A stretch of 64,000 nt of DNA from Pseudanabaena sp. PCC 7367 (lineage in GTDB: Bacteria > Cyanobacteriota > Cyanobacteriia > Pseudanabaenales > Pseudanabaenaceae), in assembly GCF_000317065.1 (NCBI RefSeq), contig NC_019701.1, forward strand, positions 2,323,001 through 2,387,000, in the 5' to 3' direction. Positions 1-64,000 of this stretch are shown piece by piece. Position 1 is the stretch's first letter; each line of letters opens with the position of its first letter. The notes under the pieces were generated by a model. That model searched no databases. It had not been told where the DNA came from and worked only from the letters and a program-made list of their open reading frames with translations. The translations under genes were made by a program, and so were the position numbers.

Positions 1-145
1 CTGCCCAGTTCATCCAGCCGCCGCGCCGAATCCCCAAAAAAGTCTCGCGCAGCAAGTAGTCCGTTTTGGTTAAGGCTTTGAAGATACCTAAAAACTTGTT
101 TAGAAAACTGGTGAAGAATGTTGCTAGGAAAGTGGCGAGAAACAT
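1..145 (-). CDS. ftsX: Cell division protein FtsX, N-terminal fragment (runs off window)
   Basis: The minus strand from an ATG at 145-143 is open to the window edge, giving 48 residues. It begins with a hydrophobic stretch and reaches the motif RETFLGIRRGGWMNWA, which resembles the cytoplasmic segment before the first membrane helix of cyanobacterial FtsX. FtsX is the membrane partner of the ATPase FtsE and relays cytoplasmic signals to cell-wall hydrolases at the division site. The neighbouring upstream gene on the same strand is ftsE, which supports the call. The rest of the protein lies outside the window, so only the N-terminus can be judged. The gap to ftsE is about 180 bases, wider than the overlap seen in many bacteria. 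Confidence 0.72.
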   Translation of the reverse strand, partial: MFLATFLATFFTSFLNKFLGIFKALTKTDYLLRETFLGIRRGGWMNWA

Positions 146-213
146 AGCCGGATACCTAATCGAATTAATTTAAGTCAATGAAGTCTAATTGATTGCTGGA
201 GCTTGCAGATGGG

Positions 214-221
214 GCGATCGC
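214..221. repeat. HIP1 octamer GCGATCGC (example of dispersed repeat)
   Basis: GCGATCGC occurs here and at many other places, for example 1267-1274 and inside the terminator at 9556-9580. HIP1 over-representation is a known hallmark of many cyanobacteria. Each site contains GATC, the expected target of the Dam-like enzyme encoded at 36986-37861. Confidence 0.9.
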
Positions 222-326
222 GGCAATTATTTTCGAGATCGCTTTAGCTGGATAGATTAACTTGAAACCCTCATATTGCCAATATTTAACCGCGATCAGT
301 GATCTTTAGCCTCAACAAGCTCAACA

Positions 327-1082
327 TTAAGCCGGTGATTTGAGATTAAAAATATAGCCATCCTTAAGCTGAGCAACCGAGTGATTAGCCGCTCGCACCA
401 ATTGTTCATCGTGGGTGGTCACCAAAATAGTCACACCAAATGAATTTAGCTTTTTAAGGATTTTAATCACCTGCCAGGCATTTTCCGCATCCAGGTTACC
501 CGTTGGCTCGTCGGCCAGGAGCAAAGGTGGTGTATTCACGATCGCCCTGGCAATGCTAACCCGCTGTTGTTCACCGCCCGACAGCTCATCGGGGAAGCAA
601 TCGGCCTTGTCGGTTAATCCCACCATTCTCAGGGCAGGATGCAAGCGCTTGCGGATTTCATGGGGTGGGAAGCCCTGTGCCATCAATACAAACGCCACAT
701 TTTCAGAAACAGTGCGCTTGGCCACCAGCTTATAGTCCTGGAACACAATCCCAATCCGTCGCCGCAACATGGCCAAATCATTACCCCGCAGATCGGTCAC
801 ATTCACGCCATTGACCACCACCTCGCCATAATTGGCCTTTTCTGCGCCATAGAGCAGCTTTAGCAAAGTGGACTTACCGGAGCCAGAATGCCCAGTAATA
901 AACATAAAATCGCCTTTGACGATCTCCAGGTTGATCCCATTCAAGCCAGATACGCCATTTTTATATACCTTCTTGACGTTTTCGAGCTTGACAATAATCG
1001 CCTTACCCGATGGGGTGGTGGGGATTTCCTGGTTGGCGGTGGGGGGGACTTTTTTACGGATTCCGATCGGCAGCTTTAGCAT
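327..1082 (-). CDS. ftsE: Cell division ATP-binding protein FtsE
   Basis: This 251-residue protein is a single ABC ATPase domain. Visible motifs are the Walker A GHSGSGKST (residues 64-72), the Q-loop region VFQDYK (near 113-118), the signature LSGGEQQR (167-174) and the Walker B LLLADEPTGNLD (from 187). This combination, with EPTGNLD, is characteristic of the FtsE/LolD/MacB type. The following ftsX start on the same strand selects FtsE. It would work at the cytoplasmic face with FtsX to control peptidoglycan remodelling at the septum. About 28 residues precede the first beta-strand of the ABC domain, a mild N-terminal extension. No strong Shine-Dalgarno sequence precedes the ATG, so an internal start remains possible. 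Confidence 0.88.
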   Translation of the reverse strand: MLKLPIGIRKKVPPTANQEIPTTPSGKAIIVKLENVKKVYKNGVSGLNGINLEIVKGDFMFITGHSGSGKSTLLKLLYGAEKANYGEVVVNGVNVTDLRGNDLAMLRRRIGIVFQDYKLVAKRTVSENVAFVLMAQGFPPHEIRKRLHPALRMVGLTDKADCFPDELSGGEQQRVSIARAIVNTPPLLLADEPTGNLDAENAWQVIKILKKLNSFGVTILVTTHDEQLVRAANHSVAQLKDGYIFNLKSPA

Positions 1083-1261
1083 AGGTGCAATTTTAAGGTG
1101 TTCTATCTTGAGTTCTTATTTGGGCTCTTATGGGAAGTTCTTAGCTTGAATTTGGTTTGAATCTTTGAATCTGAATGGCTGGAATTATGACTAATATGAT
1201 TAAGATAAATTTGTATTTGCAGCAGCTCGTTATCTATCGTCTAATAAATTGAATCAGCCAA

Positions 1262-2017
1262 CTAGGGCGATCGCTTCAGCATTTGTTGCAGAGAGTATAC
1301 AACGGCACTCCAAACAAAATAGGGTAATGCCAACATTCGCCGCCAGCGCCAGGGTTCTTTGTAAAGGCGATAGACCCACTCTAGGTGATTATTCCGCAGC
1401 CAGGCAGGAGCCCGTTCTTTGCGGCCAGACCAGATGTCGAAGCTGCCCCCCACCCCGATCCAGGTGGCGTTGGGGCAAAGCCGCCGCTGGGATTGAATCC
1501 AGAACTCCTGACGCGGTACTCCCAACCCGACCAGAATTAAATCCGGTTGAGTTTGTTTAATTTGCGCACAAATAAGCTGCTCCTGCTCGGCATCAAAGTA
1601 GCCATGATGATAACCAGCGATCGGCAACTCTTTCCCATCACCAGCAAATTTAGCCTGCCAGTTTTGTAACACTGCCTCGATCACATCCGGTGCGCCACCA
1701 ATCAGGAAAACGCGCCATTGATGCTCGATCGCGGCTTGGATTAACTCCTCCGCCAGTTCGATTCCAGGACAACGCTGGATCTCTTTGCCACGGGCGCGAC
1801 CATACAAAACAATACCTGCACCATCGGGGATCACTAATTCTGCGTTAGTAATTAACTGAGCTAGTTTGGGATCTTGCTGTGCCTGGATCGCCATTTCTGC
1901 ATTCAAGGTGACAATGTGAGCCCCCTGGCGATCGCTCACTCGTCGTTTGGCCAATCCGCCATAATCATCTTGTAGATCCACTGGTACGCCCAGCACCAGC
2001 AGCTTTTGCGATTCCAT
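1262..2017 (-). CDS. WecG/TagA/CpsF family glycosyltransferase
   Basis: The protein belongs to glycosyltransferase family GT26, which transfers an N-acetyl-mannosamine-type or related sugar to a lipid-linked acceptor in surface polysaccharide synthesis. Family hallmarks visible are VTLNAEMAIQAQQDP near the N-terminus, the IPDGAGIVLYGR motif, the VFLIGGAPDV segment and the late GLGVPRQEFWI motif. The open frame extends to a TTG at 2038. I prefer the ATG at 2017 because an AGGG lies seven bases upstream of it and the fold begins almost at once (MESQKLLVLGVPVD). Length (about 250 residues) is normal for the family. The donor and acceptor cannot be read from sequence. It is monocistronic here. 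Confidence 0.85.
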   Translation of the reverse strand: MESQKLLVLGVPVDLQDDYGGLAKRRVSDRQGAHIVTLNAEMAIQAQQDPKLAQLITNAELVIPDGAGIVLYGRARGKEIQRCPGIELAEELIQAAIEHQWRVFLIGGAPDVIEAVLQNWQAKFAGDGKELPIAGYHHGYFDAEQEQLICAQIKQTQPDLILVGLGVPRQEFWIQSQRRLCPNATWIGVGGSFDIWSGRKERAPAWLRNNHLEWVYRLYKEPWRWRRMLALPYFVWSAVVYSLQQMLKRSP

Positions 2018-2579
2018 TGCTAAACCCTGCCCACCCAAACTAATCCGGGAAATTTATCACTATGCAAAACAAATAGCTTGATTAAATTAACTTTAAGGCC
2101 ATAATTTAAACCACCAAATCAATATCTAATCATGCCTGGCTAACTTTACCCGATCTAAACCAGCTTTGACCCACTTGATAATCTAAAATTTGCCAGACCA
2201 ATTCAGCGATCGCAAGCGTCATTTAGCCGAGAGCGGGGCGATCGACCAGTTTTGAAGATACTTTGAGCCATAAACTTTAATAATTATGCCTACTCCAGCG
2301 GTTTTGGTGGCGCATTCTGGCAGTAAGGCAGATTAAGTCTCCAAGAGGCGATCGAAAAAGGATTTTAAATAACCTCTATGTATGATCAGGGCAATATTTA
2401 GAGGTATGCTTCTTTCTTTAACTTTGAAGTAATTGAAGTAGATGCGATCGCAAAGTAATAAATACTGTAGAATATTGATCGCTTAAAAATTTGGGCTGGC
2501 GCTTTTGAATAGGTAGTTGGCTTATTATTATTTTTAGTTTGTGTTGCTGCTTTAGTAAATAATAAATAAATTAAATCCT
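2018..2579. other. Intergenic spacer upstream of tRNA-Leu
   Basis: This stretch lies between the divergent glycosyltransferase gene and the tRNA. It is AT-rich with several HIP1-type sites (for example around 2205 and 2449). The only forward ORF starting in ATG that I noted is a 16-codon one near 2286, without supporting features. I see no convincing gene, hairpin with T-tract, or repeat. Confidence 0.5.
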
Positions 2580-2661
2580 GCGGTCATGGTGGAATTGGTA
2601 GACACGCCATCTTGAGGGGGTGGTGGCTTCGGCCGTGAGAGTTCGAGTCTCTCTGACCGCA
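2580..2661 (+). tRNA. tRNA-Leu (anticodon GAG)
   Basis: A complete class II tRNA cloverleaf can be folded. The acceptor stem is GCGGTCA with TGACCGC, followed by discriminator A. The anticodon stem CCATC/GGTGG encloses the loop TTGAGGG, giving anticodon GAG, which reads CUC and CUU. A long variable arm (TGGCTTCGGCCGT) and the T-arm GAGAG-TTCGAGT-CTCTC follow. The long variable arm fits leucine. CCA is not encoded and must be added after transcription. Confidence 0.96.
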
Positions 2662-2928
2662 TTTAGTTTTAGTTCAGCATTCATCGGATTGATGAGATCC
2701 TGCTGGGTATTTTGGCGCTATAGATCCAGCACAAATCTAATTTTAAAAATACTGCTAAATACTGACCAGATCTCGATTGGTTTAGGTTAAGTTATATATA
2801 GTTCGCGTGTCGATCGTGAGTTCTTACAATCATGAGTGCGATCGTGCCTAACTGCCTAAATTCAAGAAATAGCAAGTAGAGATTAAAAACAAAAAGTTAA
2901 GGTTAAATATAGGTTAAATATAGTAAGT

Positions 2929-3246
2929 ATGAGCAAGCCAGTTACCCATGCTTTTTTTGTAGGAAGAGCCACCGCCGAAGCGATCGTCGATCGGCTAGAA
3001 GATACCCTAACTGACTTTCTCAGTGCCGTTGGCAAATTTGACGCGGAACGGCGTGAAGATTTTCGCAACTTTACCGAAGCGGTAATGTCAAAAACGGTCA
3101 GGGTGGAAACCACTGCTGCTGCCACCTATGGCACTGGCTACAGCTCTGCGGATTTGCAAGAACTAATTGATAATCTGCGCGCTGAAGTGGCTCACCTCAA
3201 GTCTGAATTGCAGCAATACCGAGAGCAAAACGGTATTTCACAGTAG
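2929..3246 (+). CDS. Conserved small cyanobacterial protein (DUF6825-like)
   Basis: This 105-residue soluble protein has an N-terminal motif THAFFVGRATAEAIVDRLED, a middle region rich in charged residues (FDAERREDFRNFTEAV), and a C-terminal amphipathic helix with heptad-like leucines (LQELIDNLRAEVAHLKSELQQY) that could form a coiled coil. The N-terminal motif recalls a small protein family widespread in cyanobacteria and plastid-bearing organisms that I remember as DUF6825. The family name is from memory and its biochemical role is unknown to me. The ATG at 2929 is the only reasonable start. It lies about 40 bases upstream of the aarF-like gene and may be co-transcribed with it. Confidence 0.7.
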   Translation: MSKPVTHAFFVGRATAEAIVDRLEDTLTDFLSAVGKFDAERREDFRNFTEAVMSKTVRVETTAAATYGTGYSSADLQELIDNLRAEVAHLKSELQQYREQNGISQ

Positions 3247-3284
3247 AATGTAAAGGTTTGTTAAGTAGTTGAGCATTTTGCTGG

Positions 3285-5033
3285 TTGCCTGTGGCTATTG
3301 TGTCCGTGAACTCCGAACCCCGTTACCGTTGGAGTCGGGAAAATTATTCCGAGCTAGCGCGCACCATTGATATTTGGCGCATGGTTTTGACCTTCATTTA
3401 TTTCATCTGGCTGGATGGCAAGAAATGGAGTTATGTGGGTGGTAAAACCGAGGCCAAGGTCAAAAAACGTACCCGCAATCGGGCGATTTGGCTGCGTGAA
3501 GCACTATTACAACTGGGGCCAACTTTTATTAAGGTCGGTCAGCTTTTGTCTACCAGGGCAGATATATTGCCATCTGAGTCGGTCGAGGAATTATCTAAGC
3601 TGCAGGACAAAGTGCCAGCCTTCAGCTACGAGAAAGCCAGAAAAATTATTGAAAAAGAACTGGGTAAGCCGATCGGTAAGTTGTTTGCCTATTTCGATCG
3701 CGTGCCAATGGCGGCAGCCAGTCTGGGGCAGGTGCATAAAGCTAGCCTGTTTTCTGGTGAAGAAGTGGTGGTGAAGGTACAACGCCCCGGCCTCTTGAAG
3801 TTATTTGCGATCGACCTGGCGATTCTCAAGAAAATTGCCCAGTATTTCCAAAATCATCCTAAGTATGGCAAAAACCGCGATTGGGTGGGTATTTATGAAG
3901 AATGCCGCCGCATCCTCTATGAAGAGGCCGATTACCTCAATGAAGGTCGTAATGCAGACACCTTTCGGCGCAATTTCCGCCATGTAGGCAGCATTATTGT
4001 GCCCCGGATCTATTGGCGTTATGCCTCCCGCCGCGTGCTGACCTTGGAATATTTGCCAGGAATTAAAATTAGCAATTATGATGCGCTAGAGGCTGCGAAT
4101 ATCGATCGCTCTAGTATTGCTAAAATCGGCGCTCAGTCGTATCTGGAGCAATTGCTCAATCATGGCTTCTTCCATGCCGATCCCCACCCTGGCAATCTGG
4201 CCGTCACCAGCAGTGGCCAATTGATTTTCTATGACTTTGGTATGATGGGACAAATTCAGTCCATCACCAGAACCAAGTTGATGCGCACTTTCTTTGGGGT
4301 TGCCAAAAAAGACGCTAATGAGGTGGTCAATTCCCTGGTGGAACTGGGAGCATTGAAAATTACGGGTGATCCTGGCCCGATCCGGCGATCGGTGCAGTAT
4401 ATGCTCGATAATTTCATGGGTGACCAGAATGGTGAAAATAGCCGAAATGGCAGCAGCACAACCACCCTCGAAAGTAGTTCGATCGCTGAAATTAGTGATG
4501 ACCTATACGACATCGCCTACGATCAACCCTTTCGCTTTCCCGCCACATTTACCTTTGTGATGCGGGCACTTTCCACCCTCGAAGGGCTGGGTAAAGGATT
4601 AGATCCAAATTTTGATTTTATGGCAGTGGCCAAACCATTTGCGCTAGAACTTATGGAAAACGGTAGCTCAAGAGATTCTGGTAGTTTGCCCTCAGTGATT
4701 TTTGGGGAGTTGGGCAAGCAAGCGGCGGCAGCAAGTAACTCAGCGTTGAGTTTACCTCGTAAAATAGAGGATACAATTGAGAAACTAGAGCGCGGTGATA
4801 TTCGCCTGCGGGTGCGATCGCAAGAGAGCGATCGGATGCTGCGCCGGATTGGCAATGTGGCGATCGGTGGTATATTTGCATTCTTAAGCGCAACCTTCAC
4901 CCTATCGGCTACAATTTTGCTAGTTAATAGTTGGTATTGGCTGGCAGCAGGATCAATGTTGCTGGCGCTGTGCTTTTTGATCATTGTGCTGAGATTGATC
5001 GCCCGGCTCGATCGGATTGAGCGCATGTTTTAA
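3285..5033 (+). CDS. AarF/ABC1/UbiB-family protein kinase-like protein
   Basis: This 582-residue protein carries the ABC1/ADCK/UbiB atypical kinase fold. Visible hallmarks are the KVGQLLSTRADILP motif of the KxGQ extension, the alanine-rich nucleotide loop MAAASLGQVHKA, the lysine-bearing VVVKVQRPG, the catalytic HADPHPGN and the metal-binding YDFGMMG. The C-terminus has two hydrophobic helices, as in UbiB relatives anchored in membranes. Family members support ubiquinone or plastoquinone synthesis and prenyl-lipid homeostasis, and in cyanobacteria probably thylakoid quinone metabolism. The frame opens at TTG 3285, with GTG codons at 3291 and 3300 as alternatives. No Shine-Dalgarno clearly decides. 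The PP2C phosphatase follows 29 bases downstream, so the two may form an operon. Confidence 0.9.
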   Translation: MPVAIVSVNSEPRYRWSRENYSELARTIDIWRMVLTFIYFIWLDGKKWSYVGGKTEAKVKKRTRNRAIWLREALLQLGPTFIKVGQLLSTRADILPSESVEELSKLQDKVPAFSYEKARKIIEKELGKPIGKLFAYFDRVPMAAASLGQVHKASLFSGEEVVVKVQRPGLLKLFAIDLAILKKIAQYFQNHPKYGKNRDWVGIYEECRRILYEEADYLNEGRNADTFRRNFRHVGSIIVPRIYWRYASRRVLTLEYLPGIKISNYDALEAANIDRSSIAKIGAQSYLEQLLNHGFFHADPHPGNLAVTSSGQLIFYDFGMMGQIQSITRTKLMRTFFGVAKKDANEVVNSLVELGALKITGDPGPIRRSVQYMLDNFMGDQNGENSRNGSSTTTLESSSIAEISDDLYDIAYDQPFRFPATFTFVMRALSTLEGLGKGLDPNFDFMAVAKPFALELMENGSSRDSGSLPSVIFGELGKQAAAASNSALSLPRKIEDTIEKLERGDIRLRVRSQESDRMLRRIGNVAIGGIFAFLSATFTLSATILLVNSWYWLAAGSMLLALCFLIIVLRLIARLDRIERMF

Positions 5034-5062
5034 ACAAACCCCCACTTCTGTAGTCTTTCGCT

Positions 5063-5800
5063 ATGAAATTAAGTTTTGCAGGTGATACTGATAAGGGCTG
5101 TGTGAGAGCGGCAAATCAGGATTCATATTACATCGACCCTGAGGGACGCTTTTTTATTGTTGCTGATGGTATGGGTGGTCATGCTGGGGGCGAAGAAGCC
5201 AGCCGGATTGCCACGGATACGATCAAAGCCTATCTAGAATCATCCTGGAATAACGGCTACACCCCTGAGCAACTCCTACGTGAGGCGGTTTTTAAGGCGA
5301 ATCAAGAAATTCTGCTTGATCAAACCCAAAACCCGATGCGTGGGGATATGGGCACAACCGTAGTGGTGGTGGCGATCGACGAAAAAGAGCAACCCTGGTT
5401 CTGTCATATTGGTGACTCGCGGCTCTATCGGCTGCGGGGCTCGAAACTAGATCAAATCAGCGATGACCATACCTGGATTGCCAGAGCGATCCAAACCGGT
5501 TCGGTGGCAATCGAGGAGGCACGTACCCATCCCTGGCGGCATATGTTGCTGCAATGCTTGGGTCGAGAAGATATAAATTTATTTCAAGTGCAGCCGGTAG
5601 AATTGCAACCGGGCGATCGCCTGCTGATTTGCAGTGATGGCCTGACCGAGGAATTAAGTGACGATCGGATTGCCTATCGACTCAAAACAATTCGATCGGC
5701 GCAACAAGCTGCTGCCTCATTGATCGACGAGGCCAAGTCGCGTGGTGGCCGCGATAATATTACGGTGGTGATTATTCATTCGGAAATGGGTGAAGACTAA
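5063..5800 (+). CDS. PP2C-type serine/threonine protein phosphatase (Stp1/PphA-like)
   Basis: At 245 residues this is a bacterial-type PPM phosphatase. The metal-binding motifs are in order: RAANQDS near the start, VADGMGGHAGGE (about residues 33-44), HIGDSRLYRLR in the middle, LLICSDGLTEE and GGRDNITVV near the end. All expected metal-coordinating aspartates are present, so it should be an active Mn/Mg-dependent phosphatase in the cytoplasm. The best known cyanobacterial relative, PphA, dephosphorylates the nitrogen regulator PII. Substrate here cannot be assigned from sequence. It follows the AarF-like gene at 29 bases on the same strand. Confidence 0.9.
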   Translation: MKLSFAGDTDKGCVRAANQDSYYIDPEGRFFIVADGMGGHAGGEEASRIATDTIKAYLESSWNNGYTPEQLLREAVFKANQEILLDQTQNPMRGDMGTTVVVVAIDEKEQPWFCHIGDSRLYRLRGSKLDQISDDHTWIARAIQTGSVAIEEARTHPWRHMLLQCLGREDINLFQVQPVELQPGDRLLICSDGLTEELSDDRIAYRLKTIRSAQQAAASLIDEAKSRGGRDNITVVIIHSEMGED

Positions 5801-5986
5801 AATTGCGGTGCGGCTGTATTTATAGTCAACCATGGCAAATTCTGTGATATGGTATCGCCTAATTCAGGCTCAAAAATATGTAATTAGTTCAGGTTTAGTG
5901 ATTGGATGACTGTGCTTTAAGTCATGATTACTTCTTAATTAGAGCCTGAGCTGCTCCATATTTGCACTATGTTGTTGGAGTTGTTA

Positions 5987-6763
5987 ATGGCGAGACACAA
6001 TAGAAGAAATAGAGCTTTTCGCAGATTTAACCCTAAGCATCTGCTGCACCTAGCGATCGTTTTACTGGTGGTATTTACTTGCTTACCCCCGGTCGCCAGT
6101 CTGGCTATTAATCCCTCTCCATCAGTTCATCAGAGCCAGCAAAATGCCTCCCCGTTACAAATTAGCGATCAAGCTGCTCGATCTCCTGTGCTGGAGCATA
6201 GCCATCCAGAAACCTTAGCCAAGCTGCCCAGGTTACCCAGATTAAAACTACCGCCCGGAATTGTAGAAGATACCACCGCCAACGCTTGGGGACAGGCAGG
6301 AGTGATTGCCTACAAAGCTGGTGCTAATACAATGCAGGCTCGTAATGGCCAGGGAAAAAGTTTAGATATTGGTCAAAAACAGGCGCTACGGCCTCATTTT
6401 GGCAAGCTGGTCGATCGGGTGCGGGTCAGCTATGGCGCACAGATGCTCGATCGCTGGGAGGTAGACGGCAAGCCCTTGTTACTCAGCTCAGTGGAGTCGT
6501 CAGCCCAGGCTTTTTGCGATCGCATTTATGTCAAAGCACCCTATGCTAAAAACGCTCCCAATCAATTAATTTTGCTCGCCCATGAACTAGTGCATAGTAA
6601 GCAATGCCAGGATTTAGGTGGGATCGAAGGTTTTGGTTATGCCTATTTCAAAGCTTATAAGCTGGCCAATCAAGTCTATCGAGACAATAAATTAGAGGTT
6701 GAGGCATTTAAATTTCAAAACCAGTTTGCCAATCAGCTAGGCTATCGGCTTGTAATTCCTTAA
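5987..6763 (+). CDS. Exported DUF4157-like putative metallopeptidase-fold protein (HELVH)
   Basis: The protein starts with a basic region (MARHNRRNRAFRRF) followed by a hydrophobic helix (LLHLAIVLLVVFTCLPPVASLA), so it is probably exported or membrane-anchored. A proline-rich linker precedes a C-terminal domain with HELVHSKQCQDLGG at about residue 199. This resembles the DUF4157 domain, in which HELxH recalls zincins. Catalysis is not established for that domain. The frame is open from an ATG at 5969, but the ATG at 5987 has GGAG six bases upstream and gives a cleaner signal sequence, so I chose it. Function is unknown. DUF4157 occurs in toxin-like and contractile-injection-associated proteins, but no such genes are adjacent. 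Confidence 0.65.
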   Translation: MARHNRRNRAFRRFNPKHLLHLAIVLLVVFTCLPPVASLAINPSPSVHQSQQNASPLQISDQAARSPVLEHSHPETLAKLPRLPRLKLPPGIVEDTTANAWGQAGVIAYKAGANTMQARNGQGKSLDIGQKQALRPHFGKLVDRVRVSYGAQMLDRWEVDGKPLLLSSVESSAQAFCDRIYVKAPYAKNAPNQLILLAHELVHSKQCQDLGGIEGFGYAYFKAYKLANQVYRDNKLEVEAFKFQNQFANQLGYRLVIP

Positions 6764-7041
6764 CTGTTTGGCTTATGTTTGGCTTACATTGAAGCTTTAG
6801 CTGAGTAGCCCAATAATTATAGTTGGAGCGGGTTAGGTGGATTGCTTCACCAATTTAAATAAGCAAGATCTCAGGATCCCAATCTAGAATAAATATCTAC
6901 TCGCTCGAAGTAGCAGCCATGCTAATTTTCCCGGCCAATTATTAAAGATAAGGGATTTACAAATTCTTGTGTTGTCTAGCCTTGCCCCAATCTTCAAATA
7001 TTCTGACTCGATTGATGATCTAGTTTTCCCATAGCTTAAGC

Positions 7042-7401
7042 TTAGTATCTGGGAATAGTGCGATCGACCGCGATCGAATAGGCATCAATCCCACCGATCA
7101 CATTTTTGACATTACTAAACCCCTGCCGCGCTAGCCATTGACACATTTGTTGCGATCGCATCCCATGATGACACATCACCAGGGTGAGGGCATTGGGATC
7201 AAGTTTCTTTGCTACTTGCCCCGACCACTCGGCAAATTGGCTCAGCGGCAAGAAGGTAAACCCTGCCACATGGGCGATCGCAATTTCATCTGGTTCGCGC
7301 ACGTCGATTAATTGCAGGCTGGGATCGGCTGCGGCGATCAAGTCAGCTAGCTGATCAACATGGATTTGGGGAATTGCTGGTGGTTGTTCGGCGTAACTCA
7401 T
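7042..7401 (-). CDS. Rhodanese-like domain protein
   Basis: This 119-residue protein is a single rhodanese domain. It shows the CH2A-type LIDVREPDEIAIAHVAGF motif and the active-site loop MCHHGMRSQ with a cysteine in the catalytic position. The loop resembles that of single-domain rhodaneses of the GlpE/PspE type, which move sulfane sulfur from thiosulfate or persulfides to acceptors. The physiological acceptor is not apparent. It is monocistronic, with no same-strand neighbour within 400 bases. Confidence 0.88.
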   Translation of the reverse strand: MSYAEQPPAIPQIHVDQLADLIAAADPSLQLIDVREPDEIAIAHVAGFTFLPLSQFAEWSGQVAKKLDPNALTLVMCHHGMRSQQMCQWLARQGFSNVKNVIGGIDAYSIAVDRTIPRY

Positions 7402-7879
7402 AAGGCTTTGGCAAAGAGGTTGAAATGTTGCGATCGATATGATTTTGATTTTAATTAACTACCCTGACTATGCAACCAGGAAAGACCTTGATTGCCCTAA
7501 TGATTAAACATAGAAAAAATAAACGATCTTAATTCTCAGCCTAAACCAAACCCGTTGCCATCACAATTCAGTTTTCCTATTGTATCCATCAGCTAGCTAC
7601 CGCAAATTAGTCACTCGAATAGATGAGAATCACTAGCCGAATAACGATCGCATCAATAAATTTATGTTTGATCTCAACTGCAAATCTATGGAGCTACCGA
7701 TCGACTAGCGACCGTTTGATCGCCCCCGAGAACATTAACAAAACCCTAAGATTGCCCTGATCTAGCCTGGCTTGTGACTTACCCTACAGGATCTTCTAGG
7801 TAATCTCACTTATACTGACAAATGCTGTGGAAAAATCCAGACAAGCAGCATTGCAGCTAACTAGTTTGGTGAATATTAT
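7402..7879. other. Divergent spacer between rhodanese and gapN-like genes
   Basis: This 478-base stretch must contain the promoters of two divergent genes. A TATACT at 7811-7816, about 64 bases before the gapN-like ATG, could be a -10 element, but no good -35 sits at 17 bases from it. I see no gene, tandem repeat or terminator hairpin. Confidence 0.4.
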
Positions 7880-9502
7880 ATGCAACTAGCAGACCGCGTA
7901 AAACTGACATTCCCGAAAGCTGCCGACATTCCGGCAGAATTTGACATCCCCAAGCCGATCGATCAAAAGCTATATCTGATCAACGGCGAACTCCGTTATT
8001 GGGAAGGTGCTCAGGAAGAAGCATATTCGCCCATTTATGTGGGTGGGGAAAGTGGCTCATCGCCCAAACTAATTGGTAAATTTCCACTCCTAACCGAGAA
8101 AGAATCCCTAGAAGCCCTGGATGCAGCAGTGAAAGCCTATGACAAGGGGCGTGGCATCTGGCCAACCATGTCGGTTAGCGATCGCATTGAGCGGGTGCAA
8201 GATTTCGCCTATCGGATGGAAGAGCGCCGCGATGAAATTGTCAATTTGTTGATGTGGGAAATTGGCAAATCTTATAAGGACTCAGCCAAAGAATTCGATC
8301 GCACCATTCAATACATTGGCGACACGATCGATGCCCTCAAGGATCTCGATCGCAGCTCATCGAGGTTTGTAATTGAGCAGGGGATTATTGGCCAAATTCG
8401 GCGATCGTCCCTGGGGGTGGCGTTGTGTATGGGGCCATCCAACTATCCCCTCAATGAAACCTTTACTACCTTCATTCCGGCGATCATCATGGGTAACACG
8501 GTCGTGTTTAAGCCACCCCGCCCCGGTGTGATGCTCTATTATCCAATGCTGGAAGCCTTCCGTGATTCCTTCCCGCCTGGCGTAATTAATACCATTTATG
8601 GCGCTGGCCGCGAAGTGATTCCGCCTTTGATGCCCACTGGTAAGGTGGATATTCTGGCCTTCATTGGCTCTAGTAAGGTGGCCGATTCCCTCAAAAAGCA
8701 ACATCCCAAGTCCCACCGATTGCGTTGCGCCCTGGGTCTGGATGCCAAAAATCCTGGGATTATTTTGCCCTCGGCGGATCTGGACTTAACCGTTCAAGAA
8801 TGCCTGCTCGGCACGCTTTCTTATAATGGCCAGCGTTGCACCGCTCTGAAGATGTTGTTTGTGCATACGCAAATTCTCGATCGCTTCCTGGAAAAGTTTA
8901 CCAAGGCAGTTGATGGCCTCAAATGTGGGATGCCCTGGGAGCCAGATGTCAAAATTACGCCAGTGCCAGAGGGTAGGGCTAAATATTTCCTGGAGTTGAT
9001 CGCTGATGCGGAAAAACATGGCGCTCAGGTAATCAACGCCGATGGAGCCCAAACTAGCAATACCTTCTTCTCGCCGACAGTGGTTTATCCGGTGAATAGT
9101 CAAATGCGTCTATATCGGGAAGAGCAATTTGGCCCCGTGGTGCCGATCGTGCCGTTTAATGACATCGAAACACCGATCCAATATATTGCTGACTCCCAGT
9201 ATGGCCAGCAGGTGAGCATTTTTGGTCAGGACATTGATCTAATTGCCAAATTAATCGATCCGCTGGTGAATCAGGTTTGCCGCGTGAACATCAATAGCCA
9301 GTGCCAGCGGGGCCCCGACAGTTTCCCGTTCAATGGCCGCAAGGACTCGGCGGAAAGCACTCTTTCGGTATCTGATGCATTGCGTACCTTTTCGATCCGC
9401 ACGATCGTGGCCACCAAGGAAGCAAGCGCCAATAAAGCAATGGTGACCAAGATTGTGCGTGAGCATAAGTCTAATTTCCTCTCGACTGACTTTATTCTCT
9501 AA
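7880..9502 (+). CDS. NADP-dependent glyceraldehyde-3-phosphate dehydrogenase-like aldehyde dehydrogenase (GapN-like)
   Basis: The 540-residue protein is a full-length aldehyde dehydrogenase. The cofactor region MGPSNYPLNE, the lysine motif GNTVVFKPPRPG and the nucleophile loop YNGQRCTA (Cys320) are clear. The overall pattern, including EEQFGPVVPIV and GPDSFPFNGRKDS, is closest to GapN, which oxidises glyceraldehyde 3-phosphate directly to 3-phosphoglycerate and makes NADPH. The glutamate that serves as general base in most ALDHs should lie 34 residues before the cysteine (E250/C284 in GapN). Here that position is Gly286 in the segment LGLDAKNP. The substrate is therefore inferred, not proven. 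The ATG at 7880 is preceded by no strong Shine-Dalgarno. A terminator follows at 9556-9580. Confidence 0.82.
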   Translation: MQLADRVKLTFPKAADIPAEFDIPKPIDQKLYLINGELRYWEGAQEEAYSPIYVGGESGSSPKLIGKFPLLTEKESLEALDAAVKAYDKGRGIWPTMSVSDRIERVQDFAYRMEERRDEIVNLLMWEIGKSYKDSAKEFDRTIQYIGDTIDALKDLDRSSSRFVIEQGIIGQIRRSSLGVALCMGPSNYPLNETFTTFIPAIIMGNTVVFKPPRPGVMLYYPMLEAFRDSFPPGVINTIYGAGREVIPPLMPTGKVDILAFIGSSKVADSLKKQHPKSHRLRCALGLDAKNPGIILPSADLDLTVQECLLGTLSYNGQRCTALKMLFVHTQILDRFLEKFTKAVDGLKCGMPWEPDVKITPVPEGRAKYFLELIADAEKHGAQVINADGAQTSNTFFSPTVVYPVNSQMRLYREEQFGPVVPIVPFNDIETPIQYIADSQYGQQVSIFGQDIDLIAKLIDPLVNQVCRVNINSQCQRGPDSFPFNGRKDSAESTLSVSDALRTFSIRTIVATKEASANKAMVTKIVREHKSNFLSTDFIL

Positions 9503-9555
9503 GTTAGTTTTAGGCACGTGAATAGCTAATTTACATTGATATATGTAATTGATTG

Positions 9556-9580
9556 AGGTGGGCGATCGCTCACCTTTTTT
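9556..9580 (+). terminator. Rho-independent terminator after gapN-like gene, built on a HIP1 core
   Basis: The inverted repeat AGGTGGGCGA/TCGCTCACCT, with one G-T wobble, is followed at once by six T residues. The centre of the palindrome is the HIP1 octamer GCGATCGC. It lies 54 bases after the stop codon of the aldehyde dehydrogenase. The tip must open to form a loop, so the working stem is about 8 bp. Confidence 0.75.
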
Positions 9581-10083
9581 ATGTTTTTATGTTTGATTTT
9601 AAATGGGGATTTAGATCGGTTTTGATATGGCATGAGTGTTGATGTAATTACAGCCCAAATAGGCCGGTAAAACAATATTTCTAATGCAGATTGATGCAGC
9701 GATCATGCCCATAATCGATTGAATAGTGGTTTTGATCGACGTAATTCCAGTTGGTTTATGCATATTTGTGTGTATTAAAATTACACTTTGCAAGCATACT
9801 TACCTGTCTATTTAAATTAGTTTTGCTGGTAAATCAATTGCTATAAAAATTAATACTTACGATCATAAATCCAAGTAATGCAGTGCTTGATTAGTTAACA
9901 CCTTCGATCGCTAATTTGAACGCCAAAATAGGCAACACAAACGGCATAAATAATAATTGACTCCGACTTGAATGTGTAGTAGCCTGCCTATCCAGAAGCC
10001 TATGCTTTTTTAATGCATAATTAATGCGTTTCTAGGGCACTGCTTCGGTCATATTGTGGTTTAGCATCTGAGGGGCATCGCCT
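9581..10083. other. AT-rich spacer without a supported gene
   Basis: This half-kilobase between the gapN terminator and the RTX-like fragment has only short frames. A 60-codon minus-strand frame at 9611-9793 has no recognisable features. I see no tRNA, hairpin with T-tract or clear promoter. Confidence 0.45.
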
Positions 10084-10334
10084 ATGCAGTCCCATTTAAT
10101 TAGTAGTGGCAATGGAGCTAAAACCGTTGCCCTAGTTCCCGGTGGCATGCCAAGTCGGAGCATTCTGGGCATCGATGCCAGCGAGTTTTTGGTCGGTTTA
10201 ATAATTCTGGTGATTTAGCCTTATTTATTGAGTCTGATGGGGTGGAGGGAATTAGCGATCGGGATGATTTAGTTGCCATATTTACTGGCCTTAATTCTAG
10301 CGATCAAATCACTCAAAATCTTGTTTTTATTTAG
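10084..10334 (+). pseudogene. Frameshifted remnant of an RTX/adhesin-type C-terminal domain
   Basis: A short frame starts at ATG 10084 and stops at 10216, ending SILGIDASEFLV before running into a stop. The adjacent frame continues from about 10196 to a TAG at 10332 and reads FNNSGDLALFIESDG then SDRDDLVAIFTGLN and NLVFI. Joined, these match the layout of the last 60 residues of the giant protein encoded just downstream: TIVLNAFREYLV, AIYIRDG, NNELIAVLENV and RFVFV, each at a corresponding position before the stop. One missing base restores an 83-codon frame; the T5 run at 10185-10189 is a likely place. A TGA lies in frame just upstream of the ATG, so the fragment is only a tail. It may be a decayed duplicate or, less likely, a sequencing error in a small gene. 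Confidence 0.5.
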
Positions 10335-10818
10335 CAGTAGCGATCGCAAAATAAAGCTAGTTGTTTGTTCAGAAACTTAGAAGACTTAGAAGACTAAAAA
10401 GCTGAAAGATTAAAAAGACTAATTAAATTATTCATCTTTAATTACTGTCTAATTGAAACTATCTAAATACCGATAGAGATACCAATGGAGCTAAATAAAA
10501 AGCTGTTAGTAAATATATTTGACTCTAATTTGTTAGTTAATAAATTGTTCTTTGTTGCCCAATCTAACTGCCGGAATAACTACCAGAATAACTACCAGGA
10601 TCGCTCCCGATTAATTGCCAATTAATGATCAATCTGTATTGCCGCAGTGATTCTCGCCAGAGTCAAGCGCGATCGCTGAGGAGTTAATTAGCCAAGCTGC
10701 CTTGCCTTAATTCACAAGTTTAGATTTGCAGGCTTAGATTCATAAATCTTAGTAAGAGAAAATCATTGCCCCATCGTGTGACCGAAAGTTTCTAGTTCAA
10801 AGAGGAGTGAGCAGGAGA
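10335..10818. other. Spacer upstream of the giant Calx-beta/RTX gene
   Basis: This AT-rich stretch has a short tandem (ACTTAGAAG twice near 10374-10392) and purine-rich runs but no supported gene. It probably holds the promoter of the downstream large gene. No -35/-10 pair stands out. Confidence 0.4.
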
Positions 10819-13800
10819 ATGGCTGACCAAAACCAAATTTCGTTGACGACACAACTACCTATTACAAACGATCGAGACCTGGTAGCTGCTTTACCATCAC
10901 CTGTAGCGGCGATCAGCGCCCCGACCTTTGATATTGACTTCGAGGGCATCACCAGTAACGAATCTGGATTCATCCCGCCCGATCCGAATGTGGCTGTGGG
11001 GTCCAACCATGTGGTGGGGATCGTTAATTCCAATCTGGATATCTATGCTAAAGACGGCACCAGGGATGCTGGCTCGCCCCAAACCCTTTTTGACTTTTTC
11101 CCTGCTGGGGTGAGAATACCTGCTGGTAATAGTCCCGGTGAACCCTTTGACCCCAAAATTATTTTCGACCAGTTCAACGATCGCTTTGTGGCGGTGGCTT
11201 CACAACTTTCTGGCTTAGATACTGGCGAAACGTCTGATGATCAATCCCGGATTCTGGTGGGTGTTTCGGAAACGGATGATCCCACTGGTAACTGGAATTT
11301 TGGTTTTATTGACTCAGCGATCGATATTAACGGTATCGACAGTTGGGCGGATTTTCCTGGGCTGGCGATCGACGAAGAAGCTGTTTATATTACCTCTAAT
11401 CAGTTTGGCTTTGGTGCGGGGAATGACATCTTTCAGGGATCGCGGCTGTGGATTGTGCCCAAGGGCGATGGCGGCGGCGGTATTTATGATGGCGGTGCAC
11501 TTAATCCCAGTGAAGCGTTTGATCCTTCGACCGAGGCAGGCATTACGCAGCAGTTCACGCTGCAACCAGCGCATATTTTTGGCAATACCCCTGGTGATGT
11601 GGGTACATTCCTGGTTAGCTCGGAGGTCACCAATGCCACCGATCGCCTCAGTGTAATTCGGATCGACAACCCCTTATCAATTACCCCCGTTTTCACTGGT
11701 CAATTTGTGGATCTGGGTGGGGATATTCATGACAATACAATTCCGTTTCCGGATGCGCCGCAGCTAGGCGGGGGCACTGACATTGATACGGGCGACGATC
11801 GCATTTTGCAAGCAGTATGGCGCAATAGTAGCCTCTATGCCGTGAATACGATTGTGCCTACGGCTGGAGTTGATGTTGGCGAGGCAACCGCCCATTGGTA
11901 TCAGATTGATACTACGACGCTGGACTCATTACTAATCCAGGATCAAGGTGACATTGGTGGACTTTTGCTACCCGCGAATACCAGCACTTTCTATCCATCG
12001 ATCGCCGTAGACAACCTCAATAATCTGGGTTTTGGCTTTTCGGCCTCTGGGCCTAATATTTTCCCTGGTGCTTTTTACACGGCCAGAGCTACTACTGATC
12101 CGGCCGGCACAGTTCTGGATACAGTTACTTTACGGGCAGGGCTAGGCAACTATGAATCCCTGGATATCAATAATGACAATCGCTGGGGGGATTATTCTGG
12201 CATTGCCCTAGATCCCAGCAGCAACTCCTTCTGGATTTTTAATCAATATTCCCAAGATCCCGCCCTTGATGCCGATCCACCCAGCCCAACGACTACTGAT
12301 GATTGGCTAACTGTATTTGGCAGCTTTGCGGTAGAAGATCTGCCAGATTTGACCGCCACCAAGACCGATAGCGCCGATCCAATTACTGCCGGTGCGCCAC
12401 TGACCTATGACATTACTGTCACCAATAATGGTGGTTTGGTGGCCACCAACATTGAACTCACCGATACCTTGCCGGATGGGTTTGTGGTCAATACGATCAC
12501 CAATTTGGATGGTGGTGGCTTTATAGTAGATAGTCAGGTTGGGCAGGTAATTACCTTTACCAGTGGCACTTTGATGCCTAGCCAAAGTAGTATTCTGCGG
12601 ATCGAAGGCACTGCACCAATCACTGAAGGGATTGTCAATAATACGGTGGTGCTTGATCCCAATGACCTGATCGCGGAAGGGGACGAGGATAACAATACGA
12701 TCGTTGAAACCACCGAGATCCTGCCGCCCCCGGCCTTTTCGATCGATGATGTAGAAGTGGTTGAAGACGATGCGGGTACGGTGAATGCCGAATTTACGGT
12801 CAGTCTGTCCTTTGATCCCCTTAATCCGGTTACGGTGGATGTGGCAACTGCTGATAATACTGCCACCCTGGGCGATGCTGACTATGTCCAGGTGCCCACC
12901 ATGCAGCTTACCTTTAATCCCGGCGATCCACTTACCCAAACTGTCACCGTAGTCGTGAATGGCGACGGGACGATCGAGGATAATGAAACCTTCTTTGTCG
13001 ATCTAAGCAATGTCAGTGCCAATGCCACGATCGATGATGCTCAGGGGATTGGCACGATTATTAATGACGATGGCCCCACCTTCAGTGTTGATGATGTGGC
13101 AGTGCTGGAAGGGGATGTAGGTACTGCTGACTTGATGTTTACGGTGAGCATATCTGAAAATCCCGCTGCTGCTGCCACTGTGGATGTCGCCACCGCTGAT
13201 GGTACCGCACTGGTGGGGTTGGGCGACTACAACGCTCTGGCCACGCAGCTTACCTTCAATCCCGGCGATCCGTTGATGCAGACCGTCACGGTGATCGTCA
13301 ATGGCGATGAAGCCACAGAACCGAATGAAACCCTTTTCCTGGAACTGAGCAATGCCACCAACGCTAGTATCTTTGACGATCAGGGAGTTGGCACAATCAC
13401 CAATGATGATTTTCCAGAACTGAGTATTAACAATGTCTCAGTAATTGAAGGCGATGATGGCACGACCGCGGCTACCTTCATGATCACCCTATCGGAAAAT
13501 ACACCGATGGTGGTTGAGGCTGATATTGCCGTGAATGATGGCACCGCCACGATCGCTGATAACGATTACAACCCACTGGCGGTTAATAAGGTGATCTTTA
13601 ATCCCGGTGCGCCTTTGGTACAAACGATCACAGTTCAGGTCAATGGTGATACGGCGGTAGAACCCGATGAAACCTTCACGGTGGATTTGAGTAATCCAGT
13701 TAATGTGGTGCTGAATGATGACAGTGGCCTGGGCACAATCCTGGATGATGATGCAGTGATTCCGCCGCCACCTACCTTGCCCAATCTCAGCATTGACAAT

Positions 13801-15300
13801 GTCAGTGTGACGGAAGGGGATGATGGCACTACGGATGCCACCTTTACGGTCAGTTTGGATGCGGCTGCGGCAGATACTGTGACGGTGGATTTTGCCACCG
13901 CTGATGATACGGCCACCAGCTCCGACAATGATTATGCTACCAACGCGGGTATGTTGACCTTTGTGCCTGGCGATCTGACTGAGGAGATTACTGTGCAGGT
14001 CAATGGTGATACTACCGTAGAACCCGACGAGACCTTCCTGGTCAATCTCAGTAATGCCATGAATGCGGCGATCGCTGATGGTAGTGGCACTGGCACGATC
14101 GTCAATGACGATGAAGAAGTCGCACCGCCAGAACCGGCTGGGATTACAGTTGAATTGCTAACCGCTGCCCTGACTAATGAAGCTGGAGGGAGAGCCAGAT
14201 TTTCAGTCGTCCTGGATAGCCAACCAACTGCTAATGTAATTATTGCGATCGCCAGCGATGATACCTCCGAAGGTAATGTCTCACCCACCAATTTAATCTT
14301 TACGCCCACCAATTTTAATCAGCCCCAAACTGTGACAGTGACAGGCGTAGATGATGATATAGTTGACGGCAATATTTTTTATTCTGTGCTGACAGCCCCA
14401 GCCGTGAGCGCTGATAACAGATATAACGGCCTAAACGCAGACGACATTGAGCTAACCAATATCGATAATGACTTTAGTAGTGATATAGATGAGCCAGTAG
14501 ATATGAACCCAACTCCAACGCCTTCCCCAATCAACTTTGTGCAAATTTTTGGTACTCCTTTTAATGACACGATCGTCGGTAGTATTAATAACGACTCGAT
14601 CGCAGCTCTGTCCGGTGAGGACGTAGTTGCTGGACTATCCGGTGCTGATTCGCTCAAAGGTGAAGACGGTAACGACTCCTTGAACGGCAACCAGGGCAAT
14701 GACACGATCTTTGGTGGCAACGACAATGACACGATCTATGGTGGCCGTGACAGCGATACGCTGTTTGGCAATCTAGGGCGCGATGTGCTCAATGGCAACC
14801 TGGGTGATGATGTTGTGCGCGGCGGCAAGGGCAATGACACGGTACGCGGTGGCAAAGATAATGACTTTTTGTTTGGCGATCTTGGTAGCGACTTCCTGCT
14901 AGGCGATCTTGGTAATGATGTGCTGCGCGGCGTGGCCGATCCCTTTGACTTCCTCAACACGATCGACCTAGACGAACGCGATACCCTGGTGGGTGGTCAG
15001 GGCTTTGATACGTTTATTCTGGGTGATGAAACCCGCGCTTTCTATGATGATCAAAACAACACCAACCCTGGGGTTGATTCCTATGCTACGCTGCTGGACT
15101 TCAATATCAATGAAGATACGATCGTCCTGAATGCATTCCGTGAGTATTTGGTGCTGGATACGCCTTCTGGTTTCCCACCGGGCGCAGCGATTTATATCCG
15201 TGATGGTTTTGGTAATCTGAGTGCCAACAATGAGTTAATTGCAGTGTTGGAAAATGTCGATCCATCGACGGGGATTGAATCCAGGTTTGTATTTGTCTAG
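10819..15300 (+). CDS. Giant Calx-beta / RTX calcium-binding surface or secreted protein
   Basis: About 1,490 residues. The N-terminal ~500 residues contain the motif PPDPNVAVGSNHVV and look like an extracellular beta-rich domain. A DUF11/CARDB-like domain follows (from DLTATKTDSADPITAGAP, near residue 510). Four Calx-beta domains come next, starting at about nucleotides 12736, 13081, 13423 and 13787, each with a variant of LSIDNVSVTEGDDG and closing with GTGTIVNDD. A divergent fifth Calx-like unit (QPQTVTVTGVDDD) leads to RTX nonapeptides (GGxGNDxL type, about 14635-14935) and a C-terminal tail. There is no N-terminal signal peptide, which fits type I secretion through a C-terminal signal. 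Calcium binding is expected. The product is very acidic. GTG at 10807 is an alternative start; GGAG lies very close to the chosen ATG. Confidence 0.85.
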   Translation: MADQNQISLTTQLPITNDRDLVAALPSPVAAISAPTFDIDFEGITSNESGFIPPDPNVAVGSNHVVGIVNSNLDIYAKDGTRDAGSPQTLFDFFPAGVRIPAGNSPGEPFDPKIIFDQFNDRFVAVASQLSGLDTGETSDDQSRILVGVSETDDPTGNWNFGFIDSAIDINGIDSWADFPGLAIDEEAVYITSNQFGFGAGNDIFQGSRLWIVPKGDGGGGIYDGGALNPSEAFDPSTEAGITQQFTLQPAHIFGNTPGDVGTFLVSSEVTNATDRLSVIRIDNPLSITPVFTGQFVDLGGDIHDNTIPFPDAPQLGGGTDIDTGDDRILQAVWRNSSLYAVNTIVPTAGVDVGEATAHWYQIDTTTLDSLLIQDQGDIGGLLLPANTSTFYPSIAVDNLNNLGFGFSASGPNIFPGAFYTARATTDPAGTVLDTVTLRAGLGNYESLDINNDNRWGDYSGIALDPSSNSFWIFNQYSQDPALDADPPSPTTTDDWLTVFGSFAVEDLPDLTATKTDSADPITAGAPLTYDITVTNNGGLVATNIELTDTLPDGFVVNTITNLDGGGFIVDSQVGQVITFTSGTLMPSQSSILRIEGTAPITEGIVNNTVVLDPNDLIAEGDEDNNTIVETTEILPPPAFSIDDVEVVEDDAGTVNAEFTVSLSFDPLNPVTVDVATADNTATLGDADYVQVPTMQLTFNPGDPLTQTVTVVVNGDGTIEDNETFFVDLSNVSANATIDDAQGIGTIINDDGPTFSVDDVAVLEGDVGTADLMFTVSISENPAAAATVDVATADGTALVGLGDYNALATQLTFNPGDPLMQTVTVIVNGDEATEPNETLFLELSNATNASIFDDQGVGTITNDDFPELSINNVSVIEGDDGTTAATFMITLSENTPMVVEADIAVNDGTATIADNDYNPLAVNKVIFNPGAPLVQTITVQVNGDTAVEPDETFTVDLSNPVNVVLNDDSGLGTILDDDAVIPPPPTLPNLSIDNVSVTEGDDGTTDATFTVSLDAAAADTVTVDFATADDTATSSDNDYATNAGMLTFVPGDLTEEITVQVNGDTTVEPDETFLVNLSNAMNAAIADGSGTGTIVNDDEEVAPPEPAGITVELLTAALTNEAGGRARFSVVLDSQPTANVIIAIASDDTSEGNVSPTNLIFTPTNFNQPQTVTVTGVDDDIVDGNIFYSVLTAPAVSADNRYNGLNADDIELTNIDNDFSSDIDEPVDMNPTPTPSPINFVQIFGTPFNDTIVGSINNDSIAALSGEDVVAGLSGADSLKGEDGNDSLNGNQGNDTIFGGNDNDTIYGGRDSDTLFGNLGRDVLNGNLGDDVVRGGKGNDTVRGGKDNDFLFGDLGSDFLLGDLGNDVLRGVADPFDFLNTIDLDERDTLVGGQGFDTFILGDETRAFYDDQNNTNPGVDSYATLLDFNINEDTIVLNAFREYLVLDTPSGFPPGAAIYIRDGFGNLSANNELIAVLENVDPSTGIESRFVFV
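12736..14110 (+). repeat. Four tandem Calx-beta domain-coding units (about 345 bp each)
   Basis: The units begin at about 12736, 13081, 13423 and 13787, spaced 342-364 bases. Each encodes FSIDDV/LSINNV-like starts, a TATADxTA stretch, an FNPGDPLxQTVTVxVNGD strand, and an EPNETxxxxLSNxxN segment before GTIxNDD. Protein identity is moderate, so the copies are old duplications, not recent expansions. Confidence 0.8.
14635..14935 (+). repeat. RTX (hemolysin-type calcium-binding) nonapeptide repeats
   Basis: About ten consecutive nine-residue units encode variants of GGxGNDxLx, such as GNQGNDTIF, GGNDNDTIY, GGRDSDTLF and GGKGNDTVR. In proteins of this class they form a calcium-loaded parallel beta-roll that drives folding after secretion. 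Confidence 0.88.
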
Positions 15301-15933
15301 GCAATCGGCCAGGTAATTACCTAGAAACCAAAATTTAGCGATCGAAGCTGGTATGGATCTGGATCTAGAAACTAGAAACTAGAAGTTGCGATCGTTAAAG
15401 GTTAATTGTGAAAGTTTAATCATGAAAGTTTATAAGGTCTAAACCACATAAACTCCCCTGAGGGGGAAGTGGCGGTATGCTAGCGCTAATTTCAGATTTA
15501 CCTACTTCAGAAATGGAGGCGGCGATCGCAAATTAGTCAGGGCATATCGCTTTTTATTGCTTAAATGTGATCAATCTAAGTGCGATCAATTTAAGTGTAA
15601 TAAATTAAGTGTAATAAATCTAAGTTCACCGGATCTTTGTAATCCCTGACAGACTTTGACCGGAGAGTCTCTGAAAACCCTATTGCACTGTCAGTGATCG
15701 TTTTTTGTTGAGCTGATGTTGATTGAGTCTGAGCAAATCTCTAGGCCAAGGTTAAAGCTAATTTGCTAAACTCAATTTGCTGATCTTGTCGTAATCGCAA
15801 ACCACGAAAATCATTGTGGATGTTGATCGAGTTGTTCTAGTTGAGTAGACATCTGCTCTCGATCGCAATTCCTTGTTAATTATTGTGATACAAAAATCAG
15901 CATTAGCAAGACTTACTTCTGGAGTGATTGAAT
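15301..15933. other. Spacer between giant RTX gene and polA
   Basis: This 630-base gap contains three things worth recording. A CTAGAAA tandem lies near 15364-15384. A GC-rich hairpin (TCCCC-TGA-GGGGA, near 15454-15466) has no T-tract. An iteron-like array is listed separately. No gene longer than about 25 codons is credible here. Confidence 0.45.
15561..15625 (+). repeat. Iteron-like direct repeats of 14-15 bp upstream of polA
   Basis: Five degenerate copies of a TTAAGTGyGATCAAT-type unit start at about 15561, 15576, 15591, 15605 and 15620. The first two keep GATCAAT and the later ones read AATAAAT. The spacing is 14-15 bases, which places copies on a drifting face of the helix. The array ends about 310 bases before the polA start. 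The function is not known. Confidence 0.6.
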
Positions 15934-18852
15934 ATGGGCGATCGCACACTTTTATTAGTCGATGGGCATTCCCTGGCCTTTCGCTCCTACTATGCCTTTG
16001 CCTATCGCCAGGATGGCGGCCTGCGCACCTCCACTGGTATTCCCACCAGCATTTGCTATGGTTTCTTAAACTCGTTGCTGGAATTCCTCAAGCGCCAACA
16101 ACCCGACGCGGTGGCGATCGCCTTTGATCTGGCTGCGCCAACCTTTCGCCACAAAGCCGATGATACCTACAAGGCAGGGCGACCGGAAACCCCCGCAGAT
16201 TTCATTCCCGATCTCAAAAATTTACAACGACTGCTGGCGGCGATGAATATCTGCACCACCACCGCCGAGGGCTATGAAGCTGATGATGTAATCGGGACGC
16301 TCACTAAAAAGGCGATCGCCCAGGACTATGCGGTCAAGATTTTTAGCGGCGATCAGGACTTGTTTCAATTGATCGACGATGCTAAGCAGGTTTCGGTGAT
16401 GCATCTGGGACGAGGTGACAAAATGGGCGAATTCCACGCCGCTGAAGTGGTCGAAAAGCTGGGCATCACGCCGGAGCAAGTGGTTGACTATAAAGCTCTG
16501 TGTGGTGATAGCTCCGATAATATCCCTGGCGTAAAGGGCATTGGCAGTAAAACGGCGGCGAAGCTGTTGGCGGAATATGGCAGCCTGGAAAATGTGCTGG
16601 CGGCGATCCCCACCATGAAAGGGGCGGTCAAGAAAAAGTTGGAAGCAGGAGTCAAGGCGGCGCAGCATTCGCAATTTATGGCGCAAATTGAATGCAACAC
16701 ACCGATCGAGGTGGAACTGGAGCATTGCCAGTTGGTGGGTTTTAATGTCGATACGCTAATCCCATTGTTAGAGGAATTGGAGCTAAAACGATTCATCAGC
16801 ACGATCGATAAGATCCAGGTGAAGCTGGGCGGTGAGCCGATTGATCCAGATAGTAAAAGTAACAACAAACCCAAAAAGATAGCTACTAAGGTTAAAAATT
16901 CAGGGCAATCAGATCAGAGCGACGACGATCTCTGGTTTGATTTTGAAGAGCCCGATCCCGATGCTATGGATACAGCCCAATCGATCGAGGCGATCGCACT
17001 GGATGTCCAGATCATTGATACTGAGGCAAAACTAAATGAGCTAATCAATAAAATTAAAACCGCCACTCAACCGGTGGCCTGGGACACGGAAACTACTTCG
17101 CTCAACCCACGCCAGGCCGAAATAGTGGGGATCGGCTGCTGTTGGGGTGACACGATCGCGGATGTGGCCTATATTCCGCTCCGTCATCTGATCAGCGCCG
17201 AAAATACTGAAAATACTGATAATACCGATGCGGCTGAAAAAGATCCTGAGACCGCTAACAGCCAAAATCTTGATCCAGACATAGCGATCGCTGCCCTGCG
17301 GCCAATCCTGGAGAGTAATCAATATGCCAAAGTATTTCAAAATGCCAAATACGATCGGCTGGTATTTCGCAATGCGGGGATTATGGTGCAAGGGGTGGTG
17401 TTTGATACCATGATCGCTAGCTATGTGGTTGATCCAGAGGCCAGCCATAACCTCAGTGATATGTCGCGGCAATATTTGCAAATCAATCCGGTGGGCTATA
17501 AGGAACTGGTGGGGAAGCGCAAGTCGATCGCCGAGGTGGAGATCGCCGCAGTGGCGCAATATTGCGGTTGTGATGCCTATACCACTTATAAAATCAAACC
17601 AATTTTGCAGGCCAAACTAGAAGCCGAGCCAGATTTATTAAAGCTGTTTCAAGAGATTGAACTGCCCCTGGAACCAGTCCTGGCCGAAATGGAATGGACA
17701 GGCATCCGGATCGATAAAGACTATCTCGCCAATTTCTCGCAGGAGCTAGAAACCGACCTGGAGTCGATCGCCGCTAAATCATATGCTGCTGTGGGCAGGG
17801 AATTTAATCTTAATTCGCCTAAGCAACTGAGCGAGATTTTACTAGAGCGGCTGGGCGAAAAGTTCACCAAGAAATCACGCAAGAGCAAAACTGGCTATTC
17901 CACTGATATTAATGTTTTGCATAAGTTGCAGGGTGAAGACGAGCTGATCGACCTGATGATCGAGCATCGCAGTCTGGCTAAACTCAAGTCTACCTATGTG
18001 GATGCCTTGCCCGCGCTGGTGGATAGTCGTAGCGATCGGGTGCATACGGACTATAACCAAACCGTGGCGGCAACGGGGCGATTGAGTAGTTCTAATCCCA
18101 ATTTGCAAAATATTCCGATCCGCACTGCCTTTAGTCGGCGGATAAGGGCGGGTTTCTTGCCTGAACAAGATTGGCTACTGGTTTCGGCGGATTATTCCCA
18201 GATCGAATTGCGGATCCTGGCGCATCTGGCGCAAGAGCCAGAACTGGTCAAAGCCTATAACCAGGGCGATGATGTGCATACGCTTACGGCACAGCTATTG
18301 CTGGAAAAAGAAGAAATCAGCAGTGAAGAACGTCGCCTCGCCAAGATCATTAACTATGGCGTGATTTATGGCATGGGAGCCCGTAAGTTCAACCGTGAAA
18401 CTGGGGTTTCGGTCAAGGAAGCACAGCAGTTTATTGATGCCTTCTATCAGCGCTATGCCAAGATTTTTGAATATATGCAAACCGCAGAAACAGAAGCAGA
18501 AGCCAAGGGATATGTCACCACGGTGGCGGGGCGGCGGCGCTATTTCCGCGATCTCAAGCGGATGAATGGCTATCGCAAGGCGGCTTTGTTGCGATCGGCG
18601 GTGAACACGCCAATTCAGGGCACAAGTGCCGATATTATCAAAATTGCGATGGTCAGTTTGCATGAACTAATGCAGGCATACGAGGCGCGATTGCTGTTGC
18701 AGGTGCATGATGAACTGGTGTTTGAAGTGCCAGAAGCAGAGCTAGATGAATTGTTACCCCTGATTAAGTCCACGATGGAATCAGCCCTACCGCTGTCGGT
18801 GCCCCTGGTGGTGGATGTGCATGTGGGTAAAAACTGGATGGAGGCGAAGTAA
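15934..18852 (+). CDS. polA: DNA polymerase I
   Basis: The ~972-residue protein has all three PolI domains. The N-terminal 5'-3' exonuclease (about residues 1-300) shows LLLVDGHSLAFRSYYAF and GDSSDNIPGVKGIGSKTA. The 3'-5' exonuclease (about 370-570) has DTETTS near residue 384, NAKYD and YCGCDAYTT, so the metal-binding acidic residues are present and proofreading is probably active. The polymerase domain has SADYSQIELRILAHL, the O-helix INYGVIYGMG and the palm motif VHDELVFEVP. It fills gaps in repair and processes Okazaki fragments. An acidic low-complexity linker near residues 305-350 is lineage-specific. I chose the ATG at 15934 because GGAG lies nine bases upstream; a TTG two codons earlier is possible. 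Confidence 0.96.
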   Translation: MGDRTLLLVDGHSLAFRSYYAFAYRQDGGLRTSTGIPTSICYGFLNSLLEFLKRQQPDAVAIAFDLAAPTFRHKADDTYKAGRPETPADFIPDLKNLQRLLAAMNICTTTAEGYEADDVIGTLTKKAIAQDYAVKIFSGDQDLFQLIDDAKQVSVMHLGRGDKMGEFHAAEVVEKLGITPEQVVDYKALCGDSSDNIPGVKGIGSKTAAKLLAEYGSLENVLAAIPTMKGAVKKKLEAGVKAAQHSQFMAQIECNTPIEVELEHCQLVGFNVDTLIPLLEELELKRFISTIDKIQVKLGGEPIDPDSKSNNKPKKIATKVKNSGQSDQSDDDLWFDFEEPDPDAMDTAQSIEAIALDVQIIDTEAKLNELINKIKTATQPVAWDTETTSLNPRQAEIVGIGCCWGDTIADVAYIPLRHLISAENTENTDNTDAAEKDPETANSQNLDPDIAIAALRPILESNQYAKVFQNAKYDRLVFRNAGIMVQGVVFDTMIASYVVDPEASHNLSDMSRQYLQINPVGYKELVGKRKSIAEVEIAAVAQYCGCDAYTTYKIKPILQAKLEAEPDLLKLFQEIELPLEPVLAEMEWTGIRIDKDYLANFSQELETDLESIAAKSYAAVGREFNLNSPKQLSEILLERLGEKFTKKSRKSKTGYSTDINVLHKLQGEDELIDLMIEHRSLAKLKSTYVDALPALVDSRSDRVHTDYNQTVAATGRLSSSNPNLQNIPIRTAFSRRIRAGFLPEQDWLLVSADYSQIELRILAHLAQEPELVKAYNQGDDVHTLTAQLLLEKEEISSEERRLAKIINYGVIYGMGARKFNRETGVSVKEAQQFIDAFYQRYAKIFEYMQTAETEAEAKGYVTTVAGRRRYFRDLKRMNGYRKAALLRSAVNTPIQGTSADIIKIAMVSLHELMQAYEARLLLQVHDELVFEVPEAELDELLPLIKSTMESALPLSVPLVVDVHVGKNWMEAK

Positions 18853-19032
18853 TCTAATTAACCTCATCAAGCCAATTGGTTTGGCATAGGCGATCGCTAT
18901 TATTTGGGGCAATATCCCTAATGGTTAAGCACGAAAATTATGATGCTTGCTGCTCTGATCGAGTAATTACCATATCTGGATTACGATCCCTCATATTTAC
19001 ATTGGTCGAATACGACCGATCTTAATTATTTA

Positions 19033-20289
19033 CTAACTAAACACCCGACCCTGTTCTACCTGCAAAACCTGGGAATCCTGCAGCCATTGGGCATCAAACG
19101 AGCCCAGGTGGGTAGTGGTAATAATAGTTTGCACCCGATCGGCGATCGCATTGAGCAGGCGATCCTGGCGGGTCAGGTCTAGTTCTGCCAAGACATCATC
19201 CAGTAATAACAACGGTGGCTCACCAATGATCGTCTCGATCAATTCCAACTCCGCCAATTTCAACGCCAATACCAGCGTGCGTTGTTGCCCCTGGGAGCCA
19301 TATTCCCTGGCCGGGGTTTGATTGATTAATAAATTCACTTCATCGCGGTGCGGCCCCACCAACGATCGCCCCTGTTGCAACTCCGCGATCGCCTTATGTT
19401 TTATTTGCGCCAGCAGAGCAGTTTGAATTGCTTCGGCGGCATTTTCCTGATTAAAGTCAACGGCTTGATCCAGCTTGGGGGCATAAACTAGCTCCAACAC
19501 CTCGCTACCACCACTGATGCTGTGGTGCCATTTTTTGGCGATCGGTGCCAGCCGTTCAATCAACCGCGATCGCCGCCGCGCTAATCTACTACCTGCGATC
19601 GCCAATTGGGCATCCCACAGTGCCATCTGTTGTGGATCTGCTTTAGGTTGAGTAGCAGGGCGATCATTTTGATCAAATTTATCAAATTTATCAACGCGAT
19701 CTGGCTCAGCGACGCTATATTTTGGCGATTGCCATTGCTCAGCATGTTTTTGCTGATTCTGTTGGTGTTGTTGGTTTCTCTGGCGCATGGACTTGAGCAA
19801 AGCATTACGCTGCTTGAGCACCTGGTTATATTGCTGCAAGATGCTGGCATAGATTGGTTCCAGTTGCACCAACACACTATCGAGCCAATTACGCCGATTT
19901 TCGGGGCCACCCCTCACCAGGTCTAGATCCAGGCTGGAAAAAGCTACCGCATTGAGTTGACCCAGAAACTCAACCTGCCGCCCTACCCTCACCCCATTCA
20001 CCGATAGACTTCGCCGCCCAGAGCTACGCAATTTTAGGTCTAGTTCAATCGGCGCAAAGACCCGATCGCAACTGGCATTGATCTCAGCGATCGCGGCATT
20101 ATTTTGCACCAGATCCCGATCGCGGCTCACCCGATAGGACTTGAGCGTGGCCAGTAATTGCACTGATTCAAGCAAATTAGATTTGCCCTGGGCGTTATTG
20201 CCCACAATAATGGTCTTTGGCGTGGCAAACTCAACGATCTGTTGATCATAATTGCGGAAATGTCTGAGCTGAAGGCGATTGAGATACAT
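19033..20289 (-). CDS. recF: DNA replication and repair protein RecF
   Basis: The protein has the N-terminal RecF start (LNRLQLRHFRNYDQQ), the Walker A GNNAQGKSNLLES, the signature-like region ending YGSQGQQRTLVLALKLAE, and the Walker B LLLLDDVLAELD. RecF loads RecA at gaps with RecOR. At 418 residues it is longer than the usual ~370. The extra length is a glutamine-, lysine- and aspartate-rich insert at about residues 165-220 (for example QQHQQNQQKHAEQW and DKFDKFDQNDR), which sits in the lid/arm region. The insert includes short nucleotide tandems near 19672-19689. It converges with polA across a 180-base gap. Confidence 0.93.
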   Translation of the reverse strand: MYLNRLQLRHFRNYDQQIVEFATPKTIIVGNNAQGKSNLLESVQLLATLKSYRVSRDRDLVQNNAAIAEINASCDRVFAPIELDLKLRSSGRRSLSVNGVRVGRQVEFLGQLNAVAFSSLDLDLVRGGPENRRNWLDSVLVQLEPIYASILQQYNQVLKQRNALLKSMRQRNQQHQQNQQKHAEQWQSPKYSVAEPDRVDKFDKFDQNDRPATQPKADPQQMALWDAQLAIAGSRLARRRSRLIERLAPIAKKWHHSISGGSEVLELVYAPKLDQAVDFNQENAAEAIQTALLAQIKHKAIAELQQGRSLVGPHRDEVNLLINQTPAREYGSQGQQRTLVLALKLAELELIETIIGEPPLLLLDDVLAELDLTRQDRLLNAIADRVQTIITTTHLGSFDAQWLQDSQVLQVEQGRVFS

Positions 20290-20474
20290 TGAAATAATTG
20301 CCGCAAATTGAAGCGTCTTAAATTATGCGCAAGTAGCATCATACCCAATATTGAAGTTAAGGCTTTGGGTTTGCTTAACGTTTTAGCGATCGATCGCAAG
20401 CTCATCCTATTTAGGCGTTACATAATCGAACCCTTGCAAAAGCCTAATCTTGCAACTATTGCAACCAGAGGATA

Positions 20475-20930
20475 ATGACCAATTTTACCTATTCCAGCAT
20501 CATTAGTGCCCCCGTTGAGACTGTATGGAATTTCCATGAGCGCCCCGATATTTTAGAACTGCTCAATCCACCCTGGCAATCGATCAAGGTGGTGCGACGT
20601 GAGGGTGGTTTAGAAGTAGGTGCAACTTCTGAGTTTAAAATTTTTGTGGGGATTATTCCAATTAAGTGGATCGCTAAGCATGTGGAGTATGAAAAATTTC
20701 GGTTGTTTGCCGATCAGCAAATTGAAGGGCCGTTTCAAAAATGGTTCCATCGCCATGAATTCGAGCCGATCGATGCAAACACCATGAAGCTGACCGATCG
20801 GGTGGAGTTTGTGTTGGCGGAAGGTTGGCTGATCGAGCAAATTAGTGGCAGTTGGGTATCAGGCCAACTCCAGGATTTGTTTACCTATCGCCACATGGTG
20901 ATCAAACGTGAGTGCGAAAAGCAGGGCTAA
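20475..20930 (+). CDS. SRPBCC (START-like) family protein
   Basis: This 151-residue protein has the Bet v1/polyketide-cyclase-like pattern: an N-terminal strand FTYSSIISAPVETVWNFHERPD, then LNPPW, a middle strand pair, and a C-terminal amphipathic helix (FTYRHMVIKREC). Proteins of this fold bind hydrophobic ligands in a deep cavity. The presence of EVGATSEFKI and WIAKHVEYEKFRLFAD fits the cyclase/dehydrase-like subgroup common in cyanobacteria. The ligand is unknown. GAGG lies six bases before the ATG. It is monocistronic, divergent from recF. Confidence 0.78.
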   Translation: MTNFTYSSIISAPVETVWNFHERPDILELLNPPWQSIKVVRREGGLEVGATSEFKIFVGIIPIKWIAKHVEYEKFRLFADQQIEGPFQKWFHRHEFEPIDANTMKLTDRVEFVLAEGWLIEQISGSWVSGQLQDLFTYRHMVIKRECEKQG

Positions 20931-21202
20931 TCTTTCTGCTGGAATTATTTACTGATTATTTACCTGTGTTCTTGCGAGTTGCTACCTGATCCATAAAATA
21001 TAGAATATCCATGAGCCGCGATCGCCACCCAATCGCCACCCAGCAGATTTTTTTTCAACCCAGAAGTTTTGTTTAGGTAGCTTATAAGTTAAGCTAGATC
21101 GGTTTGCAATCCATGCATAAGTGCTAGAATATTAGCCCGCAAGAATTTTTGTTTGTAAACCTCTGTAGTTTAGTTGTTCTATAGTCTCGCTACTTCAATA
21201 TC

Positions 21203-21460
21203 ATGCCTAAAGCTGACATCCACCCCCAGTGGTACCCTGAAGCCAAAGTAATTTGCAACGGCGAAGTTGTCGCCACGGTTGGCTCCACTCAACCCGAATT
21301 GCAAGTAGACGTATGGTCAGGCAATCATCCTTTCTATACTGGTACCCAAAAAATCATTGATACGGAAGGTCGTGTTGAACGCTTCTTGCGTAAATATGGC
21401 ATGTCTGGTGGCCCAGAAATTCAAGGCAAGGAAAGCGCCAAAAAAGACGACGAAAAGTAG
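21203..21460 (+). CDS. rpmE: 50S ribosomal protein L31
   Basis: This 85-residue protein is a bacterial L31. Visible family features are the start PKADIHPQWYPEAKV, the central WSGNHPFYTGTQK and RVERFLRKYG. Only one cysteine is present (ICNGE), so this is the zinc-free form lacking the CxxC pair. A lysine- and glutamate-rich tail ends the protein. It binds the central protuberance of the large subunit. prfA follows within 120 bases, a common arrangement in cyanobacteria. Confidence 0.95.
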   Translation: MPKADIHPQWYPEAKVICNGEVVATVGSTQPELQVDVWSGNHPFYTGTQKIIDTEGRVERFLRKYGMSGGPEIQGKESAKKDDEK

Positions 21461-21574
21461 CTAGGTACAGTGTGATTTAGCATTTAAGTATTATTGACAT
21501 TACTGTGCTTGATATTACTTAAGTGGCTTGCCCATAATTACGATCGCCTCAACTGCTACCCATACTTAATTCCT

Positions 21575-22690
21575 ATGCCTGCTCCATACCTGCTTCATAA
21601 GCTAGAGTCCGTTGAGCAAACCTTTAGTGAACTCACTCGCCGCATGGCCGATCCGGATGTGGCAACCGATCCCTATGAGTTTCAAAGGATCGCTAAGCAT
21701 CGGTCTTCCTTGGAAGAAACCGTTAATACTTACGAAACCTGGCAGAAGATGGATGCTGATCTCAAATCAGCCAAAGAATTGCTCAAGGAGTCAGATGATC
21801 CGGAAATGAGCGAACTGGCCAAGCTGGAAATTGAGGAATTGAGCGGACAACTGGAAGAACTAGAAGAAAAGCTCAAGGTCTTGCTACTACCCCAAGATCC
21901 CAACGATGAAAAGAACATCATGTTGGAAATTCGGGCTGGCACTGGTGGCGACGAGGCTAGTATCTGGGCGGGCGATCTACTCCGGTTCTATAGTCGCTAT
22001 GCTGAAACCCAGGGTTGGCGAGTAAAACTAGTGAGTGAATCACTGGCGGATATGGGTGGCTATAAGGAAGTGATCCTGGAAATCCAGGGCGATCGGGTCT
22101 ATAGCAAACTCAAGTTTGAATCGGGTGTGCATCGGGTACAGCGAGTGCCAGTCACGGAAACTTCTGGGCGGGTGCATACTTCTACGGCCACAGTGGCGGT
22201 GATGCCAGAGGTGGAAGATGTGGAAGTACATATCGATCCTAAGGATATTGAAATTTCCACGGCGCGATCGGGCGGTGCTGGTGGTCAGAACGTCAACAAG
22301 GTAGAAACCGCCGCTGACCTGCTCCACAAACCAACCGGAATTAGAATTTTTTGTACCGAAGAGCGATCGCAACTGCAAAACAAAGAACGGGCAATGCAAA
22401 TTCTGCGGGCCAAGCTCTATGAAATGCAACTGCGTGAACAGCAAGAAGCAGTTACCTCAATGCGGCGATCGCAGGTGGGGACGGGGGCGCGATCGGAAAA
22501 AATTCGCACCTATAATTATAAAGATAATCGAGTTACCGATCACCGTCTGGGGTTAAACTTCAACCTACCCCAGGTATTGGATGGCGACATTGAAGAATTG
22601 ATCCAGAGCTGCATTTCCAAAGACCAACGTGAGCGATTGAAAGAATTGGCTGAGTCGAACGGCGAAGTAGAAGAAGCTCTGTCAGTTTGA
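21575..22690 (+). CDS. prfA: Peptide chain release factor 1
   Basis: The protein is a class I release factor. The PxT anticodon-like motif ([13 protein letters not shown]) identifies it as RF1, which reads UAA and UAG, and the GGQ motif ([14 protein letters not shown]) catalyses peptidyl-tRNA hydrolysis. The N-terminal helical domain begins [14 protein letters not shown]. The open frame extends upstream to 21494, but residues before the ATG at 21575 do not fit the family, so I chose 21575, which gives 371 residues, near the usual ~360. It follows rpmE on the same strand. Confidence 0.95.
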
Positions 22691-22937
22691 TGCGGGTTTG
22701 ATTGATGCGGGTTTGATTCAGCTAAAATTAACCAGCGCCGCTACGATAGATTTTTTTTAGCGATCGTTTGTAAAGCTTAAAGCCTCAAGCCAATCTCCTG
22801 AAGAATTCTATGTCATCATAGAGCCATTATCTAGAGATATCGAGGATCTTAAATTAACTAGAACTAACCAGCCCAGTGAGGTAGCAATATTTTGGCGATC
22901 GCGCTAATATCCTGGGAATGAAAAGAGCGCTCAATGT

Positions 22938-24269
22938 ATGTACTATCCCACCACCAGCGAACAAAAGTCAGCAAGACAAGAAAAAGTAATCAAAACTCTC
23001 AAACGTCTGATTTGGGCTTATTTTTGGTTACTAATTTTTGAAGGTGCATTGCGCAAGTGGATTGTGCCTCCCCTATCTACGCCATTATTAATTGTGCGTG
23101 ATCCGATTGTGCTGATTGCCTACTTTCAGGCGCTAGAACATGATCTATTCCCCAAAGATAGATTTACCAAATCGATCATCGCTATGGCCTTTCTATTTCT
23201 GTTTGTGCATTTGGGGGTGCTGATTATGGAGGGGAATAATCTGCTAAATGTGATCATATTTGGGATGCGCACCAATTTTTTGCATCTGCCCTTCATTTTT
23301 CTGATTGCTAAAATATTTGATCTTGAGGATGTAAAAAAGGTCGGCAAATGGGTTTTAATCCTATCGCTGCCGATGGCGCTACTCATGGTGCTGCAATTCA
23401 ACGTATCACCCGAACATTTCTTAAACCGGGGTGCAGGTGGTGATGGGGTTGGTCAAATTACTGCCAACTTTGGTAAAATTCGCCCCCCTGCTTTATTCTC
23501 TTTCTCTAATGGGGTGACTTTTTTCTATGCGCTAGCTACTGCCTTCTTTTTGTTTGGTTTGGTAACCGTCAATGCCTATCCCAATTCTTTAATGGTCTGT
23601 AGCGGGATTGGTATTTTGACTGGAGCGATGGTATCGGTCAATCGCGGCTTGGTTCTATCGATCGCTCTGGTAGTAATTGGCTGGCTTTATGGTATCTGGC
23701 GGCAAGGAAAACTGTTTGGGGCTACGACTAGGTTGATTGGTTTTGCTGGCTTTCTGGCTATGGTGCTTAGCCTCACGGATTTCTTCCGCAAAGGGCTTGA
23801 GGTAACTACCTATCGATTTGAGCAAGGTGGCACAGGCAGAACCATTATTCAGCGGATTTTTGATCGGGTAATCAGCACCATGACTTCTCCATTCCAGGAT
23901 TTGGATAATGTGCCTCTATTTGGCTATGGCATTGGCATTGGCACTAATGCGGGCTCCAAATTGATCTTTGGGCGGGTCTATTTTTTGGTTTCCGAAGCTG
24001 AATGGGGCAGGATTATTTATGAAAGTGGTCCGATCCTGGGTAGTTCTTTCTTGTTGTGGCGCTGTCTTCTGGTTATCTGGCTGGGATTATTTTCGCTCCG
24101 CCAACTGGCAAAAGACAATATTTTACCAACGCTGATCTTCAGTGCCACTGCCTACAATCTACTTTTGGGGCAATTTGGGCAGCCAACCGCACAGGGGTTT
24201 GCGGCGCTTAGTGCTGGCTTAACCTTGGCAGCTTGCAGGTTACCAGGGGAGAAGCTTTCCTGGCTGTGA
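22938..24269 (+). CDS. O-antigen polymerase/ligase-like polytopic membrane protein
   Basis: This 443-residue protein has about ten or more hydrophobic helices. After a basic N-terminus it shows LIWAYFWLLIFEGALRKWIVPPLSTPL, typical of cyanobacterial Wzy/ligase-like proteins. A large hydrophilic loop (about residues 290-350) contains the arginine TTYRFEQGGTGRTI and GYGIGIGTNAG, as expected for the periplasmic loop of the Wzy/WaaL clan. It probably polymerises or transfers lipid-linked oligosaccharide repeats. Context supports this: the next three genes on the strand are two glycosyltransferases and an acyltransferase. Family assignment is by topology and loop pattern, so polymerase versus ligase is not resolved. 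Confidence 0.72.
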   Translation: MYYPTTSEQKSARQEKVIKTLKRLIWAYFWLLIFEGALRKWIVPPLSTPLLIVRDPIVLIAYFQALEHDLFPKDRFTKSIIAMAFLFLFVHLGVLIMEGNNLLNVIIFGMRTNFLHLPFIFLIAKIFDLEDVKKVGKWVLILSLPMALLMVLQFNVSPEHFLNRGAGGDGVGQITANFGKIRPPALFSFSNGVTFFYALATAFFLFGLVTVNAYPNSLMVCSGIGILTGAMVSVNRGLVLSIALVVIGWLYGIWRQGKLFGATTRLIGFAGFLAMVLSLTDFFRKGLEVTTYRFEQGGTGRTIIQRIFDRVISTMTSPFQDLDNVPLFGYGIGIGTNAGSKLIFGRVYFLVSEAEWGRIIYESGPILGSSFLLWRCLLVIWLGLFSLRQLAKDNILPTLIFSATAYNLLLGQFGQPTAQGFAALSAGLTLAACRLPGEKLSWL

Positions 24270-24695
24270 GATCTGAGCTGATTATATGCATAATTCAATT
24301 TATCAATGCAATGTGCTGATCAATAGTTGCAGGGCTGGTAGATCGCAATGGCTTAATCTCAAAATCATTATCTTCAGTTTGATCAAACAAATCGCTGCTG
24401 AAGTAATAGGGCTGCCAGGCGATCGCCAATAAGGACAAATCGGGGCGATCAAGATTCAGTTGAACTTATGTTTAATAACAGGTCTAATAACAGGTTAATC
24501 ACAACTATCTAGCGCAATTTCCAGAGACCTGTTTAGTAAGAATTAAGAATATTGATCATCTATGTGCAAATATTGCTGCTTCATATCAAGATTACACAAT
24601 ACCTCGCTCAAATAATCGCTAGGCAGAGAGCACAAGAGCAGAACTGGATTAAGGTATTGCTGAATAGATGGTAAGTAGATGGTAAAAAATCAACT
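24270..24695. other. Spacer within the polysaccharide block
   Basis: A 426-base gap. A 48-codon forward frame starts at ATG 24286 but has no Shine-Dalgarno and no recognisable sequence. Near 24473-24500 there is a short direct repeat (TAATAACAGGT twice). Probably promoter territory for the downstream glycosyltransferase. Confidence 0.4.
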
Positions 24696-25946
24696 ATGAA
24701 AATCTTGCTGATAGGCAACTACTTAATCGATCGCCAGGAAAGTATGCAGCGGTTTACAAATATGCTGGCAGCGGGGTTGGTCAATCTGGGGCATGAGGTC
24801 AGGGTGATTCGGCCAGAACCATTTTGGATTAAGCTTGCATCTAACTTTGCTGGTGGACTGGCTAAGTGGTTCGGTTATGTAGATAAGTTTTTGGCCTTTC
24901 CGATCGCCCTCAAACAAGCGATCGCCTGGGCAGAGGTGGTGCATATCTGCGATCACTCCAATGCTTTTTATACTAAATATTTACAGCATGTTCCCCATCT
25001 AGTCACCTGCCATGATCTTGCGGCGGTGCGTGGGGCAATGGGCGAAGATACTGATTGTCCTGTTTCCACTACGGGCAAAATTTTGCAAAGCTGGATTCTG
25101 AATGGTCTTAAACAAGCCCAACTGGTTGTGTGTGATTCCAGCCATACCAAAAAAGACCTGGAGCGCCTGGCGGGTGGGCAGATGGCGCAGCGCAGCAAAT
25201 TATTATTACTGGGTTTAAATCATACCTATGGACAAATTTCAGCGGCGGCGATCGCGCAACGCCTGCAAGCATTCCCGCAGTTAGATCTGTCTCAACCATA
25301 CTTGCTGAATGTCGGTTCTAGTTTGCGGCGCAAAAACAGAGAAGGAGTTTTACAAACTTTTAAGCTAGTTTGCACAAAATTAGCTGCTCAAGCTCCCGAT
25401 TCAGATTATTTAAATTATGCAGATGATGCTAATGCTCCAGAGATTCTAGGTAGTTTAGATCAGCCAGATAATTCGATCGCGCCAATTACTAATCCTAATC
25501 CCCAGCAGATGCAATTAGTATTTGCCGGCTCACCCCTTACCGCCGAACAGGAACAATTAGCCCAGGAATTAAACCTAAGCGATCGGATTGTGCAAATTAT
25601 CAAACCCGATAATAATCAGCTCGAAGCGCTCTATAATCAAGCTTTTGCGCTGTTATTTCCATCTAAGTTTGAAGGATTTGGCTGGCCAGTGATCGAAGCC
25701 CAAGCCTGCGGTTGCCCCGTGCTCTGTAGCGATCGCACCTCCTTACCAGAGGTAGCCGGATCTGGCGCGATCCTGCGAGATGCCGATGATGCAGCAGGGT
25801 TTGCCGATGCCGTATTAGAAATATTCAATCATGCCCAAAAACGCCAAAATTTAGTTAGTCTAGGGTTTGCCAATATAAAACGCTTTGAGCCAGCGATCAT
25901 GATTCAGAAATATGCGGATATTTATGCTGAGCTATTGCATCATTGA
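24696..25946 (+). CDS. Glycosyltransferase family 4 (GT-B fold)
   Basis: The protein begins with MKILLIGNYLIDRQESMQRF and shows the GT4 C-terminal donor site: LLNVGSSLRRKNREGVL, then LVFAGSPL, LYNQAFALLFPSKFEGFG and PVIEAQACGCPVLCSD, with the expected E-x7-E type arrangement (E in FEGFG and in IEAQA). It transfers a sugar from a nucleotide donor during surface polysaccharide synthesis, probably at the cytoplasmic membrane face. An unusual asparagine- and aspartate-rich insert sits at about residues 230-272, between the two Rossmann-like domains. Acceptor and donor are not readable. Neighbours are the polymerase-like gene and the acyltransferase. Confidence 0.85.
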   Translation: MKILLIGNYLIDRQESMQRFTNMLAAGLVNLGHEVRVIRPEPFWIKLASNFAGGLAKWFGYVDKFLAFPIALKQAIAWAEVVHICDHSNAFYTKYLQHVPHLVTCHDLAAVRGAMGEDTDCPVSTTGKILQSWILNGLKQAQLVVCDSSHTKKDLERLAGGQMAQRSKLLLLGLNHTYGQISAAAIAQRLQAFPQLDLSQPYLLNVGSSLRRKNREGVLQTFKLVCTKLAAQAPDSDYLNYADDANAPEILGSLDQPDNSIAPITNPNPQQMQLVFAGSPLTAEQEQLAQELNLSDRIVQIIKPDNNQLEALYNQAFALLFPSKFEGFGWPVIEAQACGCPVLCSDRTSLPEVAGSGAILRDADDAAGFADAVLEIFNHAQKRQNLVSLGFANIKRFEPAIMIQKYADIYAELLHH

Positions 25947-26068
25947 TTTGTTGAATTCTAGAATCATCGCATTTTCTTGATTTTAAGGGCGATCGCGCTA
26001 CGATCGTCAGGTAAACCAACCCGATTCCGCCACCCATTAATCCCTCTCATCCAACAGGAGTGAACCAT

Positions 26069-26734
26069 ATGCGCAATCTGATTATGGCGATTAGCTTCTT
26101 TTTTCCCTGGTTTATGCGCCGTTGGATTCTCAATACATTCTTGGGCTTTGAAATTCATCCCACCAGCCGGATTGGTTTGGCCTGGGTGTTGCCGCGTCGT
26201 TTGATCATGGAAGCCCACACCAGCATTGGCCATTTGACTGTGTGCAAAAATCTGGAACTGATCCATATGCATGAATATGCGGTGATTGGTCGCGGTAATT
26301 GGATTACTGGCTTTCCACCGATCGAATCGAAGCATTTTGCCCATTTGCCCGATCGTCAACCCCAGTTAATTATGGGCGAACATTCCGCCGTTACCAATCG
26401 CCATCTGATCGATTGCACTAGTAAGGTGACGATCGGTAAGTTTGCTACCTTTGCTGGATTTCGATCGCAAATTATGACCCACAGCGTCGATATTGAAAAA
26501 GGCCGCCAAACTGCTGCCCCCGTATCGATCGGCGATTATAGCTTTGTTGGTACCGATTGCGTGATTCTGGGTGGTAGCACCCTGCCCAACTATTCCGTGA
26601 TGGGTGCAAAATCCCTGCTCAATAAAGAATACGAAGAATCCCACCACTTATATGTGGGAATCCCTGCTCGCCCAGTTAAAGCTCTGCCCCAGGATTATCA
26701 ATACTTCTGCCGCGAAACCGGATTTATTTACTAA
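26069..26734 (+). CDS. Left-handed beta-helix acyltransferase (WcaF/LbetaH family)
   Basis: Hexapeptide-type repeats appear through the C-terminal half (IGKFATFAG, VSIGDYSFVGTDCVILGGSTLPNYSVMGAKSLL), followed by the closing VGIPARPVKAL. These mark an acyltransferase of the left-handed beta-helix class, which acetylates sugars of surface polysaccharides. The N-terminus (MRNLIMAISFFFPWFMRRWILN) is hydrophobic and could bind the membrane. I chose the ATG at 26069, with AGGAG eight bases upstream; the frame also has a GTG at 26060 inside that site. The next glycosyltransferase starts nine bases after the stop, so they form an operon. Confidence 0.85.
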   Translation: MRNLIMAISFFFPWFMRRWILNTFLGFEIHPTSRIGLAWVLPRRLIMEAHTSIGHLTVCKNLELIHMHEYAVIGRGNWITGFPPIESKHFAHLPDRQPQLIMGEHSAVTNRHLIDCTSKVTIGKFATFAGFRSQIMTHSVDIEKGRQTAAPVSIGDYSFVGTDCVILGGSTLPNYSVMGAKSLLNKEYEESHHLYVGIPARPVKALPQDYQYFCRETGFIY

Positions 26735-26743
26735 GCAAGGGCG

Positions 26744-27907
26744 ATGAAGATTCTGAATGTTATCTCCTCCACTAATCCTGCTAATGGTGGGCCGATCGAA
26801 GCGATTCTCCAGATCGCACCACTGTTGATTGAAGCCGGACACACCAGCGAGATTATTAGTTTTGATTTGCCCGATGATGCCTGGTTAGCTAATTATCCGC
26901 TCAAGGTTCATGGGATCGGTCCCAGCCAGACCAGCTATGCCTATTGCCCTCGGTTCTTACCCTGGCTGCGGCAAAACGCCAAAAACTACGATCGGATTAT
27001 TGTGCATGGCCTGTGGCAATATTGCGGCTTTGGCACCTGGTTAGCATTGCGCGATCGCAAATCTAATCCAGAGTTACCACCCTATTACGTCTATCCCCAC
27101 GGAATGCTCGATCCCTGGTTCAAGAAAACTTATCCGCTCAAGCATCTCAAGAAATTGCTCTACTGGTTGCCGATCGAATATTGGGTGCTAAAAGATGCCG
27201 CCGCCACGTTTTTTACTTGCGAAGCCGAAAAAGAACTAGCCAGACAATCATTTGCCATTTATAAATGCAATGAAGTGGTAGTGAATCTGGGCACTGCCAA
27301 GCCTCCGGTTGATCGCCACCAGCAACAGCAAGCCTTTTTCGATCAATTCCCCCATTTAAAGGAAACCAGGATTTTACTATTTCTGGGGCGGATTCATGTC
27401 AAAAAGGGTTGCGATCTACTCATAGAAGCCTTTGCCCAAATAGCGAACCAAGATCCTAACCTTCAGCTAGTCTTTGCAGGCCCCGATCAGACCAATTGGC
27501 AGGCAACTCTGGAAGATCGCGCTCAGGATTTGGGCATAAGTAGCCGGATCACCTGGACAGGGATGTTGCTGGGCGATTCTAAATGGGGTGCATTGCACGC
27601 TGCCGAAGCCCTGGTTTTGCCATCCCACCAGGAGAATTTTGGTTTTGTGGTGGCGGAAGCATTGGCTTGTGGTACGCCAGTGTTGATTTCTAATAAGGTG
27701 AACATCTGGCAGGAGATCGAAAGCGATCGGGCTGGAATTGTGGCTAACGACGATCTAGCCGGGACGGTGAGCTTGTTGCAACAATGGTTGGCGCTTTCAC
27801 CGGAACAACGGGAAGAGATGGGACAAAGGGCAGGTAGTTGTTTTCTCGATCGGTTTGAAGCTCATCAAGCGGCAGCGAATTTGATTCAGGCATTAAATAA
27901 AAACTAA
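26744..27907 (+). CDS. Glycosyltransferase family 4 (GT-B fold)
   Basis: 387 residues. The N-terminal acceptor domain has SSTNPANGGPIEAILQIAPLL and HGLWQYCGFGTW, a pattern seen in exopolysaccharide mannosyl- or fucosyl-type GT4 enzymes. The donor domain has ILLFLGRIHVKKGCDLLIEAF, LVFAGPD, LGDSKWGALHAAEALVLPSHQENFGFVVAEALACGTPVL with the two glutamates in place. It starts nine bases after the acyltransferase, so both are probably translated from one mRNA. The exact sugar is unknown. Confidence 0.88.
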   Translation: MKILNVISSTNPANGGPIEAILQIAPLLIEAGHTSEIISFDLPDDAWLANYPLKVHGIGPSQTSYAYCPRFLPWLRQNAKNYDRIIVHGLWQYCGFGTWLALRDRKSNPELPPYYVYPHGMLDPWFKKTYPLKHLKKLLYWLPIEYWVLKDAAATFFTCEAEKELARQSFAIYKCNEVVVNLGTAKPPVDRHQQQQAFFDQFPHLKETRILLFLGRIHVKKGCDLLIEAFAQIANQDPNLQLVFAGPDQTNWQATLEDRAQDLGISSRITWTGMLLGDSKWGALHAAEALVLPSHQENFGFVVAEALACGTPVLISNKVNIWQEIESDRAGIVANDDLAGTVSLLQQWLALSPEQREEMGQRAGSCFLDRFEAHQAAANLIQALNKN

Positions 27908-28004
27908 TGTCAATCAATCTATTACACATTACCTATTCGTGTTTTTTGCATTATTTGGTGCGTGATCAACGTTTAACAAGAGCTGGTTTAACGCTAAAGT
28001 CGTG

Positions 28005-28010
28005 TATAAT
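28005..28010 (+). promoter_or_regulatory. Candidate -10 element (TATAAT) for the small-gene island
   Basis: A consensus TATAAT lies 74 bases before the mini-ORF at 28084, and is preceded by TG. No good -35 hexamer is at 16-18 bases, so the match rests on the -10 alone. Confidence 0.4.
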
Positions 28011-28083
28011 TGAAGTGGTTCCTTTTAAGTAACCATTGTCCATAAAATAACTCTAATTAATTACATAAGAGAGGTGAGTAATC

Positions 28084-28152
28084 ATGTGGAAAGTCCTTGC
28101 AATCCTTCAAAACACATTTTTGTTGGAATTGCGGATTGACGATGTGCGATGA
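28084..28152 (+). CDS. Mini-ORF (22 codons), possible leader peptide
   Basis: An ATG at 28084 follows a good Shine-Dalgarno (GAGAGGTGA, about six bases upstream). The encoded peptide starts MWKVLAILQNTFLLEL and ends with a basic-acidic tail (RIDDVR). It ends 28 bases before the start of the ribbon-helix-helix gene. Position and spacing fit a leader ORF or a tiny hydrophobic peptide. The product resembles nothing I know. It could also be a chance frame. Confidence 0.35.
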   Translation: MWKVLAILQNTFLLELRIDDVR

Positions 28153-28180
28153 ATAGTGACTTTTAAAGGAGTCAAGAAAA

Positions 28181-28456
28181 GTGTTGACCGATTACTTAAA
28201 TGAAGAGACAAGAGCTAGCCCAAGTAAAAAACACTCAAGGAATGAGCAAGATAAAACGATTAAACGTTTATCCCTTAGTCTCAGTCCAGAACTATATCAA
28301 GTTTTGGATTCCCTTGCCGAGTCACAGTCTCTAACTAAAGCTGAAGTTTTGCGTAAAGCAATTGCGACTGAAGACTATATTCAGCGACAAAAAAAAGATG
28401 GAGCACAAATCCTGATTAGGCGAGGAGATGAAATTAGTGAGATTGTTTTTCGTTAG
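28181..28456 (+). CDS. Ribbon-helix-helix (CopG/Arc-like) DNA-binding protein
   Basis: The 91-residue protein has a basic N-terminal arm and the RHH core KRLSLSLSPELYQVLDSLAE then SLTKAEVLRKAIA, with the strand, two helices and the expected turn. The tail is charged. Such proteins act as dimeric repressors, often of small operons or toxin genes. The start is GTG at 28181, with AAAGGAG nine bases upstream. The next gene encodes a small two-TM protein. No toxin family is recognisable nearby, so an antitoxin role is only a possibility. Confidence 0.75.
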   Translation: MLTDYLNEETRASPSKKHSRNEQDKTIKRLSLSLSPELYQVLDSLAESQSLTKAEVLRKAIATEDYIQRQKKDGAQILIRRGDEISEIVFR

Positions 28457-28513
28457 CTAGATTAATGCATGGCTCTTGCCTCTAATTGAAAAACCATTAG
28501 AGGATAATTGATA

Positions 28514-28873
28514 ATGACAAATCTTGCCGATCGAGGCACAAGGGGCAGTGAGGTGGTTTATGAGGATATCTCCATTGAGTCAGAGTATTTATCTGAACCA
28601 GAGGAGTATCCTCTACCCAAGGAAATTCAGCGAGACATCATTAAATCTCTTAACAGAGAACAAGAGAAAACGCGTTCAAAGATAGCTATTATCTTGATTG
28701 CTATCTATGGGACAACCCTTCTGGCGTGTTTTTCTGTGTTAGCCGTATCTGTCTTTGATGAGAAAGCAGATAAAGCTTTGGCAAAAGATCTAGCCATAAT
28801 TTTACTCAATCCAGCAACTGGCATGGCTGCTGGTGCAGTTGGATTCTACCTAGGTACTAGGCAAAAAAAATAG
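28514..28873 (+). CDS. Small two-TM membrane protein of unknown function
   Basis: I do not recognise this protein. Residues 1-50 are acidic and soluble (DISIESEYLSEPEEYPLP), followed by a basic patch (NREQEKTRSK) and a first hydrophobic helix (IAIILIAIYGTTLLACFSVL). A short charged loop (DEKADKALAKD) leads to a second helix with a glycine-rich face (GMAAGAVGFYLGT) and a basic end. The positive-inside rule places both termini in the cytoplasm. The gene follows the RHH gene by 57 bases, and a terminator follows it, so the two share an operon. I chose ATG 28514 with GAGG about ten bases upstream; TTG at 28508 is also in frame. Confidence 0.6.
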   Translation: MTNLADRGTRGSEVVYEDISIESEYLSEPEEYPLPKEIQRDIIKSLNREQEKTRSKIAIILIAIYGTTLLACFSVLAVSVFDEKADKALAKDLAIILLNPATGMAAGAVGFYLGTRQKK

Positions 28874-28905
28874 TAAACAATTGATCTCATGTTCAGATTA
28901 ATGAA

Positions 28906-28932
28906 AGCTCAGACCCCTGTCTGGGCTATTTT
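28906..28932 (+). terminator. Rho-independent terminator of the small-gene island
   Basis: The inverted repeat AGCTCAGAC/GTCTGGGCT, with one G-T wobble, encloses a CCCCT-type loop and is followed by ATTTT. It lies about 33 bases after the stop of the two-TM protein gene and closes its transcription unit. Confidence 0.7.
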
Positions 28933-29006
28933 AATAGCTATACGCCATATTAAATAACAGCGATCGATAATCCCATCAAAAATATTAAATGAACAGCTTA
29001 AAGAGA

Positions 29007-29026
29007 GGAGATTACTAGCAATCTCC
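29007..29026 (-). terminator. Hairpin just downstream of the porin gene
   Basis: The perfect 7-bp stem GGAGATT/AATCTCC with a six-base loop lies 15 bases past the porin stop on the minus strand. It is followed by TCTTT, not a full T-run, so termination is plausible but not certain. It could instead protect the mRNA 3' end. Confidence 0.4.
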
Positions 29027-29040
29027 CGCTCCTCAATCTT

Positions 29041-30831
29041 CTAGAACGTAAACGTAGTCCGAATTACACCTACAGTCGTAGTATCGTTATTGCTATTCCC
29101 CTCTGGGTTAAACAGCACAAACGCACCAGGGGTGATGCTGATATTATCATTCACCTGAAAACGGTAATAGGCTTCCAAATGGTAAGGAGTAGCTCGATCG
29201 ATGCCTTCCGGTGAAAGTCGCGCAGCACCACTGGCATCAACCCGATAAAGCGGCTGACCAAAGAGCAACCCGGCATTATTCCCTGATTTGAATAAATCGC
29301 TGAAGTGAATCCCTGCCATCCAGCTTGTCAGCGTAGTAGAAGCATCCACCGCATTAGAAGCATCATCAACAAAAATGGCTGCACCATAGCCAGACAAGGA
29401 TATCTTGGGAGACAATCGCCAGTTCACGGTACCACCAAAGGAGTTTAGGTTGACTGGGGTGCCAGCAGATACACCGGCTAAGGAACCAATGTCAGCAGTA
29501 GATAGACCTGTACCTAGAATATTGATTTCATGATAACTATTGGCGTAGTTCAAGCCAATATCAAGACTGTCATTGGGTCTGAACGTCAACTGGGTCGCAA
29601 AAATGGTACTGCCACTGAATAAACCTGCCCCTAGCGGCGTGGTAGAGACTCCTGGTAGCGCCTCGATCGGTGATTTTTCGGGCAAGCTAGCATTAACACT
29701 AGCGTACAAAGCGCGCCAATCTACGCTGGGGGAAATGTCATAAATAAATCCTACCGCTGATGCTAAACCAGAACCCGAAGTCCCACCCGAAACCCGCAAC
29801 ACCGGATTTAAGCTGGCAAAACGAGAAATTGACTCACTCCCTTCACCATAAAAAGGCGTAATTGCTGGGAAGGCATCTGATGTTTCCGCCGCAGTTCCGG
29901 CAAACATGGTTAATTTGTCAGCCACAGGAAAGATATACAGCAGTTTGTAAAGCTGAACACTGTTCGCGCTAATACTCTCTAAGGTATTAACATCTACTCC
30001 TGGGAATTGGGGCTCAAAGCTGGTGCGCGCGCTACTAGCACTTAACAGCGGTGACGCTAACCCTAAGCTTTCCTGTAGGCTCCCCTGCCCATCAACACCA
30101 CCCATAAAGTTGTGAGATTGCAATCCCGTAATCAATAAGTCATTACCAGTAAAGCTAGTAGATAAATTCAAGCGTAGTCGATTGACCAGGATAATGTTTG
30201 GATCGCCTTGATTTGGAGCGCCACCAGTGGCACCAATCGCAGCAATGATCGCCTCTCCGCTCAGCTTAGTAGTGGTCGAGAACTGTTGCGCTTCTAGTTG
30301 GGTTGTTTTGGCTTCGAGCACATCAACGCGACCGCGCAGAGCCGCCAGCTCAGCCGCAAATTCTTCCTGTAGTCTTTGGAGTGCTGCCAAGTCTTCTTTA
30401 CTGACTTTGTCGGCCAGACCAGATGAAATAATTTCGTTGATTTTATCCAAGCAAGCATTCAAACCAGCCGCAAACTCGTATCTGGTCATGGCGCGCTGGC
30501 CACGATAGGTACGATCGGGATAACCGGCAATACAACCGTAGCGTTCTACCAGGGATTGCAACGCCGTGAAGGCCCAATCAGTGGGTTGTACATCCGATAA
30601 TTGAGATACAGATGTTACTTGGCCAAGTTTGACTGAGGCTCTGGATGAATTTACAAATGATGGCGTGACCGACGACAGGGGGCTAACCGCAAAATCTTGA
30701 CTTTTTTGCAGTTGGTCGATCGAGGTTAAATCTTTCTGGTTCTTGTGCGGGAAGGCTTGTACAGGTAATGCACCGAAAATGAGACACAAGAATCCTATGC
30801 CACTAGCATAAGCTAGTAGATGTTTTGCCAT
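29041..30831 (-). CDS. SLH-domain OprB-type porin (iron-uptake-porin family)
   Basis: The 596-residue protein has a signal peptide (MAKHLLAYASGIGFLCLIFGALPVQAF). An S-layer homology segment follows (about residues 75-125: VSQLSDVQPTDWAFTALQSL, YGCIAGYPDRTYRGQRAMTRYEFA), then a coiled-coil (LAALQRLQEEFAAELAALRG). A beta-barrel of about 400 residues ends in the C-terminal phenylalanine FTF typical of outer-membrane proteins. This architecture is the cyanobacterial SomA/SomB type, sometimes called iron uptake porin. The SLH part binds peptidoglycan-linked polymer. The ATG at 30831 follows AGGAG. The intergenic region upstream has two palindromes listed separately. Confidence 0.9.
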   Translation of the reverse strand: MAKHLLAYASGIGFLCLIFGALPVQAFPHKNQKDLTSIDQLQKSQDFAVSPLSSVTPSFVNSSRASVKLGQVTSVSQLSDVQPTDWAFTALQSLVERYGCIAGYPDRTYRGQRAMTRYEFAAGLNACLDKINEIISSGLADKVSKEDLAALQRLQEEFAAELAALRGRVDVLEAKTTQLEAQQFSTTTKLSGEAIIAAIGATGGAPNQGDPNIILVNRLRLNLSTSFTGNDLLITGLQSHNFMGGVDGQGSLQESLGLASPLLSASSARTSFEPQFPGVDVNTLESISANSVQLYKLLYIFPVADKLTMFAGTAAETSDAFPAITPFYGEGSESISRFASLNPVLRVSGGTSGSGLASAVGFIYDISPSVDWRALYASVNASLPEKSPIEALPGVSTTPLGAGLFSGSTIFATQLTFRPNDSLDIGLNYANSYHEINILGTGLSTADIGSLAGVSAGTPVNLNSFGGTVNWRLSPKISLSGYGAAIFVDDASNAVDASTTLTSWMAGIHFSDLFKSGNNAGLLFGQPLYRVDASGAARLSPEGIDRATPYHLEAYYRFQVNDNISITPGAFVLFNPEGNSNNDTTTVGVIRTTFTF

Positions 30832-31438
30832 GATAACTCCTCGTATTTATTAAGCTTGATGGAAGAAATTGTGATTTTTAGATATGCTCGTAAAGCGAAT
30901 TTTAGGCCGATTGAGTAATAGAACCTCTTGGGCTTTGGATTCTAGATATTTACTTGTTTTGAACTAACATGTGTTTTTATAGATAATTGTTTATGGTAGG
31001 TGCCTTTGCCTCAAGCTTTTGTCTATATATCTATAGTAAATACTATTTGTGTCAAGAATTAACCACAAACAATATTGATAGTTCTTATGATTGTCATAAC
31101 CAAGCAACATTTGCGTGATTCTGCGTTTTATGATGCTAGGGGTTCACACAATAACTCGTGGTAGCAAAGCCGATCGCAGTTATTGATATTAGAGCTGAGG
31201 TGATCAGTTATTCTTCTGCGATCGATATCAAGGCTTAAGCTGATTCGCAAAGCAAATATAAAATTTTATCAATGCTCTAGCTGCGAGCCATATAAGAGAT
31301 GATGGATTATAAAGCCTGGAGAAGCTTTGTAAGCTACGCCGAATAAAGCTTACAAATACCAAATTGCAATAACAATCCCAGCATTTATGCAAAAAGTCTA
31401 ATTTAAAAACTAAAATATAGATCCAAGAGTGACGCATA
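30832..31438. other. Divergent regulatory spacer between porin and HxlR genes
   Basis: This 607-base AT-rich region has two short perfect palindromes: ATAGT-AAAT-ACTAT at 31033-31046 and TTATGA-TTG-TCATAA at 31085-31099. There is no supported gene. The length is generous for promoters and suggests regulatory content. Confidence 0.45.
31085..31099. promoter_or_regulatory. Palindromic candidate operator upstream of the porin
   Basis: The 15-base sequence TTATGATTGTCATAA is a perfect 6-3-6 inverted repeat. It lies 254 bases upstream of the porin start and 340 bases before the HxlR gene. It does not match the classical Fur 19-mer in full. The binding protein is unknown. Confidence 0.3.
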
Positions 31439-31981
31439 ATGACAACAGAGCTTAACCAAACCCAGATGCAAGATCTGGTGCAGAGTCAATTTAAACCCGG
31501 AAGCACCAATCATCCTGCCAGTGATACCAATCGCAGGAATGGGCGAACCAACCAAGTTGACCAACAGCTACTAGATTCAAAAAACGTGACTAAATTTCCA
31601 GTGCCAGACCATGTGGATACCATGGTGCACCAACGCAGTACCTGCCCAGTAGAATCGACCCTGGGGGCGATCGGCGGCCGTTGGAAGGTTTTAATTCTCA
31701 AAGAGCTATTCGATCGCACTAAACGCTTTGGCGAGTTGCACAAGGCTTTGCATGGCATCACCCAGAAAATGCTGACCCAGCAATTGCGCGAGATGGAGCG
31801 GGATGGCCTGGTCAATCGCAAGGTTTATCAACAAGTGCCACCAAAGGTGGAGTATTCGCTTACGGAAATGGGCAAAACCCTGGAACCAGTGTTGGAGTCG
31901 ATGCATCGCTGGGGAATTGATTTCATTGAGCATAAGCAGGAGTTGGAGCAGGCGATCGAAGAGGAAGAGGGCGATCGTTGA
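31439..31981 (+). CDS. HxlR-family transcriptional regulator
   Basis: The HxlR winged-helix domain occupies residues 65-165: STCPVESTLGAIGGRWKVLILKELF, FGELHKALHGITQKMLTQQLREMERDGLV and VEYSLTEMGKTLEPVL. Cys69 occupies the position of the redox-active cysteine at the N-terminus of YodB and similar thiol-based regulators, although this cysteine is common in the family. The polar N-terminal tail of about 60 residues is unusual, because the family is normally about 110-130 residues. An ATG at 31622 would give a standard length but lacks a Shine-Dalgarno. A transporter gene follows on the same strand, so it may regulate that gene. Confidence 0.85.
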   Translation: MTTELNQTQMQDLVQSQFKPGSTNHPASDTNRRNGRTNQVDQQLLDSKNVTKFPVPDHVDTMVHQRSTCPVESTLGAIGGRWKVLILKELFDRTKRFGELHKALHGITQKMLTQQLREMERDGLVNRKVYQQVPPKVEYSLTEMGKTLEPVLESMHRWGIDFIEHKQELEQAIEEEEGDR

Positions 31982-32096
31982 GTAGTTAGAGTAGAAACCA
32001 TCAAATTAATTCACTCAATCGCATGGTGTAGATTGAGGCGGTTTGGCGATAGGATCAAAAACCACCTATTTGTCCAACCGCACCAGACAGGTAACA

Positions 32097-33995
32097 ATGC
32101 GATCGCCCCAACCCTTAGCCAGTCAAGCCGATCAAAAATCCCGATCGACTAGCAAGCAACCCCTCAAGCGACTCCTTGCCTACGCCAGCAACTACAATCG
32201 CCAGATCCAACTAGCTTCGCTCTGCTCGATCCTGAACAAACTCTTTGACCTCGCGCCCCCGGTGTTAATTGGGATCGCCGTAGACACCGTTGTCAAACAA
32301 CAGGATTCACTGCTCGCTAATTATGGTCTAACCTCCGTTAGCAGCCAATTGATCGCCCTGGCAATGATTAGCCTGGTGATCTGGGCATTTGAATCGATCT
32401 TTGAATATGCCTTTGCGCGGTTATGGCGGAATCTGGCGCAAACAATCCAGCATGATTTGCGGCTCGATGCCTATAGCCATTTGCAAGAATTAGAGCTAGC
32501 TTTTTTTGAAGAACGCAGCACTGGTGGACTGATGTCGATCCTCAGCGATGATATTAATCAGCTAGAGCGGTTTTTGGATGTGGGGGCGAATGAGGTGATT
32601 CAAACCCTAACGACGATCATTGTGGTGGGTGGGATTTTTATGGCGATCGCGCCGGAGGTGGCCTGGTGGTCAGTAATTCCGATGCCATTTATTTTGTGGG
32701 GGTCGATCGCTTTCCAGGGATTGCTTGCACCGCGCTATGCCAATGTGCGCGAAAAGGTGAGCCTGATGAATGGGCAGCTTTCCAATAACCTCAGTGGCAT
32801 TACTACAATCAAAAGCTTTACCACCGAAGATTATGAAATCAGCCGAATTGAAAAGCTCAGCGATAAATATCGCCAGAGTAATCGCCGTGCGATCGCCCTC
32901 AGCGCTGCGTTTGTGCCTTTAATTAGAATTCTTATTTTCATTGGTTTTGTGGCTACCCTGGTGGTGGGTGGCTTACAGGTGGAGGCAGGCACGATCGCGG
33001 TCGGTTCCTATAGCGTGATGGTGTTTATTACGCAGCGCTTACTGTGGCCGCTGACCAGACTGGGCGAAACCCTCGATCAATATCAGCGGGCGATGGCTTC
33101 TACCAATCGGGTGATGGATTTGCTCGATCAACCAATCACGATGCATCCCGGCCACATTGACCTGGGTGAACAACATGCGATCGATGCCAAGAACTTAGCT
33201 CAGCCACTCACGGCTACCAATGGTGAAAAGAAAGAGCGATCGGCGCAAATTCAAATTCGTGGCGAGGTGAACTTTGAGCAGGTCAGCTTTGCCTATCCCA
33301 GCAGCCCTGCTGTAATTAGCGATCTCAGCTTGCAAATCCCCGCTGGCCAGACGATCGGCATTGTGGGGGCAACGGGCTCCGGTAAAAGCACACTGGTAAA
33401 ACTATTGATGCGATTGTATGAGATTAACTCTGGCCGGATCACCCTCGATGGCATGGACATCAGTGAGATAAAGCTGCGTGATCTACGCGGTTGCATGGGT
33501 TTGGTCAGTCAGGATGTATTTTTGTTTCATGGCTCGGTGTGGGAAAACATTGCCTATGGGAGTTTTGATGCCAGCACTGAGGCGATCGAAGCGGCGGCCA
33601 AAATTGCCGAGGCCGATGATTTTATTGCCAAGCTGCCCCACGGTTATGACACGATCGTGGGTGAACGGGGGCAAAAGCTCTCCGGTGGACAACGGCAAAG
33701 ATTAGCGATCGCCAGGGCGGTATTGCGTGATCCGCCAATTTTGATCCTGGATGAAGCCACCTCGGCGGTTGATAATGAAACCGAATTAGCAATCCATCGA
33801 TCCCTAGAAAAAATCACTGCTAATCGTACTACAATTGCGATCGCCCATCGGCTCTCCACAGTGCGTAATGCCGATCGAATCTATGTAATGGAGCATGGCC
33901 GATTGGTTGAGCAGGGCACCCATGATCAACTCAATGCGATGAGTGGGATCTATGCGGAGTTGTGGCGATTGCAAACCGGACAGTTGGCCAGTTAG
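32097..33995 (+). CDS. ABC exporter, fused permease and ATPase (MsbA/LmrA-like half-transporter)
   Basis: A six-helix transmembrane domain (about residues 40-320) is joined to an ABC ATPase. The ATPase has Walker A GATGSGKST, Q-loop SQDVFLF, signature LSGGQRQR, Walker B ILILDEATSAVD and the H-loop AHRLST. The ABC is canonical, with the catalytic glutamate present, so a homodimeric exporter is likely. A hydrophilic insert of about 30 residues (near AIDAKNLAQPLTATNGEKK) separates the domains. I chose ATG 32097, preceded by ACAGGT; the frame is open from TTG 32043. The HxlR gene ends about 115 bases upstream. The substrate is unknown. Confidence 0.9.
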   Translation: MRSPQPLASQADQKSRSTSKQPLKRLLAYASNYNRQIQLASLCSILNKLFDLAPPVLIGIAVDTVVKQQDSLLANYGLTSVSSQLIALAMISLVIWAFESIFEYAFARLWRNLAQTIQHDLRLDAYSHLQELELAFFEERSTGGLMSILSDDINQLERFLDVGANEVIQTLTTIIVVGGIFMAIAPEVAWWSVIPMPFILWGSIAFQGLLAPRYANVREKVSLMNGQLSNNLSGITTIKSFTTEDYEISRIEKLSDKYRQSNRRAIALSAAFVPLIRILIFIGFVATLVVGGLQVEAGTIAVGSYSVMVFITQRLLWPLTRLGETLDQYQRAMASTNRVMDLLDQPITMHPGHIDLGEQHAIDAKNLAQPLTATNGEKKERSAQIQIRGEVNFEQVSFAYPSSPAVISDLSLQIPAGQTIGIVGATGSGKSTLVKLLMRLYEINSGRITLDGMDISEIKLRDLRGCMGLVSQDVFLFHGSVWENIAYGSFDASTEAIEAAAKIAEADDFIAKLPHGYDTIVGERGQKLSGGQRQRLAIARAVLRDPPILILDEATSAVDNETELAIHRSLEKITANRTTIAIAHRLSTVRNADRIYVMEHGRLVEQGTHDQLNAMSGIYAELWRLQTGQLAS

Positions 33996-34250
33996 CTAGT
34001 TCAATGAAAAAACTAGTTGCGAAATATTAAGTTTGCAAGGGTTTACCTGCTCTTTATTTGCTCTTTACTTTCGTGCTGCAAAATAAGAAATGATGATCCA
34101 TCATAAACTGAGACAGCCTCTCAGCCCCAAGCGTACCTTGATTGCTTTGCAGTTATTGAGGTGGGCTTTTTTATTGGCGGTGCGGCTAAAGTTCTAATTG
34201 TGATCGATGTCACGATCGATCGCTACCTGGATCACACTAATTTATGGCAA

Positions 34251-34358
34251 GAATCACTACATTGAAGAGGGGGGAATCACTACAGATTCAGTTGCAAAGG
34301 GCGATTATAGTTACATCAAAGAACTTAGTTACACAAAGTTAAGTAACGCTAAGTAATC
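34251..34358. repeat. Cluster of short direct repeats in convergent spacer
   Basis: GAATCACTACA occurs at 34251-34261 and again at 34274-34284. TAGTTACATCAAAG at 34308-34321 is followed by TAGTTACACAAAG at 34326-34338. GTTAAGTAAC (34338-34347) and GCTAAGTAATC (34348-34358) follow head to tail. The arrangement looks like multiple binding half-sites upstream of the ORF at 34391. The function is unknown. Confidence 0.5.
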
Positions 34359-34390
34359 AGTCCTTTTGCAGAGTTTGCCGAATTTGAGTT

Positions 34391-34495
34391 ATGGAAATGT
34401 CTATTTATTGTTGGTTGAATCAAGTGTTCAGGCTTTTGGCCGTTTCGATCGGTGGGTTTATTGTGATCAACTATTTTCTGGCGTTTGCGATCTAG
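34391..34495 (+). CDS. Candidate 34-residue single-TM peptide
   Basis: An ATG at 34391 opens a 34-codon frame. The product has a short polar start (MEMSIYCWLNQVFR) and then a continuous hydrophobic stretch (LLAVSIGGFIVINYFLAFAI) up to the stop, which would span a membrane once. Its size is like that of small subunits of photosynthetic or respiratory complexes. It matches none of the ones I can recall (PetL, PetN, PsbM, PsbT, PsaM, PsaI, CydX). There is no good Shine-Dalgarno, so it may be a chance frame. Confidence 0.3.
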   Translation: MEMSIYCWLNQVFRLLAVSIGGFIVINYFLAFAI

Positions 34496-34777
34496 TCTTA
34501 CCCGCTACGAATAATTAAGACATGGAAGAGGGTTGTTGCGAGATGTGAATGGAAGCGATCGATCGGCAACAAACTCCCGCTAACAGCGTCAATGAAACCA
34601 GTTAGCAAATAATTAAAGTTTTTCCCAACGTTGTCTACGAATTTCCGTTAGTTAAGTCGAATCTCCTAAATCTTATCTACCTCTATGGCTTAGTTGATTG
34701 GTTGATTACCACAGCTCAAGCCGATTGCAAAACCAGTAATACATGCGCTAGTGATTTATTTCATTGGCGTTTTTTAT

Positions 34778-36541
34778 TTAATGAAACTGCCTGGAATGAA
34801 ACTGCGCGTAGCGCCCCGCCTGCTCCAGTAACTCCTGATGCGTGCCCGACTCAATAATTCGCCCCTGCTCCATCACAAAAATCCGATCGCTATTCCTGAC
34901 CGTGGCCAAACGGTGGGCGATCACAAACACTGTCCGCCCCTGCATCAACCGCTGCAAAGCCTCCTGCACCAGTGATTCCGATTCTGCATCTAGCGCCGAA
35001 GTGGCCTCATCCAGAATTAAAATTTTGGGATCAAAAAGCACTGCCCTGGCGATCGCAATCCTTTGCCGTTGCCCGCCGGACAGGTTAACGCCCCGCTCAC
35101 CGACTTTGGTTAAATAACCATCCGGAAAGCTAGTAATAAAATCATGGGCATTGGCGATCTTAGCCGCTTCTTCTACTGCCTTGAGGTCATAACGCAATTG
35201 ACCAAAGGCAATATTCGCCGCAATCGTGCCCGAAAACAGGATCGTCTCCTGCGGTACGATCGCCAGTTGTTGGCGCAAGCTAGATATGGTCACATCCTGA
35301 ATATCAAAGCCATCAATCAAAATCTGGCCAGCGATCGGCTCATAAAAGCGAGTCAGCAAATTCATCAGCGTTGATTTACCCGCCCCCGAAGAACCCACCA
35401 GGGCGATCACTTCGCCGGGGAAAGCCAGGAAGCTAATATCTGCGATCACCATGCAATCGGGCGTGTAGCAAAAGCTGACCTGCTTATATTCCACCTTGCC
35501 CGTAATTTCCGGCAGGGTCACCGCATCAGGTTTTTCGCGGATTGAAGGATGGATCTCAAAAATCTCAAAGATGCGATCGGCGGAGGCTTCAGCTTGCTTA
35601 ATTTCGTTGTAAACCCCGGTGGTATTCACGATCGGATCGATTAACAGCAACACCCCCGCCGCAAATGCCACAAAATCACTACCGGATAGCTGTCCGGTTG
35701 AAATTTGCCAGGCCGCCAACCAGAACAACACAATAATCCCCGCCGCTTGCAGGAAACCCACCAGAGGCCATTGGATCGCCTTAATTCGTTCGGTGGCATA
35801 TTTACGACGGCGATCCTGGCGCGCCTCCCCCCGAAAGCGATTGATTTCATAGGCTTCAGTATTAAAAGCCCGAATCAGACGAATGCCGCTGAATACCTCC
35901 GATAGTAAAGAAGACAGATTCGAAACCTGTTCCTGACTTTGGCGCGATAAGTCCAGCATTTTGCTGCCAAACCAACCAATCATATAGGCCAGCGCAGGCG
36001 CAACTAAAAGCACCGTCAGGGTCAATAGCCAATCGAGATAGAGCATATAGCCCAGCACAAACACCAGTTGCAATACCGAGGGCACAAATTGATGAAAGAA
36101 TTTGTTGATTACTTCGCCAATCCGATCGATATCTTCGGTGAGACGATAGGAAAGATCGCCCGTGCGCGATTCCGCAAAATAGTCCACATCCAATGTATGC
36201 AAGTGGGCATAGACATTCACCCGCAAATCCATCGCCACATTCAGCGCCGCTTCGGCCATCAGCACATCCTGGCCATATTGAAACAGCCCCCGAAACACAA
36301 ACATCACCAGGGTGACCCCAGAAATACGGGTAATGCCAGGGACATCACCGCGCCCGATCGCATCGGCGGCCTGACCCAAAAAATGCGCCAGCAATGGCAT
36401 CGTGCCAATAAAACCAACTGTGCATAAAAAGGCTTTGGTAATTAACCACCAATGCTGCTTGATGTAGTCAAAAAGCTGCCAATAGATCGAAGTTGGCGCG
36501 GCACTGGTTGGAATGTTTCGATTGCGATCGGATTTACTCAA
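34778..36541 (-). CDS. ABC exporter, fused permease and ATPase (MsbA-like half-transporter)
   Basis: 587 residues: six membrane helices (about 35-320), then an ATPase with Walker A GSSGAGKST, Q-loop PQETILF, signature LSGGQRQR, Walker B ILILDEATSALD and H-loop AHRLAT. All catalytic residues are in place. It belongs to the lipid/multidrug exporter group that includes MsbA and the cyanobacterial HepA exporter. It is convergent with the exporter at 32097-33995 but there is no evidence for pairing. The ATG at 36541 is the first start in the frame and the N-terminus is short and polar. The substrate cannot be inferred. Confidence 0.9.
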   Translation of the reverse strand: MSKSDRNRNIPTSAAPTSIYWQLFDYIKQHWWLITKAFLCTVGFIGTMPLLAHFLGQAADAIGRGDVPGITRISGVTLVMFVFRGLFQYGQDVLMAEAALNVAMDLRVNVYAHLHTLDVDYFAESRTGDLSYRLTEDIDRIGEVINKFFHQFVPSVLQLVFVLGYMLYLDWLLTLTVLLVAPALAYMIGWFGSKMLDLSRQSQEQVSNLSSLLSEVFSGIRLIRAFNTEAYEINRFRGEARQDRRRKYATERIKAIQWPLVGFLQAAGIIVLFWLAAWQISTGQLSGSDFVAFAAGVLLLIDPIVNTTGVYNEIKQAEASADRIFEIFEIHPSIREKPDAVTLPEITGKVEYKQVSFCYTPDCMVIADISFLAFPGEVIALVGSSGAGKSTLMNLLTRFYEPIAGQILIDGFDIQDVTISSLRQQLAIVPQETILFSGTIAANIAFGQLRYDLKAVEEAAKIANAHDFITSFPDGYLTKVGERGVNLSGGQRQRIAIARAVLFDPKILILDEATSALDAESESLVQEALQRLMQGRTVFVIAHRLATVRNSDRIFVMEQGRIIESGTHQELLEQAGRYAQFHSRQFH

Positions 36542-36985
36542 CTGTCTAATTGCTTGCTCTTGATAATTACTCGATACTTATATTTTTATATTTATTGATG
36601 CAGACTGTTTGAATCCTGGCGCAATTGTTCTAACAAAGGCTGAGAGCTTGATCATCTCGACCCCTGCTCCAACTTTTGCAAGAGTTTGATTGAAACTAGA
36701 TCTGAACCGTGTTTTTATCTATGCCTCATCCAGTCAGTATAGCGAGGTGGGTGGCGATTATAAATCTTGATTGGGTAGCGCTGGCATAATTGGGGCAGCG
36801 GGATTTGTGGATCTGCTTGATATGCCTGGGTTATGGTGAGCTTATTGCTTAAAATTCTTTGCCATAAATAAAAGCTAGCTTAGGTGGCAGAGTATATTTA
36901 GGCTGAGAATATTAAAAGCATTTACAAATCTGATTATCAATACCAAAATCAGTTATAACTGACAGAGGCATAATGGAGAGAAAGA
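36542..36985. other. Divergent spacer before the Dam methylase
   Basis: A 444-base AT-rich region between a divergent ABC exporter and the methylase. Only tiny frames occur (for example 22 codons from an ATG near 36721). I see no repeat or hairpin that stands out. Confidence 0.4.
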
Positions 36986-37861
36986 TTGGTCAGAGTTAGC
37001 CACTACATCACAGCACCGGGAAGAAAATATGGGGCTAAACCATTCTTGAAGTGGGCTGGTGGGAAACGGCAATTGATCGCCAAAATCCAGGAATTTATTC
37101 CCGCTAGTTTTAACACCTACTTCGAGCCATTTGTGGGTGGTGGTGCGGTTTTATTTGACTTGCAACCAACTCAAGTAGTGATTAACGATCGCAACGCAGA
37201 ACTGATCAATTGCTATCGGGTGATCAAAGATTCAGTCGAAGCATTAATTACGCAGCTAGAACTACATAAAGCCCAGAACACCAAAGATTATTATTACCAG
37301 ATTCGGCAACTCGATCGCCAATCTAGTTTTTCGCTTGAGCATGACAATATTGCCAGGGCGGCGCGGATTATTTATCTCAATAAAACTTGCTATAACGGCT
37401 TGTTTCGGGTTAATTCGCGGGGGCAGTTTAATGTGCCGTTTGGTAAATATGCGGCTCCGGCGATCGTCGAGCCAGAGGTCTTACGGGCGGTCAGTGCATA
37501 TTTAAACCAGAACCAGGTCACGATTGTGAATACTGACTTTGCTGATGCATTGGCACAGGCACGATCGGGCGATTTTGTGTATTTTGATCCGCCCTATGAT
37601 CCGGTTTCTGATACGGCTTCTTTCACTAAGTATGGCGCGAGTGGGTTTGGCCGCGAAGAACAAACCAGGTTGCGGGAGGTCTTTGGTCAGCTCGATCGAT
37701 GTGGTTGCAAGCTGTTGCTGAGCAATGCCCAGACTGAATTTATTCAAGAGCTATATCAGGGCTTTAGTTGTGCGGTTGTTAGTGCCACCCGATCGATTAA
37801 TTCCAATACTAAAAAACGGGGTCGGATTAATGAGGTTTTGATCAGCAATTTTGAGATTTAA
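36986..37861 (+). CDS. dam: DNA adenine methyltransferase, Dam/alpha-class (orphan)
   Basis: The 291-residue enzyme shows the alpha-class N6-adenine methyltransferase motifs. Motif I is PFLKWAGGKRQLI near residue 13, with the family's YFEPFVGGGAVLF next. The target-recognition domain has AARIIYLNKTCYNGLFRVN and the catalytic motif IV is DPPYDP at about residue 201. The Dam subgroup typically recognises GATC. The start is TTG 36986 with GGAG about eight bases upstream. No restriction enzyme gene is adjacent, so it is an orphan. HIP1 sites contain GATC, so they would be targets if the specificity is GATC. Confidence 0.87.
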   Translation: MVRVSHYITAPGRKYGAKPFLKWAGGKRQLIAKIQEFIPASFNTYFEPFVGGGAVLFDLQPTQVVINDRNAELINCYRVIKDSVEALITQLELHKAQNTKDYYYQIRQLDRQSSFSLEHDNIARAARIIYLNKTCYNGLFRVNSRGQFNVPFGKYAAPAIVEPEVLRAVSAYLNQNQVTIVNTDFADALAQARSGDFVYFDPPYDPVSDTASFTKYGASGFGREEQTRLREVFGQLDRCGCKLLLSNAQTEFIQELYQGFSCAVVSATRSINSNTKKRGRINEVLISNFEI

Positions 37862-38122
37862 TTCTGGGATTTAATTCTGATAAGAGGCCTATCACTAATA
37901 GTTTTGCTTGCACTAGTTTTGCTTGCACAGAAGCTCACATAACAGTTTAGATCGTGATTATCTGACTACCATATTAATATTTTGCAAAAGTTCTGCTCTC
38001 TAAGTATCGTTCTTGGATGTTGAGAATTATCAACCGATCGCAGTAAAGGGCGATCGCCAATGCCAGAATAAAAAAGCGCTCCGATCGCATAGACTCACAT
38101 AGAATCGCATAGATTAAGCAAA

Positions 38123-38578
38123 ATGAAAGCAGGTCGATATCTCTACGAAAAATCAATATCCTACCAAGGGCATCTAGTCATTCCCTTTGTACGCAGTCGG
38201 GTCAATCGCCAGCCGATCTATTCCTATGCGCTGCTTTCGGAAATAGGCCACAAGGGATTGTTCCATCAATCCGAGAACCCCACCCAGCTTTATTCGTGTC
38301 ACCTGAACCGCGTGTTTGAGATCGCCAAGAAACATTTGGAAAACTACTTTGGCGTGGTCAAGAGCCCCCATGATTATTTCCAACATCGCTACACCTACTG
38401 CAAAAACCTGATCATTGTGCATCAGGAACTGGGCAAATTTTTCTACGATCACTATCTGCCCGATGTATTGAATAATATTGCCGCGCCTAAAATCTTTGAA
38501 TCAGAGGCTGAGTGCTTGCTCTGGGTACAACAAGGCATCGATCGCCACACGATCAGTTTTGCCAGCGATCGAAACTAA
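38123..38578 (+). CDS. Conserved hypothetical protein, 151 residues
   Basis: I do not recognise the family. The protein is soluble, aromatic-rich and histidine-rich (YFQHRYTYCKNLIIVHQELGKFFYDHYLPD), with no signal peptide or membrane helix. The composition and absence of low complexity look like a real folded domain. It starts at an ATG and is on the same strand as dam, 261 bases downstream. A homology search would be needed to name it. Confidence 0.6.
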   Translation: MKAGRYLYEKSISYQGHLVIPFVRSRVNRQPIYSYALLSEIGHKGLFHQSENPTQLYSCHLNRVFEIAKKHLENYFGVVKSPHDYFQHRYTYCKNLIIVHQELGKFFYDHYLPDVLNNIAAPKIFESEAECLLWVQQGIDRHTISFASDRN

Positions 38579-38727
38579 GCAGTAGAGTGATTGTGGCACT
38601 TAATATAATTAGGTAATGGATGCAGTTATTTAGCTAGTGCTAGTAAACCTGCTAACTATAATCTAAGTCGATCGTGAATGTTTCAGCGGTTACTCTAAAT
38701 TATTTGCCTAGTTGCCAATTTGAGCAA

Positions 38728-39156
38728 TTAGCTTTCGCCCATAAATAATGCCAGAGGCAAATGCCCATAGGTGCCATTGATTTGTTCATGCTGATCGGAC
38801 AGGCAGGAAATCAACACCCCCCGATAAGCCCCGGTATATCTTTCCTGGTAGTAAGTAGAATTGCGGGCATTGAACTTAATATAAACTGGCTCATTTTTCT
38901 CTGGGATTTCCTCAAGCACAAAGGGCACTTCATAATCCAGGGCGAGCAAATATTCCCGCAGTGCCCGAAAACCCTGGTGTGAATTATCGGCACAGATCCC
39001 AATATTGCAATAGTCGGCGAAGCTAACTAGCAATAGGGTGGCCTGTCGCACCTCATTTTGATCAATGTCCAGTGCGGCGATCTCTGGTTCAGTGCAAACA
39101 TACTGATTCAACAAGGCTTGGGCAGCGGCGATCGGTTCTGGAGTAGGTTCAGCCAT
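38728..39156 (-). CDS. DUF1824-like conserved cyanobacterial protein
   Basis: This 142-residue protein has an acidic N-terminal helix (MAEPTPEPIAAAQALLNQYV), a central motif QATLLLVSFADYCNIGICAD and the C-terminal segment YYQERYTGAYRGVLISCLSD followed by GTYGHLPLALF. The pattern, especially the YxGxYRGVLxS and GxYGHLPLxLF motifs, fits a cyanobacterial domain I remember as DUF1824. Its function is unknown to me. It is soluble and monocistronic. Confidence 0.7.
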   Translation of the reverse strand: MAEPTPEPIAAAQALLNQYVCTEPEIAALDIDQNEVRQATLLLVSFADYCNIGICADNSHQGFRALREYLLALDYEVPFVLEEIPEKNEPVYIKFNARNSTYYQERYTGAYRGVLISCLSDQHEQINGTYGHLPLALFMGES

Positions 39157-39487
39157 ATTTTTTTAGTTTGATGGGCAGATGCTAGCTAATTATTAGGGAA
39201 AGCGATCGCTAGATCAAGCAAGCTAAAAATCTATATGCCGATTGCACATACCCAGATAATAGGTTTAGCTTGGTAGGGGCGGCTACAACCTGAAATTAAT
39301 AATCAGTATTTGATCATAATCTGCACCTTTTGCACAACAGCGATCGCCCATCACAAATACACTCATTCACTTAGCTTTGCAATCCCTCAATTAAAGCACC
39401 AGCTTAACGAACTTGAAACAAGAGTAGACCAAGCACAGCCTAATTTTAGATCCAAAATTTAGATCCAAACGCTAACTGATTATCCAT
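39157..39487. other. Divergent spacer, DUF1824-like gene and transglutaminase-like gene
   Basis: A 331-base gap with two divergent promoters expected. It is AT-rich with a few HIP1 sites. I see no gene, repeat or hairpin. Confidence 0.4.
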
Positions 39488-40426
39488 ATGCAATATCGCA
39501 TTACTCACACCACCACCTACAAATACTCGCAACCAGTAGAACTTTCTTCACACATTGTGCGACTGCGCCCCCGTTGTGATGTTGCGCAAAAACTGCTTAG
39601 TTTCGATGTGGAGATCACTCCCACGCCAGTTGGGGCATACAAGTCTGTGGAAATAGACGGCAATGCTAACTACAAATATCAATTTGAGGGCAAAACCGAG
39701 TTACTCCGCTTTCAGGTTACCTCTGGGGTGGAAACCCAAAGGAGCAATCCGTTTAATTTCATGTTGGATGCCTATGCGGTGGAACTGCCGATCGATTATC
39801 CTTCTTCGATCTTAAATGCCTTGCAGCCCTATTTATGGCGACATGGTGTATCTACCAGTATTGATGCGATCGCCACCCAGTTAGCTCAGGAAATTTATTT
39901 GGCCAGCAATGCCAATGTGGTAACTTTTTTGTCTGAGTTGAATGTGAAAATCAATAGCTCATGTGAATACGTGATCCGCGAAACCGGTTCGCCTCTGCCG
40001 GCTGGGGTGACCTGGTCACAAAAAGTTGGCTCCTGCCGTGACTTTGCGGTGTTGTTCATAGAATGCTGTCGGGCGGTAGGGCTGGCAGCAAGGTTTGTGA
40101 GTGGTTATCATGAGGGCGATCCCGATGAACCAGAGCAGCATCTCCATGCCTGGGCGGAGGTATATTTACCGGGGGCGGGTTGGCGTGGCTATGATCCCAC
40201 ATTGGGGATCTCAGTGGCCGATCAGCATATTGCGCTGGTGGCTAGTGCTACGCCTGCTCTGGCGGCACCAATTACGGGCAGGCTCAAAACTCCTAATGTT
40301 CAATCTCAGATGCATTATGACCTGACGATCGAACGGATTGAGCAAATTCAACAATCGCAGTCTGGGATGCAACAACAGTTACCTGGAATGCAGCAGCAAT
40401 TTGGTTCTCAACAACAACAGCAGTAA
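39488..40426 (+). CDS. Transglutaminase-like cysteine protease-fold protein
   Basis: The 312-residue protein has an N-terminal bacterial transglutaminase-like domain (MQYRITHTTTYKYSQPVELSSHIVRLRPR). The papain-like core follows, with the catalytic triad pattern GSCRDFAVLFIECCRAVGLAARFVSGY (Cys), EQHLHAWAEVYLPGAGW (His) and YDPTLGI (Asp). Proteins of this class are likely peptidases or amidases. A glutamine-rich tail (QQLPGMQQQFGSQQQQQ) ends the protein. The substrate is unknown. It lacks a signal peptide, so cytoplasmic action is likely. Confidence 0.85.
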   Translation: MQYRITHTTTYKYSQPVELSSHIVRLRPRCDVAQKLLSFDVEITPTPVGAYKSVEIDGNANYKYQFEGKTELLRFQVTSGVETQRSNPFNFMLDAYAVELPIDYPSSILNALQPYLWRHGVSTSIDAIATQLAQEIYLASNANVVTFLSELNVKINSSCEYVIRETGSPLPAGVTWSQKVGSCRDFAVLFIECCRAVGLAARFVSGYHEGDPDEPEQHLHAWAEVYLPGAGWRGYDPTLGISVADQHIALVASATPALAAPITGRLKTPNVQSQMHYDLTIERIEQIQQSQSGMQQQLPGMQQQFGSQQQQQ

Positions 40427-40867
40427 TATTGTCGGTAGTCATGCAGTGTAGTAAGGATAATTAGCAATCGATTTGAAATTCGGAGCTTAGCTTGTTTTGG
40501 TTATAGATATTCAACTATCGCCTAAATCCTTACTTGCTCAGCACTACCCCAAAAACTAATTCCTTTCTTATGCGCTCCCACTGGCTATCCGATCGCAGCT
40601 TTAAAGACCTTACGCCGACTAGCACAAGCGATCGATCATTAATATTTTAGGCATTCCCAGCATTATTAACCCAGCTTAGCTCAACTTACAGCTTCTTAAT
40701 GAATAACCACTGTGAATCTTACGAAACCATGAATATGAGTAATCACTGCTTTCTGGCGGATTAAGATTTAATTATGGCTGAGCCTTGAGCATCCGTAACA
40801 CCTGATAACTTCCTTCTCCGGCTCGATCGTCCAGTCATGAATACTTCATCCCAGGGGAGAACAGCCA
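40427..40867. other. Spacer upstream of pckA
   Basis: A 441-base stretch. A 26-codon frame from an ATG near 40570 has no support. No hairpin or tandem repeat stands out. It presumably contains the pckA promoter. Confidence 0.4.
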
Positions 40868-42469
40868 ATGATTAAGGTAGATTTAACTAAGCACGGCATT
40901 ACGGTTGAGAAGGTCTTGCATAATGCTTCGCCAGCGGTTTTATATGTGGAAGCAATGCGCTATGAAGCTGGTACTAGCATTGCCGACAATGGCGCGCTGG
41001 TGGCCTATTCTGGTAAGAAAACTGGCCGCAGCCCCACCGAAAAGCGAGTAGTCCAAAATCCCCAATCCCAACCAGATGTCTGGTGGGGTGAGATTAATAT
41101 CCCCTTGGATGAAGAAATTTTTTTAATCAACCAAGAGCGAGCGATTGATTATCTCAATACCCGCGATCGGCTCTATGTGGTGGATGCATTCGCCGGATCT
41201 GACCCTGAGTATAAGATCAAAGTGCGGGTAATTTGTGCCAGGGCTTATCATGCGCTGTTCATGTGGAATATGTTAATTCGCCCCACCACCGAGGAGTTGG
41301 CGAACTTTGGCGAACCGGATTATGTGATTTACAATGCGGGTAAATTCCCGGCCAATTCGCATATTCCCGGTATGACCTCTAAAACTACTGTAGACCTATG
41401 TTTTGAGGATCATGAATTGGTGATTCTGGGCACTGAATATGCTGGCGAAATGAAGAAAGGCATCTTCACGGTGATGAATTATCTGATGCCCAAAGTAGGA
41501 CATCTCTCTATGCATTGTTCGGCCACCGAATCAAAACAAGACGGCAGCGCTTCGATCCTATTCGGGCTATCGGGCACAGGCAAAACCACTTTATCTGCTG
41601 ATCCGAATCGTGTGCTGATTGGTGATGATGAGCATGTCTGGACCGATCGCGGCATTTTTAATATTGAGGGCGGTTGCTATGCCAAGGCGATCCACCTCAG
41701 TGCTGCCAAGGAGCCGGATATTTATGAGGCGATCCGGTTTGGTGCCGTCCTAGAAAACGTGATCCTAGACCCCGACAGTCATGCGGTTGACTATGACAAT
41801 ACCTCGATCACAGAAAATACCCGTGCCAGCTATCCGATCGAATATATCCACAATGCCAAGCTTTCTGGTATGACTGGACATCCCCAGAATGTGATTTTTC
41901 TAACCTGTGATGCCTTTGGTGTATTGCCGCCCGTATCGAAGCTAACCCCCGAAGCAGCCATGTATCACTTTATTAGTGGCTATACCGCCAAGGTGGCTGG
42001 AACGGAGATGGGAATCGTGGAACCGCAAGCGACATTCTCGCCTTGTTTTGGGGGGCCATTCTTGGTTTGGCATCCCAACAAATATGCCGAGTTACTGGCG
42101 GAAAAGATTCGTCAATACCATGCCCATGTCTGGCTGGTGAACACAGGTTGGTCGGGTGGTGCCTATGGGGTGGGCGATCGCATAGATCTGACCTATACCC
42201 GCGCGATCATTGATGCGATCCATAATGGTAGCCTAGCTCAGGCTGATTATATTTTCGATCCCATCTTTCGGGTGCAAGTCCCCACCGATTGTGCCCATGT
42301 GCCCAATGAGTTGTTAATTCCCAGGCAAATGTGGGCAGATCCCCAGGCATACGATCGCACCGCCCATCAGCTTGCCCACCTGTTCCACCGCAACTTTGCT
42401 AAATATATTAGCGGCGTGAGTGAGGCGGTTAGGATCGCTGGCCCAGTAGAAACTATCTTGGCTAGCTAG
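40868..42469 (+). CDS. pckA: Phosphoenolpyruvate carboxykinase (ATP)
   Basis: The 533-residue enzyme has the ATP-type PEPCK signature: the N-terminal arginine motif YSGKKTGRSPTEKR, the P-loop GLSGTGKTTLSADP, the kinase-2-like GDDEHVW and NIEGGCYAKAI, and later NTRASYPIEYI. It converts oxaloacetate and ATP to phosphoenolpyruvate, CO2 and ADP, and in cyanobacteria may also run in the carboxylating direction. GGGGAG precedes the ATG by about eight bases. Its stop codon overlaps the stop of the convergent hslO. Confidence 0.95.
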   Translation: MIKVDLTKHGITVEKVLHNASPAVLYVEAMRYEAGTSIADNGALVAYSGKKTGRSPTEKRVVQNPQSQPDVWWGEINIPLDEEIFLINQERAIDYLNTRDRLYVVDAFAGSDPEYKIKVRVICARAYHALFMWNMLIRPTTEELANFGEPDYVIYNAGKFPANSHIPGMTSKTTVDLCFEDHELVILGTEYAGEMKKGIFTVMNYLMPKVGHLSMHCSATESKQDGSASILFGLSGTGKTTLSADPNRVLIGDDEHVWTDRGIFNIEGGCYAKAIHLSAAKEPDIYEAIRFGAVLENVILDPDSHAVDYDNTSITENTRASYPIEYIHNAKLSGMTGHPQNVIFLTCDAFGVLPPVSKLTPEAAMYHFISGYTAKVAGTEMGIVEPQATFSPCFGGPFLVWHPNKYAELLAEKIRQYHAHVWLVNTGWSGGAYGVGDRIDLTYTRAIIDAIHNGSLAQADYIFDPIFRVQVPTDCAHVPNELLIPRQMWADPQAYDRTAHQLAHLFHRNFAKYISGVSEAVRIAGPVETILAS

Positions 42470-43368
42470 GCTTGAGCTTCACGCTGTAGATTATTGATGA
42501 TCATGCGCAAGTGGTGGCGATCGGCTTGATAAACCTCAGCGCAAAAATTGCAAGTGGCTTCCGCACCGCCATCCTTGTCGATCATATCCTCTAATTCTTC
42601 CTCACCAAACATTCGCAATGCTCCCAACACCCGCTCAAAGGTACAGGGACAATGGAAGTTGAGCATTTGGGTCTCTGGGAAAATTTGTAAGCCCTGATCG
42701 CCGAGCATTTGTTTTAGAATCTGAGGTAGCTTTTGGCCAGAACGCAGCAAGGGCGTAAACCCAGTTAATTTACTCACTCGTTCTTCTAATACCTCAATTA
42801 AGCTATCATCTCTGGCTGCCTTGGGCATGATTTGCAGCAACAGACCACCCGCCGCTGCCACACCAGTTTGATCCAAAAATACACCTAATAGCAGTGCTGA
42901 TGGGGTTTGCTCTGAAGAAGCCAGATAATAGGTCACATCTTCTCCCACCTCTCCAGACACTAACTCGACGGTGCTGGAATAGGGGAATTCATGGCCAGTA
43001 TCGCGCAGCACATAGAGAAAACCATTGCGGCCAACTGCACCACCAACATCTAGTTTCCCCTGTTTGTTGGGTGGTAGTTCTAGTTTAGGATTACCCACAT
43101 AGCCGCGCACTGTGCCATCGAGGCCGGCATCCGCAAATACCACCCCCAAAGGGCCATCACCGGACAATCGCATATTTACCCGCGCGCCAGGTTTCTTCAT
43201 ACTAGAGGCCAAAATTAATCCGGCAGTCATGGTTCTTCCCAAGGCCGCGGTTGCCACCATTGAAAGCCCATGTCTACGCATTGCTTCATTGGTTAAATTG
43301 GTGGTGATTGCTGCTACTGCCCTGATGCCACCATCTGCTGCCGTAGCCTTGATTAATTGATCAGCCAT
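42466..43368 (-). CDS. hslO: Hsp33 redox-regulated chaperone
   Basis: This 300-residue protein begins with the Hsp33 N-terminal fold (MADQLIKATAADGGIRAVAAITTNL). The C-terminal redox switch has the paired cysteines CPC (about residues 239-241) and CNFC (273 and 276), which bind zinc when reduced. Oxidation releases zinc and activates holdase function. All four cysteines are present. The coding frame ends in GCT-CAA-GCC-TAG, and its TAG lies on the same CTAG as the pckA stop, in the opposite direction. Confidence 0.94.
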   Translation of the reverse strand: MADQLIKATAADGGIRAVAAITTNLTNEAMRRHGLSMVATAALGRTMTAGLILASSMKKPGARVNMRLSGDGPLGVVFADAGLDGTVRGYVGNPKLELPPNKQGKLDVGGAVGRNGFLYVLRDTGHEFPYSSTVELVSGEVGEDVTYYLASSEQTPSALLLGVFLDQTGVAAAGGLLLQIMPKAARDDSLIEVLEERVSKLTGFTPLLRSGQKLPQILKQMLGDQGLQIFPETQMLNFHCPCTFERVLGALRMFGEEELEDMIDKDGGAEATCNFCAEVYQADRHHLRMIINNLQREAQA

Positions 43369-43474
43369 GCGCGCCCTAGCTCTCCTGTCTGTAAGTTAAA
43401 TGTAGTTACTTGATTACTTTAGCTATTGTAACTATCCTAATCAGCTAGGGGCGGCATTTTGATCTGTCTATGGG

Positions 43475-44587
43475 CTATTCTTTGGGCTTAGTGATTCCAG
43501 GTGGGGTAGGTGGACGATCGCCGTCCCTGGTTGTGGAGTTGGCGGCTTCCGGTTCGTCGCCCTTGGGCACCAGTTGACCATTACGATCGACATCAAAGTC
43601 ATCATTCACGTAGCCAGTATTTTCATACATTAACTGGTTAACGTAGCGATCTAGCTCGGCTTCGTCACTAATATACTGGCGGTAATGATCACGAATATCT
43701 GTTTCTACGCCCAACTCTTTCAGGCGACGATAGAGCAGATCGCCATCGCCCTGAAAATAGGCCTTGCGGGTCTGGCCATCCAGCATCGATCGCATCACAA
43801 TCGGCAATGGCACACCCGAAATCGAAGCGGGTTTAGCGCCAGCCAGGGAAAACATGCCATAGAGGGCAATAGAGCCAGCTACAGATAAAAACAACAGTCC
43901 GATCGTTTTAGTGTGGGTCAACTTGATTTTAGCTTCGCTACTGGCCTTGAAAGACTCTTTATCGGGCCAATCTCCCACCTGGGCAATTATTGTTTGATCT
44001 GGCTTTTGGTGCTTTTTCCTAACCTTGACCTTGTTCAAATATGGCGCAGCTTGATCGCTGTGTTGGTGTACTGATTGAGGTGGCGAGTTAAGGGCATTGA
44101 GATGATCAGGATTGAGCCATTTTCCTGTGCCCTCAAACAATGAATAATCCGGTGACTTTTCTCGCTTTTTGCGTACCCGCACCCCCTCTGGTTTTAGTTC
44201 AGGGTGCTTGCTATTGGCTTTGAACTTTGCTAAGCGTTGTTCCGGTGTATCGGGTTGCCAATCACCATCGCCAGACAGGAGCGAGTATTTTGCCGATCGC
44301 CCCCGCTTTTTTTTGTGCTTATGTAGTTGATGGTGGTGTTGATCGCTACCTTCCAGCTTTGCCTGATGTTCGTAGTGGTCAGGTTCAATGGCATTATTGT
44401 TGGTAGTCTGTTGATCTACAAAAGCATGACCCTCAGCGTTAGATTCTTGATCACTAGGGGGAGGGACATGATCGCCATGATGCGATCGCGGCTGAATTAT
44501 AAAATTAGAGCCAGTAAAAATAGAATCGCCACTGCCCCTGCGTTTCTTCTTGATCTTTGTTTTTTTTGATTGCCAATCTTGATCCAT
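43475..44587 (-). CDS. Membrane protein with four basic repeats and one TM helix
   Basis: I do not recognise this 370-residue protein. Its N-terminal ~225 residues are lysine-, histidine- and glutamine-rich and contain four related segments. These are KIKKKRRGSGDSIFTGSNF (11-29), KHKKKRGRSAKYSLLSGDG (90-108), RVRKKREKSPDYSLFEGTG (137-155) and KVRKKHQKPDQTIIAQVGD (188-206). A TM helix follows (IGLLFLSVAGSIALYGMFSLAG, about 229-250). A C-terminal domain of about 120 residues contains YRRLKELGVETDIRDHYRQYISD. The basic region should lie in the cytoplasm by the positive-inside rule. Binding of an acidic partner, RNA or DNA is a possibility, not shown. Confidence 0.6.
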   Translation of the reverse strand: MDQDWQSKKTKIKKKRRGSGDSIFTGSNFIIQPRSHHGDHVPPPSDQESNAEGHAFVDQQTTNNNAIEPDHYEHQAKLEGSDQHHHQLHKHKKKRGRSAKYSLLSGDGDWQPDTPEQRLAKFKANSKHPELKPEGVRVRKKREKSPDYSLFEGTGKWLNPDHLNALNSPPQSVHQHSDQAAPYLNKVKVRKKHQKPDQTIIAQVGDWPDKESFKASSEAKIKLTHTKTIGLLFLSVAGSIALYGMFSLAGAKPASISGVPLPIVMRSMLDGQTRKAYFQGDGDLLYRRLKELGVETDIRDHYRQYISDEAELDRYVNQLMYENTGYVNDDFDVDRNGQLVPKGDEPEAANSTTRDGDRPPTPPGITKPKE

Positions 44588-44857
44588 AGCTTTGCCAGAG
44601 CCCCCGTAATCTCTTAGATCATAACCTAAGTTATTTCTAATTCAAGCCTGTGCCTGTATATTTTTGTCCCCGGATCATGCAAAGCCCCCATTCATCCAAA
44701 CTATTATGATCCAGATGAAGTCAAACTAACAGCTCTGGTTATGATCCTATAACCGCTAAAAAGCTGAATATTTGAAAACACTAAACGATCGCCCAGCCTA
44801 ATTACCATAGCTAGCCGATCGAAATTATCAAATGATTATCAAATGACAGAAATTAAA

Positions 44858-44931
44858 CGGGCCCGGCAGGACTCTAACCTGCGACTTACCGCTTAGAAGG
44901 CGGTTGTTCTATACAACTGAACTACGAGCCC
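44858..44931 (-). tRNA. tRNA-Arg (anticodon UCU)
   Basis: The minus strand gives a full cloverleaf: acceptor GGGCTCG with CGGGCCC (including a G-T pair), anticodon stem ACCGC/GCGGT with loop CTTCTAA (anticodon TCT), and T-arm GCAGG-TTAGAGT-CCTGC. It reads AGA and AGG codons. The discriminator base is G and CCA is not encoded. Confidence 0.94.
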
Positions 44932-45226
44932 ACAGCATATATGGTATACCACAAGTTCATGGTTGCATTCAATCGCTCAAGGGATGTGATCGGGCGATCG
45001 ATTTGGATATTTTGGTCTCAATAACTAGATATATTGATATCTGCGATTAAAGTCTGATTCAATCCTCCCCAAGCAAAATAACTGCAAAAATCATGTCTAT
45101 TCCTCTCCCTACCTGCTTTTTATGAGTAGTCTAGAGGATTGGAGCTAAATATACTAATATCTAGGGGCTCAAACTGAAAACTGATCAATTTAGGTTTTCA
45201 ATTAGGTAGGATCAAGAATTTTAGTA

Positions 45227-46801
45227 ATGCTAGATCAGATAATCGTCACCACCGCCCAAATGCGATCGATCGAAGAATTGATGTTTCGAGCGGGGATGCC
45301 CGTTGCGGCATTGATGGAGAAAGTGGCTGGCCAAATTGTCGATCGGATCGAAGCGCTCTATCCAGTTGCTGACTATGCCAAGGTGGGGATTTTGGTTGGC
45401 CCTGGTCATAATGGTGGTGATGCCTTGGTGGTGGCCAGGGAGTTGTGGCACCGCGATCGCCAGGTAAGAATCTTTTTGCCCCTACCCGATAAACTAAAAC
45501 CCCTCACCCGCGAACATTGCCAATATGCCCATAACCTGGGTATTCCCATTCTGCCTCTTGACAAATTAGACCAACTCAAAACCTGCGATTTAATTGTGGA
45601 TGGATTGTTTGGTTTTGGCCTGGAGCGGGAAATAACCGAGCCGATCGCCACCGCCATCAATACCATCAACACCTGGCAAGTACCCATTCTCAGCATCGAT
45701 CTGCCATCGGGGTTAAATACCGATCATGGCAAAATAATGGGTACTGCAATCAAGGCCAGCCATACCCTTTGCTTGGGTTTATGGAAGCGAGGTTTGTTTA
45801 CGGAATCGGCATTGGTGAATTTGGGAGAATTAGAGCGGGTTGATTTTGATATCCCCACTGCATTTGTAGTAAAAGTGTTGGGCAAAGATCATAATCTATG
45901 GCGAATTAATTGCACTCAGGCTCTAGACTGGTTGCCCAGATGTCGTCCCCTCAATAGCCATAAATATCAAACCGGGCATTTATTATTAATTGCCGGATCA
46001 CAACATTATCCAGGGGCAGCAATCTTGGCAGCATTAGGAGCAAGGGCTAGTGGCGTTGGCATGTTAACTATTCTGGTGCCGGAGTCATTACGCCAATTTG
46101 TCTTGGCACAGGTTCCCGAAGCCTTGGTAATTGGTTGCCCAGAAACAGAAACCGGAGCGATCGCCGAACTACCGTTCCAGGATGTGAGCAAATATAGCGT
46201 GATCGCCTGTGGCCCTGGCCTCACTGTTGATGCTCAGAATGCGGTAGAACAGGTGATTGGTAAGGAATGCCCATTGGTGTTGGATGCGGATGGTTTGAAT
46301 TTACTGGTGTTGATCGGCGTGAATAAATTCAAGCGGATTCGACCTCGGCCAACGATCATCACTCCCCATTGGGGCGAATTTGGCAGATTGTTTCCGCATC
46401 TTAAAAATCAACAGGATCGACTTGCAGCCCTGCGGGAGGCGATCGACATTACTGGCGCGATCGTTCTGCTGAAGGGAGCCCGCACCGCGATTGGTTTTAA
46501 CACTGGCAATCCGGTCAGCGCTCAAAGTATTGCCGATGGCGAAAAACAGAATGCGCAAATTTGGATTAATCCCGAAAGTACCCCAGCCTTGGCTCGTGGT
46601 GGCAGTGGCGATGTTTTAACCGGTTTGATTGGTGGTCTGTGGGCACAGGGTATGCAGGGGAATCAAGCGGCGATCGCGGCTACGATCTGGCATTCCCAGG
46701 CCGCAATTCAACTGGCCAAGCAGCATACCCAGATGAGTGTCGAGCCGAGTAAGTTGGCGAATCAATTGGGTTCAGTGTTGGCGGGTTTAGCGCAGGAATA
46801 G
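45227..46801 (+). CDS. nnr: Bifunctional NAD(P)HX epimerase / ADP- or ATP-dependent dehydratase
   Basis: The N-terminal YjeF epimerase domain (about residues 1-210) has VGPGHNGGDALVVARELWHR and the SIDLPSGLNTDHG motif. The C-terminal ribokinase-like dehydratase domain (about 230-524) has HLLLIAGSQHYPGAAILAALGA, PLVLDADGLNLL, TIITPHWGEFGRLF and STPALARGGSGDVLTGLIGGL. Together they repair hydrated NADH and NADPH. The fused architecture is the common bacterial form, equivalent to E. coli YjeF/Nnr. It lies alone, with a long spacer after it. Confidence 0.93.
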   Translation: MLDQIIVTTAQMRSIEELMFRAGMPVAALMEKVAGQIVDRIEALYPVADYAKVGILVGPGHNGGDALVVARELWHRDRQVRIFLPLPDKLKPLTREHCQYAHNLGIPILPLDKLDQLKTCDLIVDGLFGFGLEREITEPIATAINTINTWQVPILSIDLPSGLNTDHGKIMGTAIKASHTLCLGLWKRGLFTESALVNLGELERVDFDIPTAFVVKVLGKDHNLWRINCTQALDWLPRCRPLNSHKYQTGHLLLIAGSQHYPGAAILAALGARASGVGMLTILVPESLRQFVLAQVPEALVIGCPETETGAIAELPFQDVSKYSVIACGPGLTVDAQNAVEQVIGKECPLVLDADGLNLLVLIGVNKFKRIRPRPTIITPHWGEFGRLFPHLKNQQDRLAALREAIDITGAIVLLKGARTAIGFNTGNPVSAQSIADGEKQNAQIWINPESTPALARGGSGDVLTGLIGGLWAQGMQGNQAAIAATIWHSQAAIQLAKQHTQMSVEPSKLANQLGSVLAGLAQE

Positions 46802-47044
46802 GGAAGGCGATCGTTTTTTTGTACAGATTAAAATTCCGTTAAACGCAGTCCAAAAGCCAAGCATAGGTAAATATGATTATGCTAATGACCCAAAAACAAC
46901 CCAAAGATCGGAAAACTTAGCAGCGATCGTAAAAAAGCCCTTCCATTTCCAAAAAGATGTGTTATCTTAGGGAAGTCCAAGCAATAAGTCATGAACTGAT
47001 TGCAATCGAGACCCTTACCAAATAGGAAACAGGAGGTGATGCCC

Positions 47045-47116
47045 ATGATAGACAGTAGTAAATGCATGGGTCGCCTAGTATCCAATGTTGAACTGTGCGC
47101 TGGGGCTGCTCTCTAG
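47045..47116 (+). CDS. 23-residue mini-ORF with strong Shine-Dalgarno
   Basis: AGGAGG at 47031-47036 lies eight bases before ATG 47045, the best ribosome-binding site I saw in this window. The frame encodes 23 residues with two cysteines (MIDSSKCMGRLV near the start, VELCAGAAL at the end) and stops at TAG 47114. The peptide is neither a TM helix nor a known leader (no runs of one regulatory amino acid). The position ahead of a structured region suggests a leader peptide or a sensor ORF. I do not recognise it. Confidence 0.45.
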   Translation: MIDSSKCMGRLVSNVELCAGAAL

Positions 47117-47149
47117 TCCTTTAGGTTTTAAATATTTTTAATCTAAACC

Positions 47150-47290
47150 CTGGGGTTCCTCCCAGCAGTTGAACGATACTATGCGATCCGCTACACCGCT
47201 CTTAGTTACTGGTAGCTAGCAACCCAAGTTAATCAATCCGATTACTTGCCGCTGGTTTACCTCTACAACTAGGAGCGGATAGTTTTTATA
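47150..47290 (+). ncRNA. Candidate structured RNA / multi-hairpin 3' region
   Basis: Several helices can be drawn on the plus strand. CTGGG/CCCAG (47150-47154 with 47161-47165) has the loop GTTCCT, which contains a CCT that could reach the ribosome-binding site upstream. ATCCGCT (47186-47192) pairs with AGCGGAT (47274-47280), closing a multiloop. Inside it are TAGTTA-CTGG-TAGCTA (47203-47218) and AAGTtAATC/GATTACTT (47226-47247, one bulge). After the closing helix comes AGTTTTTAT, a T-tract. The pattern looks like a branched RNA with terminator. No Rfam family could be assigned by reading. Confidence 0.4.
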
Positions 47291-47342
47291 AGGGTTCTTT
47301 TGAGCTAGGTTGAGAACTGTTTTTTGAGATTGGTCGGGCAAC

Positions 47343-48017
47343 TCAGGCCAAGAGGCGATCGATTAGCTCCACTACGCCCTCGCCACAGATGCCGATCGTG
47401 ACCAAATCTGCGATCTCCCTGAGCTGCGGCAAAGCATTCGCCACCGCCACGCCATAACCACAGAGATTAATCAAATCATAATCATTCTCGGCATCACCAA
47501 CCGCCACAACCTGTTCCGGCGCGATCTGCAATTCCTTAAGCAATAAACTCAACCCCGCCGCCTTATTCACTCCCTGTGGCAGAATCATCACTTCGCCCTT
47601 GTTGAGGATAATTTGAGCATCGATCGTCATCTCGGTGATCAGCGTCTGGGTAGTTTTTAAATAGGGTTCTCTGGTGGCCACAATCACCTCACCATGAAAC
47701 AGATAATCAACGCCCCGCGCTGCTAAGGCTTGCATAAATTCTGGCGGCGGCGCTGCGCCCAGCAAAATTTTTTGATCCCGATCGCGCAAATATACCAATG
47801 CGCCATTCTCTGCCACCACCCCATCACAATAATCCCAAATTTGGGGAAATGTGCCAGTGAGATGGTCAAAACCCTGATCAAACAGCCGACCAGTCACAAT
47901 CAAGAACTTGCCACCAGCTTCACGCCATTGGGCGATCGCTTGCCGCGTAGAATCGGCCACCTGTCCCTTAATTGCAATGGTGCCATCAAAATCCGAGGCG
48001 ATCGCTAGATATGCCAT
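47343..48017 (-). CDS. HAD-superfamily phosphatase (Cof-like)
   Basis: The 224-residue protein has the HAD motif I DFDGTIAIKGQVAD, motif II VTGRLFD, motif III lysine region (NKAAG), and motif IV AVGDAENDYDLINLCGYGVAVANAL. The C2-type cap with the sequence of Cof phosphatases is present. It is expected to hydrolyse small phosphorylated metabolites such as sugar phosphates. The substrate is unknown. It is followed on the minus strand by nothing within the window's 540-base spacer. Confidence 0.87.
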   Translation of the reverse strand: MAYLAIASDFDGTIAIKGQVADSTRQAIAQWREAGGKFLIVTGRLFDQGFDHLTGTFPQIWDYCDGVVAENGALVYLRDRDQKILLGAAPPPEFMQALAARGVDYLFHGEVIVATREPYLKTTQTLITEMTIDAQIILNKGEVMILPQGVNKAAGLSLLLKELQIAPEQVVAVGDAENDYDLINLCGYGVAVANALPQLREIADLVTIGICGEGVVELIDRLLA

Positions 48018-48080
48018 TTATCCTGATTCCTATTCTTATTTCGAGTCGCTACTAACGCTACTAAATCGTCAAGAGATTGC

Positions 48081-48689
48081 TTAAGCCTGCTTCAACGCCA
48101 CCTTAACATTAAAACTAATACTAATTCTTTCAGCGTCAGCCAGATTTGCCCCCACCCCATGTAACAACCAACTGGGGAAAATCACCATCCGCCCCACGAT
48201 CGGTTTATATACCAGCTTCCCCTGCGTCCATTGGTTATATTCTGTGACCGGAATTGGATTCATGCGCACCGCCTGACGCGGATCAATAAAAAAGAGATCG
48301 CCGCTATTTTCGGTCGCCTGCACATAATAAACGCCACTAAGTACACAGTTAGGATGATCATGCACCACATTGGTAGCATATTTAGGATTTACCAATGCCC
48401 AGCAATTACTAATCACCATTGTCAATCGATCTAAATCCCATTTGGCAAACCTGGCAATTTCCACCACATTCTTGCCAGTAATATCCAGGAATTCCTTGAA
48501 GTTTGGGTTTTGGGTCAGCCGATCGTGGCTGTGCCAACCGATCACACTGGAGCGATCGCGCAGCCCGACTTGATCTGTAGCTTGCTCTGCCTTGATCGCG
48601 GCGATTAGCTGCTGATTCATTACCGGCGCGTTGGGAAGGTCAAAATGCCAGATCGAAGTAGGAAAACAATCTATTCTGGTGCCGCTCAC
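48081..48689 (-). CDS. 2OG-Fe(II) oxygenase-like protein (TIGR02466-like)
   Basis: The 202-residue protein has the double-stranded beta-helix iron motif: HDHP near residue 113, and WLLHGVGAN with ERISISFN for the distal histidine and 2-oxoglutarate arginine. The N-terminus IDCFPTSIWHFDLP and WALVNPKYATN match the family I remember as TIGR02466. The substrate is unknown. It lies head to tail with the HAD gene at about 60 bases. Confidence 0.78.
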   Translation of the reverse strand: MSGTRIDCFPTSIWHFDLPNAPVMNQQLIAAIKAEQATDQVGLRDRSSVIGWHSHDRLTQNPNFKEFLDITGKNVVEIARFAKWDLDRLTMVISNCWALVNPKYATNVVHDHPNCVLSGVYYVQATENSGDLFFIDPRQAVRMNPIPVTEYNQWTQGKLVYKPIVGRMVIFPSWLLHGVGANLADAERISISFNVKVALKQA

Positions 48690-48773
48690 AATTTATGTCT
48701 GCTAAGAAGTGGTTGAAATATTTTTTACTGTGATCGCTTACTGTTGTCGTTCTAATTGCCCTGCGAACAACCA

Positions 48774-49190
48774 CTAGGGATTAAGTAAATTCTCCAAGCG
48801 TTGCCGCATCTTCTCAATTTCTGCCGCTTCTGCCCCATTGCTGGAATCATTCGTATTCGCATTAGTAGCTGGCGTAGTTGCTGAGGCCGCCTCATCCTCA
48901 AGTTGCCATTCGGATGGATCGGCGTTTTCTTCCGTGGGCATGAAGAATTCACCGGACTTCACCACATACAATTGACAGCCCGAATCGCTGCAAATTTCTT
49001 CCAGTTCCTTTTGTTCTATTTGCTCAGGGCTGAGATCGGGAAAGTCCTGCGCTTCTAGTAAGCCCGAACAGCGATCGGCATCTTCTTGATCCTCAAAGGC
49101 AATGATTACGGTTTGGCCATCACTGAGCGAGAGTGCATAGAATGCTTGCTCCAGGTCATTAATATTAAATTGCAGAATCCATACTTGCAT
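48774..49190 (-). CDS. DUF3110-like conserved cyanobacterial protein
   Basis: This 138-residue protein begins MQVWILQFNINDLEQAFYAL, then TVIIAFEDQEDADRCSGLLEAQDF and ends with a polar, alanine- and asparagine-rich tail. The N-terminal domain, with VWILQFN and the ADRCSGLLEAQDFPD stretch, resembles DUF3110 of cyanobacteria and plastids. Function is unknown to me. It is soluble. The tail past residue 95 looks disordered. Confidence 0.75.
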   Translation of the reverse strand: MQVWILQFNINDLEQAFYALSLSDGQTVIIAFEDQEDADRCSGLLEAQDFPDLSPEQIEQKELEEICSDSGCQLYVVKSGEFFMPTEENADPSEWQLEDEAASATTPATNANTNDSSNGAEAAEIEKMRQRLENLLNP

Positions 49191-49352
49191 GTTAGCTATC
49201 CCAGTTGGCTATCCCAAGTGCCAAACTTTGTTCTATTTTAGGGGTTTGTGGCATTTTTTGGCTGATCCGGCCATACTTATCCTGGCTGAGTCGGTAAGGA
49301 GCAGCCTAACCTTAGATGGTTAGATCGGAGCAGTGGTGTTTGAGTGAATGAG

Positions 49353-50432
49353 TTAAGTTGAAAGGGCAGTTTCTGCGATCGCTTCGGTCGCTTGCCCTTC
49401 TTCTAGCTTTGGCTTAAACACCAAATTCAAGATCGTACGAATAGAGCCAGCCACCGGCACTGCCACAATCAATCCCAGCGGGCCATTAATTTTCAAACCC
49501 ACCACCAGAGACACCAAAATCCAAACTGGATTCAAGCCAGTGAGGTTTCCCAGCAGGCGCGGCGCGATCACATTGGTGACAATCTGGTCGATCGTCAAGC
49601 CCACCGACAATACCTTCAGCCCTAACCAGACATCTTCTAGAGATACAATCAGCGAAATTAAGCTAATCGCCAGCCAGCTGCCAAAGGGCACCAGGGTCAT
49701 AATGCCAATCCCCATCCCAAACAACAACCCAAAGGGCACATGTAGCGAAATGAAGGTCAAAGTCACGGCAGTGCCGCTCATTAATGCCAAAGTGGCTTGG
49801 CCAATGTAGTAATTTTTAAACTTTTCCCGCAAAGCTAGCCGCAACTCCGTCCCGATCGGATTGGGCACCAGATTAAAAATGCCGTGCCAGATTCGATCGC
49901 CCTGCAATAGCAAATAAAAAGTCAATACCAAAGTTAGTACCACGTTCAACAAACTGCCAGCGGTATCGAGCAAAAAGCCAATGATGCGGCCAGACAGGTT
50001 TTGTAATTGTTCAGACAGGCGATTGGTAAGCTGGGTAATAATGCCGCTGATGTCTACATTAATGTTTCTTGCCTCTGCCCAGATCTGGAGTGATTGCAAT
50101 TGTTGCACCCCAGAATCTACCCAACTCGGCAAGCGTTTGCCCAATTCGCTTAATTGCCCCAGAGCCAGCGGAAACAGAGTTACGCCAACGGCAATAATAC
50201 TGGTTGCGGCCGCCAGAAAGGCAATTGATACCGCACTACCGCGATTAACCCCGCGTTTGATGAGAAATTGCACCGCATAATTGAGCAAAAACGACACGAT
50301 CGCCGCCGCGATCACAATATTGCACAGGGGCTGGAAAAATTTAAACACCATATAGGCGACCCAGCCATTGAGAATAATCAGTGGAAAGGTAAGCCCAATT
50401 AGTAGGCGATTGGCAAGTTTTTCGGTGGGCAT
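49353..50432 (-). CDS. AI-2E family transporter
   Basis: The 359-residue membrane protein has about eight helices and the AI-2E/TqsA family pattern: the N-terminal LLIGLTFPLIILNGWVAYMVFKFF, the VNRGSAVSIAFLAAA segment, and the C-terminal IAPRLLGNLTGLNPVWILVSLVVGLKINGPLGLIVAVPVAGSI trailing motif (read in parts). Family members export small molecules; the quorum signal AI-2 is one case and others exchange ions. The upstream lipoprotein gene ends two bases before this start, so the two are translationally coupled. Confidence 0.87.
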   Translation of the reverse strand: MPTEKLANRLLIGLTFPLIILNGWVAYMVFKFFQPLCNIVIAAAIVSFLLNYAVQFLIKRGVNRGSAVSIAFLAAATSIIAVGVTLFPLALGQLSELGKRLPSWVDSGVQQLQSLQIWAEARNINVDISGIITQLTNRLSEQLQNLSGRIIGFLLDTAGSLLNVVLTLVLTFYLLLQGDRIWHGIFNLVPNPIGTELRLALREKFKNYYIGQATLALMSGTAVTLTFISLHVPFGLLFGMGIGIMTLVPFGSWLAISLISLIVSLEDVWLGLKVLSVGLTIDQIVTNVIAPRLLGNLTGLNPVWILVSLVVGLKINGPLGLIVAVPVAGSIRTILNLVFKPKLEEGQATEAIAETALST

Positions 50433-50434
50433 GT

Positions 50435-51196
50435 TTATTCGGTGGACTCGATTTGCAAAGTTTTAATGCTAGCGGCAAATATGGGTGCCAGACGATCGGC
50501 ATCATTGGCCAGAACTGAGCAAGTAATTACTAGCTTACGATTGGCAGGGGCATCAAAAATATAAAACCATTGTTGGAGTTGATTGCCAAGCTGCTCTGAT
50601 TGGGACACAATCACAATGCCAGCTAAACCAGAATTTGTGATGAAATCGCTTTGGCTCAGGATCTGGAAGTTTTGAAAAGCTTTGCTGACTGAATTGATAT
50701 TTACATTGGCATAATCATCTAAGGCACCGTCGTAGGTATCGCTAAAAATGCTGATGTTAGCCTGGTAGCGATCGCCCTCAGGCTGATTTTGCTCAGGTTG
50801 AGCTGGTTGATCGATTGTGTTACTTGGTTCCGGTTGATCGCCAGGAGCATCATGCTGGTTATTAGCAGCTTCAACATCCTGAATATTCTGAATATTCTGA
50901 ATATCCTGAACAAAAGTTGCATAAGTCAAGCCCGTCACAGTTTTGGTCTGCCAGCCCAGAGGCGGTTGCAAAGAAAAGCTGCTATCACTAGCCAGGTGGC
51001 GATCGGCAAGCTGGACATTCTCAAGCTGCTCCAGGCTCAGGCCAGGTAGGGTAGGGCTAGGAGTTGCTGGGTTCAAATCAGGTTCTAGCTTGCCCCAACT
51101 GCATGAGCCTAGCCAGAGTATAACTATTAAACTCAAACTTAGTCTAAATCCAGTTTTACAGACCTGTCGGTTGTGGATTTTGATCATTATTGGCAT
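50435..51196 (-). CDS. Lipoprotein of unknown function
   Basis: The protein begins with a basic stretch and a hydrophobic helix ending in the lipobox LGSC at about residue 32, so it is probably lipid-modified. A proline-rich spacer (PATPSPTLPG) leads to a domain with FSLQPPLGWQTKTVTGLTYATFV. A variable linker is rich in asparagine and glutamine and contains QNIQNIQD, from 9-bp tandem repeats (50879-50910). The C-terminal half has the pattern SIFSDTYDGALDDYANVNINS, reminiscent of PsbP-like domains, but this is not a firm assignment. It forms an operon with the AI-2E gene. Confidence 0.65.
   Translation of the reverse strand: MPIMIKIHNRQVCKTGFRLSLSLIVILWLGSCSWGKLEPDLNPATPSPTLPGLSLEQLENVQLADRHLASDSSFSLQPPLGWQTKTVTGLTYATFVQDIQNIQNIQDVEAANNQHDAPGDQPEPSNTIDQPAQPEQNQPEGDRYQANISIFSDTYDGALDDYANVNINSVSKAFQNFQILSQSDFITNSGLAGIVIVSQSEQLGNQLQQWFYIFDAPANRKLVITCSVLANDADRLAPIFAASIKTLQIESTE
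50879..50910 (-). repeat. 9-bp tandem repeat inside lipoprotein gene
   Basis: The unit CTGAATATT occurs three times with a fourth partial copy (50879, 50888, 50897, 50906), reading as QNI repeats on the minus strand. Because the unit is 9 bp, changes in copy number stay in frame and would vary linker length. Confidence 0.75.
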
Positions 51197-51526
51197 GGGC
51201 TGCTAATCGGATCTTAAGTCTGCGTAACTGTACCTAAATACATACTATAGATATAAGGATATTGATAGTCCTGCCCAGGTAATGATATTTAGCCACAGAG
51301 GCGCTGAGTTCAACTGACTAAGTGACTAATTGCCCAGAATATGCGGCCAAAAGCAATGTGGGGTGATTTATTAAGTTAAATATTAAGCAGTGGATATACT
51401 TAGGCATTGATTGTGGTTGAATCTTGACAATACAATATCAAGAGTAATGAATTCAATCACTTATTCCATTTCGATCGATTCAAATTAATCGGGTTTAGTT
51501 GCTTTTTTTAATGTGAGTGTGCGGGT
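51197..51526. other. Divergent spacer between lipoprotein and ABC-2 permease genes
   Basis: A 330-base AT-rich gap with no supported gene. It should contain two divergent promoters. I see no palindrome or repeat of note. Confidence 0.4.
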
Positions 51527-52300
51527 ATGAATTTTGGTCGAATTTTGGCGATCGCTTCTAATGTGGTCAAAGAGGTGTTTCGTGAGCAGGTACTCTATCT
51601 GGCGCTGCTCTATGTTTTTGTTTTGGTGGCGGCATTGACCCTATTACCATCGGTTTCTGCCAACACCCATGAAAAAATTACCGTTGATGTTGGCATTGCC
51701 GCGATCGAGGTAGTTGGCCTAATTGTGGCGGTGTTTGTGAGCACGGGTTTAATCAACCGCGAGATCGATAAGCGCACCATTTTTGTACTGGTGGCCAAAC
51801 CCCTCAGTCGGGCTGAGTTTGTTTTGGGTAAGCATTTAGGGATTTCGATCGTTTTGGCCAGCCTGATTGCGGTGATGTCAGCAATCTTTGTGGTGTTGAT
51901 GCTCATCTCTGGCATCCAAATCCCGATCGGCGCAATTTTGGTTTCTAATTTCTTTACCTTCTGGCAATTGATGTTAATCAGCGCGATCGCTATTCTTTTC
52001 AGCACCTTTACCAGCTCGTTGATCGCGGCATTACTAACTTTTGCTGCCTATTTGATGGGTAATATCAGCGCGGATATTTTGAAGCTGGGGGAACTGGCCG
52101 AAAATCCGGCGATGCAAAAAACAACTGAGTTTATCTATCTGGTGCTGCCAGATCTATCGCGGGCTAACCTCAAAAATGATGCGGTGGTTGCCTATTTGCC
52201 CAGTGGTGCAGAGCTATTCAACAATGGCGTATATATCCTGGCCTATGCTTGCATCATGCTGGCGCTGGCGATGCTGATCTTTGCCCGCCGCCAATTCTAG
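51527..52300 (+). CDS. ABC-2-type transporter permease
   Basis: This 257-residue protein has six predicted membrane helices. The cytoplasmic sequence INREIDKRTIFVLVAKPLSR and the LGKHLGISIVLASL helix match the ABC-2 permease family, in which the permease works with a separate ATPase. No ATPase gene lies next to it, so its partner is elsewhere. The cargo is unknown. The start ATG is at 51527 with no strong Shine-Dalgarno. Confidence 0.83.
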   Translation: MNFGRILAIASNVVKEVFREQVLYLALLYVFVLVAALTLLPSVSANTHEKITVDVGIAAIEVVGLIVAVFVSTGLINREIDKRTIFVLVAKPLSRAEFVLGKHLGISIVLASLIAVMSAIFVVLMLISGIQIPIGAILVSNFFTFWQLMLISAIAILFSTFTSSLIAALLTFAAYLMGNISADILKLGELAENPAMQKTTEFIYLVLPDLSRANLKNDAVVAYLPSGAELFNNGVYILAYACIMLALAMLIFARRQF

Positions 52301-52574
52301 GATTTCTATTTCTATAACTTATCTATCTTTTCTGTAACTCCACATTTTGGTTAATAAATATATCAACAAAAATAGTTAAGCAATTTTGCGGAAGCTATAC
52401 CGCTTAATTGATTGAATAAGGTTTATAGCAAGCATTAGCATAGTTGCAAGCTGTGTCAATTCAACATATGTTAGTAACAGATCGCAAATATGTGACTAAA
52501 TTTCAGGCTGGTAGATCTAAGTCATTAATGTTTGTGATTCATTAATGTATTTAGATTCTGGGGGTGTAATTGTG

Positions 52575-53681
52575 GTGAAGAATAAAAATTTATCCAGAGC
52601 GATCGCTGGTTGCGGTGCTGGATTGATATCAGCAGCGGTTGGTATGACCGCAGCGAGGCCAGTTCACTCATTTGCTTATGTTTTTGCTGGCGAAATGTTC
52701 GGTGTTGATCGTGTTACCCATGTGATTGGTTATACGGGGGTAGCGGCAGCATTAACGATCAGTGTGGGTATCGATCCAACCAGTATGTTTGCTGCCCAGA
52801 TGGTAACTCCTGTTCAGAATGTGATTGCCACTATGAATGGGCTAGTGCCTACAACGGGGAACCTGACCACAGCAAACGTGCCATTTGCCCAGTTTGACTT
52901 TGAATCAGTGCTTTTGCATGAAATGGGGCATTCTATGGGGCTAGACCATATTAATTTAGCCTCTGAGTCTGGCCTTGTGGGGGGCGATCGAGAATATACC
53001 GCAACCACCGATGGTGCTAATGATGCGTTTGATCTAGATGATGGAGCAGATAATGTAATTGGCTCTGCCGATGATATGCGCGGTGATGATGTGAACCTCA
53101 ACTATTTTCGCATTGCCGATAACAATCCCTTTGCCACTAATTTAGGTGTAGTTGATTCCACTACCTATAGTCGAGATATTGCAAATTTACCTGTAGGTGA
53201 TAATTTCTCAGCTAATGCCGATCGCGCTGTTGGTGGTTTGCTGGGGTTTGGCAGTACCGAAGGGGTAATGCAGCAAGGAACATTCAATGGCGAGGCGCAA
53301 CGTACTCTAGGGGCGGATGATGTTGCTGGCTTCCTCTATGCAAGAGCTGGATTGGATAGTATTGCTGGCACTGCCGATGACTATACCTGGAATCTCACCT
53401 TTGCTGGCCTGGATGCAACCGCCGATATTGTGATTGATTTTGATAATGCTCAAACTGGATTTGCGGTATCCCAGAGTGGTGGATCTTTCTTAAGTGCAGA
53501 TGATGCTGTAATTACAAGTAACAGTATATTTTTTAACTCCACCGCTCCCTGGTTCTTTAACCCTACGCCTGTGCCCTTTGAGTTTTCGCCAACTACTGGC
53601 ATTTTGATGCTAGGTGGTTTGTTTGGTGTGGAGCGATTTGGCAGAAAGTGGATGAAAAAGAAGAAAGCTAGAAAGGTCTAG
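52575..53681 (+). CDS. Exported zinc metalloprotease with PFEFSPT C-terminal sorting signal (NF038122-like)
   Basis: The protein starts with a signal peptide (VKNKNLSRAIAGCGAGLISAAV). The extended zinc-binding motif HEMGHSMGLDH lies at about residue 115, matching HExxHxxGxxH metalloproteases. The C-terminus reads TPVPFEFSPTTGILMLGG then a short hydrophobic stretch and a basic end (KWMKKKKARKV). This is a PEP-CTERM-like tail of the PFEFSPT kind, used by cyanobacteria for sorting by an exosortase-type system. I chose GTG 52575 because GGGGGTG lies eight bases upstream and the signal peptide begins there; an ATG at 52545 is in frame. A small RTX protein follows. Confidence 0.8.
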   Translation: MKNKNLSRAIAGCGAGLISAAVGMTAARPVHSFAYVFAGEMFGVDRVTHVIGYTGVAAALTISVGIDPTSMFAAQMVTPVQNVIATMNGLVPTTGNLTTANVPFAQFDFESVLLHEMGHSMGLDHINLASESGLVGGDREYTATTDGANDAFDLDDGADNVIGSADDMRGDDVNLNYFRIADNNPFATNLGVVDSTTYSRDIANLPVGDNFSANADRAVGGLLGFGSTEGVMQQGTFNGEAQRTLGADDVAGFLYARAGLDSIAGTADDYTWNLTFAGLDATADIVIDFDNAQTGFAVSQSGGSFLSADDAVITSNSIFFNSTAPWFFNPTPVPFEFSPTTGILMLGGLFGVERFGRKWMKKKKARKV

Positions 53682-53910
53682 GCAAAACGCAATACAACTA
53701 GCTTAGCTTGCCCCATCGTTTTACTGCGTTTAGTAGCTGGTTAGTTATGCGGTGTAGATAGTGGTGATTCTTTCTTGAGCAGGACTTGCGTGTTTTTAGG
53801 AAGCATAATCTAGGTGGAATTTGAAATCCTTCTAATAGATATTGCTTCGCGTAAGTTCTGCATTTGTACTCAAATTTGCAAAATACTTATGCAATCTACT
53901 GGAGGGGTAA

Positions 53911-54489
53911 TTGGCACTTCTACTTGGTACTAGCACTAATGACTTCATCGATGGCACGAATAATGCCGATACAGTCATTGCTAATGCTGGTGATGATAAT
54001 GCCCGTGGCTTTGGTGGTACAGATAATATTAACGGCAATCAGGGCAATGATGTTATCAACGGCAACGTCGGTAGCGATACCCTGCATGGCGGCCGCGATA
54101 ACGATACCGTTTTTGGCGGTCGCGGCGATGATGAACTTTGGGGCGATCGCAACACCGATGTCCTCACAGGCGGCATTGGAAATGATTTGTTTGTGCTGGA
54201 TAATCGCAGCACCGGTAGCACGTCGATCGCTGCTGCCGATCGGATTACTGACTTCAGCCAGGGTGGTGAGTTAGGTAGAGATTTACTGGGGCTATCTAAT
54301 GGCTTGAGCTTTGCTGATTTGGGTATTTCTCAGGGTACAGGAGCTAATTCAGCTCATACGATTATCCAGGACAACAGCACGGGTCTGTTTCTCGGTATTA
54401 TTGAAAACTTTAATAGCTCCGCGATCACTGGAGCAGACTTCGGTATAGATATTAGCCCTACCCCCGTTCTTGTCTCCATTCTTGAGTAG
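53911..54489 (+). CDS. Small RTX calcium-binding protein
   Basis: The 192-residue protein opens with about ten RTX nonapeptide units (GNQGNDVIN, GGRDNDTVF, GGRGDDELW) and ends with a C-terminal domain containing DRITDFSQGGELGRDLLGL and a hydrophobic end (PTPVLVSILE). No N-terminal signal is present, as for type I secreted RTX proteins. The start is TTG 53911, with GGAGGGG about five bases upstream. Calcium binding is expected. It follows the metalloprotease gene on the same strand at 229 bases. Confidence 0.82.
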   Translation: MALLLGTSTNDFIDGTNNADTVIANAGDDNARGFGGTDNINGNQGNDVINGNVGSDTLHGGRDNDTVFGGRGDDELWGDRNTDVLTGGIGNDLFVLDNRSTGSTSIAAADRITDFSQGGELGRDLLGLSNGLSFADLGISQGTGANSAHTIIQDNSTGLFLGIIENFNSSAITGADFGIDISPTPVLVSILE

Positions 54490-54541
54490 TGACTGGTTGC
54501 GAATCATCAACATGCTATTTTTGCTGGTCAATTACTCCAGT

Positions 54542-54588
54542 GAAATAAAAATGGCCAGGTTGGTTTATGTAGAACCATTACCCAGCCA
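54542..54588 (-). terminator. Rho-independent terminator of the sigF-like gene
   Basis: On the minus strand a stem built from TGGC, GGT and TGGTT pairing with AACCA, ACC and GCCA, with two internal loops, is followed by TTTTTATTT (54542-54551). It lies about 70 bases after the sigF-like stop. The T-tract direction shows it serves the minus strand. Confidence 0.7.
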
Positions 54589-54656
54589 ATCGCAAAGTAG
54601 TTAATTAGATTTAGTTTTTTATTTTTAAACTCAGATAAATTTGCTAATTCCAAGAC

Positions 54657-55535
54657 CTAGGCAGCCTGTTGTTGCATCACCTGCTTCAGGCTTTCTAACC
54701 CCTTTTTGAGTTGGCGTGAGATCGTTACTGCACTCACCCCCATCATTTTCGCTACCTCGCGTTGGGTCAGGTCTTGCAAAAATACAAACTCCACGATCGC
54801 TCTGGTGCGTTCTTCTAGCTGCCCCAAGGCTTGATGCAAACGAATGCTGTCTTCCTGGCTCACTTGCAAGCAATGCTTAGGATCGGGTACCAATTCGGCT
54901 AAGCAAGTACCATTGGCTTCATCGCATCTGATCGGTGCATCAAGGCTGACCGGACTGCGGTTTTGATGGGCTAGCTTGATGTCCTGCCACTCTGATAGAG
55001 AAACTTCTAGAGCCGCCGCCAATTCCCGATCGGAGGGTTCCCGGCGCAACTCGCGGCGCAATTGCTGAGCGGCTCGGATTGATTTATTGTGCAGATCCAT
55101 CCAGCGACGGGGAATCCGCAAAGTAGAACTTTTGTCACGCAGATAATGCTGGATTTCACCACGAATGTACCGAGTGGCAAAGGAACTGAATGCATAGCCG
55201 CGATTGAGTTCAAATCGTTCGATCGCGCCGATCAAACCAATCGAACCAACCTGCAGCAAATCTTCGTAGGACTCAGCGCTCTGGTTAGACCAATAGCCGA
55301 CCTCTTTTTTGACCAGGCCAATATTCAAGTTGACCAGTTTGGTACGAATGCGTTTTGATGGCGATCGCTTGTAGGCCTTGAGCAATTCCAGGGTCACACT
55401 CTTGTCTTCGCGGGAAAATTCTTTCCTGACACCGATTTGATTAACGATTTGCCGGTGAGCCAGGGTATTTTTAGCAACGCTGAATTGAAGCGGTTTGTTT
55501 GCTTTGTCAATTGTTTTTTCAATACTGGCAATCAT
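54657..55535 (-). CDS. sigF: RNA polymerase sigma factor, group 3 SigF-like
   Basis: The 292-residue protein has sigma-70 regions 2, 3 and 4. Region 2 includes EDLLQVGSIGLIGAIERFEL and FSSFATRYIRGEIQHYLRD. Region 3 has ELAAALEVSLSEWQDI. Region 4 has LTQREVAKMMGVSAVTISRQLKKGLESL. It lacks region 1.1. The DKSSTLRIPRRW and region 3 pattern fit group 3 sigma factors such as cyanobacterial SigF, which direct pilus, motility or stress genes. The frame is open from a TTG at 55580, but I chose the ATG at 55535 because the earlier sequence is weak. The subgroup assignment is from memory. Confidence 0.82.
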   Translation of the reverse strand: MIASIEKTIDKANKPLQFSVAKNTLAHRQIVNQIGVRKEFSREDKSVTLELLKAYKRSPSKRIRTKLVNLNIGLVKKEVGYWSNQSAESYEDLLQVGSIGLIGAIERFELNRGYAFSSFATRYIRGEIQHYLRDKSSTLRIPRRWMDLHNKSIRAAQQLRRELRREPSDRELAAALEVSLSEWQDIKLAHQNRSPVSLDAPIRCDEANGTCLAELVPDPKHCLQVSQEDSIRLHQALGQLEERTRAIVEFVFLQDLTQREVAKMMGVSAVTISRQLKKGLESLKQVMQQQAA

Positions 55536-56269
55536 AATAGCTATCCCAAATTTAATAAACTCTGCATTTTGGTTTGTCAATGGTGTTAGTAATCAATAAA
55601 TCAATTAAAAATAATCAAGTAAAGAAAACTAACTAATAACGGCAACTCCCTCCCCATGTCGCTATTTCGGTCACGCTGTGACTTTTGATTTCAAGATATT
55701 TGTTAAAAACAAATTTTTAATTTCTGACCAGCTAGTCTGAATCATGCAAATTTTGATAAAGCAAAAATTAGATAACTGTGGTTTACTAACTTTGCTTAAA
55801 CTTGCTAGATTTCAAAGACTAACTAGCTATTGCCGTTATGAATCAAGATTAACTGGGCAGTATTACTAAAGTCACCTACTGCTTTGTTAGGAATTTACTA
55901 AAGGCTAAGGCGATCGCTACCTAACAGTCTGTTAGTAAAAGTTGTTAGATCGCTGCCTTAATCGCTTGGTAATATGACTTTGTGGTAGTTTTATGGGCAT
56001 TAGCAGCAACTTTGTTCTTTATTTAAATGTCCGAATTTAAATGTCTGATCAAATCCTGCTGATCGATTGCGATCATGATGCTTAAATAGCTTTGGTTGTA
56101 GCGATTTACACTCAGTGTATTCTCAGTGTATTCAACTGGACTTGATCTCAATTCTGAAGCTGCGATCCCTGTGATCTAGCTGCCAGAACATAACTTCTAG
56201 ATAAACAACTAAAAACTGCTCAGCTCAATTTGATCTAGTTCACTAAATGCTTAATGGCGATCCCCTGCC
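55536..56269. other. Long divergent spacer between sigF-like and STAND NTPase genes
   Basis: About 730 bases of AT-rich sequence. CTCAGTGTATT occurs twice in tandem at about 56111-56132. No gene is supported. The length suggests long promoters or regulatory sites for the two divergent genes. Confidence 0.4.
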
Positions 56270-57919
56270 ATGACTTCGAGCCCAGACGAGTACGATAATT
56301 TATTTCCAGAGGCGCAACAGAACTGGGACCTAGACCGGCTATATGCTGATATTGAGGCGATCAACACCAAACCGCTTCGATCAGTGGAAAAAGCCTGTTT
56401 GCGCGGATTGCTATGTCGCTTTCGCCCCGGCCAAATTGCCTTTAAGCTAAATTGGACTTCGGGCACACTGCGGGTTGATCTCAATAAGGGGCTATACCGC
56501 TATATTGAAGCCTTGGCCGAACAGCCACTAAATACCTTGCGCTGGGACAAAGTGAGCGAGTGGATCGAAGCCAGGGGCTATAAGGTGCGCATGGTAGTGC
56601 CAGCCGAATCAAGTAATGGCTGTGGCACGACCGATTGGGGGGAAGCGCCGGAAGTACCGTTATTTTTTGGCCGATCGCAGGAATTATCTGATTTGGCGAG
56701 CTGGATTACGATCGATCGGACGCGGCTCCTGGCGATCTGGGGTATGGGAGGGATTGGTAAAACTGCTCTAACCGTAAAGCTAATCGAAAAGGTGCAGGGG
56801 GAGTTTGAATATTTAATCTGGCGATCGCTGCGGGATGTACAACCGATCGGCCAAATTCTGGCGGATTGGTTTCAGTTTTTGACTAATTCCCAGGAAACCC
56901 GCCTCGATCTGCCCTATTTGATGGAAGTGCTCAAAGCCAAACGCTGCTTGATTGTGTTGGATGACTTTGAAACCGTGATGCAAGATGGCGAACTGGTGGG
57001 GCTATATCGCCAGGGTTGCGAAGAGTATGGCGAATTGCTCCAACGCCTGGGTAAAGAACGTCATCAAAGCTGTTTGGTGTTGCTCAGTCGGGAACAACCA
57101 AAGGAAGTGGCAATGCTAGAGGGGGAAGGGCAATTTACTCGATCGTTTCATTTGGGTGGCCTCCAGCGCAAAGGAGCGATGAAATTGTTGCAAGCCAGGG
57201 GGTTTTCGGGCAAAGAGAATGGCCTGGATGCGCTGAATGGTCAGTATCGCGGTAATCCTGCGGCCTTGCGGATTGTTTCTTCCACGATCCAGGAGTTGTT
57301 TGATGGCAATGTAAGCGATTTCCTCAAACAAACCCAACTAGCCCTGGGTGATATCCTGCGGAACTTGCTTTATGAGCAGTTCGATCGCCTGTCTGAGTTG
57401 GAAACCGATGTGGTCTATTGGTTGGCGATCAAACGTCGTCCGGTTTCCCTAAATGAATTGCGCGAGAGCATGGAAGAAACTTCGTCGGGCTCTGAATTGC
57501 TGGATGCGATCGAATCGTTGCGGTGGCGATCGTTGATAGAAAAGTTAGTGGAGAAAAATTCCGCCAAAAGAGAAGTTTTATTCTTACTCGAACCAGTGGT
57601 TTTGAAATATGTTAGCAAACGCTTCATTGAAGAGGTAGGGCGAGAAGTAAAGGCGATCGTGACCAATCGTAATTTTAATCACATATTACTCCTGCGTAGC
57701 CATGTTCTAGTGGAAGATAGCGCCCCGGAAAATATTCGCGCTGCTCAAATTCGGCTCATGCTCAAGCCGATTAAAGACAAACTAACCCGATCGCTCTCTA
57801 AGGCTGGGATCGCGGTGGATGAACTAACTGAGCAATTGGCGATCGCCAAACAGGAACAATCAACAACTTTAGATGATTATGCGGATTCCAACTTATCCCT
57901 ACTGGGGCTTTTGATCTAA
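56270..57919 (+). CDS. NB-ARC-type STAND NTPase lacking a WD40 or TPR sensor
   Basis: The 549-residue protein has an N-terminal helical domain (EKACLRGLLCRFRPGQIAFKLN and LRVDLNKGLYRYIEAL) resembling the HTH-like domain found in front of cyanobacterial NB-ARC/WD40 proteins. The NB-ARC ATPase has the Walker A WGMGGIGKTAL, Walker B CLIVLDDFE, the sensor LVLLSREQP and the GNPAALRIV motif. A winged-helix-like part follows. The end, DDYADSNLSLLGLLI, resembles the motif (YAGGNLLNLL) at which WD40 repeats usually begin in such proteins; here the stop follows directly. It is a regulatory or immune-type switch. The missing sensor suggests a natural short form or truncation. Confidence 0.75.
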   Translation: MTSSPDEYDNLFPEAQQNWDLDRLYADIEAINTKPLRSVEKACLRGLLCRFRPGQIAFKLNWTSGTLRVDLNKGLYRYIEALAEQPLNTLRWDKVSEWIEARGYKVRMVVPAESSNGCGTTDWGEAPEVPLFFGRSQELSDLASWITIDRTRLLAIWGMGGIGKTALTVKLIEKVQGEFEYLIWRSLRDVQPIGQILADWFQFLTNSQETRLDLPYLMEVLKAKRCLIVLDDFETVMQDGELVGLYRQGCEEYGELLQRLGKERHQSCLVLLSREQPKEVAMLEGEGQFTRSFHLGGLQRKGAMKLLQARGFSGKENGLDALNGQYRGNPAALRIVSSTIQELFDGNVSDFLKQTQLALGDILRNLLYEQFDRLSELETDVVYWLAIKRRPVSLNELRESMEETSSGSELLDAIESLRWRSLIEKLVEKNSAKREVLFLLEPVVLKYVSKRFIEEVGREVKAIVTNRNFNHILLLRSHVLVEDSAPENIRAAQIRLMLKPIKDKLTRSLSKAGIAVDELTEQLAIAKQEQSTTLDDYADSNLSLLGLLI

Positions 57920-58009
57920 TCCAGAAATCTTGATCAGTCTTGATCCGTCTTGATCAGCATAGATTTTGTGTCATACTAGCTGGAAGTTTACGATCGCTGA
58001 GTAACTGCC

Positions 58010-58285
58010 ATGATCTCAATTCGCCCCCAACCAACCTGCACCCATCTGGACTCGGTTCAAGCAGTTACGCCCAGTGGTAAAGGTTGCCAGGAATGTTTAG
58101 AAATGGGCGATACCTGGGTGCATTTGCGGCTTTGTTTGACCTGTGGCCATGTGGGCTGTTGCGATTCTTCCAAGCATAAACATGCTACCAAGCATTATCA
58201 GGCCACCAAGCACCCGATCGTTAAATCTTTCGAGCCAGGGGAAAATTGGCTCTGGTGTTATGAAGATAAAGAGGTTGTTGGTTAA
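58010..58285 (+). CDS. UBP-type zinc finger protein
   Basis: The 91-residue protein is almost entirely a ZnF-UBP domain. Ligands visible are CTHL, CQECLE, CLTCGHVGCCD and HKHATKHYQATKHP. In eukaryotes this domain binds the free C-terminus of ubiquitin. Bacterial stand-alone copies exist and their partner is unknown. The ATG at 58010 is the only start. The next gene, an AtaL-like protein, is 65 bases away, so co-transcription is possible. Confidence 0.85.
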   Translation: MISIRPQPTCTHLDSVQAVTPSGKGCQECLEMGDTWVHLRLCLTCGHVGCCDSSKHKHATKHYQATKHPIVKSFEPGENWLWCYEDKEVVG

Positions 58286-58349
58286 CCAGCTCTCATCATG
58301 TCTCTTAAAAGTTTAGCTATTCATATGTAAATCATCGAATCAAAAGCAA

Positions 58350-58811
58350 ATGCCCCACGCGATCTACAGTGCCCAAGTTAATGCCCCGCTTGAAACCCTC
58401 TGGTCAGTGATGGTTGATAAGGCCAAGAACCCAGGTAAGTACAATACTTCGGTGCAGGACTATCAGGTATTAGAAGAATATGCAGATGGTTTGCTACGGC
58501 AAATGCGGAACAAGGGCAAGCTAATTAAAGAACGCCTCACGATCGATCCAGTCAAATACGAAATCATGCATGCCCTGGTCGATCATCCTATTTTTGTGGG
58601 TCGTGCCTTTAATGCAATTTTGCAACCAACGGAAGTAAACCCAAGCGATCCGCTGATTCTGACCTATGCGCTCGATTGGCAACCCCATAATGATTCTGCG
58701 GAAGCAATGGAAGTTGAAGCAGCGATGCAAAAGGAACTGAATGGTGTGATTAAAACGGCGGTTTTTAACACCAAGAATGCAGCAGAACAGCAAGCTGAGC
58801 CGAGTCAGTAA
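58350..58811 (+). CDS. AtaL-like SRPBCC protein (DUF1857-like)
   Basis: The 153-residue protein begins with HAIYSAQVNAPLETLWSVMVDKAKNP, then MRNKGKLIKERLTIDP and ends with a long C-terminal helix (MQKELNGVIKTAVFNTKNAAEQQ). The pattern matches a SRPBCC subfamily I remember as AtaL-like or DUF1857. Ligand-binding is expected. The role is unknown. It lies 24 bases before the MATE gene. Confidence 0.75.
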   Translation: MPHAIYSAQVNAPLETLWSVMVDKAKNPGKYNTSVQDYQVLEEYADGLLRQMRNKGKLIKERLTIDPVKYEIMHALVDHPIFVGRAFNAILQPTEVNPSDPLILTYALDWQPHNDSAEAMEVEAAMQKELNGVIKTAVFNTKNAAEQQAEPSQ

Positions 58812-58835
58812 AATAATTTCAATTTCAATTTCAAC

Positions 58836-60188
58836 ATGTCCAAATGGACGCTCTCAGGCGATCGCTATGAATTTCTGCCCCAATTCCTGCGCCTTGCGAT
58901 CATAAATATTATTTCCAACTTGATGGTGCCCCTGGCGGGTTTGATTGATTCAGCCTTTCTAGGACACCTCGATCAAATTCGCCATCTTGCTGGTGTCAGT
59001 CTGGCAACGGTGTTGTTTAACTATATCTATTGGTCATTTGGGTTCTTGCGGATGGGAACCACTGGAACCACTGCCCAGGCTCTGGGGCGAGGCGATCGCG
59101 CTGAAATTTTGCTCACCCTGATTCGGAATGGGCTCTTGGCCACTGCGATCGGCATGGCGATTTTGCTATTGCAATTACCTTTACGAGAATTGGGCTTTCA
59201 ATTCTTTCAGGCCAGTGCTGCGGTTGAGAACTCTGGTCGGGAATATTTCAATGCCACGATCTGGGCAGCGCCAGCGTTTTTAATTAATTATGTGCTGGTG
59301 GGTTGGTTCCTGGGGCAAAGCCAAAGTATCAAGGTTTTATTACTATCGATCGTGGGCAGTGGTGCGAATGTATTGTTAAATTACTTATTTGTGGTTGAGT
59401 TGCAATGGCAAAGCACCGGCGCAGGGATCGCCACCACCGCCAGTCAGTATCTCACTCTGTTACTTGGTATCGGGTTGGTGCAACGTAGTTTAAGCCAGTT
59501 TACCCTGCCCAAATTAACCAACCTCAGGCAAGCAGTATTTAATCCCCAGGCGATCGGTGTTACCTTTGCCCTCAATGGCAATATCATGCTGCGCACTTTC
59601 GCGTTGATCACCGTATTTTCCACCTTTACTAATCTCAGTTCTGCCCTAAGCACCACTACCCTGGCGGCCAACTCGCTCCTTTTGCAGGTATTTACCAGTA
59701 CCGCCTATTTCATTGATGGATTTGCAAACGCAACTGAGAGCCTGGTGGGGATTTTTAAAGGGAATGGCGATCGCCGTCAATTGGTTGCCCTACTCCAGGT
59801 TTCTGCTGTGGCAAGCTTTATGATCGGCATTCTGGCGGCATGTGGTTTTATTTATGCGCCTGCGGTTTTGTTTGCATTGCTAACCAGTCATAGCAATGTT
59901 GTGGCGACTATTAGCAATTATGTGGTCTGGTTGCTGCCAATTCTGGGCATTGGTGCGATCGCCTTTGTGTTAGATGGCTATTTCATTGGCCTCACCGCTG
60001 GAGCAACATTGCGGAATGCGGCCTTAATCTCGGCAGCGGTAGGGTTTGCACCGATCGCCTATCTGGCCTGGCAATTGGGTAGTAATCATTTACTCTGGCT
60101 GGCCTTAGCTGGATTTATGCTGGCGCGGGCGATCACCTTAGCGGTTAAGATTCCCAGCAGCCTCAAAACGATCAAATCCGCCACTTGA
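58836..60188 (+). CDS. MATE family efflux transporter (DinF-like)
   Basis: The 450-residue protein has about 12 hydrophobic helices and the MATE pattern FLGHLDQIRHLAGVSLATVLFN and RMGTTGTTAQALGRGD, with the second bundle starting at AIGVTFALNGNIMLRTFALI. MATE proteins use sodium or proton gradients to expel cationic or organic compounds. The DinF-like group fits by the motif. The transported compound is unknown. Upstream, the AtaL-like gene is close on the same strand. Confidence 0.88.
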   Translation: MSKWTLSGDRYEFLPQFLRLAIINIISNLMVPLAGLIDSAFLGHLDQIRHLAGVSLATVLFNYIYWSFGFLRMGTTGTTAQALGRGDRAEILLTLIRNGLLATAIGMAILLLQLPLRELGFQFFQASAAVENSGREYFNATIWAAPAFLINYVLVGWFLGQSQSIKVLLLSIVGSGANVLLNYLFVVELQWQSTGAGIATTASQYLTLLLGIGLVQRSLSQFTLPKLTNLRQAVFNPQAIGVTFALNGNIMLRTFALITVFSTFTNLSSALSTTTLAANSLLLQVFTSTAYFIDGFANATESLVGIFKGNGDRRQLVALLQVSAVASFMIGILAACGFIYAPAVLFALLTSHSNVVATISNYVVWLLPILGIGAIAFVLDGYFIGLTAGATLRNAALISAAVGFAPIAYLAWQLGSNHLLWLALAGFMLARAITLAVKIPSSLKTIKSAT

Positions 60189-60454
60189 GCTTGTCTATAT
60201 TAAGCTCCCCGTGGGATGTCTGGCCATTGCCACAAACCTTGAGGCTTTAATGGATAGATAGACTTAGGGTATCTAAATATAAAGCAATTATTAAATCAAT
60301 AGGTAGAAGTAATTTGAATACCTTTTAAAGCCATAAGATATCTAAAATACTCCTAGTGGCATGGGACATTGCACTCAGGTTGAAAATGCAACCATAATGA
60401 GCGAGATGCAAATTGCCAAAGGATTATTAAGCAACAAGCAAGGAGATGGAGCCA

Positions 60455-60673
60455 ATGCTGAAGACAGAAATGATCAACAGCCTAGCCAGTTGCGATATTC
60501 GGATGGAAAGCCGTGAGATGGTGGTCGATTGTGACTCGTTTCAGGCCGCCTATCGGGTATGGGAAAATCACCAACGCTTGTGTTACGAAGTTTCGCCGTT
60601 TCAAGATGTCGATCGGATCAAACTAAAAGTGCAGGGCAAAAATCTCTTTCCCCCCTTCCGCTGTGATATTTAG
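60455..60673 (+). CDS. Small protein of unknown function (72 residues)
   Basis: I do not recognise this protein. It is soluble, with MLKTEMINSLASCDIRMESREM at the start, then VDCDSFQAAYRVWENHQRLC and a C-terminal KLKVQGKNLFPPFRCD. The frame is open from an ATG at 60446, but AAGGAG lies too close to that ATG and at a good distance (about eight bases) from the ATG at 60455, so I chose 60455. It is monocistronic. The regular mix of aromatic and charged residues suggests a real small fold. Confidence 0.55.
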   Translation: MLKTEMINSLASCDIRMESREMVVDCDSFQAAYRVWENHQRLCYEVSPFQDVDRIKLKVQGKNLFPPFRCDI

Positions 60674-60957
60674 TTAGATATTTAAATATTTAGATTTTGA
60701 TCTTTTACTTTTGCGATTTGTTGTTACAGTCACGTTCGATTCAATTGGCTGATTTAGCGATCGCCGCCAGCTTGATTACAATCGCTCCAATTGCTTAATC
60801 ATTCCGGTGCGGGAAATCACCAAAACCTAGTTAGGTTATCCCGAATCCTGTTGAATAACCTCATTTAAAATGCTTGTAATCGTTACGACCATTACGTTGC
60901 CTATGTAAGCGATCCCAAGGATTTGATATTAGGAAGAATAAGGCTAACTTAGTTAAC

Positions 60958-61647
60958 TTAGGCTTGTTTTTTTGCCTGCCGTTGTGATTTTAAGTAGGAA
61001 AATACCGACTTATCACCAATATCCGCTGGGATATCCTGAAACAGCTTGCGCAGTGCAAAGATAAAAAACAACATTGCCCAGACGGCCAAGAGTACCTGCT
61101 CAGCAGCGATCGGCAGCTTACCTACCATATGCCCCACCAGCAGAAAAGGTACTAATACAGTAAGAATTTTAGTTTCAAACCGATTGAAGCAAAATGCTTC
61201 CTTAAAGTAAATTCCCGTTAAGGCGGCAAAGGTAAAGCCCACGCCAATTAGAGTTAGTGGTTGTTGATAGACGGCGATCGCCAAATTCTCGCCACTTTGC
61301 AAGGCAATTGCCACGGAGGCAAGGCAACCAACTGCCAGGAAAGCCTGGAGGGTACGATGCAGCAGTGCCAAATAAATATGAATCTTGGTGAGGGCGATCG
61401 CCAGTGCCACACAAAACACTGCATATAGTCCAGTAACTAAGCTGGGCATAATCGCTAAATTCTGCCCCTGCAAGGCAACCGTGACCGCACCACAAAAGCT
61501 TGCTGCTGCGATCGCCAACGCCGCCCGATAAATAATCACTTCCTGGCGATCGTCAGGGCCAACTGTAAATTCGCCGAACTGCCCTTTGTACACAGTTTCG
61601 ATCGGGATCTCTGGCTGCCTGGAATTAGCGGTGGAATTTGTAGTCAT
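60958..61647 (-). CDS. DUF2301-like integral membrane protein
   Basis: The 229-residue protein has six hydrophobic helices after a polar N-terminus (EIPIETVYKGQFGEFTVG). The motif GIYFKEAFCFNRFETKILTVLVP fits a family I know as DUF2301. Function is unknown. It sits 50 bases downstream of the M23 peptidase gene on the same strand, which suggests an operon, though no functional link is known. Confidence 0.8.
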   Translation of the reverse strand: MTTNSTANSRQPEIPIETVYKGQFGEFTVGPDDRQEVIIYRAALAIAAASFCGAVTVALQGQNLAIMPSLVTGLYAVFCVALAIALTKIHIYLALLHRTLQAFLAVGCLASVAIALQSGENLAIAVYQQPLTLIGVGFTFAALTGIYFKEAFCFNRFETKILTVLVPFLLVGHMVGKLPIAAEQVLLAVWAMLFFIFALRKLFQDIPADIGDKSVFSYLKSQRQAKKQA

Positions 61648-61697
61648 AGTTACCTCGCCAGCAATATCAATTGTATTTGCATAACATTACATTCTAT

Positions 61698-62690
61698 CTA
61701 TTCAATCCCATCATAGCGCCAGGGCACTGGATCGACCGCTTCATTGTTTACATATAACCCCCAATGCAAATGGGGGCCGGTGGAAATTCCAGTCGAGCCA
61801 ACCGCACCGATTACCTGACCTGGCTGGACAAAATCACCTTCTTTGACGTTAATCCGGCTGAGGTGAATAAAAATACTCAACACGCCCTGACCATGATCGA
61901 TGCCGACGGTGTTGCCATGTAGTTGAAAGCCTTGCCCCACTGTACCAACCAAGCGTACATAGCCCGCCGCTGGGGCAAAAACTGGCGATCCGGTTCCGGC
62001 GGCATAATCCACGCCCCGGTGATAATAGTCATTGGCAAACTCACCATTGTAATAGCGTCGTACGCCAAAAACCGTGGATACCGAGCCCTGGCTGGGGCGA
62101 ATAAAGGCTCCTTGCCAGAATTTTTGAGGGCTGACAATTTTCTTGAAGGCATCAACCCGATCGAACTCATGGTCTGTCCCCTCGATCGAGCTTTTGCTAG
62201 GGCTGAGCCAGATGCTTTGGGTGGGATAGCTGCGATTTTGTAAATTTACGTTATAAGCCTGAGAGCCAGATGGCATAACTACTTGTACTTGCTTAAGTCC
62301 CGGTGCATCGAGGGGTGTGGTTGGTAGCAATGCGCGCCAGCGATTAGGAGCGATCGCAAAGGCTGGGTATTGCTTTTGCTTGAATAATACATAGGGGTTG
62401 GTATTAGTGGCCTGATTGGGGGGCATATTGATCACCACCGAGATCGTATCGCCTAGCTCTGGATTGGGGGGCGAAATGGCAATCTGTTGGGCAGAAACCA
62501 GCGCCGGTTGCAGCAGGGCGGGGGCGATCGCCAATAGCAAGCTTGCCATCAACAAGCCCATGAATCTAAGCCGTTTAGGTTGAGTTAAAACAGCTTGAAA
62601 TTTAGCCAGTAGGTTAATTGGCGTAAAGCGATCGTAAATGGTTTGTAATTCAGCCTGCAGACGAGCCGCCAGCACAAAATCGTGAAACAT
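61698..62690 (-). CDS. M23 family metallopeptidase (LytM-type), membrane anchored
   Basis: The protein has a hydrophobic segment (MGLLMASLLLAIAPALLQPAL) at about residue 44 and a beta-rich middle region. The C-terminal LytM domain has YYHRGVDYAAGTGSPVFAPAAG for the HxxxD zinc site and STGPHLHWGLYVNNEAVDPV for the HxH site. Both sites are complete, so it is predicted to cleave peptidoglycan crosslinks. If translation starts at the ATG at 62561 it would have an ordinary signal peptide; the frame is open to 62690. An FtsEX locus is near the other end of the window, but a direct link is only speculative. Confidence 0.87.
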   Translation of the reverse strand: MFHDFVLAARLQAELQTIYDRFTPINLLAKFQAVLTQPKRLRFMGLLMASLLLAIAPALLQPALVSAQQIAISPPNPELGDTISVVINMPPNQATNTNPYVLFKQKQYPAFAIAPNRWRALLPTTPLDAPGLKQVQVVMPSGSQAYNVNLQNRSYPTQSIWLSPSKSSIEGTDHEFDRVDAFKKIVSPQKFWQGAFIRPSQGSVSTVFGVRRYYNGEFANDYYHRGVDYAAGTGSPVFAPAAGYVRLVGTVGQGFQLHGNTVGIDHGQGVLSIFIHLSRINVKEGDFVQPGQVIGAVGSTGISTGPHLHWGLYVNNEAVDPVPWRYDGIE

Positions 62691-62937
62691 GCAATTTATC
62701 CCTGATTGCCTTTGCGATTAAATCAGCATTGTAATCGATCTGGGAATGAGATCTTTACTTTATATCCAAAAGTTATTCCTAAGATCATCTAAAGCATAAG
62801 TATTGGCGGCATTGCATAATCTAGAGACGAAAATGCGATCCACAAAAACATCAAATATATGCCTAATCTAAGTTTGACCGATCGCTTAATTGTTAAATCA
62901 TCTTACCAATGTCCAATGTCCAACGCCGTATTAGTGA

Positions 62938-63999
62938 TTAAACATCTGCCAAATGGCGATGCACAAACTGCACACAAATGGAGCCCTCGCCAACCCCCGA
63001 TGCAACCCGCTTAATTGAGCCATGCCGTACATCACCCACCGCAAAAATACCCGGCATATTAGTTTCCAGTAAAAAGCGATCGCGTTCTAACGGCCAGGGG
63101 AGATCTTTACCTACATCGGGGCCGGTATAAATAAAGCCGCGTTCATCTCGCTCAATCACACCATCTAGCCAATCGGTACTGGGGGTTGCACCAATAAAAA
63201 TAAACAGGGAATTAGTGTCGAAGGTTTTGATTTGATCGTTCTGGCTATCCTTGACCAAAATTGCTTCGAGGCGATTGTTGCCCTTGGCTTCGAGCACACT
63301 ATGAAACGGTAAAACTTCAATATTTGCAGTGTCCTCAATTTGATCGATCAAATACTGAGACATGCTCTTAGTCAGCGATTCACCCCGCACCAGAATCCGC
63401 ACCCGACTGGCATATTTAGAAAAATGCATGGCTGCCTGCCCCGCTGAGTTAGCGCCACCCACCACATATACATCCTCATCTCGGCAAGCTTCTGCCTCGG
63501 TTTGCGCCGCGCCATAATATACGCCAGCACCAGTAAAGCGATCGATCTGGGGCACAGTCAGCCGCCGCCAGGATACACCCATCGCCAGAATCATCGCATG
63601 ACAACTAATCTCACTGCGATCGGATAGGGTAATGATTCGATAATTATCTTCAACCCGAATTGAGGTGGCTTCCTGGGGGGTCAAAATTTCTACGCCAAAA
63701 CGTTTGGCCTGGGTCACCGCTCGCCGCGCCAGATCGCTACCGCTCAGCCCCACCGGAAAGCCAAGATAGTTTTCAATCCGGGAACTAGTGCCAGCCTGAC
63801 CACCGGGAGCCTCCCGCTCGATCATTACGGTGCGCAGCCCTTCGGAAGCACCATAAACCGCCGCCGCCAAACCAGCCGGCCCTCCACCCACAATCACCAG
63901 ATCATAAAAGGGCTTGGTTGCTTCGGTTTGCATCCCCACTTGCTGAGCCAATTCAGCCGGACTGGGCTTGACCAGCTTTTCACCGCTGGGCAGCAACAC
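62938..63999 (-). CDS. FAD-dependent thioredoxin-reductase-like protein, C-terminal part (runs off window)
   Basis: The frame is open to the window edge, so only the last 353 residues are seen. It has the FAD motif VIVGGGPAGLAAAVYGASEG, then GGQAGTSSRIENYLGFP, an NAD(P)-binding motif VYVVGGANSAGQAAMHF and the C-terminal GIFAVGDVRHGSIKRVASGVGEGS. These match the thioredoxin reductase fold. The usual redox-active CxxC is missing: where TrxR has CATC the sequence reads YYGAAQTEA. The GTG at 63999 is only the first in-frame start near the edge, and residues before FYDLVIV look like the end of another domain (a regulator-like N-terminus is common in relatives). Confidence 0.85.
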   Translation of the reverse strand: MLLPSGEKLVKPSPAELAQQVGMQTEATKPFYDLVIVGGGPAGLAAAVYGASEGLRTVMIEREAPGGQAGTSSRIENYLGFPVGLSGSDLARRAVTQAKRFGVEILTPQEATSIRVEDNYRIITLSDRSEISCHAMILAMGVSWRRLTVPQIDRFTGAGVYYGAAQTEAEACRDEDVYVVGGANSAGQAAMHFSKYASRVRILVRGESLTKSMSQYLIDQIEDTANIEVLPFHSVLEAKGNNRLEAILVKDSQNDQIKTFDTNSLFIFIGATPSTDWLDGVIERDERGFIYTGPDVGKDLPWPLERDRFLLETNMPGIFAVGDVRHGSIKRVASGVGEGSICVQFVHRHLADV

Positions 64000-64000
64000 C

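Follow-up and report, generated by a model that had tools for sequence, protein, structure and literature searches.

Two published cyanobacterial RNAs are the closest described relatives of the locus examined here. ncl0160 (Mitschke et al., 2011; Brenes-Alvarez et al., 2016, PMC4734099) is a widespread RNA with 83 homologs, for which a conserved peptide of 23–25 amino acids was predicted behind a ribosome-binding site, with ATG or GTG starts and all three stop codons. The main text of that report predicts a structure solely for the homolog from Nostoc 7120, and its passages on the RNA mention no phylum-wide covariation model, start switch, synteny or 17-residue variants, all of which are described below. 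Sye_sRNA1 of S. elongatus UTEX 2973 was described as a highly abundant sRNA with its own promoter, a conserved structure and a main transcript of ~200 nt, located mostly downstream of psbD or cobB and with homologs in Anabaena 7120, Synechocystis 6803 (TU475) and 6714 (TU2045); the passages that introduce it state neither coding capacity nor a link to ncl0160 (PMC6091082). A third RNA, Yfr103, is very abundant, structured and ~300 nt long in marine Synechococcus and Prochlorococcus (PMC5069720). By published accounts, the transcript considered here ranks with the most abundant RNAs of several cyanobacteria, and its family is real and published.

The locus and its family

The locus lies on the plus strand of a window of 64,000 nt (the whole stretch of DNA analysed) from a genome of 4,885,680 bases in two contigs. 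It is unannotated and sits between a convergent gene pair (Table 1). The initial annotation had pointed to a 23-codon ORF with AGGAGG 8 nt before its ATG, and the sequence bears this out. The ribosome-binding site was also confirmed, and the full 10-mer AGGAGGTGAT occurs at one of the 97 AGGAGG-N5–9-ATG matches in the genome, namely the window site. None of the other genomic copies of the 10-mer resembles a 16S 3′ end. A Shine-Dalgarno sequence is complementary to the anti-Shine-Dalgarno sequence of 16S rRNA. AGGAGG itself is scarce in the window (4 observed, 22.8 expected). The plus strand of the locus folded better than every one of 100 dinucleotide shuffles (z −4.2), and the T-tract is present. 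These features are real and well past chance expectation.

An extended −10 promoter was also found upstream in 116 of 170 relatives, compared to 13 of 170 shuffled controls, and transcription in the window would start near position 46975. Its own promoter and its own terminator support the self-contained transcript that had been suggested.

Table 1. Coordinates of the locus, its parts and its neighbours in the window.
Feature	Position	Strand	Basis and remarks
tRNA gene	44858–44931	−	sole Rfam match in the 64,000-nt window
NAD(P)H-hydrate epimerase/dehydratase (NAD(P)HX epimerase/dehydratase) gene	45227–46801	+	upstream neighbour
Small RNA locus	~46958 to ~47287	+	promoter to terminator end
Extended −10 promoter TGTGTTATCTT	46958–46968	+	motif read in the sequence
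Shine-Dalgarno AGGAGGTGAT	47031–47040	+	read directly; AGGAGG is 47031–47036
P0, start-codon hairpin	47038–47075	+	47038–47047 with 47065–47075, one bulged base; 47039/47074 is A-C in the window
23-codon ORF MIDSSKCMGRLVSNVELCAGAAL and TAG	47045–47116	+	homologous ORF in 172 distinct loci
P1, 5′ strand within the ORF	47068–47082	+	pairs with 47175–47189; covariation (70 sequences) and window minimum-energy fold, in which two 7-bp runs form: 47068–47074/47183–47189 and 47076–47082/47175–47181
Upper arm helices, 5′ strands within the ORF	47089–47105 (47089–47094, 47099–47105)	+	pair with 47160–47172
3′ strand of the fold-back arm	47160–47189	+	covariation and minimum-energy fold
Terminator	47190–47287	+	GCTA-CA-CCGCTCTTAGT (47190–47206) pairs with ACTAGGAGCGG-A-TAGT (47268–47283), including 47196–47201 with 47273–47278; T-tract 47283–47287
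HAD-family hydrolase gene	47343–48017	−	downstream neighbour

DNA searches of relatives showed the Shine-Dalgarno and the ORF as the conserved core, and the set of homologs was extended with sequence patterns and covariance searches. The covariance model R1 matched 324 of 388 genomes of the cyanobacterial class and 148 of 160 genera, normally with one copy per genome. The window copy is in the seed, so that the match in its own genome (E 1.4e-40) is obtained by construction; ~300 of the matching genomes lie outside the seed. Loci in named public genomes include those of Nostoc, Microcoleus and Thermosynechococcus, and no R1 match was found in genomes of a size like that of Prochlorococcus or in a seemingly thermophile-like genus (g24). 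One locus (L191) is apparently from Gloeobacter violaceus PCC 7421, in which case the RNA family would be older than the deepest known split among living cyanobacteria. In the phylum sample outside the oxygenic class there was a single marginal match (G440:C14:104388-104500, E 0.002), which is probably due to chance. A second, mostly weak R1 match was present in five genomes (G053, G069, G071, G154 and G307), of which G071 has two strong pattern matches. Phage and plasmid records contained no match to the RNA, leaving a phage or plasmid origin without support.

The ORF lengths of 23–25 residues, the ATG and GTG starts, and the TAA, TAG and TGA stops behind a ribosome-binding site are all features of ncl0160 that recur in this family. 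The promoter, the conserved structure and, in relatives, the psbD or cobB synteny agree with the description of Sye_sRNA1. Neither psbD nor cobB adjoins the window copy, which was assigned by sequence and structure rather than by position. Since both descriptions fit, the two literature entries, one on a peptide and one on an sRNA, appear to concern one gene, a comparison made by description and not by sequence. The window locus is almost certainly a copy of this published family. The earlier suggestion of an RNA family not previously known is thus right in that no Rfam family matches the locus and wrong in that the family had been published; the proposed resemblance to Yfr2 likewise found no Rfam match. 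Yfr103, which may be the same RNA, differs in that it is reported to have seven paralogs in one genome and to occur in Prochlorococcus, whereas the picocyanobacterial matches obtained here are mostly single.

We next consider the gene neighbourhood. A psbD gene precedes the RNA in 70 of 161 loci (PsbD was confirmed by Pfam at L224), and CobB was identified by Pfam upstream of L173. Where contigs break upstream of the RNA the gene is psbD, which is multi-copy in cyanobacteria. A linkage to rRNA operons, an idea that arose from contigs starting ~300 nt upstream, was rejected after no rRNA match was found in ten loci. On the downstream side, a gene for pterin-4a-carbinolamine dehydratase is found in 70 of 159 loci and a porin gene in others, as might be expected of a leader or attenuator that acts in cis on the next gene. 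However, the first long ORF (by a mechanical call) runs in the opposite direction in 23 of the 89 loci that lack the dehydratase gene, the RNA has its own terminator, and neighbours vary among genomes. In the window genome this reading, raised earlier as a leader-peptide regulator, fails because the next gene is convergent. Overall we consider it very improbable. Porin-like genes are often located 3′ of the RNA, directly or past the pterin dehydratase gene (L173, L175, L052, L130 and similar loci), and the gene downstream at L230 encodes an SLH-domain protein that is probably a porin.

A reading frame within a conserved fold-back arm

The 172 distinct loci contain ORFs of 16–35 codons, mostly 23 and in 163 cases 23–25. 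They start with ATG (168 loci) or GTG (four) and end with TAA (96), TAG (75) or TGA (one). The start-to-motif distance is most commonly 48 nt (138 loci), with 51 nt in 12 loci and 47 nt in one, and in the latter a new stop follows immediately. At two loci (L017 and L181) the usual stop is lost and the next in-frame stop is one codon further on. GGAGGTG does not vary across 70 aligned relatives, some of which were found with patterns containing it. The search patterns also required AGTAGTA, and the invariance of that motif, and partly that of the Shine-Dalgarno and AGTAGTAAA, is therefore by construction.

For covariation we used an alignment of 70 diverse sequences (A2). A structure of 43 pairs had 93.4% of cells paired, compared to 85.1% after shuffling, and 312 two-sided cells when 84 were expected from shuffles; 28 of the pairs showed two-sided changes. 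Sliding the partners by 1–3 columns reduced pairing to 30–52%. A long fold-back arm takes one of its strands from the 3′ half of the ORF, which pairs with the strand just 5′ of the terminator. The upper arm helices had 92% and 97% of cells paired, with two-sided changes present. Both strands of the second P1 run in the window (TAGTATC/GATACTA) differ from the consensus of the family, and at this run the window row is shifted relative to the MAFFT columns. The terminator contributed 15 pairs, with 96% of cells paired and two-sided changes in seven. Picocyanobacteria (CGA-GA-GCCCCC ... GGGGGC-A-TCG-TTTT) and L191 retain its asymmetric internal loop (2 nt/1 nt). Some clades (L025, L188 and L192) have an ordinary terminator instead of this one and still carry the arm.

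Compensatory changes among relatives thus support a fold, though its helices are not those drawn in the initial annotation. The CCC[AG]GC strand, which had been assigned to a local CTGGG/CCCAG hairpin, co-varies in relatives with GC[CT]GGGG within the ORF. Instead of a 7-bp helix of 47186–47192 with 47274–47280, the conserved fold pairs 47186–47189 with 47068–47071 and 47273–47278 with 47196–47201. The earlier hairpin and helix are, as judged from the alignment, local alternatives that it does not support. Two further pairings, that of the Shine-Dalgarno with the CCT-rich stretch and a possible one between the UUCCU loop and the 5′ TAGG, were examined by eye and rejected for want of consistent covariation; the first is uninformative because nearly any pyrimidine-rich strand would pair with the Shine-Dalgarno. 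The earlier proposal of a peptide-coding small RNA with translation-linked folding is supported by a conserved ORF and a covarying fold that includes it.

The covarying structure would also be expected of a purely non-coding regulatory sRNA whose ORF merely contacts ribosomes or is incidental, and Sye_sRNA1 was published as an sRNA in an account that, where it introduces the RNA, does not mention coding capacity (PMC6091082). Conservation of the Shine-Dalgarno, the start, the frame and an in-frame stop in 172 loci, including the later in-frame stops of L017 and L181, argues against this explanation, which we regard as improbable.

The main rival is that the RNA is an mRNA for a functional micropeptide of 17–25 amino acids, with the structure protecting the mRNA and tuning its translation. 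A Ser-rich N-terminus is retained in most lineages, frame 0 scores above the other two frames, and indels are nearly all of 3 nt. In addition, the fold-back arm is gone from six relatives that belong to the same family as the window (L020, L023, L024, L185, L186 and L187), which keep the Shine-Dalgarno, the start and the N-terminus of ORFs of 22–35 codons; at L020, L023, L024, L185 and L186 this favours a role for the ORF or peptide alone. On the other hand, amino-acid conservation beyond that of the nucleotide columns is weak and not clearly above column permutation (P ~0.09), and at several codons positions 1 and 2 are as variable as position 3. In several lineages the stop is at codon 17 or 18 instead of 24, 5′ of the upper arm helix, and the C-terminal CAGAVL is missing while the arm helices are retained. 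There is also no NCBIfam family for the peptide. On balance we consider a functional micropeptide unlikely, if the most serious of the alternatives. With start, frame and stop conserved and selection on amino acids weak, the peptide is less tightly constrained than initiation, frame and termination. In picocyanobacterial forms (L229–L234) the terminator loop described above is accompanied by an ORF of 17 residues, for instance MSSSCLTQGLLIAENAG.

A predicted start-codon switch

A second pairing involves the start codon. The strand GATGCCCATG, which covers the AUG, is able to pair with CATGGGTCATC to form the hairpin P0. In the alignment 88% of P0 cells are paired, the 5′ side is near-invariant and two-sided changes are absent; covariation is unable to test P0, because the Shine-Dalgarno and start fix its 5′ side. 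The 3′ strand of P0 doubles as the beginning of P1, and P0 and P1 are therefore mutually exclusive. At L185, which has a GTG start, the P0 partner is changed such that P0 persists, though the arm is lost. At L191, P0 appears weak or lost.

Folding energies were calculated for the RNA alone, with neither ribosomes nor proteins included. In the energy model, pairing of the AUG in the nascent RNA was 0.85, compared to 0.52 when codons 2–15 were shuffled, and occlusion of the Shine-Dalgarno was barely different from that in shuffles (0.56 vs 0.53). The predicted probability that the AUG is unpaired rose from 0.16 in the truncated RNA to 0.47 at full length. Addition of the real 3′ part opened the AUG by a mean of 0.31, compared to 0.01 with a shuffled 3′ part; the nominal P value for this switch overstates independence because the sequences tested are related. 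In thermodynamic terms only, the AUG is predicted to be hidden while the RNA is nascent and freed once the arm forms.

Proposed translation-gated folding and comparison with known systems

These results suggest a model in which the locus encodes a translated, self-folding RNA of ~310 nt. During synthesis the AUG would sit in P0; once the 3′ part is made, P1 would capture part of the P0 strand and the AUG would open, both steps as predicted by the thermodynamic model. A ribosome that translates the ORF would then melt the arm and expose its 3′ strand. Since the fold takes in the second half of the reading frame, translation must re-shape the molecule. The RNA would thus be built around the act of translation more than around the peptide sequence. 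Most likely, the C/U-rich 3′ strand, once exposed, or else the transition from one state to the other, melted or closed, would link translation with the stability of the RNA or with its pairing to other mRNAs. We consider it an even call whether family identity and translation-gated folding hold jointly. The broader proposal is tentative and, as it stands, rather unlikely: in a very abundant RNA found across the class, translating the short ORF, and not the peptide, would be the regulatory event, with passage of the ribosome opening the arm and thereby reporting or transmitting the state of translation. A reading frame inside a covarying fold, together with a predicted start-codon switch, opens the function to direct mutant tests.

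The layout of a tiny ORF, a start-codon hairpin and long-range pairing is similar to that of type I toxin mRNAs such as hok, with a metastable 5′ hairpin and a fold-back. The peptides of the 172 loci, however, are short with a polar N-terminus and contain no membrane segment discernible by eye, the RNA occurs nearly throughout the class, as a rule with one copy per genome, and matches are absent from phage and plasmid records. We regard a toxin-like mRNA as extremely improbable. Compared with hok-type mRNAs and trpL- or ermC-type leader peptides, the window RNA has no cis target gene downstream, no membrane segment seen by eye in its peptide and no plasmid linkage; what it shares with these systems is a short ORF set in a switchable RNA structure.
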